The notes beneath the pieces were generated by a model, which worked only from the letters and a program-made list of their open reading frames with translations, did no database searches and was not told the origin of the DNA. The position numbers and the translations under genes were made by a program. A stretch of DNA of 38,726 nt from Verrucomicrobiota bacterium (lineage in GTDB: Bacteria > Verrucomicrobiota > Verrucomicrobiia > Limisphaerales > UBA8199), in NCBI GenBank assembly GCA_029974925.1, contig JARKQH010000094.1, forward strand, positions 1-38,726, written 5' to 3'. The stretch's first letter is position 1. The number at the start of each line of letters is the position of its first letter. Below are positions 1-38,726 of the stretch, one piece after another.

Positions 1-428
1 AACATGTGGAATCGCCCTTCGTGCTCCACCACCTCCGGCGCCCAGTGGCTGAACTCGCCTTCGCCCAAAGCAATATCGGCCACCCCCCGGTAACGCCAGG
101 TCGTGCCGTCGTCCCCCGATTCCGCAATGCCGATGCGCGTGCCGTGGACCCAGGAAACCCCGGGCAGGTGGGCCAGGTTCGCCCGGCGGTTGGTGTAAAA
201 CATGAACCATTTCTTCTCGAGCGGATTCCAGATGACGACCGGGTCGGCGGCCCCATCATGAACGGGATCCCGGAACAACGGTTTGGGAGCGGGCTCGCCC
301 CCCATCCCAAGGCGGGCCGCCAGGACAAAACCGCCCAGAAGCCCGACCCGGGAGAAAAGCGGCTTGGGAACCGCCGGTTGCCGGTTTGGACCGTGCCAGT
401 CGCCAGGGTGTTGCATAAGCGGCGTCAT
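1..428 (-). CDS. Glycosidase-like five-bladed propeller protein, partial (3' end outside window)
   Basis: The reading frame is open from 428 to the window edge; about 142 residues are visible and the C-terminal part is missing. After a basic, Pro-rich start there is a short hydrophobic stretch (VGLLGGFVLAA), probably an export signal. Then come FRDPVHDGAADPVVIWNP and KKWFMFYTNRRA. A DP followed by a W-F-M-F-Y-T strand is typical of the first blade of GH43/GH32/GH130-like beta-propeller glycosidases. The segment ending SHWAPEVVEHEGRFHM fits the second blade, where WAPEV is a common GH43 motif. I start at 428 because a stop codon lies just upstream in frame; the ATG at 416 is an alternative. 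The exact family and substrate cannot be decided from this fragment. It is divergent from eda, with about 120 bases between them. Confidence 0.6.
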   Translation of the reverse strand, partial: MTPLMQHPGDWHGPNRQPAVPKPLFSRVGLLGGFVLAARLGMGGEPAPKPLFRDPVHDGAADPVVIWNPLEKKWFMFYTNRRANLAHLPGVSWVHGTRIGIAESGDDGTTWRYRGVADIALGEGEFSHWAPEVVEHEGRFHM

Positions 429-550
429 TTAACTCAATCAGTGCCGCGGAGGATAGCCTGAAAGAGCACCGCTTTTCCCGCCTGGGCCCCGGCTTGCTCG
501 CCGGGGCGGGGTCAAGTAGGTTCTAAGCCGCAACCTATCATAATAAACTT

Positions 551-1204
551 ATGCCAGATAAAGCGAAGACGTTGGCGGCGCTGAAGGAAACCGGGGTGGT
601 GGCGGTCATCCGCGCGGACAAGGCCGAGGATTTGATGGATGTCGGGCGCGCTCTGCGCGAAGGGGGGGTGAAATTCATCGAGATTACCATGACGGTGCCC
701 GGCGCGTTGGGCGTTATCGAAAAGGCCGTCGGCGCCCTCAAACAGGAGGAAGTGTATATCGGCGCGGGCACGGTGCTCGATGCCGAAACGGCCCGCCTGG
801 CGATTCTGGCGGGGGCGGCTTACGTCGTGTCGCCGGTGTTTCGGCCCGAAGTCATCGCGGTCTGCAAACGCTATTCGGTGACCGTCATGCCGGGCGCCAT
901 GACCCCCACTGAAATCTTGAATGCGTGGGAAGCCGGAGCCGACGTGGTGAAGGTCTTCCCCGCCGGCGTCGGAGGCCCGCAATTCTTCCGCGACCTGAAA
1001 GGCCCCCTGCCGCACATTGAGATTATGCCCACCGGCATGGTCAACCGGGAAACGGCCCCCCTGTTCATCAAAGCCGGGGCCTGCGCCGTGGGCGCTGGCA
1101 GCGAACTGGTCGGCAAAGCGCTCATCGCCGCGCGGGACTTTGCCACCATCACAAAAAACGCCCGGGACTTTGTCACCCTGGTGAGAGAGGCCAGGGCCAA
1201 GTAA
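551..1204 (+). CDS. eda: 2-dehydro-3-deoxyphosphogluconate (KDPG) aldolase / KHG aldolase
   Basis: 217 residues, the normal length for class I KDPG/KHG aldolases (TIM barrel, cytosolic). These enzymes split 2-keto-3-deoxy-6-phosphogluconate into pyruvate and glyceraldehyde 3-phosphate in Entner-Doudoroff and uronate catabolism. The Schiff-base lysine is K134 in VVKVFPA. The catalytic Glu is E44 in KFIEITMTVPGAL. YIGAGTVLD, SPVFRPEV and VMPGAMTPTEIL are all in the expected order. ATG at 551 is the only sensible start. It appears to stand alone, with no edd or kdgK beside it. Several aldolases of this family act on related sugar acids (for example 2-dehydro-3-deoxy-6-phosphogalactonate), so substrate is less sure than family. 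The setting of sugar and sulfatase genes would suit uronate or galactonate breakdown. Confidence 0.93.
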   Translation: MPDKAKTLAALKETGVVAVIRADKAEDLMDVGRALREGGVKFIEITMTVPGALGVIEKAVGALKQEEVYIGAGTVLDAETARLAILAGAAYVVSPVFRPEVIAVCKRYSVTVMPGAMTPTEILNAWEAGADVVKVFPAGVGGPQFFRDLKGPLPHIEIMPTGMVNRETAPLFIKAGACAVGAGSELVGKALIAARDFATITKNARDFVTLVREARAK

Positions 1205-1228
1205 CCGGGCGTGGTGGGGAGGGAGGAA

Positions 1229-1438
1229 CTAATCCGAAAGGGGCGACCGCAACTCCCGAATGCCCCGGTCTATCAGGGTGTCCAGGGCATGCACAGCGCG
1301 CAGGGCGCTGGAAAAGTCAAAAGTTGATCCGCGCGCCGATCGCAGGCTGCTCTGAGGAAGAGAATCGGCTTGCATCCAAGCCGGCCGCTCCCGCAGCGCC
1401 TTCAGCATTTGACCGGCTATTCTGGTTTCCGCGTTCAT
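1229..1438 (-). CDS. Possible small hypothetical protein (69 aa)
   Basis: This open frame starts with ATG at 1438 and ends at 1229, in the gap between eda and nadB. The 69-residue product has no transmembrane segment and no motif I recognise. It looks helical and charged (for example QMLKALRERPAWMQ and VHALDTLIDRGIRELRS). No convincing ribosome binding site precedes the ATG. The inverted repeat at 1441-1495 lies directly upstream and could be its operator. Composition is compatible with coding, but chance open frames of this size are common at this GC content. Confidence 0.3.
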   Translation of the reverse strand: MNAETRIAGQMLKALRERPAWMQADSLPQSSLRSARGSTFDFSSALRAVHALDTLIDRGIRELRSPLSD

Positions 1439-1440
1439 GG

Positions 1441-1495
1441 GCTTTATGCTGGTTGATGGGGTGTTTTACATATCGGCTTCATACCGGCATAAAGC
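1441..1495. repeat. Imperfect inverted repeat, 13-base arms
   Basis: Arm 1441-1453 (gctttatgctggt) pairs with arm 1483-1495 (accggcataaagc) with one mismatch; the spacer is 29 bases. It lies just upstream of the small open frame that starts at 1438. It could be a binding site for a dimeric regulator or a hairpin; nothing in the sequence decides which. Confidence 0.5.
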
Positions 1496-1576
1496 ATTTT
1501 TGATGCCTTGGGACAGGCGTTCTGACGGCCCGTTATCCGGCGACACAAGTCGCTGCAAAACAAGAAGCTATATTTT

Positions 1577-1634
1577 CAAAAAAAGAAGGACTGACTGCGA
1601 GTTGTCCTGGTTCGGGACGGAAGTGCCCCGAACC
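1577..1634 (-). terminator. Probable terminator after nadB
   Basis: Read on the minus strand downstream of the nadB stop, an 8-base stem (1634-1627 with 1616-1609, GGTTCGGG/CCCGAACC) is followed by a weaker 5-base stem (1608-1604 with 1591-1587, AGGAC/GTCCT). The second stem leads directly into a T-rich run at about 1586-1577. The second stem with the T tract has the form of a rho-independent terminator, but it is weak. Confidence 0.45.
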
Positions 1635-1657
1635 GAGGCACAGGGGGACCGGCCCGA

Positions 1658-3253
1658 TTACCGGCGCACGACGGTATCCCGTTGGGCCCACTCGGGATTG
1701 GGATGGGGGTAGTCCAGGGTGTAATGCAGGCCGCGGCTTTCGGGACGCTGAAGGGCGCAGCGGATGATGATCTCGGCCACCGTCGCAATGTTGCGCAGTT
1801 CGAGCAGGTCAGATGTCACGATAAAATCCCAGTAATACTCCTGAATCTCCTCCTGCAAATTGGCGATGCGCTTGCGGGCGCGCTCGAGTCGCTTGGTGGT
1901 GCGCACGATCCCGACGTAATCCCACATGGCGCGGCGGATTTCGTCCCAATTATGGGAGACCACCACCATTTCATCGGGGTTGTGGGCGTTGCCGGAGTGC
2001 CAGGGCGGAATGGGGGGCCGGGCCCGGTCGGGGGGATTGGCCGCGAGGCGCGCCGCGGCCCGGTGCGCCAGCACCAGGGCTTCCAGCAGCGAATTGCTGG
2101 CCAGCCGATTGGCTCCATGCAGACCGGTGCACGCCACTTCTCCCACGGCGTAAAGCCCCGCAATGCCGGTGCGGCCGTCAATGTCGGTAACGACTCCTCC
2201 GCACTGGTAATGCGCCGCGGGCACCACCGGAATGGGCTCTTTGGTCATGTCTATGCCGTAGCTCAGGCAGGTTTGGTAGATGTTCGGGAAGCGCTCCATG
2301 AGGAAACGAGCGGGCTTGTGCGTGATGTCCAGCAGCACGTAATCCGCCCCGCTCTTTTTCATCTCGCTGTCAATCGCGCGGGCGACAATGTCCCGCGGAG
2401 CCAGAGATTTCAGCGGATGGTGGGCATCCATGAACTCCTCCCCGGCGATGGTTTTCAGCACCCCGCCCTCGCCGCGGACTGCTTCGCTGATCAGGAATGA
2501 CTTGGCTTTGGGATGGTAAAGGCAGGTGGGGTGGAACTGCACAAACTCCATGTTTGCGACTTCCGCCCCAGCCCGATAGGCCATGGCCACGCCGTCGCCG
2601 GTGGCAATATCGGGGTTGGTGGTATAGAGATAAACCTTGCCGCAGCCGCCGGTGGCCAGGACCGTGGCGGGGGCGGCAAAGGTCTCAACGTTGCCCGATT
2701 GCTTGTCCAGCACATAGGCGCCCAGGCAGCGGTTCTCCCCCCCGAGCCCCAGTTTCCGGCTGGTGATCAAGTCAATGGCAATGTGGTTCTCAAAGATGGT
2801 GATGTTGGATTCGGCGGCGACGGCTGCCAACAGCGCGCGTTCCACCTCGCGGCCCGTGACGTCTTTCGCGTGCAGAATGCGACGCTTGGAATGCCCGCCT
2901 TCACGTCCCAGGTCCAGCTCCCGCGCCCCGTGCGAGCTGGGAATTTCCCGCTCGGTAAACTGCATGCCATACCGCATCAACTCGGCAATCCGCGCCGGCC
3001 CCTCCTGGACGATGACCCGCACCACCGCCTCCTTGCACAGGCCAGCCCCGGCTTCCAGCGTGTCCCGCACGTGCAACTCGACCGAATCCTCCTTGCTCGT
3101 CACCGCCGCGATGCCGCCCTGGGCGTAGTTGGTATTGGATTCCGCCCGGTCTTTCTTGGTGATGATTGCCACCCGCCCCAACGGCGCCGCTTTGAGCGCA
3201 AAGAACAAGCCGGCAATGCCGCTGCCCAGCACGAGGAAGTCGAATTCTCTCAT
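1658..3253 (-). CDS. nadB: L-aspartate oxidase
   Basis: 531 residues, close to the 540 of E. coli NadB. This FAD flavoprotein oxidises L-aspartate to iminoaspartate, the first step of de novo NAD synthesis. Visible in order: the FAD dinucleotide-binding fold ([11 protein letters not shown] near the N-terminus), [47 protein letters not shown], the substrate-loop region [15 protein letters not shown], and the FAD-binding C-terminal motif [18 protein letters not shown]. The closest paralogue is the SdhA/FrdA subunit, but the [10 protein letters not shown] segment and the order of these motifs match NadB. I chose ATG 3253 because [12 protein letters not shown] begins at the Rossmann strand; GAGGAG sits immediately in front of it. 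It is downstream of panC on the same strand with a 151-base gap. nadA and nadC are not in the window. Confidence 0.93.
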
Positions 3254-3404
3254 CTCCTCAATTTCAACACATTGCCCCCCATTTGTCCAATCCCCTCCCA
3301 ACCCGTGCCCCGCGCCGCCAAACCGGCCGACCGGCTCTCACTCCGCCGCCGTTTGGGCCGAGGCTCACCACCCCCGGCTTCGCCGGCCACGACGGCGGCC
3401 CGGA

Positions 3405-4271
3405 TTACAGAGGGGCGTTGTCAATCAAGCGGGTCGAGCCCACAAACACCGCCAGCGCCATCCGCGCCCCGCGCCTGACCCGCTTCACTGATTCGAGCGT
3501 CTCGGGCTCGAAAAACTCGACGTAATCCAGCCGCGCGTCCGGCGCCGTCCGCACGATTTGCTCAACGACGCCCCTGAGCCGGCCCGCCGGCAGCCCCGCG
3601 CGCGACTTGCGCACCCGGGCCCGAACTTCCCGAATGGCCCGCGAAAGCACCCGCGCCTGGACCCGCAGGTCACCGGTGAGGTATTGGTTTCGGGAGCTCA
3701 TCGCCAGGCCGTCCGCCTCCCGCACCGTCGGCGCCACCACAATCTCCACCGGGAAATTCAAATCCCGCACCATGCGCCGGATGATCGCGGCCTGCTGAAA
3801 ATCCTTCGCGCCAAAAACCGCCACGCTGGGCAGCACGAGGTTAAAAAGCTTGGCCACCACGGTCGTCACCCCCCGGAAATGCGTGGGCCGGGATGCCCCT
3901 TCCATCACCCGCGACAGCTTTTCCTCCAGCACAAACGTGCTGAATCCCGCCCCCGGCGGCTGCGGATACATCGCCTGGTCGGACGGCGCAAAGACGACGT
4001 CCACGCCCGCCTCCCGGCAAAGCCGCAAGTCCCGCCGCAGGGTCCGGGGATACTTCGCAAAATCCTCCCGCGGTCCAAACTGCGTGGGGTTCACATAAAT
4101 GCTGACCACCACCTTCCCGCCCGGCCCGACACGCCGCCGCGCCTCCGCCACCAGGCTGAGATGCCCGGAATGCAGGCAGCCCATGGTGGGCACAAAACCA
4201 ACCGCTTCCCCCCGGGCCCGCCAGGCCAGGGCCAGCCGCTGCATTTGACCAGGATGATGAACCGTCTGCAC
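3405..4271 (-). CDS. panC: Pantothenate synthetase (pantoate--beta-alanine ligase)
   Basis: 288 residues, the usual PanC length. It condenses pantoate and beta-alanine with ATP to give pantothenate, the precursor of coenzyme A. The nucleotidyltransferase HxGH signature is PTMGCLHSGHLSL. It is followed by VNPTQFGPREDFAKYPR, GAKDFQQAAIIRRM and the KMSKS-like EADGLAMSSRNQYL. The C-terminal domain ends in LAVFVGSTRLIDN, as expected. The start is GTG at 4271. The glutaredoxin-like gene ends 51 bases upstream on the same strand and nadB follows downstream, so the three may be cotranscribed. panB and panD are not in this window. Confidence 0.95.
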   Translation of the reverse strand: MQTVHHPGQMQRLALAWRARGEAVGFVPTMGCLHSGHLSLVAEARRRVGPGGKVVVSIYVNPTQFGPREDFAKYPRTLRRDLRLCREAGVDVVFAPSDQAMYPQPPGAGFSTFVLEEKLSRVMEGASRPTHFRGVTTVVAKLFNLVLPSVAVFGAKDFQQAAIIRRMVRDLNFPVEIVVAPTVREADGLAMSSRNQYLTGDLRVQARVLSRAIREVRARVRKSRAGLPAGRLRGVVEQIVRTAPDARLDYVEFFEPETLESVKRVRRGARMALAVFVGSTRLIDNAPL

Positions 4272-4322
4272 CCGGACAAGGTGCCGCCGGCACCCCGCCC
4301 AATCAATCCGATTATCGGCGGG

Positions 4323-4625
4323 TCAGCGCCCGCAACACTGGTGCGTCACCACCCCCGTCTCGCGGTCGGTCGGCTCCACCAGCCCCTGCGCCAGCAGATA
4401 CCGCTCCACTTCCTCCCCGCTCACGTCCGCCAGCAGATGGCCGTTGATCTCCACGCAGGGACTGAGCGTCTGACCGCTCCGCTCAATCATTTCCTGACGC
4501 TGCCGCGGGTCGTTGATGATGTCCCGATCCTCGAACGGCAAATCGTATTTGCGGAGCACGGCCCGCACGCCCTGGCTCCAGCCGCAGGTCGGCTTGAGGT
4601 ATGCTATCACTTTTGGTTTATTCAT
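4323..4625 (-). CDS. Glutaredoxin-family protein with CGWS active site
   Basis: 100 residues with a glutaredoxin/thioredoxin fold: beta strand KVIAYLKPTC, active-site motif CGWS at residues 14-17, then LSPCVEINGHLLADVSGEEVERYL. That last stretch corresponds to the cis-Pro loop and the GG-like glutathione-binding segment. The second active-site cysteine is a serine, as in monothiol glutaredoxins, although those usually carry CGFS. The C-terminal tail ends THQCCGR, whose vicinal cysteines could act as a resolving or metal-binding pair (inference). It is the first gene of the minus-strand run into panC and nadB. It is divergent from the DUF362 gene with a 179-base intergenic region, which should hold both promoters. 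Confidence 0.8.
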   Translation of the reverse strand: MNKPKVIAYLKPTCGWSQGVRAVLRKYDLPFEDRDIINDPRQRQEMIERSGQTLSPCVEINGHLLADVSGEEVERYLLAQGLVEPTDRETGVVTHQCCGR

Positions 4626-4804
4626 ACTTCAGGTATTCTACTACATTCCCGCCCCCAGGCAACTGTCCGCCCCGCCGCGCGCGCCCTCCTCCCGGCTGGG
4701 CGGAATCCCGGGGGCGTCCCCGCCGCGGGTGCGGCGCCTTGTCATGAGCCGTCGGGCCGGTAAAACGGATTGCTTGTTGGCCCGGTTGGCCCTGTAATGG
4801 TCCC

Positions 4805-6208
4805 ATGAAAGCAAAACCCCGTTTCCTCCCGGAGCGGTCCACCGATGCCTTATCCAACCCGCTTCCCGCCCTGAACCGCCGGGCGTTTGTCCGCCATTCG
4901 CTGTCGCTTGCCGCGGCGTGCACGGTCGGGTTCCCCGCAATCAGCCGCGGTTTGGAGCAGTCCCGCCCAAAGCCCGTCGGCGTCGGCAAGGGCATCCACC
5001 CGGGGCGCGTCGTGTGGGTCCATGACCCGGAAGTCACCCGGTGGAAAGGGCCGGGTGACGGGCACTGGTGGGAAGGCGGCCGCGTCAACCAGGAGCGCGT
5101 GGACGCCATGCTGGCGCGAAGCGTGTGTGAACTGACCGGCGAAGGCACCGCGGCCAGGGCGTGGTCGAAGCTGTTTCGCCATTTCAACCAAAGCCGGGGC
5201 AAAGGGGACGTTGGCTATCGCGCCGGCGAGCAGGTCGCCATCAAACCCAACTGGGTTGGACTGATTTATCGTGAGGGCCATGTCAATCTCGACACCTACC
5301 GGTTCATTCGGCGCCACGACTACATGAACACCGCCCCACAGATGATCCTCGCCCTGGTCAATCAACTGACCGGCGCGGGCGTGCCCGCCGGCAACATCAC
5401 CGTCTGCGACACGCTCGCCTGCCTGGTTCACGAATACTACGACCTGCTTCACGGGGCCTTCTCCGCTTTGCGTTGCGAGGACTACGCGGGCAGGTTCGAC
5501 CGGGCCAAAGTGACGCCCTCCCGCCAGCCGCTCTACTGGAGCAGCCGGCCCCAAGGCAAGGCCCAGGATTATCTTCCCGCCTGTTTTGCCGGGGCGGATT
5601 ACCTGATCAATTTCGCCAACCTCAAAGCCCACTCGGCTGCGGGCGTCACGCTCTGCGCCAAGAACCACTACGGCTCGCTGATTCGCTGGCCGGTCCAGGA
5701 AGGGTATTATGACATTCATCCCAGTTGCTTTGCCCGCGAGACCGGCCGCTATCGCGCCCTGGTGGACCTGACCGGCCACGCTCACCTGGGCGGCAAGACT
5801 TTGCTGTACCTTGTGGACGGCCTCTTTTCAGGCGTGCATCCGCGCGACCCGGGCCCCCAGCCGCTGCGCGCGCCTCCCTTCAATGGCCATTGGCCTTGCA
5901 GCCTCCTGGCCTCCCAGGACCCGGTCGCCATTGACTCCGTCGGCTTTGATTTCCTTGCAACCGACTGGCCTGACTTCACCGGCCGGGGCGGCGTGGACGA
6001 TTACCTGCGCGAAGCGGCCCTGGCACACGACCCGCCTTCCGGAACCTTTTACGATCCCAACCATCCCGCCCCCACAACCCGGCTGGCCAGCCTGGGGGTT
6101 TACGAACACTGGAACAATCCCCGGGAAAAAGCCTACTCGCGCAACCTCGGCGCCGGCGACGGCATCGAACTGGTCAGCGTCACGCCGGGAGTTGGCAGCA
6201 AGAAATGA
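4805..6208 (+). CDS. DUF362 domain protein with Tat signal
   Basis: 467 residues. A twin-arginine leader is visible: ALNRRAFVRHSLSLAAA (Arg25-Arg26, then a hydrophobic core) ending near FPAISRG, so export of a folded protein is likely. The mature part matches the DUF362 family (PF04015) in VAIKPNWV, LINFANLKAHSAAGVTLCAKNHYG and SQDPVAIDSVGFDF. The function of DUF362 proteins is not established. Many members carry a 4Fe-4S ferredoxin cluster, but here the cysteines are scattered and no CxxCxxC is seen. Tat export still hints at a metal or redox cofactor (inference). The gene stands alone on the plus strand, facing the pseudopilin gene, with about 110 bases between the stops. Confidence 0.85.
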   Translation: MKAKPRFLPERSTDALSNPLPALNRRAFVRHSLSLAAACTVGFPAISRGLEQSRPKPVGVGKGIHPGRVVWVHDPEVTRWKGPGDGHWWEGGRVNQERVDAMLARSVCELTGEGTAARAWSKLFRHFNQSRGKGDVGYRAGEQVAIKPNWVGLIYREGHVNLDTYRFIRRHDYMNTAPQMILALVNQLTGAGVPAGNITVCDTLACLVHEYYDLLHGAFSALRCEDYAGRFDRAKVTPSRQPLYWSSRPQGKAQDYLPACFAGADYLINFANLKAHSAAGVTLCAKNHYGSLIRWPVQEGYYDIHPSCFARETGRYRALVDLTGHAHLGGKTLLYLVDGLFSGVHPRDPGPQPLRAPPFNGHWPCSLLASQDPVAIDSVGFDFLATDWPDFTGRGGVDDYLREAALAHDPPSGTFYDPNHPAPTTRLASLGVYEHWNNPREKAYSRNLGAGDGIELVSVTPGVGSKK

Positions 6209-6321
6209 GGGGGCGCCCCGGCCGGGACTGCGCCTCCCTTTTCGGCAGGCGGTCCGCCGGGAACAGCGGTATTGCGGCCCAGCGTTTCCGTTGAGTGGCC
6301 CGGCCTGAGCGGGTGCACCGA

Positions 6322-6972
6322 TCACGGCAGGGCGAGGCGATTCGTCACCCCCTCAGCGGTTAGGGGAACCTCTCGCGCCCTGAAATTTGTGAATTGATGA
6401 ACGCTGCCGTCACCGAATGCAAGGTTGCCCTTTTCTGAATGAATCTCCCGGGTCCACCCGAGCCGGGTATCTTTGGTGACATAAACAAGCGGACTGCCCG
6501 GCAAGGCTTTGGTGGTCAAGTTACGGTCACCAGACAGCACGTTGGACTGCGCTGCAACGGCGTCTATGTTCACGAAGTAGCTGATGTTCATGTCCGCGAA
6601 GGCGGGGCCGAAGTTGGTGGCATAAGTCCGTTTGGTGTCTGCTGGACAAAGCAGAATTTTGGGTGTGCTCAATTCGTTGGACATAACGGCGAAGTGAGGA
6701 AATACGAGGCCGCTTGCGGCAATTTCCTTTGTTCCCCCTTCCGCCGTGGGCACCTGCATCGGGAAACGGTCGTTATTGTCCAGGGCCCAGCACCGGAAGG
6801 CCAGGCTGATTTGCTTCAGGCAATTGGAGCAGTTCAGCCTTGACGATCGGGCTTTTGGTCGGGCAAGCCCGGGCAGCAGCAGCGCGACCAGGAGCGCCAA
6901 ACAGGCGAGGGTCACCAGAAGTTCGGGTGCCGTGAAAGCCCACGCTCTGCCTTTGGACTGCCGTGACTTCAT
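6322..6972 (-). CDS. DUF1559-like type II pseudopilin (H-X9-DG family)
   Basis: 216 residues. A short basic leader (KSRQSKGRAWA) precedes FTAPELLVTLACLALL, a type IV pilin N-terminal helix with the conserved Glu at +5 (E17). The residue before the predicted prepilin-peptidase cut is Ala12 instead of the usual Gly. The globular part includes LNCSNCLKQISLAFRCWALD, LLCPADT and near the C-terminus EKGNLAFGDGSVHQF, the DG signature of DUF1559-type pseudopilins. These are abundant in Verrucomicrobiota and Planctomycetota. They are presumed secreted or surface pseudopilins of unclear role. An upstream TTG at 6990 is possible, but ATG 6972 directly precedes the basic leader. It lies downstream of two sulfatase genes on the same strand, 38 bases after the nearer one, so it may be cotranscribed with them. 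Confidence 0.85.
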   Translation of the reverse strand: MKSRQSKGRAWAFTAPELLVTLACLALLVALLLPGLARPKARSSRLNCSNCLKQISLAFRCWALDNNDRFPMQVPTAEGGTKEIAASGLVFPHFAVMSNELSTPKILLCPADTKRTYATNFGPAFADMNISYFVNIDAVAAQSNVLSGDRNLTTKALPGSPLVYVTKDTRLGWTREIHSEKGNLAFGDGSVHQFTNFRAREVPLTAEGVTNRLALP

Positions 6973-7010
6973 TTCGGGTTTGCAGGACAAATGTCAGCCC
7001 TCTCTGTTTC

Positions 7011-8513
7011 TCATGGCCGGTTGAGCCGTGGCGGCCAGACGCCCTCGGCGATCTCGGGGGTTGTCCCTGAGGGAGGAAAGCTGCTCTTAACCGCGGCATG
7101 GAGTTGAGCGGAGAGCGTGGCCACGGTCGGCGCGTGCGTGGGATCGTTGGCAAGATTCGTGAGTTCCTTCGGATCTGTGTCGTGGTCGTAAAGCTCGCGC
7201 CCCCGCTTGCCCTCGTCCCACTCGGTGTAACGCCAGCGCGAGGTTCGCAGGCTGTAACCCATGAAGCGGCCGCTGGCGGCGGCGCCGAGACCCCGCCGGG
7301 CGCCTCCGCGGGTGACCTGGCTGAGCGCCCAGCCCCGGCCCACAAAGGTCGGGTCTTTGAGCATGGGCACCAGGCTTTGGCCTTGCAGGTTGTCTGGAGC
7401 CTTCACCCCGCACAGCTCGGCGAGGGTTGGGTAGAGGTCCACGTGGCTCACGGGCGTCTCCACAATCGCGCCGGGCTTGCCGAGGCCGGGCGCGAGAATG
7501 AGCAGGGGAACCCGTGCGCTTTCCTCGAAGAGACTCATCTTCTGCCAAAGTCCGTGCTCACCCAGGTGATAGCCGTGGTCGCTGGTAAAAACAATGATCG
7601 TGCGATCCGCCAGCCCGGACCGCTCCAAGGCCGCGAGCACCCGCCCCACCTGTGCGTCCATGAAGCTAACGCTGGCGTAATAGGCCTGCAGACATTGCCG
7701 CCGCAGCTCGTCGCTCATCCGGTCCTGCTCGGGCTTGCGACTCGCCAGCGCCGCGGCCGGCAGGTCGGCCTGGTCCTCTTGAACGCCGGCCACCACCGGC
7801 ATTTCCCGCTCCGGATACTTCGCAAAGTAAGCCTTGGGCGACACGTAGGGGGTGTGCGGACGGAAGAACCCCACCGCGAGGAGGAAGGGGCGCGATTCGC
7901 GGCCGGCACAGCGTTCAATGACCCATTCAGCCTCCGCCGCCAGCCTGCCGTCGGTGTGATGCGCGTCGCTCTTGGGCGAGGCATACCAGCTCAGCGTGGC
8001 GCCAAACTGGCCGGGTACCAGCGAGAAAATTTGGGGCTCCTCCTCCATCCGGTCCACCCCTGCCGGATTCATCTCCAGCTCCCACGACGCAGGGTCGTCA
8101 TGGCCGTCGGTCCCGATCGAAGTCGGCACGTTGTAGTGGTAGAGCTTGCCCAGCCGCGCCGCAAAGTAACCGTCGAGACGAAAAGCCTGCGGCAGGCTCA
8201 CGTGCGCCGGGATGGTTTGGCGGAAAATCTGCGAGTTGGCCAGGATGCCGGAGCTGTTCGGATAAAGCCCCGTAAGCATCGAGTTGCGGCTGGGGCCGCA
8301 GAGTGGGAACGAGCAATAGGCTCGATTGAACCGCACGCCGCGCGCCGCCAGCCGGTCCAGGTTCGGGGTCTGAACGCGCGGGGCGCCGTAGCAGCCAAGC
8401 AAGTTGTTGAGATCATCGGAGATGATGAACAGGACGTTGGTGCGCGGCGCGGCGGCATCACTGCCGGCGGCCAGGCCCAGCCCGCAGAACAGACACAAGA
8501 CAAGGCGTTTCAT
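7011..8513 (-). CDS. Exported sulfatase, iduronate-2-sulfatase-like
   Basis: 500 residues with a signal peptide (MKRLVLCLFCGLGLAAGSDAA). It is a type I formylglycine-dependent sulfatase: metal-binding ISDDLNN (D33, D34), the modification motif CGPSR starting at C72 with SMLTG following, and FTSDHGYHLGEHGLWQK with the conserved Asp-His and downstream Lys. The C-terminal subdomain has RTSRWRYTEWDEG and ELYDHDTDPKELTNLA. The DDLNN...LGCYG..TPNLD order and the MSLFEESARVP segment resemble iduronate-2-sulfatase and choline-sulfatase-like S1 enzymes. It probably removes sulfate esters from polysaccharides in the periplasm or outside the cell. The sulfatase gene upstream ends 24 bases before this start, suggesting one transcript. 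No sulfatase-maturing enzyme (FGE or anSME) is in the window. Confidence 0.92.
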   Translation of the reverse strand: MKRLVLCLFCGLGLAAGSDAAAPRTNVLFIISDDLNNLLGCYGAPRVQTPNLDRLAARGVRFNRAYCSFPLCGPSRNSMLTGLYPNSSGILANSQIFRQTIPAHVSLPQAFRLDGYFAARLGKLYHYNVPTSIGTDGHDDPASWELEMNPAGVDRMEEEPQIFSLVPGQFGATLSWYASPKSDAHHTDGRLAAEAEWVIERCAGRESRPFLLAVGFFRPHTPYVSPKAYFAKYPEREMPVVAGVQEDQADLPAAALASRKPEQDRMSDELRRQCLQAYYASVSFMDAQVGRVLAALERSGLADRTIIVFTSDHGYHLGEHGLWQKMSLFEESARVPLLILAPGLGKPGAIVETPVSHVDLYPTLAELCGVKAPDNLQGQSLVPMLKDPTFVGRGWALSQVTRGGARRGLGAAASGRFMGYSLRTSRWRYTEWDEGKRGRELYDHDTDPKELTNLANDPTHAPTVATLSAQLHAAVKSSFPPSGTTPEIAEGVWPPRLNRP

Positions 8514-8537
8514 GGGGTCGGGATGCTTCGGTTCTTT

Positions 8538-10034
8538 TCAAGACGACTGTTTGCGCCGGGACGATGCGGCTTCCTCCCGGCTGGAAGGCTGGGGATTCAA
8601 GGCCGGCATCCTCGCGCCCACCGACTTGCGCCACGCCTCGAGCCGGGCGTGCATTTGCTTCACTTTCAGCGGTTGTTCGGCGGCCAGGTCGTGCTGTTCT
8701 GAAAGGTCCCGGCGCAAGTCGTACAACTCAAGCCGGCCGTCTTCGTACCATTCGATCAATTTCCAGTCGCCCTCGCGCACGGCCCCGGCCGGGGCCCCGC
8801 CCTGGTTTCCGTAGTGGGGATAATGCCAGAAGATGGGACCGCGGCCGAGCTCGGCCCCGCGCAACAACGGCACGAAGCTCACGCCATCCACGTGCTGCCC
8901 GGGCCGCGGGGGCAGACCGGCCAGCTCCAGCAGGGTGGGGAAGAAATCCGGGCTGGTGACGGGTGTGTCGCAGACCGTCCCCGGGCGGGTGACGCCCGGC
9001 GCGTGGACAATCAGCGGCTCGCGAATGCCGCCTTCATAAAGCCACCCTTTGCCCGCCCGCAGCGGCAGGTTGGACGTGGGATGCCCCTCGGAAGTCGAGA
9101 GCCCCCCATTGTCGGAAGTGAAGACGACCACCGTACGGTCGGCCAGCCCGAGTTCCTCCAATTTGGCCAGCACCTTGCCCACCGCTTGGTCCATCGCCTC
9201 GACCATGGCGGCGTAAACCGCGTGCTCCTGAACCCAGCGCACCTCGCGCTGGCCCTCCCGCCCCCATCGGGGCTCGAGCCCAAGCCGCTGCCGTTTCTCT
9301 TCGTATTTCTTCTGCAAATCCGGGCGCGCCATCAACGGGGTATGAACGGAATAAAAGCTCAGGCAGGCGAAGAACGGCCGCTCGCGGTTTGCCTCGATGA
9401 ACCTGGCCGTCTCGGTGGCCAGCCGGTCGGGCAGATGCTCGCCGGGCGGGCCGTCCGCCAGCCGGGGATTCCCATAGGGCGAGAAGTACTTGTTGCCGCC
9501 ATAGGGCCCCCCGCGGTCAGTCCCGCCCCGGTTGATCTCGAAGCCTTGGTCCTCCGGCCAGAACCCCTCCGGCCCCAAATGCCATTTGCCGGCAAAAAAG
9601 GTCCGGTAACCCGCCGCCTTGAACGCCTCCGCCAGGGTGATTTCGTCCAGCGCCAGCCGTTCCTGGTAGGGCGCCGGCAGGAGGGGGGTCGGCCGCTTCC
9701 ATTTTTCCGGCTGCGCGGCGCCGATATAATCGGTAACGCCGGTCCGTTGGGGGTATTTGCCGGTGAGGATGCTGGCCCGCGTTGGCGAACAGACCGGACA
9801 GGCCGCGTAGCCGGCCGTAAACCGCATCCCCTTCTTTGCCAAGGCGTCAATGTTCGGCGTTTCGTAAAAAGTCTGCGGGTTGTTGGCGCCAATGTCCATG
9901 TAGCCCAAATCATCCACCAGGATGAACAGGATGTTGGGACGGGTGCCCGCCGGCGGAGTGCCGGCGCCGCCACTTTCCGCCGCCGCGGCCAATGCCGTCA
10001 GTGCGGCCCACAGGCAAACCAAACGCAGTTTCAT
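8538..10034 (-). CDS. Exported arylsulfatase-A-like sulfatase
   Basis: 498 residues; signal peptide MKLRLVCLWAALTALAAAAE. Type I sulfatase motifs are complete: LVDDLGYMDIG (D41, D42), CSPTRASILTGKYPQRTG with the formylglycine cysteine at C82, YRTFFAGKWHLG, the histidine of FYSVHTPLMA, and FTSDNGG followed by a Lys in RAGKGWLYEGGIREPLIV. The C-terminal subdomain carries REGDWKLIEWYEDGRLELYDL. It differs clearly from the downstream sulfatase (CSPTR against CGPSR, a different middle region), so the two probably act on different sulfated sugars of one polymer (inference). The last 20 residues are a Ser/Arg/Glu-rich tail. It heads the sulfatase pair; the VWA-like gene ends 126 bases upstream on the same strand. 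Confidence 0.92.
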   Translation of the reverse strand: MKLRLVCLWAALTALAAAAESGGAGTPPAGTRPNILFILVDDLGYMDIGANNPQTFYETPNIDALAKKGMRFTAGYAACPVCSPTRASILTGKYPQRTGVTDYIGAAQPEKWKRPTPLLPAPYQERLALDEITLAEAFKAAGYRTFFAGKWHLGPEGFWPEDQGFEINRGGTDRGGPYGGNKYFSPYGNPRLADGPPGEHLPDRLATETARFIEANRERPFFACLSFYSVHTPLMARPDLQKKYEEKRQRLGLEPRWGREGQREVRWVQEHAVYAAMVEAMDQAVGKVLAKLEELGLADRTVVVFTSDNGGLSTSEGHPTSNLPLRAGKGWLYEGGIREPLIVHAPGVTRPGTVCDTPVTSPDFFPTLLELAGLPPRPGQHVDGVSFVPLLRGAELGRGPIFWHYPHYGNQGGAPAGAVREGDWKLIEWYEDGRLELYDLRRDLSEQHDLAAEQPLKVKQMHARLEAWRKSVGARMPALNPQPSSREEAASSRRKQSS

Positions 10035-10160
10035 CTCAAATCAAAGGCTGTCGGGTTCTTTAACCGGACACACACATTTTCCTCAGCCAACTTCCCGGCG
10101 TCGCGGCGCCCACGTCAAGGCTAACGGTTCTTGCCGCCCTCGAGCCCCCCTGCTTCACAC

Positions 10161-12164
10161 TCAAGGCTTGGACGCACTGGAAGCGGGTTTTGCTGCGGGC
10201 GCCGGCCCGGGGGACGGCGCGGGAGCGGGGGACGCGGGACCTGTCGCCCCGGCCGAGGCGGGCGGCGCCGGCTTCGAGGGCGGCGGCGCGAGCCGCTTCC
10301 GACTGCCGGGCTCGGGCAGAAAGTGGATGTCAAGCTGCGGCCGGATGAATTGGGCGCGGAACCAGCGCCAGAAACAGTAGGCGCTCAGCACCGCCGCCAC
10401 CAGCAGAAGAATCAACCAAACCGCATTTTCGCGCAGATAACTCACCGACCGGGTTGAAAACGACTGTTGGCTCGCCGGCGACCCTCCCGCCGGGGCCGGC
10501 GGTGCCGCCGGGGCGGGTGGCTCGACGGCCGGAGGGCGGCTGACCTGTGGCGGGATCAGTGGCGCCAGGGGCGGAACGGGGGCCGGATCAGGGGCCGCTG
10601 CTGCGGCCGGGGGACGGATTGGGAGCGGCGCCGGGCTGATCAGCGGCTCGGCTCGGACCCGCGGCGAGGCGGCGGGAGCCACCGGCTCATTGCTCGCCGA
10701 GGAAGAGCTTACGGGCACGTGCACCACCCGGGGTTCCGGGCCGGAACCAGGCGCGGGGACAACTGCCGCCACCGGCGGAGCGGTGGTGGCAACCGGGGCA
10801 ACCGGCTGCGGTGGCAAGGTGTCCGGTTTGGGGGCTGGCTGTGGTGCGGGCGTGGCCGCCGTCGGCGGAGGTGTTTGTGACGAGGCCACTGGCGGGGACT
10901 CGATTAGGGCCGCGACCCGGTTCGTAGCCGGTGCAGAAGCTGTGGCTTGGTTCGTCGCCGGGCTGGTGGCGGGCGTTCCCGACGCCATGGGATTGGTCGC
11001 GACAGGTTGAGCCGGAACGGCCGGCACCGTGGCCGGCGCCGTCGGGGGGGGTGTCGTTGCGCTGGCCAGGCTGGTGGGCGTTGCTGTTGGCGAAGGTCCC
11101 GCGGTGGCCCGGTTTGTGGCTGGTGGGGTGGCTGGAACCTGGTTGGTCGTCGGCCGGGGGACTGGGACCCCTGCCGCCACCGCATGGGGCACGGACGTGG
11201 GGGCAGGGATGGCCGGTGCCGTGATCGCGGCTGTCGGGCGCGCAGGGCTGGCATTGGGAACCGGCGGTGTGGTTGACCCCGAAGAGCTGGGAGCAGCAGG
11301 CGTTTCGGGTTTCCGTCCCGAGACAATGAGCGGGGCAGGGGCTGGCGCCGGGGCGCGAGGCGCCGGGGGATTGGCCGGGCTCGGCGTGGCCGTCGTGCCG
11401 GGCGCCGGAGGATTCGTTGCCGGCGGCGGCGCACTCCGGGCTGGCGCCGATTCCGGCACGGGTGCCGCCGCGGGTGACGCGGCCCACACCGTGAGTGTTT
11501 CGGGCGGAGGCGGCGGAAGCTGCAATGGCCAGGGAGCCGGCGTGACAGACCACTCGGTCAGGGCACCTTGGTGGGCGCGCAGGAAGGTAATGATGGGCAT
11601 GCGCGCCTTTTGTTGCTCAGCCCGCCATTGCCGGCAGGCTTCGTTGACCGCCTCATCCACGGAGGTCCCGCGCAGCTCGCTCTCGCCGGAACCGATCAGG
11701 ATGACGGTGACCCACGGCGATTCGCGAATCACGCGATTCATCTCGGGAACCACCCACTCGAGGCTTGGCCGCTTCTCATAGGGGAGCCTCTGGATCAGGT
11801 CCAGGACGCGGACCGAGATCAGCGGCCGGTTTTCCACCGTCCATTCGGCTGCGGGCAAGGCGGCGGGGTTGAGGCTCTCGTTGTAAGTCCACATCTCCAA
11901 TTGATCCCCGGGCCGCAGTTGGCCGCCAAACGCCGTGTCCAGCAACTGCCGCGTCACCTGCAGCGCGCCCTCGGTCCGCCGCTGCATGACCCGGGAATTT
12001 TCCAGAATCAACAGGAATCGCCGCGGCCCGCCTTCCACCGCGGCGCGCGCCTCAGGCCACTGGAAGGTCAACAGGCACAAGGCCAGCGCCCATGCCACCC
12101 CACGCCCCGCCCCCACCCCAAGCCGCGGGGCGCCGGAACCTGCGAGCCAGCCAGTCCATGCCAT
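10161..12164 (-). CDS. VWA-like protein with long Pro/Ala/Thr stalk and C-terminal membrane anchor
   Basis: About 667 residues from ATG 12164. After a signal peptide (WALALCLLTF..PEARA) a roughly 180-residue domain has the look of a von Willebrand A fold: first strand RRFLLILENSRVMQRR, later strand VTVILIGSGESELRG, then MPIITFLRA. The metal site is degenerate: the usual DxSxS position reads ENSRV. Next come about 330 residues of low-complexity Pro/Ala/Thr/Ser sequence with repeated units such as PATNRATA and PATNQATA. A membrane segment follows (AVWLILLLVAAVLSAYCFWRW), then a Pro/Ala-rich tail of about 75 residues, presumably cytoplasmic. The frame stays open upstream to 12356, but the signal peptide favours 12164. 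The role is unknown; the architecture suggests an envelope-anchored protein with its VWA-like head pushed away from the membrane (inference). Confidence 0.7.
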   Translation of the reverse strand: MAWTGWLAGSGAPRLGVGAGRGVAWALALCLLTFQWPEARAAVEGGPRRFLLILENSRVMQRRTEGALQVTRQLLDTAFGGQLRPGDQLEMWTYNESLNPAALPAAEWTVENRPLISVRVLDLIQRLPYEKRPSLEWVVPEMNRVIRESPWVTVILIGSGESELRGTSVDEAVNEACRQWRAEQQKARMPIITFLRAHQGALTEWSVTPAPWPLQLPPPPPETLTVWAASPAAAPVPESAPARSAPPPATNPPAPGTTATPSPANPPAPRAPAPAPAPLIVSGRKPETPAAPSSSGSTTPPVPNASPARPTAAITAPAIPAPTSVPHAVAAGVPVPRPTTNQVPATPPATNRATAGPSPTATPTSLASATTPPPTAPATVPAVPAQPVATNPMASGTPATSPATNQATASAPATNRVAALIESPPVASSQTPPPTAATPAPQPAPKPDTLPPQPVAPVATTAPPVAAVVPAPGSGPEPRVVHVPVSSSSASNEPVAPAASPRVRAEPLISPAPLPIRPPAAAAAPDPAPVPPLAPLIPPQVSRPPAVEPPAPAAPPAPAGGSPASQQSFSTRSVSYLRENAVWLILLLVAAVLSAYCFWRWFRAQFIRPQLDIHFLPEPGSRKRLAPPPSKPAPPASAGATGPASPAPAPSPGPAPAAKPASSASKP

Positions 12165-12625
12165 GCCCGCAACATAAAACCGGGAGAACACCCGGAAACA
12201 AGCAAAAACAGGACGCCGGAAACCCGCGCAAGTCATTCGCGACCGATGGTCCTGACTGCGTCCGGCTCTAACCAAGGCATCCTCGCAGCCCGGTTCGCGC
12301 GCCCGGCTGGCACTTGGGTTGGACAAGTCCTCCGGAAAGGGTTCAGCGCGGAGCAATTCGTGGCGGTCGTGGACGCCGTGCAGGCCAACGGGTGGTTACC
12401 GATCTTGTCGAAGTCCTCCAGCCGGATTTGACGGTCTGGCTGGCATCCGCTTTCGCGTGATGGGGGGTGGCAGTGCCCGTCAGGTGAGGAGCCGCGGGTC
12501 GAAGGTGAAGGGCGCGGGCGTGCCGGTCGTGATCCTCTTGAAATCAGGGTGGAGCGTCGCCGGGAGTCGGCGCCCGGGCCGGGTCGCCGGCGGCGAAGTT
12601 GTGCTCCGGCCCCGGAACCGACACA
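12165..12625. other. Intergenic region with no recognisable gene
   Basis: About 460 bases between the divergent VWA-like and SNF2 genes, which should hold both promoters; no clear promoter or terminator could be assigned. Short protein-like stretches occur in different frames. On the plus strand, 12246-12431 reads through GQVLRKGFSAEQFVAVVDAV, then the next frame gives TDLVEVLQPDLTVWLASAFA. On the minus strand, PDFKRITTGTPAPFTFDPRL ends at a stop near 12480. These may be decayed coding remnants, or chance open frames at high GC. None was identified. Confidence 0.4.
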
Positions 12626-15361
12626 ATGCGGTTCATGAGTGAAACGCTGGAAGTGCCCTCGGACGTGGTGCTGACGCCGCGCGGACACCTGGTTGTGGAC
12701 AACACGGCGCCTCCTTCACCCTGGCCGGAGCCGGAGGCCGGTCGGCGGGTGGCCAGGGCTTTGGCGCAATCCACAGCGCACGGTTTGCTGTGGTTGGGAA
12801 CACGCGAGCTGGACACGGTTCTGCCGCCTGCCGCAGCCTGGTGGCGCGAATTCGCGCGCCGTCTCCTCACCCAGCTCTGCCATACTCCGGAGCTTGAGCA
12901 GGCGCGGGAGATTGCGGCACTCTCCCCCCCGCCCGCGCCGGAGCTTTCGGCGCTGGCAGACACGGCGCCTTTGATGCGCGGCGGCGAGTATTTGAGCGGG
13001 GAGCTTCTCGAGCGGCTCTGGCGGGAGTTGGACGAGTGCATGCGGGAGCAGATTGCCCGCCACCCGGGGGGAGCGGGGGGGTGGCTGAAGGAAAGCCACC
13101 CCGTGTGGCGGCTGATGGGCCGCGTCACCTTCCACCTGGCCGAGAACCGAAAACACCCGACGCATCCCTTTGCTTTCCTGGCCACCTACGCCTCCCGTCT
13201 CTCCAGCCAGGCCCGCATCCAGCATCTGCCGCTGGGCCGCGCCCTTCAAGAATACGCGGGGACGGGCAACAAGCCGGCGCTGTTGAACCTTCTGGCTCCC
13301 GTCCAGAAGGCCGCGGAGCAGAGCCCGCTGATCCGCGAGTTGGTGGATACGGGCCGCATCTTCAGGCCGCTGCCCTGGACTGCTCCCGAGGCTTACCGCT
13401 TCCTTAAGGAGGCGCCGGCTTGCGAGAGTGCCGGGGTTCTGATCCGCCTTCCGGACTGGTGGAAAGGCGGACGCCCGCCGCGTCCCCGCGTGCAGGTGCG
13501 AGTGGGAGAAAATCGGCCGGCGGGCCTGGGGGCCGACGCCCTGCTGGATTTTTCGGTTGAAGCCACCCTCGAAGGCGAGCCGTTGACGGAAGCAGAGTGG
13601 CGGTCGCTGCTCGAGGCAACCGAGGGACTGGCTCTGGTGCGCGGCAAGTGGGTCGAGGTGAACCCCGAAAAGCTGCGCGAGGCCCTCGCGCATTGGCGCA
13701 AGGTGGAGGAAATGGCCCGGCAGAATGGAATGACCTTTTTTGAAGGGATGCGGCTCCTGAGCGGTTTCCAGATGAAGGAACCCGCAGATGGCGCAGGGAC
13801 GACTCCGCTGTTGGAGCGGGAGTGGACGGGCGTCAAGCCCGGGCGCTGGCTGGAAGCGACCCTGGCGGAGTTGCGCAACCCGGCGCGGCTCGAAACGGCC
13901 GCGGCCATTCCCGGACTCCAGGCGCACCTTCGGCCCTATCAAGCCGCGGGGGTTAACTGGCTCTGGTTCCTCGCCCGTCTTGGCCTCGGCGGGTGCCTGG
14001 CCGACGATATGGGGTTGGGAAAGACCCTGCAGATTCTGGCCCTGTTGCTCCAACGCAAGCAGGAAGCCGGACCCGACCGGCCGCCAAGCCTCCTGGTCGT
14101 GCCCGCTTCGTTGCTCGCCAACTGGCGGGCAGAAATCGCCAAATTCACCCCGGACCTGCAATTCATCATCCTGCACCCGTCCGAAGTCGAGCATCCCGCG
14201 GCACTGGCCAACTCACCTGGCACCTATGAAGTGGACCTCGTGATTACCACCTACGGCATGCTGGGCCGGATGGAAACCTTGCGAAAGCGGTCCTGGGACC
14301 TGGCCATCCTCGACGAGGCCCAAGCCATCAAGAACGCTGAAACGCGCCAGGCTCGAGCCGTCAAGGAGCTCCAAGCCCGCGCGCGCTTCGCGTTGACCGG
14401 CACCCCGGTCGAGAACCGGGCTGCCGACTTGTGGTCCCTGTTCGACTTTCTCAACCCCGGCCTCCTGGGGACGGCAAGCGCTTTCACCCGGTTCATCCGC
14501 GACCGGATGCAAGGAGAGCAACCGGATTTTGCGCCCCTGCGCGCCCTGACCCGTCCCTACATCCTGAGACGGCTCAAGACCGACAAACGCGTGATTGCCG
14601 ATCTGCCGGATAAAACCGAGGTGCGGGCCTGGTGCGCCTTAACCAAAGCGCAGGCGGCGTTGTATCAAAAAGCGGTGGCCGAGCTGGCGGAAGCCCTGGG
14701 GGCGGCCGAGGGCATCCAGCGCAAAGGCCTGGTTCTGGCGTTTATCCTGCGCTTCAAACAAATCTGTAATCACCCTTCACAATGGCTGAACGATGGCGGC
14801 TACGAGGAGCCAGCCAGCGGCAAGTTCGCCCGCTTGCGGGAGCTGGCCGCCGAAATCGCCGAGCGCCAGGAAAAGGCGCTGGTCTTCACCCAATTCCGCG
14901 AGATCACGGCCCCGCTGTCCTCCTTTCTGCAGCAAGTCTTTGGCCGTCCGGGTTTGGTCCTGCACGGTGGAACCCCCGTGGGCCAGCGGCGCAACCTCGT
15001 CGAGTCGTTCCAGCAGGAGGATGGCCCGCCTTTCTTTGTTCTGACCGTCAAGGCTGGCGGCGCCGGGTTGAACCTCACCCAAGCGGCTCACGTCATCCAT
15101 TTCGACCGCTGGTGGAATCCGGCGGTGGAAAACCAGGCAACCGATCGCGCCTTCCGGATTGGCCAGAAGCAGAACGTGTTGGTCCACAAATTCGTCTGTC
15201 GCGGCACCATCGAGGAGCGCATTGACCGGATGATTGAGGACAAGAAAGCGCTGGCGACCGGCCTTTTGGAGGGCGGCGCGGAAAAACTGATTACCGAAAT
15301 GAACAACGACGAGCTGTTGCGCTTTGTTGCGCTTGATCTGCACCGTGCTACGGCCGCATGA
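12626..15361 (+). CDS. SNF2-family DNA-dependent ATPase/helicase-like protein
   Basis: 911 residues from ATG 12626; ATG 12635 is an equally good start, and a TTG at 12599 is possible. The N-terminal half resembles the bacterial SNF2-associated region (DUF3670 type), including FFEGMRLLSGFQ. The ATPase core follows: motif I DDMGLGKT at about residues 459-466, motif II DEAQ at about 563, motif III LTGTPVENRAADLWSLFDF, then QFREI, LHGGTP and the motifs V-VI segment KAGGAGLNLTQAAHVIHFD with ATDRAFRIGQ. All key catalytic residues are present, so it should be an active dsDNA translocase of the HepA/RapA/SNF2 group. The stop codon overlaps the start of the SWIM-finger gene by four bases (ATGA), implying translational coupling and a joint role, perhaps in chromosome maintenance, transcription recycling or repair. 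Confidence 0.93.
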   Translation: MRFMSETLEVPSDVVLTPRGHLVVDNTAPPSPWPEPEAGRRVARALAQSTAHGLLWLGTRELDTVLPPAAAWWREFARRLLTQLCHTPELEQAREIAALSPPPAPELSALADTAPLMRGGEYLSGELLERLWRELDECMREQIARHPGGAGGWLKESHPVWRLMGRVTFHLAENRKHPTHPFAFLATYASRLSSQARIQHLPLGRALQEYAGTGNKPALLNLLAPVQKAAEQSPLIRELVDTGRIFRPLPWTAPEAYRFLKEAPACESAGVLIRLPDWWKGGRPPRPRVQVRVGENRPAGLGADALLDFSVEATLEGEPLTEAEWRSLLEATEGLALVRGKWVEVNPEKLREALAHWRKVEEMARQNGMTFFEGMRLLSGFQMKEPADGAGTTPLLEREWTGVKPGRWLEATLAELRNPARLETAAAIPGLQAHLRPYQAAGVNWLWFLARLGLGGCLADDMGLGKTLQILALLLQRKQEAGPDRPPSLLVVPASLLANWRAEIAKFTPDLQFIILHPSEVEHPAALANSPGTYEVDLVITTYGMLGRMETLRKRSWDLAILDEAQAIKNAETRQARAVKELQARARFALTGTPVENRAADLWSLFDFLNPGLLGTASAFTRFIRDRMQGEQPDFAPLRALTRPYILRRLKTDKRVIADLPDKTEVRAWCALTKAQAALYQKAVAELAEALGAAEGIQRKGLVLAFILRFKQICNHPSQWLNDGGYEEPASGKFARLRELAAEIAERQEKALVFTQFREITAPLSSFLQQVFGRPGLVLHGGTPVGQRRNLVESFQQEDGPPFFVLTVKAGGAGLNLTQAAHVIHFDRWWNPAVENQATDRAFRIGQKQNVLVHKFVCRGTIEERIDRMIEDKKALATGLLEGGAEKLITEMNNDELLRFVALDLHRATAA

Positions 15362-16359
15362 TGTGTTCACATTGCATGAGCTACCATGGCTATTACGGAT
15401 TTCGGCCTTATGTGTCCGTGGCTGAACGACAGCGGCGGGCCCAGCGTCACCTGAGCAAACTCGCCAAGAGCGGCAAGAGAATCTGTCCCATCCAGCTCGA
15501 GGGCCGCGCCATCGCGCGCAGTTTTTGGGGCCGGGCTTGGTGCGACAACCTCGAATCCTACATGGATTATTCCAACCGCCTCCCGCGAGGGCGCACGTAT
15601 GTGCGCAACGGCTCGGTGGTCCATCTGGAAATCCGCCCTGGCAAAATCGAGGCGATGGTCAGCGGTTCGGAACTCTACCGCGTCACGATTCGGATTGCCG
15701 CGGCGGCCCAGGCGAAATGGAAGCGCCTGTGCCGCGAATGCGCCGGCGGCATTGGGTCGCTGCTGGAATTGCTCCAAGGCCGGTTATCGGATCAGGTCAT
15801 GGGCATCATCACCCGGAAAGAAACCGGTCTCTTTCCCGCCCCGTCGGAAATCCAGATGAACTGCTCCTGCCCCGACTGGGCGACCATGTGCAAGCACGTT
15901 GCCGCGGTGCTCTACGGGGTTGGAGCGCGCCTGGACCAGGAGCCGGAGTTGTTGTTTACGTTGCGGTCCGTCAACCAAGAGGAGCTGATTACCCGCGCCG
16001 CCGGGGTCACCGACCTGGTGGCCAATACGGCCGCCGGCCCCGAGCTGGCCGAGAGCGAAATTGGCGCCGTCTTCGGCATTGAGTTGGATGCTCAGAAACC
16101 GGCGCCCCCTCCGTCCGCCGAAGTTCCGGCGCCGCCAAAGCCCAAACAGAAGCGTCAGTCAGCGGCCCCCCGGCCCGCCCGGCTCAAGAAACGCCCCCGC
16201 AAGCGCCAGAAGCCCTCCGCCCGCCGCTCGAACCCAGCGCGTCGGGGTCCGGGTTCAAGCCCGCCCGCCGCAGCGCGTGCGAACTCAGCCAGCCCCGACA
16301 GCTCGCAGATGACCGCGCCTTCCCAGCCGTCTGCCCAAGCGCCTGCTGGGCCGCCTTGA
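15358..16359 (+). CDS. SWIM zinc-finger protein, partner of SNF2 ATPase
   Basis: 333 residues. The SWIM motif CxCx(n)CxH is complete: C169, C171, C178 and H180, in CSCPDWATMCKHVAAVLY. The N-terminal part has GFRPYVSVAERQRRAQRH and RAIARSFWGRAWCDNLESY, typical of the conserved SWIM-finger proteins (COG4279 group) that sit next to SNF2 helicases in many bacteria. SWIM domains are predicted to bind DNA or proteins. An extra CSHC occurs at residues 3-6. From about residue 245 the protein turns into a Pro/Ala/Lys/Arg tail (for example RLKKRPRKRQKPSARR) that resembles bacterial histone-H1-like tails and may bind DNA nonspecifically (inference). The start overlaps the SNF2 stop by four bases. Confidence 0.88.
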   Translation: MMCSHCMSYHGYYGFRPYVSVAERQRRAQRHLSKLAKSGKRICPIQLEGRAIARSFWGRAWCDNLESYMDYSNRLPRGRTYVRNGSVVHLEIRPGKIEAMVSGSELYRVTIRIAAAAQAKWKRLCRECAGGIGSLLELLQGRLSDQVMGIITRKETGLFPAPSEIQMNCSCPDWATMCKHVAAVLYGVGARLDQEPELLFTLRSVNQEELITRAAGVTDLVANTAAGPELAESEIGAVFGIELDAQKPAPPPSAEVPAPPKPKQKRQSAAPRPARLKKRPRKRQKPSARRSNPARRGPGSSPPAAARANSASPDSSQMTAPSQPSAQAPAGPP

Positions 16360-16408
16360 GCCCCGGTTCGCCGTTTCCGCAGCCGGCCCACCGCGAAGGT
16401 TGCCAAAC

Positions 16409-16660
16409 CTACGGGGAAACGGGCTGACTCGGTGTCCGCCCGGCATTCGCCGCCCCAACGGGCGGGGCATTGGTGATTCCGGATTGTTCCGCCAGGCGCC
16501 GCTGTTGCTTCTGTTCAATCAAGCGGACCTCGCGGGTGAGATAATAAAGCGCCCGCGCATTCCCGGCCAAAAACATCAACACCAGGGCGATCAGGATGAG
16601 GACCACCAGCACCGCCATGCCGCGTCGCCGTTCACAACCGATATTTCGAGACAATCTCAT
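16409..16660 (-). CDS. PilX/GspK-like N-terminal membrane mini-protein
   Basis: 83 residues. The leader MRLSRNIGCERRRG is followed by MAVLVVLILIALVLMFLAGN, one hydrophobic helix. A basic leader ending in Gly before a hydrophobic helix without Glu at +5 is the pattern of PilX/GspK minor pilins. Here it is cut down to the helix plus a charged segment (LTREVRLIEQKQQRRLAEQ) and a Pro-rich end. Start choice: ATG 16660 overlaps the stop of the preceding pseudopilin gene by four bases (ATGA); the frame is open further upstream, but that part lies over the pseudopilin gene. It is the last gene of the five-gene GspF/pseudopilin operon. It could be a tip-initiating minor pilin or just a small membrane accessory. 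Confidence 0.65.
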   Translation of the reverse strand: MRLSRNIGCERRRGMAVLVVLILIALVLMFLAGNARALYYLTREVRLIEQKQQRRLAEQSGITNAPPVGAANAGRTPSQPVSP

Positions 16661-17184
16661 GGGGTTGGCAAAGGTTGGGGCACCGCCAGAAAGGTCAACA
16701 ACGGCCGAAACCGGCCGGGCACGTCTTTGCCCTTGGCCCGCGGCTGCAACTCGAGTTCCCACCGCCAGGCCGTCACCGTTGAACGCCGGTCAGGTTCCAT
16801 CTTCGAGGCTTTGACCTGGTCCAGGAGCTTTACCCACGGCCCGGCTCCCACGCGACGGTACAGACACCCCGCCTCCTGACGGTACTCGACCGTTCCCGCT
16901 GCTGTGCGCAGAACCAGCACCGGCCCGTCCCCGCGCTCCTCCCGCGTCACTCCCTGGGCCGCCGCGCGGACATCCGCCCGCCACCGTTCTCCGGCCTGGA
17001 GCGCCGCCGCCAGGTTCTGTGAGTTGTGGCGCAACGCGATCGAATGGTCCATGCAGCGATACAGGGCAAGATAACCCGCGCCGAGCAGTACGAAGACCAC
17101 CGCGATGTATGCCAGGGCCTCGACCAGGAGATAACCTCCGTCACGGCCCTCCGCACTGGATTGGCCAGCCCGCCGCGTTCTCAT
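16657..17184 (-). CDS. Type II secretion/type IV pilus-like pseudopilin (GspJ-like)
   Basis: 175 residues from ATG 17184. The leader ends RDGG17 and the pilin helix begins YLLVEALAYIAVVFVLLGAG, with Glu at +5 (E22). The soluble part (RHNSQNLAAALQAGERWRAD, later VLVLRTAAGTVEYRQEAGCL and RRVGAGPWVKLLDQV) has the general pattern of GspJ/GspH-type minor pseudopilins. A longer open frame reaching 17355 overlaps the neighbouring pilin gene and lacks leader features, so ATG 17184 is preferred. It overlaps the upstream pseudopilin stop by four bases and the downstream mini-protein start by four bases, so translation is probably coupled. Confidence 0.75.
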   Translation of the reverse strand: MRTRRAGQSSAEGRDGGYLLVEALAYIAVVFVLLGAGYLALYRCMDHSIALRHNSQNLAAALQAGERWRADVRAAAQGVTREERGDGPVLVLRTAAGTVEYRQEAGCLYRRVGAGPWVKLLDQVKASKMEPDRRSTVTAWRWELELQPRAKGKDVPGRFRPLLTFLAVPQPLPTP

Positions 17185-17561
17185 CGCACCCCCACCTCCC
17201 GCACGACGGGACCGCCGTGCCCTTTGACCGCCGGTTGCCACGCCAGCCGCACCCGGTTCGACACCACCACGAGTTGAAACTCCCCTGGTGGCAGGTTGGT
17301 CGCGCTGGCGGCGCGCACGAGATAGCGATGGGTTCCGGGTGCATACGCCCGCCACTCGCCCGCGGCCAGCACCTCGAGCTCGCCATCCACGATTTCCACC
17401 GCCAGCGCGCGCTGGTAGATGGTGCGGGCCAGGCGCTTTTCGGCGGCCAGGTGATAGGCCAGCGGGAGCAGCGCCCCAAGCAGCAACGCCAGCGCCGCCA
17501 GCAGATCAATCATCAGCGCGCCTTGCCGCCGCGCGTTGGAATGGGAGCCTCGGATTACCAT
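17181..17561 (-). CDS. Pseudopilin-like protein with Asp at +5
   Basis: 126 residues from ATG 17561. The leader SNARRQG14 is followed by ALMIDLLAALALLLGALLPL. The register and Gly before the cut match a prepilin, but the residue at +5 is Asp19 in place of Glu. In type IV filaments the +5 acid normally pairs with the N-terminal amine of the neighbouring subunit, so Asp may still serve. The remaining roughly 90 residues (TIYQRALAVEIVDGELEVLA, YAPGTHRYLVRAA, FQLVVVSNRVRLAW) are beta-rich, as in GspI/GspJ-like pilins. The start lies inside the end of the upstream GspF gene (7-base overlap). A longer open frame in the same phase running to 18728 is antigenic shadow of that GspF gene and was discarded. 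Confidence 0.65.
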   Translation of the reverse strand: MVIRGSHSNARRQGALMIDLLAALALLLGALLPLAYHLAAEKRLARTIYQRALAVEIVDGELEVLAAGEWRAYAPGTHRYLVRAASATNLPPGEFQLVVVSNRVRLAWQPAVKGHGGPVVREVGVR

Positions 17562-18751
17562 ACACTTGCCGCGTTGATAAGCTGGATGAGCGCCAAAAAC
17601 AGCCCGATAACAATTCCCGCCACTACAAGGCCATTGAACAGGACCAACACGGTCGTCGTGACCTGGGCCGCAGTCTGCTCCAACTGAAACGCCCGTGCGT
17701 CCAGCGCCTCGTGCCAGCCGGCCAGACTGCGGGCAAAACTCCCGGGCCGACGCAGCGCATTGCTCAATCGCCAGTGCAGTGGCCCCGCGTCGTCCATGGC
17801 GCGCAGCGCCTCGGGCAAACGGGTTCCCTCCCGCAGCAGCGTTTGAACCCGCCGGGCCCGCCGTTGCACGCAGCGGTTGGCCGTCGCTTCCGCCGCCAGC
17901 CGCACCGCCTCGACCTCCGGCACCTCCGCATCCAGCAACGCCGCCAGCACCGCCGAAAAATCCCGCTGCAACCGTTTGCGTCGCCAGGGCAGGGTGAAGA
18001 CCAGCGCATCCGGCAGCCCGGGCGCCACCCGCTGGACCCACTGAGCCACGCGCGGCCCGCCCACATAGGCCACCATCGCCAGGTAAAGCACCGCCAGAAT
18101 CGTCACCTGCGCGGCAATCACGAACGAGTCCGTGGCGAAAACCAGCCGCGTCAAAGCCGGCAGCGACATGCCCTCGGTCATGGACATGAAGACCTCCCGG
18201 TAAACCGGCAGCACCCGGTATTTGAGCAGCAGCGGAATCACCGTGGCAAACGGCGTCACCACAAACGCCAGCACGACCAGGTAGTTGACCGCGCCCCGCA
18301 CGTTGGACACTCCGTCGTTCAACAGCCAGCGGCACGCGGGCATGACCTTGCCAACATCGCCCAGGTGTTCGCCCGCCCGGAGCATGGCTTGAAGCTGGGG
18401 CGGCAGCAGCCGCGGCACCTGGTCCAGCGCCTGCCCCAGCCGAAGCCCCCGCTCCAGAAACGCCGCCAGCAAATGAAACCGCGCCCCCAGCGCCCGGTCC
18501 CGGCTCGAGGCCGCCTCGACCACGGCCGCCTCCGGTGTTCGTCCCTCCTTCAACCCCAACTCCAGCAGGTCCAGAAACAAGCGCGCGCGCTCGTTTCGGC
18601 GCAGCGGCAGGGTCAGCAGAAAATAGAGCAGGTAGATGAAGCCGGCCAGCGGCGCCAGACCCAGCGCCACATAGATGAGGAATGCCACCCCCGCCCCGCC
18701 CACCAGGTCTATCGGCCCCTGGTTCCACTGCTGGACAAGATAGTCAAACAT
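17555..18751 (-). CDS. GspF/PilC-type inner-membrane platform protein (second copy)
   Basis: 398 residues. It has the two-repeat GspF architecture: an N-terminal membrane pair (GVAFLIYVALGLAPLAGFIY), a cytoplasmic helical domain with LFLDLLELGLKEGRTPEAAV and LRAGEHLGDVGKVM, two central hydrophobic segments, a second cytoplasmic repeat (FSAVLAALLDAEVPEVEAVR) and a C-terminal membrane segment LNGLVVAGIVIGLFLALIQL-like near residues 370-390. GspF/PilC proteins link the assembly ATPase to the pseudopilin filament in the inner membrane. It lies nine bases after the first GspF-like gene and overlaps the next gene by seven bases. An extra N-terminal hydrophobic segment makes it longer than the first copy. 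The partner ATPase (GspE/PilB) is not in the window. Confidence 0.82.
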   Translation of the reverse strand: MFDYLVQQWNQGPIDLVGGAGVAFLIYVALGLAPLAGFIYLLYFLLTLPLRRNERARLFLDLLELGLKEGRTPEAAVVEAASSRDRALGARFHLLAAFLERGLRLGQALDQVPRLLPPQLQAMLRAGEHLGDVGKVMPACRWLLNDGVSNVRGAVNYLVVLAFVVTPFATVIPLLLKYRVLPVYREVFMSMTEGMSLPALTRLVFATDSFVIAAQVTILAVLYLAMVAYVGGPRVAQWVQRVAPGLPDALVFTLPWRRKRLQRDFSAVLAALLDAEVPEVEAVRLAAEATANRCVQRRARRVQTLLREGTRLPEALRAMDDAGPLHWRLSNALRRPGSFARSLAGWHEALDARAFQLEQTAAQVTTTVLVLFNGLVVAGIVIGLFLALIQLINAASVW

Positions 18752-18760
18752 GGGATGGCC

Positions 18761-19738
18761 TCACCCGCTGAAATCACCCAGCATCTGCATGAACCAGGTG
18801 AGCGTCCGCGCCAGCGGCACCACCTGCCAAAGGACCATTTGCCCCAGGAACAAAATCGAAAGCGGCAGCGCCGCATACAGGGCCAGGTCGGCGCGATACT
18901 GGGCGCGCGCCTGGTAAATCCCGGCCGCTTTTTGAAACGCCTCCGCCGGATGCTCGCCCCCCCGTTGCACCAGCCAGACGAACAACGCCGGGAAGGGACG
19001 CTGCGCCTGCCATTGCACCGGCTTGCCGCGGCCGGCTTCAACCGCAGCCCGCCATTCGCCCAGGACTTTGCCGGCCGGGCCTCCGCTTTCGAGCGCTTCG
19101 GCCAGCGCCAGCGCCTCCGCCAGCGGCAGCCCGTTGCGCAGCATCATCGCCAGCGCCGAGGCCAGTTGCGCCAAACTCGCCTCCCGAAAAGCCGGCAATC
19201 GCCACCGCAACCGCGCCCGCCACGCGGGCACTCCCAAAGCCGCCCCGGCCAGCGCCAGGGCAACGGCAAATAAAATCGGCGGAAACCACACGCTCAGGAG
19301 CAAGGCCGCCGGAACGGGGCCGACCTGGTCCATGAAGTTCGACAGGAACCGCCCGATCAGGCCCGAAAGCAACATCGTCAGGCCCAGCGACACCGCAATG
19401 ACCAGCACCGGATAGACCATCAGCCCCTTCAAGCGGGTCCAAAGCGAGTTGACCCGTTGATAGTGGTCCGCCAGCAGCGTGAGCATCCCCGGCAGGTCGT
19501 TGCTGCGAACGCCGATTTGAATCATGCGACGATACAACTCGGGCAGTGCCCGGCGCTCAATCGCCTCCGGCAGGGGCGTCCCCCGGGCCAGGTCGGCCCC
19601 GAGTTGCTCCAGCTCCGCTTTCAGCTTCCGGTCGCGCATCCCCGCCGACAACTGTTTGAGCCCCCCTTCCAGCGGGATGCCCTCCCGCAGCATCCCCGCC
19701 AGTTGGTGGTTGAAAAAGGCAAACTCGTCGTGATTCAT
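18761..19738 (-). CDS. GspF/PilC-type inner-membrane platform protein (first copy)
   Basis: 325 residues, somewhat short for GspF (about 400). The N-terminal repeat begins at once with FAFFNHQLAGMLREGIPLEG, the typical F-x-x-QLAxMLxxGIPL start of a T2SSF repeat, and continues with LADHYQRVNSLWTRLKGLMV. Two membrane segments follow (YPVLVIAVSLGLTMLLSGLI and LLLSVWFPPILFAVALALAG), then a second repeat (LAQLASALAMMLRNGLPLAE) and a last hydrophobic segment (ALPLSILFLGQMVLWQVVPL). The roughly 60 residues that precede the first repeat in classic GspF are absent. It is first in the five-gene operon. Two dissimilar GspF proteins in tandem imply a heteromeric platform (inference). Confidence 0.82.
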   Translation of the reverse strand: MNHDEFAFFNHQLAGMLREGIPLEGGLKQLSAGMRDRKLKAELEQLGADLARGTPLPEAIERRALPELYRRMIQIGVRSNDLPGMLTLLADHYQRVNSLWTRLKGLMVYPVLVIAVSLGLTMLLSGLIGRFLSNFMDQVGPVPAALLLSVWFPPILFAVALALAGAALGVPAWRARLRWRLPAFREASLAQLASALAMMLRNGLPLAEALALAEALESGGPAGKVLGEWRAAVEAGRGKPVQWQAQRPFPALFVWLVQRGGEHPAEAFQKAAGIYQARAQYRADLALYAALPLSILFLGQMVLWQVVPLARTLTWFMQMLGDFSG

Positions 19739-20476
19739 ACTCGTTTAGGTCCACTGCCATCCATTCGACAGGACAGCAACGGGAGCCTCACACACGAAGT
19801 GGAATCATCACTCTTGATCTGTCATTTGATGTCCAGGCGTGAAATCTTCCCGAAGGGTTCTAAACCCGCCGGCAGCCGTCAGAGCTCCGGGCGGAAGTTT
19901 AAATCCCCAAGACCCTTTGCAGTTTCGGGTGGTTGGTTTGCCCGGCGGCAAACAGCGCTTGCGCGGCCTCGAGCAGCCGGGGACGGGCAAAAGAGGAATC
20001 GAGTTGGCGGGCGGCTGTCGGTGGTACGGGACACGAATCGGCGGACACACAGCCGCGTAAGCCGGCGTGGCGCAACAGGCGGGCAATGCGTTTGCGACTG
20101 TGCCGGTGTCCCGGCGCCTGCAGTGCGGCTGAATGGGGGGCGCACGGTGGCGGCTCTGATGAGCGGCATGGATCGCGGTGATGGCGTTCGGGAGTTGGGC
20201 GCCGGCTTGGGGGCGGGCACTGGGCGCGGAGGTGTGCCCGCGCCAGGTCGTTGGGGCCGTGTCACGTCCCCCCTCCAATTGCCCAATAGTCCGATGGTCC
20301 GATGGCTCCCAAGGCGACCCCAGCCTTGTCCAACGGGGGGAACCAACCGCCGGTTCGCCCGAGTACGGCGGTCAAGTTTCTTCATGTCACCAGTTTAAGG
20401 GACGTGACAGTTGGCCGGTTACGCGCTTCAATGAAGGGTAAATTGATGGAAATCCATTAAACTCAGTCATAACCTC
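19739..20476. other. Long intergenic region without intact gene
   Basis: About 740 bases between the divergent GspF operon and the PATR gene. It holds the decayed IS3-type transposase described separately. Downstream of it on the minus strand, a protein-like stretch LLEAAQALFAAGQTNHPKLQ ends at a TAA at 19899; it is unidentified. Short inverted repeats near the PATR gene (gtcac 20386-20390 with gtgac 20404-20408; atgga 20446-20450 with tccat 20453-20457) may belong to its promoter region. No terminator or promoter could be assigned with confidence. Confidence 0.5.
20011..20221 (-). pseudogene. Decayed IS3-family transposase (OrfB) fragment, frameshifted
   Basis: Three consecutive minus-strand frames join into the N-terminal region of an IS3-type OrfB. 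First, 20221-20138 reads SARPQAGAQLPNAITAIHAA and continues HQSRHRAP. Second, 20138-20052 reads LQAPGHRHSRKRIARLLRHA and ends GLRG. Third, 20043-20011 reads RRFVSRTTDSR. In intact family members this order is: SAR..AD..L..AI.AIH, then PRIHAALxAxGHRxSRKRIARLMRxAGLRG (the HTH_21 region), then RTTDS ahead of the integrase core. The DDE catalytic core is absent and at least two frameshifts separate the pieces, so it cannot be active. No terminal inverted repeats were found. Identification rests on remembered family consensus. Confidence 0.7.
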
Positions 20477-23400
20477 ATGAAAATACCTCGTTTGAATTCC
20501 GTACTGGCCGGGCTGCTGTCCGCTTCGACTTGCCTCGTTGCGGTTCCCGGCGCTCGCGCCAACGATTGGGTCAACCCCGGAACTGGCGATTGGGCTGATC
20601 CCGCCAACTGGAACCCGGCGGCCGTGCCGGATGCGACGGGCGGTTGGGCGATTGGCAACGTCGCCAATGGCGGCACCGCCGTCATCAGTACCGCCGTACC
20701 CGCGGTCAGCGAAGCCTGGGCGGGCAACGGTGGGGTTGCCGGCCACATCATCGTGACCAATGGCGGCACGTTGACCGTCAACAACTGGCTGGTAATGGCC
20801 CGGATGTATCAGTCCGCCAGCCCCACCCCCTTCAGCACGCTCACTATTCACAACGGCACGCTCAACAAGTCGGGTGACGGCCTGATCGTGGGCGACAATT
20901 ACGCCGGCATGTGGGGTGACGGCCAGATGACCATCGCGGGCACCGCCACCGTCAATGTCACCGGCGGATGGTGGGGGATCGGCAACGGCGCCAGCAGCCG
21001 CGGCACCGTCTATATCAAGGACAACGCGGTCGTCAACGCCGCGGGCTACGACTTCAACGTGGGCGACTACGGCTCCGGCGCCGGCGTCTGTTACATCAGC
21101 GACAATGCCAGGCTGAATGTCTCGCGGTTCTGGATCGGCAAGTCCGATACCGTCGCCGGCGCCCTGTGGCAGACGGGCGGCGCCATCAATGGCATTGAAC
21201 CGAATGCGAACGAATGGACGATCGGTGGTGACGGGAGCGCGCACATTGACGCCATCGGGTTCTATCACCTCTCCGCCGGTTCACTGACCTGCCCATTCAA
21301 TTTCCAAGTCGGACGCTATGGCATTGGACTGCTGTATCAGACCGGCGGCACCATCACCCAATCCGGCTGGTCGGATTTCGCCCGCTATCCGACGGGGCGC
21401 GGCATCGGCTGGCTCCGGGGCGGCACCTTTACTCATAACGGCACCGGCACTCACCAGATGGTTGGCGAGCAGGGCCGTGGCGAACTGACCATCGAGGGCA
21501 CGGCCGTGCTCGAAACCACCATCAGCCTCTGGGTCGGTCAGATGGCCACCGCCACCGGCTTCCTGAACCTGAACGGCGGCACCGTTCGCGTGCCCAAGCT
21601 GGAACGGCTCAGCGGCCTCGGCTATCTCAGCTTCAACGGCGGCGTGCTCCAGGCCAAGGCCAGCGATCCCGCCTTCCTCGGCGGTTTTACCGACGCCCGG
21701 GTTTATGCCGGCAACGCAATCTTTGACACCGCCGGCTACAACATTGGCGTGAGCCAGCCGCTGCTCGCCCCCACCGGCTCGGGGGTCGTCAGCATCGCCA
21801 TCAGCAGCCCTGGGTCCGGTTATGTGGCCGCGCCCGCCGTGGAAATCACCGGCGACGGCTTCGGCGCGCTCGCCGTGGCGGAAATTGACCGGTTTGCCGG
21901 CACGGTAACCAACATTGTGATTACTTGCCCCGGCCGCGATTACACCTGGGCCACCGCCTCCCTGATCAGCGGCGCCAACAGCCTCGTGGTCCCCGCCAGC
22001 CTCGACATGCCGGTCCTCGGCACGTTTGCCTCGGGCGGCGTGATCAAGAACGGCGCCGGCACCCTGACGCTTTCCGGCGCAAACACCTACTCTGGAGCAA
22101 CCGTCGTCAATGCCGGCGCGCTGGAGACCACCACCGCTTCGACCGGCGGCGGCGCTTACACGCTGGCTGACGGCACCCGCTTCGCCCTCCAGGTGGTGAC
22201 CGATGAAGGTCAGCTCACCGCCAGCAGCCTGACCTTGGGCTCGAGCACCGGCATGACCCTGGACCTCGACCTCGGCAACTTCGGCAATCCGACCCAGGCG
22301 CCGATTCGCGTGGTCGGCGCTCTCGCCGTCAATGGCGTCATCACGATCAACATTGCCGACGCCCTGCCCCAACTGGGCAGCTTCCCGCTGATCAAGTATG
22401 GCAGCCGGAGCGGCTCGGGTAATTTTGTGCTGGGAACGCTTCCCACCGGTGTCCAGGCCACCCTGGCGACCAACGTGCCCAACAGCTCGATTGATCTGGT
22501 GATCAGCGCCGTGGCGGCTCCGCGGTGGGATGGCCAGGCGGGGGGCTTCTGGGACATCGGCCTGACGGCCAACTGGATCGAACTGAGCACGGGTTTGCCC
22601 GCCTTCTATCAGGATGGGCAGGCGGTTCTGTTCAACGACGCGGCGCAGGGAACCACCACGGTCAACCTGGTCGCCAATGTGCAGCCGGCGAGCGTGACGG
22701 TGAATAATACCAATCTGAATTACACCCTGGTTGGCACCGGCAAGATCGGCGGCGCGGGCGGTTTGACCAAACGCGGCACCGGCACCTTTACCATCGCCAA
22801 CTCGGCGGCCAACGATTACACGGGGATCACCACGATCGCCGGCGGAACCCTGGTGGTCACCAACCTGGCCAACGGCGGTCAGCCCAGTGCCATTGGCGCC
22901 GCTTCCGCCGCTCCGGAAAACCTCGTGCTCGCCGGGGGCACGCTCAGCTACGCGGGCGCGCCGGCCGCGGCCAACCGCGGCTACTCGGTTCAAGCCGCTC
23001 GCAGCGCCATTGATGCCCAGTCCAACCTGAGCTTGGGGGGTAATGTCATCGCGGGGCCTGGCACCAGCTTTGTCAAGACCGGGCCGGCCACTCTCACTTA
23101 CACCGGGACCGGCGTCAACGAACTGGCCGGCGGCGCCCAGCCCGGTTACGAAATCGTCACTGGCTCGGTGGTCTTTGACGGCTCGGCCGGCAGCCAGGTC
23201 AACAACAGCCCGCGCGATTTCTACGTCGGCAGCACTCCCAACAGCGGCGCCTCGCTCGCACTCACCAACAGCAGCCTTAACGTCGGCGAATGGCTCGCCA
23301 TTGGCCGTGGCACTGGCTCGAGTGACTACCTCTCGACGTTGACTCTTCATAATTCAGCCGTGCGTTGCGGCAACTTCTCGATGGGCTGGGACAACGGCCT

Positions 23401-25021
23401 GGCCGGGAACCTCAGCCGCCAACTCATGGTCATGACCGGCAACTCGACCCTGACCAACGCCGGCGACGTGAACATGGGTGAGAGCGGGGGCTCGACCTCG
23501 ACAATCCTTCTGAAGGATAATTCAATTTTCTTCTCGGATGGGCGCACCCATTTCGGCTGGCACAACAACGCCACGGGCATGGTGACCGTCGCCGACTCGG
23601 CTCTGATGGTGGTGGACGCCTGGCTCTCGATCGGCCATGAGGGCGGTGTGGGCACCTTCACCGTTCAGAACAACGGCAGAGTCTGGGTCCTGTGGGACCT
23701 CAACGTCACCGACGTCGGCCTCGGCGAGGGCACCTTCAATCTCAAGGACAACGGGACCGTGTCCGCCAACAACTTCTTTGTGGGCAAAGGCACTGGCAGC
23801 ACCGGCGTGTTCAACCAGACCGGCGGCACCGCCATCGGCCTCAGCAGCGGCAATGAGTACCACATTGGCTTCCACGGGCCCGGCACCTGGAACCTCAGTA
23901 ATGGCAGCATCCTGGCCCCGAACCACTGGTTCATCGTGGGGCGGTGGGCGGACGGCCCCGGCACCTTGAACGTGACCGGCGGTTCCCTCTCGCACGGCAC
24001 CAGCGATCCGGGCAAGCTGTTCCGCGTCGGCGAAGACGGCACGGGCGTAATGACCATCAGCGGCACGGGCGTGGTTGCCACCGCGTGCAATGAGGTGACC
24101 ATCGGCTGGAACGCCACCGGCAACGGCACGGTCAACCTCGACGGCGGCGTCTTCCAGGCCCGCCGCATCATCGGGGGCAGCGGCTACAGCATGTTCAACT
24201 TCAACGGCGGCGTGCTGCGCGCCGGTCCCAACGCCAACCCGAACTTCATGACGGCCCTGAGCGGCGCCACGATTTTTGACGGCGGCGCCATCATTGACAC
24301 CGGCACCAACTGGATCGCCATCAACCAGGACCTCACCGGCTCGGGCGGTTTGACCAAGCGTGGCTCGGGAGCCCTGGCCCTTAACGGCTACAACTCCTAT
24401 GTCGGCCCGACCGTTATCACCGAGGGCGGCTTCGGCGGCAACGGCACCCTCCTCGGTCCCGTCTCCGTTCAAGCAACGGCCGCCTTCTCACCGGGCACCT
24501 CGGTGGGCGCGATCACGATCAATAACACCCTGGGCTTGGCCGGCACCACCTTGATCGAAATTGACAAGGCCAATGGCACCAACGACCAGGTCCTCGGCGT
24601 CACCACCCTTACTTACGGTGGCACACTCATCCTGACCAACATAGCCGGCACGCTCGTGGCCGAGGAGACGTTCAAGATCTTCGACGCCACCACGTACCAG
24701 GGTTCGTTCACCAGCATCATCTCCGCCAACCCGGGCGTGGTCTGGGATACCAGCAGGCTGGGCGTGGACGGCACGGTCAAGGTCCTGAGCACCGTCTCAA
24801 CGACGCCAGTGAACCTGACTTACTCGCTGGGTACCGGCGGGCTGACGGTCGGCTGGCCGCTGGATCACACCGGCTGGCGGCTGCTGGCTCAGACCAATGC
24901 CATCACGGTCGGCCTCAGCAACAATTGGGTGGCGGTGCCCGGCTCCGACACGACCAACCAGGTGACCTTGCCGGTCAACCCGGCTAACGGCTCGGTGTTC
25001 CTCAGGCTGGTCTATCCGTAA
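20477..25021 (+). CDS. Giant secreted PATR-repeat surface protein (1514 aa)
   Basis: Signal peptide: MKIPRLNSVLAGLLSASTCL up to about ARA28. The body is Gly/Thr/Asn-rich beta-helix sequence. Autotransporter-associated (PATR) strands are clear: IKNGAGTLTLSGANTYSG, GLTKRGTGTFTIANSAANDY and GLTKRGSGALALNGYNSYVG. Two long modules (about residues 97-432 and 932-1290) follow the same plan and both end in FNFNGGVLRA/SFNGGVLQA followed by a 'DG/AG..IFDT' strand, so they look like an internal duplication. A GSGYVAAPAVEITGDGFG unit sits at about 450. The C-terminus is not an outer-membrane barrel but a short module ending VFLRLVYP. Such proteins are common in Verrucomicrobiota and thought to be surface exposed; the function is unknown. 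It is followed by a terminator hairpin at 25053-25082. Confidence 0.85.
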   Translation: MKIPRLNSVLAGLLSASTCLVAVPGARANDWVNPGTGDWADPANWNPAAVPDATGGWAIGNVANGGTAVISTAVPAVSEAWAGNGGVAGHIIVTNGGTLTVNNWLVMARMYQSASPTPFSTLTIHNGTLNKSGDGLIVGDNYAGMWGDGQMTIAGTATVNVTGGWWGIGNGASSRGTVYIKDNAVVNAAGYDFNVGDYGSGAGVCYISDNARLNVSRFWIGKSDTVAGALWQTGGAINGIEPNANEWTIGGDGSAHIDAIGFYHLSAGSLTCPFNFQVGRYGIGLLYQTGGTITQSGWSDFARYPTGRGIGWLRGGTFTHNGTGTHQMVGEQGRGELTIEGTAVLETTISLWVGQMATATGFLNLNGGTVRVPKLERLSGLGYLSFNGGVLQAKASDPAFLGGFTDARVYAGNAIFDTAGYNIGVSQPLLAPTGSGVVSIAISSPGSGYVAAPAVEITGDGFGALAVAEIDRFAGTVTNIVITCPGRDYTWATASLISGANSLVVPASLDMPVLGTFASGGVIKNGAGTLTLSGANTYSGATVVNAGALETTTASTGGGAYTLADGTRFALQVVTDEGQLTASSLTLGSSTGMTLDLDLGNFGNPTQAPIRVVGALAVNGVITINIADALPQLGSFPLIKYGSRSGSGNFVLGTLPTGVQATLATNVPNSSIDLVISAVAAPRWDGQAGGFWDIGLTANWIELSTGLPAFYQDGQAVLFNDAAQGTTTVNLVANVQPASVTVNNTNLNYTLVGTGKIGGAGGLTKRGTGTFTIANSAANDYTGITTIAGGTLVVTNLANGGQPSAIGAASAAPENLVLAGGTLSYAGAPAAANRGYSVQAARSAIDAQSNLSLGGNVIAGPGTSFVKTGPATLTYTGTGVNELAGGAQPGYEIVTGSVVFDGSAGSQVNNSPRDFYVGSTPNSGASLALTNSSLNVGEWLAIGRGTGSSDYLSTLTLHNSAVRCGNFSMGWDNGLAGNLSRQLMVMTGNSTLTNAGDVNMGESGGSTSTILLKDNSIFFSDGRTHFGWHNNATGMVTVADSALMVVDAWLSIGHEGGVGTFTVQNNGRVWVLWDLNVTDVGLGEGTFNLKDNGTVSANNFFVGKGTGSTGVFNQTGGTAIGLSSGNEYHIGFHGPGTWNLSNGSILAPNHWFIVGRWADGPGTLNVTGGSLSHGTSDPGKLFRVGEDGTGVMTISGTGVVATACNEVTIGWNATGNGTVNLDGGVFQARRIIGGSGYSMFNFNGGVLRAGPNANPNFMTALSGATIFDGGAIIDTGTNWIAINQDLTGSGGLTKRGSGALALNGYNSYVGPTVITEGGFGGNGTLLGPVSVQATAAFSPGTSVGAITINNTLGLAGTTLIEIDKANGTNDQVLGVTTLTYGGTLILTNIAGTLVAEETFKIFDATTYQGSFTSIISANPGVVWDTSRLGVDGTVKVLSTVSTTPVNLTYSLGTGGLTVGWPLDHTGWRLLAQTNAITVGLSNNWVAVPGSDTTNQVTLPVNPANGSVFLRLVYP

Positions 25022-25052
25022 GCCGCCTTAAGAGTCACAGTTCCTCCTGCAC

Positions 25053-25082
25053 CAGGGGGCGTCCTCAAGTGGGCGCCCCCTG
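25053..25082 (+). terminator. Hairpin terminator after the PATR gene
   Basis: A perfect 9-base stem (CAGGGGGCG 25053-25061 with CGCCCCCTG 25074-25082) encloses a 12-base loop, 31 bases after the stop codon. It is followed only by ttcgttcc, a weak T tract. It is very GC-rich, and probably ends the PATR transcript. Confidence 0.6.
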
Positions 25083-25255
25083 TTCGTTCCAGGCCACTCC
25101 GCTTGGACCGGTTCTTGCACCCCGGTCCGCCAACCCGAGTCGCTCCGAGAATACGGTGCTATCCCTTGCCCGCTCGATGCCCGATTCCCTCCTGTCTTAA
25201 GAAAATACAGGAATTCCTCCTTTTACATCTTCTTTCCGGCCCGTCAGACTGGCAG

Positions 25256-25267
25256 TTAGCTAGCTAA
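25256..25267. promoter_or_regulatory. 12-base perfect palindrome upstream of PEP-CTERM gene
   Basis: TTAGCTAGCTAA is a perfect palindrome ending 13 bases before the ATG at 25281. The surroundings (25190-25280) are unusually AT-rich for this window, and a second palindrome, AGGAATTCCT, lies at 25209-25218. The position and symmetry suggest an operator or a leader hairpin; this is inference only. Confidence 0.4.
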
Positions 25268-25280
25268 TCTTAAAACAACT

Positions 25281-25985
25281 ATGAAACCTAAAACCATTGC
25301 AGCCTGCCTGATTCTCAGCGGCACGTTCACTCTGTCTGCCGCCACGATATCCAATCCGTGGTCGGGCGCGGCGGGTGACCGGGCGAATTTCTCCGCGTTC
25401 GCTTTCAAAGCCGATGCCGGCCTGTTTCCCACCAGTGTGGATCCCGCCGGTTCCCTGACCCCCACCTTTCAGCTTGATAGCCTGACCTTGATCCGCCCCG
25501 CCCTGGCTTCGCCTGACGCGCCGAGCTTTGGCACCGGTCCGGGCCAATTGACCGCCTCCAACACGCCGGTTTTCATTGATATTTACACCGACTTCGCCGC
25601 GAATGCCTTTAGCGGCTATCTCGGTTCATCCAGTTCCAGCGTCACTTGGGACGATACGGTCTCGGACCAGCCTTACACCTTTAACTTTACGGGCATCAAC
25701 CTCGACAGCGGCACCAAATACTGGTTCGTTTTCTCCGAGGACAATCTCGATGGCGACATCGCCCAGTTCCGCGCCAAAGTCAATACTTCAGGCAACAACA
25801 CCACCCCAGGTCCCGGCCCGGGTTACCTTGTGAACGATACCCTGCAAGTCCTCCTCCCCGGCGCCACCCTTTCCTCCCGAGACTGGGGGGTGGCCTTCAC
25901 GGTCGGTTTCACGCCCATCCCCGAGCCCACCACCCTGGCCTTGGGCCTGCTGGGCGCCACGCTGCTGATCTTCCGCCGCCGGTAA
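25281..25985 (+). CDS. PEP-CTERM exported protein (234 aa)
   Basis: The signal peptide MKPKTIAACLILSGTFTLSA is followed by about 190 residues of Ser/Thr/Asp-rich, probably beta-sandwich sequence (FIDIYTDFAANAFSGYLGSS, YTFNFTGINLDSGTKYWFVF). This resembles the choice-of-anchor or 'lectin-like' ectodomains common in PEP-CTERM proteins. The C-terminus is a canonical sorting signal: PEP within PIPEPTTLALGLL, a hydrophobic helix, and the basic end FRRR. Such proteins are recognised and cut by an exosortase and linked to the surface or extracellular matrix. No exosortase gene is in the window. The gene has its own leader region upstream and a strong terminator 20 bases downstream, so it is probably monocistronic. 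Confidence 0.88.
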   Translation: MKPKTIAACLILSGTFTLSAATISNPWSGAAGDRANFSAFAFKADAGLFPTSVDPAGSLTPTFQLDSLTLIRPALASPDAPSFGTGPGQLTASNTPVFIDIYTDFAANAFSGYLGSSSSSVTWDDTVSDQPYTFNFTGINLDSGTKYWFVFSEDNLDGDIAQFRAKVNTSGNNTTPGPGPGYLVNDTLQVLLPGATLSSRDWGVAFTVGFTPIPEPTTLALGLLGATLLIFRRR

Positions 25986-26005
25986 GTTGCCCGGCGCCAC
26001 CCTTT

Positions 26006-26036
26006 CAACCCGGCAGATTGGCCGTCTGCCGGGTTG
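26006..26036 (+). terminator. Strong rho-independent terminator after PEP-CTERM gene
   Basis: A perfect 12-base stem (CAACCCGGCAGA 26006-26017 with TCTGCCGGGTTG 26025-26036), a 7-base loop, then acggttgtttcgttgtg with a T-rich stretch. It lies 20 bases after the stop. Confidence 0.8.
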
Positions 26037-26485
26037 ACGGTTGTTTCGTTGTGAACCGCAGTCTTCCCGGAGTACTCCGGGAATCACAACTTCCCGTCGT
26101 CAGGCGACTCAGCGCCCGCTTCCGCCCTCTGACACGCCCTTGGCGTATCCCAAACGGCTTCGGCCGTGAGTTTCCAAATGATGTGGCTTTCCGCCCGGCA
26201 GGGCGGCAAAGGGGAGGGGTGCCAAAGGCTTGATGCAGGAGGGGAATCAGGCGGCTTGCAGTCGGCAGGCGGGGGGATTAAGGTGGGGCTTGTGATGACA
26301 CCACTGCGGGCGGAGTGAGCAACCTTTAAGCGCACCCGCCGGTATTTATGCCATCCCACGATCAATGCTGATTTGCCTCATTCGCGGTGAAGTGGCCGTC
26401 TGGCGCGCCGCAGCGGGACGCGCACAAGCGCCGGCAGCCACTGACGGTTTCCCGGGCAAAAGCCGGTTTTCACAACGATGATTTT
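26037..26485. other. Intergenic region rich in perfect hairpins
   Basis: About 450 bases with no gene I can support. It contains a 20-base perfect palindrome (26064-26083), a 5-base stem with a UUCG tetraloop (26154-26167) and a 6-base stem with a 4-base loop (26191-26206), after the terminator at 26006-26036. The last part (about 26290-26485) should hold the promoter of the NHL gene. An open frame reaching back to 26387 joins the NHL gene but lacks signal-peptide features. Confidence 0.45.
26064..26083. repeat. 20-base perfect palindrome
   Basis: TTCCCGGAGTACTCCGGGAA reads the same on both strands. It could be a cruciform or hairpin (with a very tight loop), or a dimeric regulator site. It is too far upstream of the NHL gene (about 400 bases) to be an obvious operator for it. 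Confidence 0.75.
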
Positions 26486-27805
26486 ATGAAGCGTGAAATT
26501 CTCCTCGGTGGGTGCGCTTGGATGCTCGTCCATGCCGCTTTTTCGGCTGAGTTCGGCATCGCGTCGCTGGCCCGCGATGGTGGGATCACTTGGAGCGGAG
26601 CCTTTACCAACGGGGTGGTGACGATTGAGACGGCGGAGGGACTCGGCGGCGACTGGTCGGTGCAAAGGAATTACTTTACGACCCATTCAGCCGGCGCAGG
26701 GCGGGTGGAGCTTTTGCCCGGCAACACCTTTGTCCGCCTGCTGATGGTGGATATCTCGACCAACACGCCGCGGCACTACACGAACCTGTTGGAGTCTTAT
26801 GGGATTCTGGAGACCGTGGCGGGCCGCGGGTTGAGCAACGTGGACACCAGTCAATGGCTTCCGCAATACGAGGGGGAGTGGGCGACGAACGTGTGTTTGT
26901 CGCGACCGCACATTTCCTTTGGGGACTCGCGCGGCAACGTGTTGATCGTGGACCAGCGGAGTTCGTCGGTGCTGATCGTGACACCGGAAGGGCGGCTCCA
27001 CACTTACGCGGGAACCCATATCGCCGGCGACAATGGCGACGGCCCCGACTACGCCACCAATCTCCACCTCAACAATCCGAATGGGGGATGGCTGGGAACC
27101 AATGATGTGCTCTACGTGCTGGACACCGAAAACGCGAAGGTCCGCAAGATCACGCCCGACGGCATCATGACCACCCTGTTCACCGCGCCCAATCCGATGG
27201 GCGACGGCCGCGCGCTTTGGGTCAAGAGCGACGAATCGGTGGTTTATTTCGGATCGGGCGGCACGGCCACCAGCGGGGCGGCCACCAACCTTTATCGGTG
27301 GACGCCGGGCGGGGGAGTCTCGCTGGTTCGAAACGATTTCAAAGAGCTGGGCAACATTATGGGGGATGAGCGCACGGGAGACCTGTACCTCAGCGACCGG
27401 GGCGCCAACCGGGTGTACCGTCTGAGCACAAACAACGTGCTGACCCCCATTGCGGGCAACGGCACCACCAGCGGGGGCGGGGAAGGGGCGCCGGCGCTCC
27501 AGACCGGCTTGATTGCGCCGCGCTGCGTGGCTTTCCTGCCCAATGGCGGCTGGTTCACCTGCGAGCATGACCCGGGCAACCGGATTTGGTATATAGACCC
27601 GGCCGGCATCATTCACCTGTGGATGAATGGAGCCAAGACCAACGCCTTCCGCGTCGGCGACGGCGAATGGTTTTACGCGAATCCCATGCTGCCCAAGGTC
27701 TCGCGCGTGCGCTCGGTGATCCCGGACCCGGCCGGCAACCTGATTATTACGGAAAGCAATTACGGCTACGTCCGGCGCATCCGGTTTCACCGGATGAATC
27801 CGTAG
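26486..27805 (+). CDS. Secreted NHL-repeat beta-propeller protein
   Basis: 439 residues from ATG 26486, where a signal peptide begins (MKREILLGGCAWMLVHAAFS). Residues about 20-95 form a small module (GLGGDWSVQRNYFTT..TFVRLLMVDIS) of a type also seen at the ends of neighbouring surface proteins. The rest has NHL-like propeller blades: ISFGDSRGNVLIVDQRSSSV, VLYVLDTENAKVRKITPDGI, GDLYLSDRGANRVYRLSTNN, GNRIWYIDPAGIIHLW and ITESNYGYVRRIRF. NHL propellers act as binding scaffolds or, in some families, as lyases; no catalytic residues can be assigned. The beta-helix gene follows 26 bases later on the same strand, so the two are probably cotranscribed. Confidence 0.8.
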   Translation: MKREILLGGCAWMLVHAAFSAEFGIASLARDGGITWSGAFTNGVVTIETAEGLGGDWSVQRNYFTTHSAGAGRVELLPGNTFVRLLMVDISTNTPRHYTNLLESYGILETVAGRGLSNVDTSQWLPQYEGEWATNVCLSRPHISFGDSRGNVLIVDQRSSSVLIVTPEGRLHTYAGTHIAGDNGDGPDYATNLHLNNPNGGWLGTNDVLYVLDTENAKVRKITPDGIMTTLFTAPNPMGDGRALWVKSDESVVYFGSGGTATSGAATNLYRWTPGGGVSLVRNDFKELGNIMGDERTGDLYLSDRGANRVYRLSTNNVLTPIAGNGTTSGGGEGAPALQTGLIAPRCVAFLPNGGWFTCEHDPGNRIWYIDPAGIIHLWMNGAKTNAFRVGDGEWFYANPMLPKVSRVRSVIPDPAGNLIITESNYGYVRRIRFHRMNP

Positions 27806-27831
27806 GGCTTCCGCAGCTCCGCCCTATCCCT

Positions 27832-30186
27832 ATGAAAACTCGAGCCTGCTTCTTTGGAACCTTTGTGGCGGCGCTGCTGCTGGCCACGGGAACTCCCGCC
27901 GCCACCCTGCCGCTCGTCAGCCACGGCGATACGTGGCGTTTCCACAAAGGCACCAATGCGCCGCAACCCAACTGGACCCTCGCCCCGGACGCCGCGCTGG
28001 ACGCCACTTGGGCGGCAGGGCAGGGGGGCTTCGGCTATGCGGATGGGGGCGGGCAGGAGACCAACAACTGCCGGACCATCCTTTCGGACATGAAGAACAG
28101 CTACACCACACTTTACATTCGAAAGCAGTTCGAACTGGCCGCCCCTCCGCCGGACAACGCGCGACTGGTCCTGCGAATGGATTGGGATGACGGCTTCATT
28201 GCCTGGCTGGACGGCCGCCACCTCACCAACCGGTACGTCAACGGCGCGCCGGCGGAGCCGCTCTACACTACCAACGCCAACGCCAGTCATGAATCCTCCC
28301 TGGGCAGCGGCGGCCAGCCGGCCGTGGCCTTCGACCTGGGCTACGCGACCAACTGGCTGGCGCCGGGCACGCATACCCTGGCGGTCATCGGGCTGAACCA
28401 GACAATCAGCAGCACCGATTTCATCCTGGTGTCGGATTTGTTCCTGGACATTCCCGAGGCGCCCTTTGTCATCACCTCCGACACCACGCTCCTCGCCAGC
28501 CACAGCCCGTACACCTTCTCGAATCAGGTCGTCGTCGCGAGCAACGCCACCCTGGCCATCGAGCCCGGCGTCACCGTGCGGTTCCGGCAGGGGTGCGGCC
28601 TGACCATCCGGGGCCGTTTGCTCGCCGAGGGCACCGCCAGCCAGCCGGTCTCTTTCACCCGTTATCCCGGTGATGCGACGTGGGAACGGCTCACCTTCGC
28701 CGCGGCGGCGGACAGCCGCCTGGCCCACTGCATCATCGAATACTGCAACTGTGTCGGCGACCATAAGGACTATTACCCCACCGACTGCGGCCCGCCTCCC
28801 ACTTTTGCCCCGCGCAATTATCATGAGGCGGTGGTGGTCCTGGCCAGCCACGTGGATTTCGAAAGCTGCTCCTTCACCAATCTGCCCGACGCCAGCGCCT
28901 CGGCGGAAGGCGACGCGCTGGCCATCATTGCCGACGACCCTGATCATCCCGGCCCGGCTTCCGCCCTCGTGCGAAATTGCCGCTTCATCCGCATCGGCCA
29001 GGGCGTCCACACCCGCTTCGCTTCTGTGCTGGTCGAGGGCTGCGTGTTCCAGGACAAGCATGGCGACAACGACGACGTGGACCTCTATGGCGAAAGCGAC
29101 CCTCCTTGCGTGGTCCGCAGCAACCTGTTCCTCTATCCGTCGTACGACGACCGCGTCAACCCCACCCGCTGCTCGGCGCTGATTTATGGAAACACGGTCT
29201 TTGGCAGCACGGACCACGGCATTGTTTTGCGGGATGTGTCCCATCCGGTGGTGTTTAACAACGTCCTTTACGGCTGCCGGGCGGGCGGCATCTGCGTGCA
29301 AAACGGGTGCGAGGCGTTGATTTTCAACAACACGCTGGTGAATTGCCCGAGCGCGATAAAAATGTTTGATCATCTCGACCGCATCGCGCCGCCCTACTGC
29401 CTGACCCCCGCCAGCGGCCGGGCCACGGTGGTCAACAATATCATCTGGAATTCCACTCCCGCCTTCAACCTCTCTGGCAACGCCTTTGGCACCCTTTACG
29501 CCCACGCCTCCTATTCGGACATCCAGGGCGGCGTTACCAATGCCACCCTCGGCAGCAGCGGTGTGCTGGCCGCCGGCTCGGGGAATTTCGACGCCGACCC
29601 GCGGTTCGTGAACCTGGCGGCGACGAACCTGCATCTGGCCATCGCCTCACCCTGCATTGACGCCGGCACCGCCCAGAGCCCGGCGGGCACCAACCTGGCT
29701 GCCTTCGTCTCTTTTGATTTCGACGGCCTGCCCCGGCCGCTGGACGGCGACGGCACCAACGGTCCCGCCCTGGACCTTGGCGCCTTCGAATTCCTCCTGC
29801 CTTCGGCTGACTCCAACGGGGATGGCATTCCGGATGGCTGGTGCTGGCGTTTTGGGCTCAGTCCCGCCGCGGGCGGCCTGGCGGCTGCCGACTTGGATTT
29901 CGACGGCGCCAGCACGTGGAGCGAGTATGTGGCCGACACCGATCCCACCGACGGTCATTCCTGTTTCCATATTGAGGCAGTCGGCCAATCCCCCTTGGCC
30001 ACTGTCGGGTTCATCAGCTCGACCAATCGGCTGTACAGCCTCTTTTATTCCACGAATGTGGCCAATGGATTCTGGGCGAACGTCCCGGGACAACAAGACG
30101 TCCAGCCCACCAGCGGGTGGACGGTGCTGACGGACACCAACGCCTTGCCTTCGAAATTCTACCGTGTCGGCGTGAGCCTGCCATGA
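27832..30186 (+). CDS. Secreted right-handed beta-helix protein with calcium-type repeat
   Basis: 784 residues from ATG 27832; the signal peptide is MKTRACFFGTFVAALLLATG. Residues about 25-210 (VSHGDTWRFHKGTNAP, YIRKQFEL, LRMDWDDGFIAWLDGRHL, LAPGTHTLAVIGLNQ) are a beta-sandwich of the kind found ahead of CotH and other domains in Verrucomicrobiota exoproteins. Residues about 215-600 are a pectin-lyase-like parallel beta-helix (VFNNVLYGCRAGGICVQNGC, LIFNNTLVNCPSAI, TVVNNIIWNSTPAF, IASPCIDAGTAQ). A DSNGDGIPDGW calcium-binding loop and LDFDGASTWSEYVADTDPTD follow. The end is a short module finishing KFYRVGVSLP. It may be a polysaccharide-binding or -cutting protein; no lyase active site could be assigned. 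The open frame extends further upstream, but over the NHL gene. Confidence 0.82.
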   Translation: MKTRACFFGTFVAALLLATGTPAATLPLVSHGDTWRFHKGTNAPQPNWTLAPDAALDATWAAGQGGFGYADGGGQETNNCRTILSDMKNSYTTLYIRKQFELAAPPPDNARLVLRMDWDDGFIAWLDGRHLTNRYVNGAPAEPLYTTNANASHESSLGSGGQPAVAFDLGYATNWLAPGTHTLAVIGLNQTISSTDFILVSDLFLDIPEAPFVITSDTTLLASHSPYTFSNQVVVASNATLAIEPGVTVRFRQGCGLTIRGRLLAEGTASQPVSFTRYPGDATWERLTFAAAADSRLAHCIIEYCNCVGDHKDYYPTDCGPPPTFAPRNYHEAVVVLASHVDFESCSFTNLPDASASAEGDALAIIADDPDHPGPASALVRNCRFIRIGQGVHTRFASVLVEGCVFQDKHGDNDDVDLYGESDPPCVVRSNLFLYPSYDDRVNPTRCSALIYGNTVFGSTDHGIVLRDVSHPVVFNNVLYGCRAGGICVQNGCEALIFNNTLVNCPSAIKMFDHLDRIAPPYCLTPASGRATVVNNIIWNSTPAFNLSGNAFGTLYAHASYSDIQGGVTNATLGSSGVLAAGSGNFDADPRFVNLAATNLHLAIASPCIDAGTAQSPAGTNLAAFVSFDFDGLPRPLDGDGTNGPALDLGAFEFLLPSADSNGDGIPDGWCWRFGLSPAAGGLAAADLDFDGASTWSEYVADTDPTDGHSCFHIEAVGQSPLATVGFISSTNRLYSLFYSTNVANGFWANVPGQQDVQPTSGWTVLTDTNALPSKFYRVGVSLP

Positions 30187-30330
30187 GGCTGAGACGACGG
30201 GCTGCGAAGTTTTGCCGGGAGGCGGTGGGATGGCGCGTGGGCGCGGCCGGGCGGACCGCAGGGGCGGCGGGGCGTCGGCCGGCTCAAGTTCTGAATTGCC
30301 GCGGCGGGGACTGCGACATAGATTCAGACG

Positions 30331-31477
30331 ATGTTTGATACGATTCGAGCCGAATTGACGCCCGCCGCGGACAAGCTAGCGCACCTGCGGAGGTTTCTTT
30401 GACGTACCGGGGGCGCAAAAGCGGCTGGCCGAGCTCAATGCGCTGATGGCGCAGGAGACCTTTTGGAACAACCGGGAGCAGGCGCAGAAGCTCATTGAAG
30501 AGGCCAACAGCCTCCGCGGACGGATCGAACCCCTCCTCAAGGCGGAAAAGGAGCTCGAAGACTTCCGCGTGATGATTGAGCTGGGCGAGGCGGAGCCGGA
30601 AGCCGAACAAGGACGGATTCAGCAGGAGCTGCAGCGCGACCTGGCCCGGTTTTACAAGGACTTGGAGGCGCTGGAGCTGAAGGTGTTCCTGAACGGTCCG
30701 CATGACCGGAACAACTGCATCCTGAGCATCAACGCCGGGGCGGGGGGGACCGAATCCTGCGACTGGGCCAACATGCTGTTGCGAATGTATCAGCGGTGGG
30801 CGGAGTCGCGGGGCTGGGAAGTCGAACTGAACGACGTGCTCGCGGGCGAAACCGCCGGCATCAAAAGCGCGACCCTCCTGATCAAAGGGGAAAACGCCTA
30901 CGGATTTGCCAAGGCGGAACGCGGGGTGCACCGCCTCGTCCGCATCTCGCCCTTTGACGCCAACAAACGGCGCCACACCAGTTTTGCGAGCGTGGACGTG
31001 ATCGCGGAGATTGAAGAGACGTCGGAGGAAATCACCATTCCGCCGAGTGAGTTAAAGGTGGACACCTACCGTTCCGGGGGCAAAGGGGGACAAAACGTCA
31101 ACAAGGTTGAGACGGCAGTGCGCATCACCCACCTGCCGACCGGCATTGTGGCGGCCTCACAGAGCCAGCGCTCGCAGCACCAAAACCGCGCCACGGCCAT
31201 GAAACTCTTGTTGTCCAAGCTCTATGCCCAGCGGCTGGACGCCCAAAAGGCCGAGATGGAGCGGTTTTATGGCGAGAAAGGCAGCATAAGCTGGGGCAAC
31301 CAAATCCGGAGCTACGTGTTTCAACCGTACCGGATGGTGAAAGACCTCCGCACCGGTGTTGAAACCAGCAATGTGCAGGCGGTCATGGATGGGGATCTGG
31401 ATCCGTTTGTGAACGGCTGGCTGCGGGCGGGGTGTCCGACCCGGCGCATGCAGGGTATCAAGGATGAGGAGGAGTAG
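30331..31477 (+). CDS. prfB: Peptide chain release factor 2, with programmed +1 frameshift
   Basis: RF2 recognises UGA and UAA stop codons and triggers peptide release. The gene is in two frames. ATG 30331 opens 23 codons ending CGG AGG TTT CTT and then an in-frame TGA (30400-30402). A +1 shift at CTT continues with GAC (30401) through to 31477, giving 381 residues (E. coli RF2 has 365). In the second frame the stop-codon recognition region reads [17 protein letters not shown] and the catalytic GGQ is at 252-254, in [18 protein letters not shown], at nearly the same position as in E. coli. The shift site has the classical parts: GGAGG, three bases, CTT TGA C. Cellular RF2 level therefore controls its own synthesis. 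trpC follows 41 bases downstream. Confidence 0.97.
30389..30403 (+). promoter_or_regulatory. prfB programmed +1 frameshift site
   Basis: A Shine-Dalgarno-like GGAGG (30389-30393) lies three bases before CTT TGA C (30397-30403). In RF2 genes this anti-SD contact pushes the ribosome +1 over CUU when UGA decoding by RF2 is slow. All elements known from E. coli prfB are present with the same spacing. Confidence 0.95.
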
Positions 31478-31518
31478 AGGGGGCCGTTCAACCGGGCGAA
31501 AACAACCTCGAATCCCTT

Positions 31519-32331
31519 GTGAACATTCTCGACACCATTGTCGAACAGAAACGCCGCGAAGTGGCCCGCCTGCCCGCGGAAACCGTCTCCGCCGCCGGCC
31601 TGCGTTCGATGCTCGAAAGCCGCGGCCCGCGGCGCGATTTTTCCGCCGCCTTGCGCGCGCCCAGGGCGGGCCCGCTCGCGCTCATTGCCGAGGTCAAAAA
31701 GGCTTCCCCCTCCGCGGGAGTCATCCGCGCCGATTTCGACCCCGTTCGCATTGCCCGGGATTACGAGGCGGCTGGCGCCACTTGTCTCTCGGTGCTGACC
31801 GACGAGAAGTTTTTCCAGGGATCGAATGAGTATCTGCGAGCCATCCGCCAGGCGGTCAACCTCCCCCTGCTGCGCAAGGACTTCCTCATTGACGAACGCC
31901 AGATGCTTGAGGCCGTGCGCTGGGGGGCGGACGCAATACTGCTGATTGTGGCGATTTTGAGCGATGACCAGCTTGCCGCCTTTCACCGCCTCGCCTCCGA
32001 GGCGGGCCTGGCCGCCCTCGTTGAGGTCCATGACGAAGCGGAGTTGGACCGGGCCCTGGCGGTGGGAGCCGACCTGATTGGTGTCAACAACCGTGACCTC
32101 AAGACCTTCAAGGTGGACTTGGCAACCACCGAACGTTTGGCAGCCCGGCTGCAGGCTGCGGGTCGCCGGCGGCCGCTGCTGGTCGCCGAAAGCGGCATTC
32201 ACACCCGGGCGGATGTCGAGCGATTGGCCCGTTGCGGCGCCCAGGCGATGCTGGTGGGCGAATCGCTCATGCGCCAAGGCGATGTGGCAGCCAAAACGCG
32301 CGAACTCCTGGGGGCCGTTCCCGCCTTGTAA
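31519..32331 (+). CDS. trpC: Indole-3-glycerol phosphate synthase
   Basis: 270 residues, the usual size for monofunctional TrpC, a TIM-barrel enzyme that closes the indole ring from CdRP in tryptophan synthesis. Motifs in order: LIAEVKKASPSAGVIRADF (catalytic Glu and Lys), CLSVLTDEKFFQGSNEYL, PLLRKDFLIDERQM (catalytic Lys), IGVNNRDLKTFKVDL, LLVAESGIHTRADV and AMLVGESLMR. The start is GTG at 31519. It follows prfB by 41 bases. No other trp gene is in the window, so the tryptophan pathway is scattered. A strong hairpin lies just downstream; its T run favours the opposite strand, but it may work both ways. Confidence 0.95.
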   Translation: MNILDTIVEQKRREVARLPAETVSAAGLRSMLESRGPRRDFSAALRAPRAGPLALIAEVKKASPSAGVIRADFDPVRIARDYEAAGATCLSVLTDEKFFQGSNEYLRAIRQAVNLPLLRKDFLIDERQMLEAVRWGADAILLIVAILSDDQLAAFHRLASEAGLAALVEVHDEAELDRALAVGADLIGVNNRDLKTFKVDLATTERLAARLQAAGRRRPLLVAESGIHTRADVERLARCGAQAMLVGESLMRQGDVAAKTRELLGAVPAL

Positions 32332-32337
32332 AGACAC

Positions 32338-32366
32338 AAAAAAACCGCCCGGTGAGGACCGGGCGG
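32338..32366 (-). terminator. Rho-independent terminator, minus strand (perhaps bidirectional)
   Basis: A perfect 9-base stem (CCGCCCGGT 32345-32353 with ACCGGGCGG 32358-32366), a 4-base loop, and on the minus strand a run of seven T (A at 32338-32344). It ends the PEP-CTERM gene at 32396 and sits between two convergent genes. Confidence 0.88.
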
Positions 32367-32395
32367 CATTTCAAGATTCTGAATTCTTTGGCGGC

Positions 32396-33346
32396 TTAAC
32401 CTTTGCGCCGCAGCCCAAGCGCGGCCAGACCCAGCAAGCCGAGCAGGGCGCTCGACGGTTCTGGAATGACCGACACCGTGATGTTATCGTAAATCGAGGT
32501 GATCAGGAAATCGTTCACGTCCGTGGAACTGGTGGCATTGATGTCAAATTGTCCAAAGAAGATGTTATTGCCGCTCAGTGTGGCCCCGGCAGCGGATACC
32601 GTCGCTATCAGATTTCCATCAATACTCCAGGTGAGGGTATCCCCATTTTTCACGATAACCACATCACGCCAAGCAAAGCCCAACGCACCGTCAAAGGTTG
32701 CCCCAGTCTGTCCGGGATAAAGAGCCAATTGAGCCGCGGGGGCTGTCTCTCCCCCGAACAAAGCGGTGTAATAGGGATGGATATTGTTGCGCGCGTCAGG
32801 CGAGGTGCCGGTCCCGGCAGCGTAAACGCCCGTGCTGGGAGCCAAAAGAGCATTATCGCGATAGACGCGGTAATCAAAAGTGCTCCCCCCGTCCCCCGAC
32901 GCCCCGAACATGATGCTTGAGGAGGCCCCCGCCCACTGGGCGCTGGCTCCGGAGGTGCCCCAGCCAAAACTGCCCACCTGAGTGGAACCGCTCCCGCCCC
33001 CATTCAGAGGCCCGTTATAATTGAGCCACATGTCAAATCGGAGAATGAAATCCGTAAAACCCTGGCCATTCGGGCTGGCGGAAATGCCTTGAAAAACGCC
33101 CGCGGACTGGTTGGCGAGAAACCGCATGCCAATGGTGGTGCCGGAAGAGCGGGGGGCCGGGGGAATACCCAGGGTGCTATAATCGAATGCAAAGTCGGCA
33201 AACGCATCGCTGTGCGACAAAACCGCCGTCCAGCCGCTGGCACTGGTGCCTGCGTCGAAATTGTCGGAGTAAAGGATTTGGGATTGGAGGGTGCCGCTTG
33301 TCAAGGCCAAGCCGCACATCATGGCAATTAGGGTTTTGTATTTCAT
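32396..33346 (-). CDS. PEP-CTERM exported protein (316 aa)
   Basis: From ATG 33346: signal peptide MKYKTLIAMMCGLALTSGTL, then a jelly-roll-like ectodomain of about 270 residues (ILYSDNFDAGTSASGWTAV, FILRFDMWLNYNGPLNGGGS, LGFAWRDVVIVKNGDTLTWS, NNIFFGQFDINATSSTDVND). This is the concanavalin-like fold often seen in such proteins (LamG-like). The C-terminus is a canonical PEP-CTERM signal: VIPEPSSALLGLLGLAALGL followed by RRKG. It should be processed by an exosortase encoded elsewhere. A frame open to 33394 starts earlier, but 33346 begins directly at the signal peptide. It is convergent with trpC and divergent from xylA, with a 228-base intergenic region. Confidence 0.88.
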   Translation of the reverse strand: MKYKTLIAMMCGLALTSGTLQSQILYSDNFDAGTSASGWTAVLSHSDAFADFAFDYSTLGIPPAPRSSGTTIGMRFLANQSAGVFQGISASPNGQGFTDFILRFDMWLNYNGPLNGGGSGSTQVGSFGWGTSGASAQWAGASSSIMFGASGDGGSTFDYRVYRDNALLAPSTGVYAAGTGTSPDARNNIHPYYTALFGGETAPAAQLALYPGQTGATFDGALGFAWRDVVIVKNGDTLTWSIDGNLIATVSAAGATLSGNNIFFGQFDINATSSTDVNDFLITSIYDNITVSVIPEPSSALLGLLGLAALGLRRKG

Positions 33347-33574
33347 AACCAGTACTGATGCGCCCATGCTACCTACGGCCAGACGTCCTGTCAAGCTGTT
33401 TTTTTCCGCCCTTGCCGGCTTTTTTCGTGCCCCATGACCAGGTACTCCAGCCTCACCTCCCGAGTGGGTCGGTCAGGGGGGATGCCGGCCGGGGACGAGG
33501 GCCGGGATCGAAACTCATGGCTTGCCGTCCGCAATGCACACCTTTAGGCTTTGCCCGCAAACTCTGTGCAACCT

Positions 33575-34900
33575 ATGAAAAAAGCGACGAAAGCATTCTT
33601 TCCCGACATTCCGAAGATTCAATACGAAGGTCCCAACTCGCGCAATCCGCTGGCTTTCAAGCACTACAATCCCGACGAGGTGGTGGAGGGCAAGACCATG
33701 AAGGAACATCTGCGCTTTTCGGTGACCTACTGGCACACGATCCGCGGGCAGTTGGCGGACATGTTCGGCGTCGGCACCGCGTTGCGTCCTTGGGAGGACG
33801 GCACCAATTCGATGAAAATGGCGGAAACCCGAGTGCGGGTTGCCTTCGAGTTCCTCGAAAAGCTTGGCGCCCCCTTCTACGCCTTTCATGACCGCGACGT
33901 GGCGCCGGAGGGCCGGAATCTCAGGGAAACCAACCGCAATCTGGATGCCATCGTCAAAATCCTCAAACAAGAGCAGCAGCGCACGGGCGTGAAACTGCTG
34001 TGGGGAACGGCCTGCCTGTTCGCCCATCCACGTTATGTGCACGGGGCGGCCACGAGCTGCAACGCGGATGTGTTCGCCTACGCGGCGGCGCAGGTGAAGA
34101 AAGCCATCGAGGTGACTCATGAGCTGAAGGGTGAAGGTTACGTTTTCTGGGGTGGACGCGAGGGCTATTCCACCCTCTGGAACACCGACCTCAAGCGGGA
34201 GATGGAGCATCTGGCCCGGTTCCTGCACCTGGCGGTGGACCATAAGAAGGCCATCGGCTTCAAGGGCCAGTTTTACATCGAGCCCAAACCGAAGGAACCC
34301 ACCAAACACCAGTACGACTCGGATGCGGCGGCCTGTTTGAATTTTCTGCGGGAATACGACCTGTTGAAGGATTTCAAACTCAACCTGGAAACCAACCATG
34401 CGACGCTGGCCGGTCACACCATGCAGCATGAGATGGAAGTGGCCATTGCCGCGGGCGCCTTGGGGTCCATAGACGCCAACACCGGCGACCTGCTCCTGGG
34501 CTGGGACACCGACCAGTTCCCGACCAACATCTATCTCACGACGGAGATCATGCTGTCCATCCTGCACATGGGCGGGTTCACCACGGGGGGAACGAACTTC
34601 GACGCCAAGGTGCGGCGCGAGAGTTTCGAACCCGTGGACCTGTTTTACGCCCACATTGGCGGCATGGACGCTTTTGCCCGGGGCTTGAAGATTGCGGCGG
34701 CCATCCGCAAGGACGGGCGTTTGGCGGAATTCATTCGTCAGCGGTATGCCTCGTGGGACACCGGCATTGGTGCGAAGATTGAATCTGGCAAGGCCAGTTT
34801 CAAGGATCTCGAGGCCTACATGCTCAAGCGCGGCGACATCACCCCCAACACCAGCGGCCGGCAGGAGCTGCTCGAAAACATCATCAACGAGTTCATCTGA
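33575..34900 (+). CDS. xylA: Xylose isomerase
   Basis: 441 residues, matching class II xylose isomerases (about 440). It converts D-xylose to D-xylulose, and glucose to fructose in vitro. Active-site and metal residues are all visible: H105 and D108 in [17 protein letters not shown], the metal ligands in [11 protein letters not shown], and [19 protein letters not shown]. The N-terminus [20 protein letters not shown] is typical of the class. ATG 33575 is preferred over a TTG at 33551 because it begins the conserved sequence. No xylulokinase (xylB) or transporter is adjacent. mqnE follows 47 bases later but is functionally unrelated. Confidence 0.97.
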
Positions 34901-34947
34901 CCCCGGTTGGCATTTGCCAAACCGCGCGGGTTTGTTAATCGTAAGCT

Positions 34948-36102
34948 GTGCATTATTTTGTGCAGCGCAGCGACCTGCGCGACCTATACGAAAAGACCGC
35001 CGCCGGCGAACGGATTTCCGACGCCGACGCGTTGCGGCTTTTCGAGAGCCGGGACCTCAATGCGGTGGGAGCGATTGCCGACCTCGCCCGGCAGCGGCGG
35101 GTCGGCAACCGTGCCAGCTATATCCTAAACCGCTACATCAATTACTCCAATTACTGCATTCTGAGCTGCCAGTTCTGTTCGTTCGCCCGCAAGAAGCGGG
35201 ACGCCGACGGCTTCCAGCTTTCCCTCGAGGAGATCGTGGAAAAGGCGCGCGAGGCGCTCAAGCTCGGCATCACGGAGCTGCACATCGTCGGCGGTCTCCA
35301 TCCTTCGCTGCCATTCACCTATTACCTCGAGATGCTTCGGGCGCTTCGGGCGCTGGACGGGCGCCTGCAGCTCAAATGCTTTACTGCGATTGAGGTCCTG
35401 CATCTGTCGTGGCTGGCCCGGAAGCCCGTCCAGGAGACGCTGCGCGAATTGAAAGCCGCCGGTCTGGATTCCCTCACCGGCGGCGGCGCGGAGATTTTTC
35501 GCAAGGAGGTGCGGTCGGCCATCGCCCTGGGCAAGGAATCCGCCGAGGAATACCTGGACGTGCACCGGCAATGGCATCAGCTTGGGGGCCGCAGCACCTG
35601 CACCATGCTTTACGGCCACGTGGAAACGCTGGCGGACCGGGTGGACCACCTCCGGCGCCTGCGCGAGCTCCAGGACGAAACCCGCGGGTTTGTCGGTTTC
35701 GTGCCGCTGCCCTACCAGCCGGAGAACAACCGCATTCCCGTATCCCATCCGCCAACCGGATATGACGCGCTGCGAACCATCGCCGTCAGCCGCATCTACC
35801 TGGACAATTTCGACCACATCACCGCCTACTGGGTGGGCCTGGGGCTTAAACTGGCGCAGGTGGCCCTGAGCTATGGCGCCGATGACCTTCACGGGACGAT
35901 TCTGGAAGAGCACATCTTCCACATGGCCGGCGCCGCCACGCCCCAGTTGCAGACCGAGGCGGCCATGGTGAAAGCCATTCGCGAGGCCGGGCGAATCCCC
36001 GTTCAACGCGACACCTTCTACCAACCGGTGAAGGTTTGGGAGGACTCCGTCCCGGAGGCCGGGACGAGCGACGGCCCGACGCCGCCCTACGAACACGCCT
36101 GA
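34948..36102 (+). CDS. mqnE: Aminofutalosine synthase (radical SAM, menaquinone biosynthesis)
   Basis: 384 residues from GTG 34948. The radical SAM cluster is C70, C74 and C77 in YCILSCQFCSFARKK. Further motifs fit MqnE better than its relative MqnC: LHIVGGLHPSLPFTYYLEML, CFTAIEVLHLSW, GLDSLTGGGAEIF, TMLYGHVETLADRVDHL and FVPLPYQPENN. MqnE joins 3-[(1-carboxyvinyl)oxy]benzoate with SAM-derived adenosyl radical to make aminofutalosine, the second step of the futalosine menaquinone route. This implies that the organism makes menaquinone without MenFDHCEB. Partners mqnA, mqnB, mqnC and mqnD are not in this window. Confidence 0.93.
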   Translation: MHYFVQRSDLRDLYEKTAAGERISDADALRLFESRDLNAVGAIADLARQRRVGNRASYILNRYINYSNYCILSCQFCSFARKKRDADGFQLSLEEIVEKAREALKLGITELHIVGGLHPSLPFTYYLEMLRALRALDGRLQLKCFTAIEVLHLSWLARKPVQETLRELKAAGLDSLTGGGAEIFRKEVRSAIALGKESAEEYLDVHRQWHQLGGRSTCTMLYGHVETLADRVDHLRRLRELQDETRGFVGFVPLPYQPENNRIPVSHPPTGYDALRTIAVSRIYLDNFDHITAYWVGLGLKLAQVALSYGADDLHGTILEEHIFHMAGAATPQLQTEAAMVKAIREAGRIPVQRDTFYQPVKVWEDSVPEAGTSDGPTPPYEHA

Positions 36103-36133
36103 CCAGCCGTCCGATCCGCCAACAGCGCCTCGC

Positions 36134-36895
36134 TCAGGGGCCCAGCCGCCGGAGGCGAAGGTTCTTGAACGCAACTTCCATGGGCGGTCCGACATGCAGT
36201 TGCACTGCCAGCACCCCCTCCCTGGCCGCCTTGGCCACGCATTCATCGGTCACATCCACCGTCTGCCGGCCATTGACAAAGTGCTGAAGATGATTGCCGC
36301 GGGCGATGATGACGTATTCGTTCCAATCTCCCTGGCGGATGCCGGCTTGGATTTCGTGCGCTTTACCGACCGAGCCGGTCACTTTTTTCTGTCCGTCGGC
36401 CGTCCAGACCACCTTCTCTCCACGCAGCGCCATGATGCCGCGGGTCATCCTTTCCTCATACAGGATGCCCGTGTAGTTGGTGCCCGCCTCGATGTCGGCC
36501 TGGTAACCGCCAACCACCCGTTGGGCCGCATCCAGCACGCGGCTGCGATACTGAATGCCGGAGTTGGCACTGCCGCCGGGACTCAACGGTCTCACCCGGT
36601 ACGAGCACCGCAGCTCAAAATCGCCCACCGTGCCGTTCGTCCAGATGAGGAACGTGTTCACTTTAATCGGCGCCTCCGCCGAGGTCCGGCCCACGATGGC
36701 CCCGTCTTCGACCGACCACAAGCCGGGCTGGCCATCCCAGCCGGTGAGGTCGCGGCCATTGAAGAGGCTCTCGAAACCCGGTTCGGCGTGCGGCCCGGCG
36801 TTCGGCGGCGAGCCGGCTTGCGCCAGCAAGGGACGAAGATTGCCCCATGAGGCGGCGACCACGATGACAAGGGCGAGGGAAACGAATGGTCTCAT
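36134..36895 (-). CDS. Exported DUF1080 (3-keto-disaccharide hydrolase-like) protein
   Basis: 253 residues from ATG 36895. The signal peptide is MRPFVSLALVIVVAASWG and following residues. The family signature GFESLFNGRDLTGWDG opens the mature domain, followed by LWSVEDGAIVGRT, FELRCSYRVRPL, GSANSGIQYRS, VGGYQADIEAG and the final MEVAFKNLRLRRL strand. This is the concanavalin-like fold of PF06439. Some members hydrolyse 3-keto-glycosides and others are only sugar-binding, so the activity here is unproven. These proteins are expanded in Planctomycetota and Verrucomicrobiota. It lies downstream of the epimerase gene on the same strand with a 51-base gap; a joint role in processing unusual sugars is plausible (inference). 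Confidence 0.88.
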   Translation of the reverse strand: MRPFVSLALVIVVAASWGNLRPLLAQAGSPPNAGPHAEPGFESLFNGRDLTGWDGQPGLWSVEDGAIVGRTSAEAPIKVNTFLIWTNGTVGDFELRCSYRVRPLSPGGSANSGIQYRSRVLDAAQRVVGGYQADIEAGTNYTGILYEERMTRGIMALRGEKVVWTADGQKKVTGSVGKAHEIQAGIRQGDWNEYVIIARGNHLQHFVNGRQTVDVTDECVAKAAREGVLAVQLHVGPPMEVAFKNLRLRRLGP

Positions 36896-36946
36896 ATCCA
36901 AAACGGGAGATTGAATGCCAGGTGACTCGTGAAGAGGGGCCGCAGT

Positions 36947-37834
36947 TTATTTCCGGCCGGGCCTCGCCTTGCCAGTCGTCATCCGGGCGGCGCCAAACAG
37001 CTTGCGCAGGAGTTTGAGCCCTTTGAGGGCAATTTCCTCCTGCGAAGGCTCGATTTGGCGCCAGATCGAGGCCGCGCGGGCGATGACCTTCACATCGGGC
37101 GTGAAGGATTCGATCACAATATCGCCTTGGTAGTTGATATCCTTGAGCGCCTGGGCGATGGCGGGCCAGTCAATGTGATCGCTGCCCGGCGTGCCCCGGT
37201 CGCAGCCGCAGGCGTGGAAGTGCCCCAGCCGCCGGCCGGCTTTGCGGATGGCAGCGGCCGGGTCCTTCTCTTCGATGTTCATGTGAAAGGTATCCAGGAG
37301 CAACTTGAGTGCGGGGCTGCCGACATCGGCGATCATCTGCAACGCCTGCTCGCAGGTGTTGATGAAGTCGGTTTCAAAGCGGTTCAAGGGCTCCAGACAG
37401 ATTTGCTTGCCGCGGTCCTCGGCGTACCGCGCAAGCGTCTTGAGATTTCGCACGACCGTTTTCCATTGCTGGCGATACTCCGCTGGCGGCACGGCTTCCG
37501 CCCGGCCTACCACCGAATAGACCGGCCCGATCAGCGACGGGCAATCCAGCGCGACCATCTGGTCAAGGAGCGCCCGAAAATAGTCCATCCCGATTTTCTG
37601 CTCGCGCGGGGTGCCGCGCAGATCCCGCCCGGCGGCGGTGACGGCGCAGAGCGAGCCGCAAACCAGCCCCTCCCGGTCCAACTCGGCTTTGACGCGGACG
37701 GGGTCAATGTGGGCGGGATCCTCGACAGGGATTTCGACCGACTCGAAACCCCACTTCTTAAAGCGCTTGAACCAGCCAGTACTCTGGGTGGTGAAGGGGG
37801 AAATGAACAGGAAGGTGTTAAGGCCGAATCTCAT
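36947..37834 (-). CDS. Sugar epimerase of the D-tagatose/D-psicose 3-epimerase type
   Basis: 295 residues from ATG 37834. It is a xylose-isomerase-like TIM barrel (AP endonuclease 2 superfamily). The four metal/catalytic residues of ketose 3-epimerases are present: E148 in CLEPLNRFE, D181 in LLLDTFHMNIEE, H207 in GHFHACGCDRG and E242 in DIVIESF. Their spacing equals that of the Pseudomonas cichorii enzyme (E152, D185, H211, E246), so activity on a ketose or a closely related keto-sugar is likely. Other close relatives act on 3-keto sugars. The frame stays open to 37921, but the conserved MRFGLNTFLF start is at 37834. It is followed by the DUF1080 gene and divergent from the sensor kinase gene. 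Confidence 0.85.
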   Translation of the reverse strand: MRFGLNTFLFISPFTTQSTGWFKRFKKWGFESVEIPVEDPAHIDPVRVKAELDREGLVCGSLCAVTAAGRDLRGTPREQKIGMDYFRALLDQMVALDCPSLIGPVYSVVGRAEAVPPAEYRQQWKTVVRNLKTLARYAEDRGKQICLEPLNRFETDFINTCEQALQMIADVGSPALKLLLDTFHMNIEEKDPAAAIRKAGRRLGHFHACGCDRGTPGSDHIDWPAIAQALKDINYQGDIVIESFTPDVKVIARAASIWRQIEPSQEEIALKGLKLLRKLFGAARMTTGKARPGRK

Positions 37835-38046
37835 AATGAGATTGGAGCGTAGCCCAGCGGGCAGCGGTGTCAATGCCCATGGAAGGGGCAGCCCATGGCT
37901 CACCCGCCGGTGTCCAGCCACCGAAGATTCCCCCGGCGGCGAACGCCATAGAAACTACACCCCATTGTCAATCGAAACCGAATCGGCTTTGCTGGACCCG
38001 GTTGCGTCCGCGTGCGGTCATCGAGCCGGCGCCTGGAAACCAGGAA

Positions 38047-38726
38047 ATGTTCTGGAAAAAACAGCGCCTGACCTTGGGGTTGGCAGCAAGCCTCGGGCTG
38101 TTGCTGCTGGCGGTTCCCCTCGTCTTTTTTCATGAGACCCTCCATCGGGAGGCGGGGTGGTGGCGGATTGCCGAACAGCTTGGCACCTACGCGGGAATCG
38201 CCCTGCTGGCGGTCATGGCGGGTGGTTCCGTGATCTGGGTCATTTCCCGAAGGCTGCGCGAAAGCCGGGCCCGCCTGGCCGGCATAATTGATTCGGCCAT
38301 GGACGCCATCATCAGCGTGGATGCCAGCCAGCGGATTGTGGTCTTCAACGCCGCCGCGGAGCGGATGTTCCGTTGTCCCGCCGCCGAGGCCATCGGGAGC
38401 CCCTTGGAACGTTTCATCCCGGAGCGCTTCCGCCCCGCCCACCGGGCCCACATCGAAGCCTTCAGCCAAACAGGTGTCACCGCCCGGGCGCTGGGCCATT
38501 TGCAACCCTTGGTGGCGCTGCGGGCGGACGGGGAAGAATTCCCCATTGAGGCTTCGATCTCCCAGACCGAAGCGGGCGGGCAAAAACTCTTTACGGTGAT
38601 TCTCAGGGATATTTCCGAGCGCCGGGCGGCTGAGGAGCGCATCCGCAGTCTGAACCTCGAGCTGGAACAGCGCGTCGCGGACCGGACGGCGGAGTTGACC
38701 GCGGCCAATCGCGAGCTCGAATCCTT
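38047..38726 (+). CDS. PAS-domain membrane sensor kinase, partial (3' end outside window)
   Basis: 226 residues are visible from ATG 38047 and the frame runs off the window. Two membrane segments (about residues 8-28 and 48-66) with a short periplasmic loop are followed by a PAS domain (about 75-192): LAGIIDSAMDAIISVDASQR, NAAAERMFRC, ERFIPERFRPAHRAHI, LRADGEEFPIEASISQ and LFTVILRDISERRAAEER. Next is a coiled-coil (LNLELEQRVADRTAELTAAN), the usual linker before a HisKA/HATPase core. It is therefore most likely a sensor histidine kinase, though the catalytic domain lies outside the window. The ligand is unknown. An AGGA-like sequence precedes the ATG. Confidence 0.82.
   Translation, partial: MFWKKQRLTLGLAASLGLLLLAVPLVFFHETLHREAGWWRIAEQLGTYAGIALLAVMAGGSVIWVISRRLRESRARLAGIIDSAMDAIISVDASQRIVVFNAAAERMFRCPAAEAIGSPLERFIPERFRPAHRAHIEAFSQTGVTARALGHLQPLVALRADGEEFPIEASISQTEAGGQKLFTVILRDISERRAAEERIRSLNLELEQRVADRTAELTAANRELES

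Follow-up and report, generated by a model that had tools for sequence, protein, structure and literature searches.

Outside Tad, type IV filament (T4F) systems have a single platform protein with two domains, probably a trimer that fits the hexamer of the ATPase (PMC12019362, PMC10191384). In Tad, TadB and TadC carry one T2SSF domain each and have arisen by fission (PMC6668835, PMC10191384, PMC12019362), while the archaeal Epd pilus has two PilC paralogues, both of them essential (PMC4371748). The GspI, GspJ and GspK proteins of the T2SS form the pseudopilus tip complex (PMC6211770, PMC5131608), and a tip complex capped by a subunit without Glu5 is a general T4F feature (PMC10191384).

Like Tad/Flp (TadA, TadB, TadC) and Epd (EpdJ, EpdK), the operon described here combines one ATPase with two platform genes, and its component types are those of the T2SS tip (GspI-GspJ-GspK) with GspE and GspF, K resembling its T2SS counterpart in lacking Glu5. 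At a probability of roughly 0.65, we read these genes as most of a minimal T4F assembly machine specific to Limisphaerales, with a motor, a double platform and a tip-initiation complex, and with its shaft pilin and secretin borrowed. Since GspI-J-K form the tip complex in the T2SS, the operon is taken to encode motor, platforms and tip, and no shaft. Within the window, the whole stretch of 38,726 nucleotides that was analysed, five open reading frames run from 19738 to 16409 on the minus strand, exactly where the first-pass annotation had placed them. Its spacing values also held: gspF1 (18761..19738) and gspF2 (17555..18751) are separated by 9 bases, gspF2 overlaps the gspI-like gene (17181..17561) by 7, and the overlaps of the latter with the gspJ-like gene (16657..17184), and of gspJ with the short gspK-like gene (16409..16660), are 4 bases each.

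These five genes form the end of a conserved operon, in front of which relatives carry a short GspE-type ATPase gene. The ancestral order, gspE-gspF1-gspF2-gspI-gspJ-short gspK, was found in 68 distinct loci, all from the Verrucomicrobiota order Limisphaerales wherever named, which bears out the earlier suggestion of a lineage-specific machine; the gene order that was to be looked for in other Verrucomicrobiota does recur, but as six genes with gspE rather than five. gspE is normally gene 1 and is present in 53 of the 68 loci, compared with 65 for F1, 52 for I and 54 for J. In 51 loci it adjoins F1, the median overlap being 4 bases, and the operon junctions are −4 or −7 overlaps, mostly of the ATGA type. 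Recurrence of this order in 68 distinct loci with such overlaps argues that the arrangement is not due to chance. A small two-helix membrane protein (X) follows the operon in 20 of the loci, and an ECF sigma factor (10 loci) and a companion of ~120 aa (8 loci) are encoded upstream in some. The ECF gene lies directly upstream of gspE, mostly with the companion, in L085, L091, L096, L099, L101, L102, L106 and L140, which suggests signal-controlled expression in these relatives. Searches of open-access papers on Verrucomicrobia pseudopilins, Limisphaerales pili and two-GspF/PilC systems returned no published description, and the operon is real, conserved and apparently undescribed in this literature.

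The window contains no intact gene for an ATPase, a secretin or a major pilin. The first-pass annotation had reported this correctly, but it overlooked a relic of the local gspE 3′ end at 20015-19828 on the minus strand. The relic (188 bp) lies directly upstream of gspF1 and consists of the last ~37 gspE codons, the stop and ~70 bp beyond the stop (E=5e-53). It is 83% identical to the end of an intact, orthologous gspE on an unlinked contig of the same genome (G000:C235:9602-10705, minus strand), located in whole-genome searches run family by family. The C235 protein matches T2SSE with E=1.6e-89, scores 663 bits as against at most 268 for the other GspE/PilB proteins of the genome, and shares 74-75% identity with its nearest orthologues. 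Because the relic adjoins gspF1, the lineage formerly had the standard E-F1 junction, with a copy of E and part of the intergenic region now lying elsewhere; gspE was copied or moved to C235, and erosion of the local copy has left its 3′ relic. Contamination or an assembly break behind the split was rejected: the gspE 3′ ends differ from each other, at 83% identity, and the composition of C235 matches the rest of the host genome and is close to that of the window. The absence of the ATPase at the window locus is a local accident. The proposal of a five-gene system without an ATPase does not stand, since gspE is found in 53 of the 68 loci and has here been relocated, leaving an orthologue on C235 and a relic beside gspF1.

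The encoded protein is a short GspE/PilB/ComGA-type ATPase without an N1 domain and with conserved ATPase motifs. Across 14 homologues the catalytic motifs (GPxGSGKTTT, EDP, GE-RD, H-AGSC and the zinc cysteines) are invariant or nearly so. Family models give 305.5 bits for GspE, 233.7 of 300 bits for ComGA and 33 bits for the TadA-family model TIGR03819, which argues against a TadA-type ATPase.

E and F2 co-occur consistently, in a sample of modest size. In seven F2-carrying genomes, at least one copy of F2 has no E next to it. Six of them (the present genome, G012, G397, G333, G346 and G365) have an E orthologue elsewhere (>540 bits), which in G333 and G365 is next to a second set of platform genes. 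In the remaining genome, G387, the cluster has visibly degenerated and includes an E fragment. None of the ten F2-lacking genomes has an E orthologue (best 284 bits); in G315, first counted among them, E and F1 lie where a contig ends, and it is treated as a contig-end case. The co-occurrence that the first-pass annotation proposed to test for unlinked partners is seen for the ATPase (6/7 versus 0/10) but not for a dedicated secretin, as secretin counts do not differ between genomes with and without F2 after genome-size correction.

The F2 profile matches 111 of 293 Limisphaerales genomes (66 of the 154 of good quality), and in a 288-genome sample of the phylum it matched no other genome, detecting just the ordinary PilC/GspF background (best 85 bits). 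The E profile has the same distribution, with matches outside reaching 310 bits at most. A pattern scan of 84,980 species returned 36 loci, titled Verrucomicrobia, Limisphaerales, Pedosphaera or 'bacterium'; its degenerate patterns may miss distant relatives, so absence beyond the phylum is not implied. The patchy occurrence within the order (111 of 293 genomes) indicates that the machine is dispensable.

Both platform proteins pass the Pfam T2SSF cut-off (108.6 and 59.1 bits) and have two T2SSF stretches each, unlike TadB and TadC with their single domains. GspF1 (325 aa) has three predicted transmembrane segments and no N-terminal extension, whereas GspF2 (398 aa) has an extra N-terminal transmembrane helix that is shared by nearly all F2 members. 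Maximum-likelihood analysis places F1 (23 rows) on one side of a well-supported branch, and likewise F2 (24 rows) and ordinary PilC/GspF proteins (33 rows), with clade support of 100/99 for F1 and 100/100 for F2, in a tree with long branches that does not settle the relation among the three groups. Both are also distant from the GspF of the genome's own T2SS. On this sequence evidence, F1 and F2 are best described as anciently diverged, full two-domain platform proteins forming separate, co-conserved clades, in keeping with the earlier claim of two different GspF proteins in tandem. A need for two platforms has a precedent, as both Epd PilC paralogues are essential (PMC4371748). No TadZ, RcpA or Flp gene was recognised at the operon loci.

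The three small proteins carry class III prepilin cleavage motifs: RRQG↓ALMIDLL in the GspI-like protein (126 aa, Asp at +5), RDGG↓YLLVEAL in the GspJ-like protein (175 aa, Glu at +5) and RRRG↓MAVLVVL in the GspK-like protein (83 aa, Val at +5). Pfam has no match in the window I or J proteins, and Foldseek returned no significant PDB match for either. AF2 models of I and J (pLDDT 91 and 88) comprise an N-terminal alpha-1 helix of ~60 residues and a beta sheet, as expected of the pilin-like proteins that had been proposed. With VIA-align, the J model matches XcpW (5bw0, Z 11.6) and EpsJ (2ret, Z 11.4), the first eight rows all being GspJ or its complexes, and the predicted fold thus strongly supports J as a GspJ homologue. 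The best matches of the I model are GspI proteins (9a1f, Z 7.4; 5bw0, Z 7.3; 2ret, Z 6.8), and since Z values below 8 give moderate support, its predicted fold moderately supports a GspI homologue. The folds match XcpV/EpsI and XcpW/EpsJ of the T2SS, respectively.

The third pseudopilin had been described as a GspK-like helix, and it does match the NCBIfam GspK model (E 8.8e-6) through its N-terminal helix only, at model positions 2-52 of 307. Automatic gene calling frequently misses K, and yet a helix-only, GspK-like product is encoded in 53 of 53 loci with readable sequence after J (median length 78 aa), never with an acidic +5 residue. The GspJ homologues have Glu at +5 in 48 of 51 readable cases. 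The Asp at +5 in GspI was considered as a special feature, and the resulting mixture of +5 acids had been called unusual. This view was rejected because about half of the GspI homologues carry Asp (Asp 28, Glu 24 of 52 readable; 53 rows were scored automatically, L101 and L161 were corrected by eye, and L153 is unreadable).

Other filament-system genes lie elsewhere in the genome. Contig C286 carries a complete-looking T2SS gene set (E-F-G-H-I-J-K), C256 a PilB-PilT-PilC set, and PilMNO/secretin sets occur besides. Secretins number five and N_methyl-type pilin starts 78; the T2SS and secretins are on other contigs than the window. Prepilin peptidase is encoded at a single, unlinked locus on C26. 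Because of the complete T2SS on C286 and the recurrence of the secretin-less operon in relatives, the window operon does not represent an ordinary T2SS truncated by the choice of window, a possibility that the first-pass annotation had itself raised. The abundant FTLIELLVVIAIIAILA pseudopilins were considered as partners and rejected, as they show no co-occurrence after genome-size correction; with 8 in 680 kb, they are not enriched around the operon either.

These components make the machine a variant within the type IV filament superfamily and not a new kind of machine. The C235 orthologue is a GspE/PilB-type extension ATPase with Walker A/B, Asp and His boxes, F1 and F2 are platform proteins with T2SSF domains, I, J and K have class III prepilin motifs with a long alpha-1 helix modelled for I and J, and the genome encodes a prepilin peptidase. 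By analogy with related families, I-J-K would initiate the filament tip as in the T2SS, a GspE hexamer would drive F1 and F2, and the single peptidase on C26 would process the pilins. F1 and F2 might form one mixed platform or two alternating ones. The cell's T2SS or T4P could supply the shaft pilin and secretin; alternatively, the filament could be a short periplasmic stub. That shaft pilin, peptidase and secretin are shared is something we infer: no shaft pilin or secretin could be assigned to the machine, since neither secretin counts nor N_methyl pilin counts, the latter also compared after genome-size correction, separate F2-carrying from F2-lacking genomes.

A bolder version, which we offer tentatively as falling a little short of even odds, is that the operon defines a new T4F clade with two full two-domain platforms per hexameric ATPase, either mixed, breaking the three-platform, six-domain symmetry, or separate for extension and retraction. 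Such a machine would have only tip pseudopilins, including a helix-only GspK, and would prime the shaft pilins of other systems or form a stub. With its two full platforms and single ATPase, a conserved system of this kind raises the questions of whether a platform can be heteromeric and whether the platform sets the direction of pilus movement. The helix-only K and the absent shaft gene offer a natural test of the minimum required of a tip-initiation complex.

The genes may instead be accessory gear of the main T2SS, in which E, F1/F2 and I-J-K would act as an alternative motor, platform and tip on GspG, GspD and GspLM for other substrates. We regard this as possible but rather unlikely, and it overlaps with the preferred reading of a minimal T4F machine. 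Besides the full T2SS gene set in the same genome and the T2SS-like predicted folds of I and J, it draws support from the lack of a shaft or secretin gene at any locus. The N1 domain of the T2SS GspE binds GspL, and coupling to GspLM is not obvious for an E protein without this domain. F1 and F2 are also distant from the genome's T2SS GspF. Further differences from a T2SS are the second GspF, a K without globular domain and the absence of gspC, D, G, H, L or M from the operon; no GspD, GspC/L/M or GspG gene was found as a conserved neighbour among the 68 loci. Nor were PilMNOP, or PilT with assembly genes, as expected of a type IVa pilus, recognised in the 68 neighbourhoods.

A Com-like DNA-uptake pilus, a secretion-free minimal T4F built like ComGA-ComGB with minor pilins, appears improbable. 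The short ATPase and the 325-aa platform are near ComGA and ComGB in size, the minor pilins share an operon with motor and platform (ComGA, ComGB and ComGC-G in Com), and, in agreement with Com (PMC10191384), none of the loci has a recognised PilMNO/GspLM gene. GspI/GspJ-like pilins of Thermus, moreover, have suggested roles in competence (PMC5131608). Against this, E scores lower with the ComGA than with the GspE model, the ComGB family match is weak, a ComGC-like major pilin is absent from the operon and com genes were not found nearby. Two platforms, GspI/GspJ-type minor pilins and diderm hosts also set the operon apart from Com. Equally improbable is a decaying remnant in this genome, with local gspE lost and the remainder drifting. 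In its favour are the relic, the unlinked X gene and G387, whose truncated genes show that such decay occurs. Against it, none of the five window frames is shortened and all retain conserved motifs, while gspE on C235 is intact, its motifs invariant and its identity to the closest orthologues high.

Several observations on gene surroundings accompany the minimal-machine reading. Genes for a secretin, a major pseudopilin or PilMNO/GspLM were not recognised within ~6 kb of any operon copy. In L155 (G465:C796) the order is E F1 F2 I J K F1 F2 X, a tandem duplication in which the F1-F2 pair seems to duplicate as one unit. The decaying copy in G387 (L193, G387:C14:38000-54000) has truncated E, F1 and I, and J and K are absent. 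A further T2SS-like cluster in the present genome (G000:C334, L075:7523-11763) has one GspF and several pseudopilin-like proteins with no adjacent ATPase. The two displaced genes of this genome, X on C90 and gspE on C235, each lie directly downstream of a same-strand FTLIELL-type pseudopilin gene (G000:C90 L198:1462-1782 and 498-1424, plus strand; L072:9602-10705 and ~11531-10818, minus strand). FTLIELL-type pilins show no enrichment around the intact operon, so the arrangement could be due to chance or reflect a recombination hot spot. In the window, the gspE relic has as its divergent neighbour a gene (20477-25021, plus strand) for a 1514-aa protein with autotransporter-like beta-repeat sequence, and genes for an SNF2-type helicase and then a SWIM-motif protein (12626-16359, plus strand) converge on the pilin operon.
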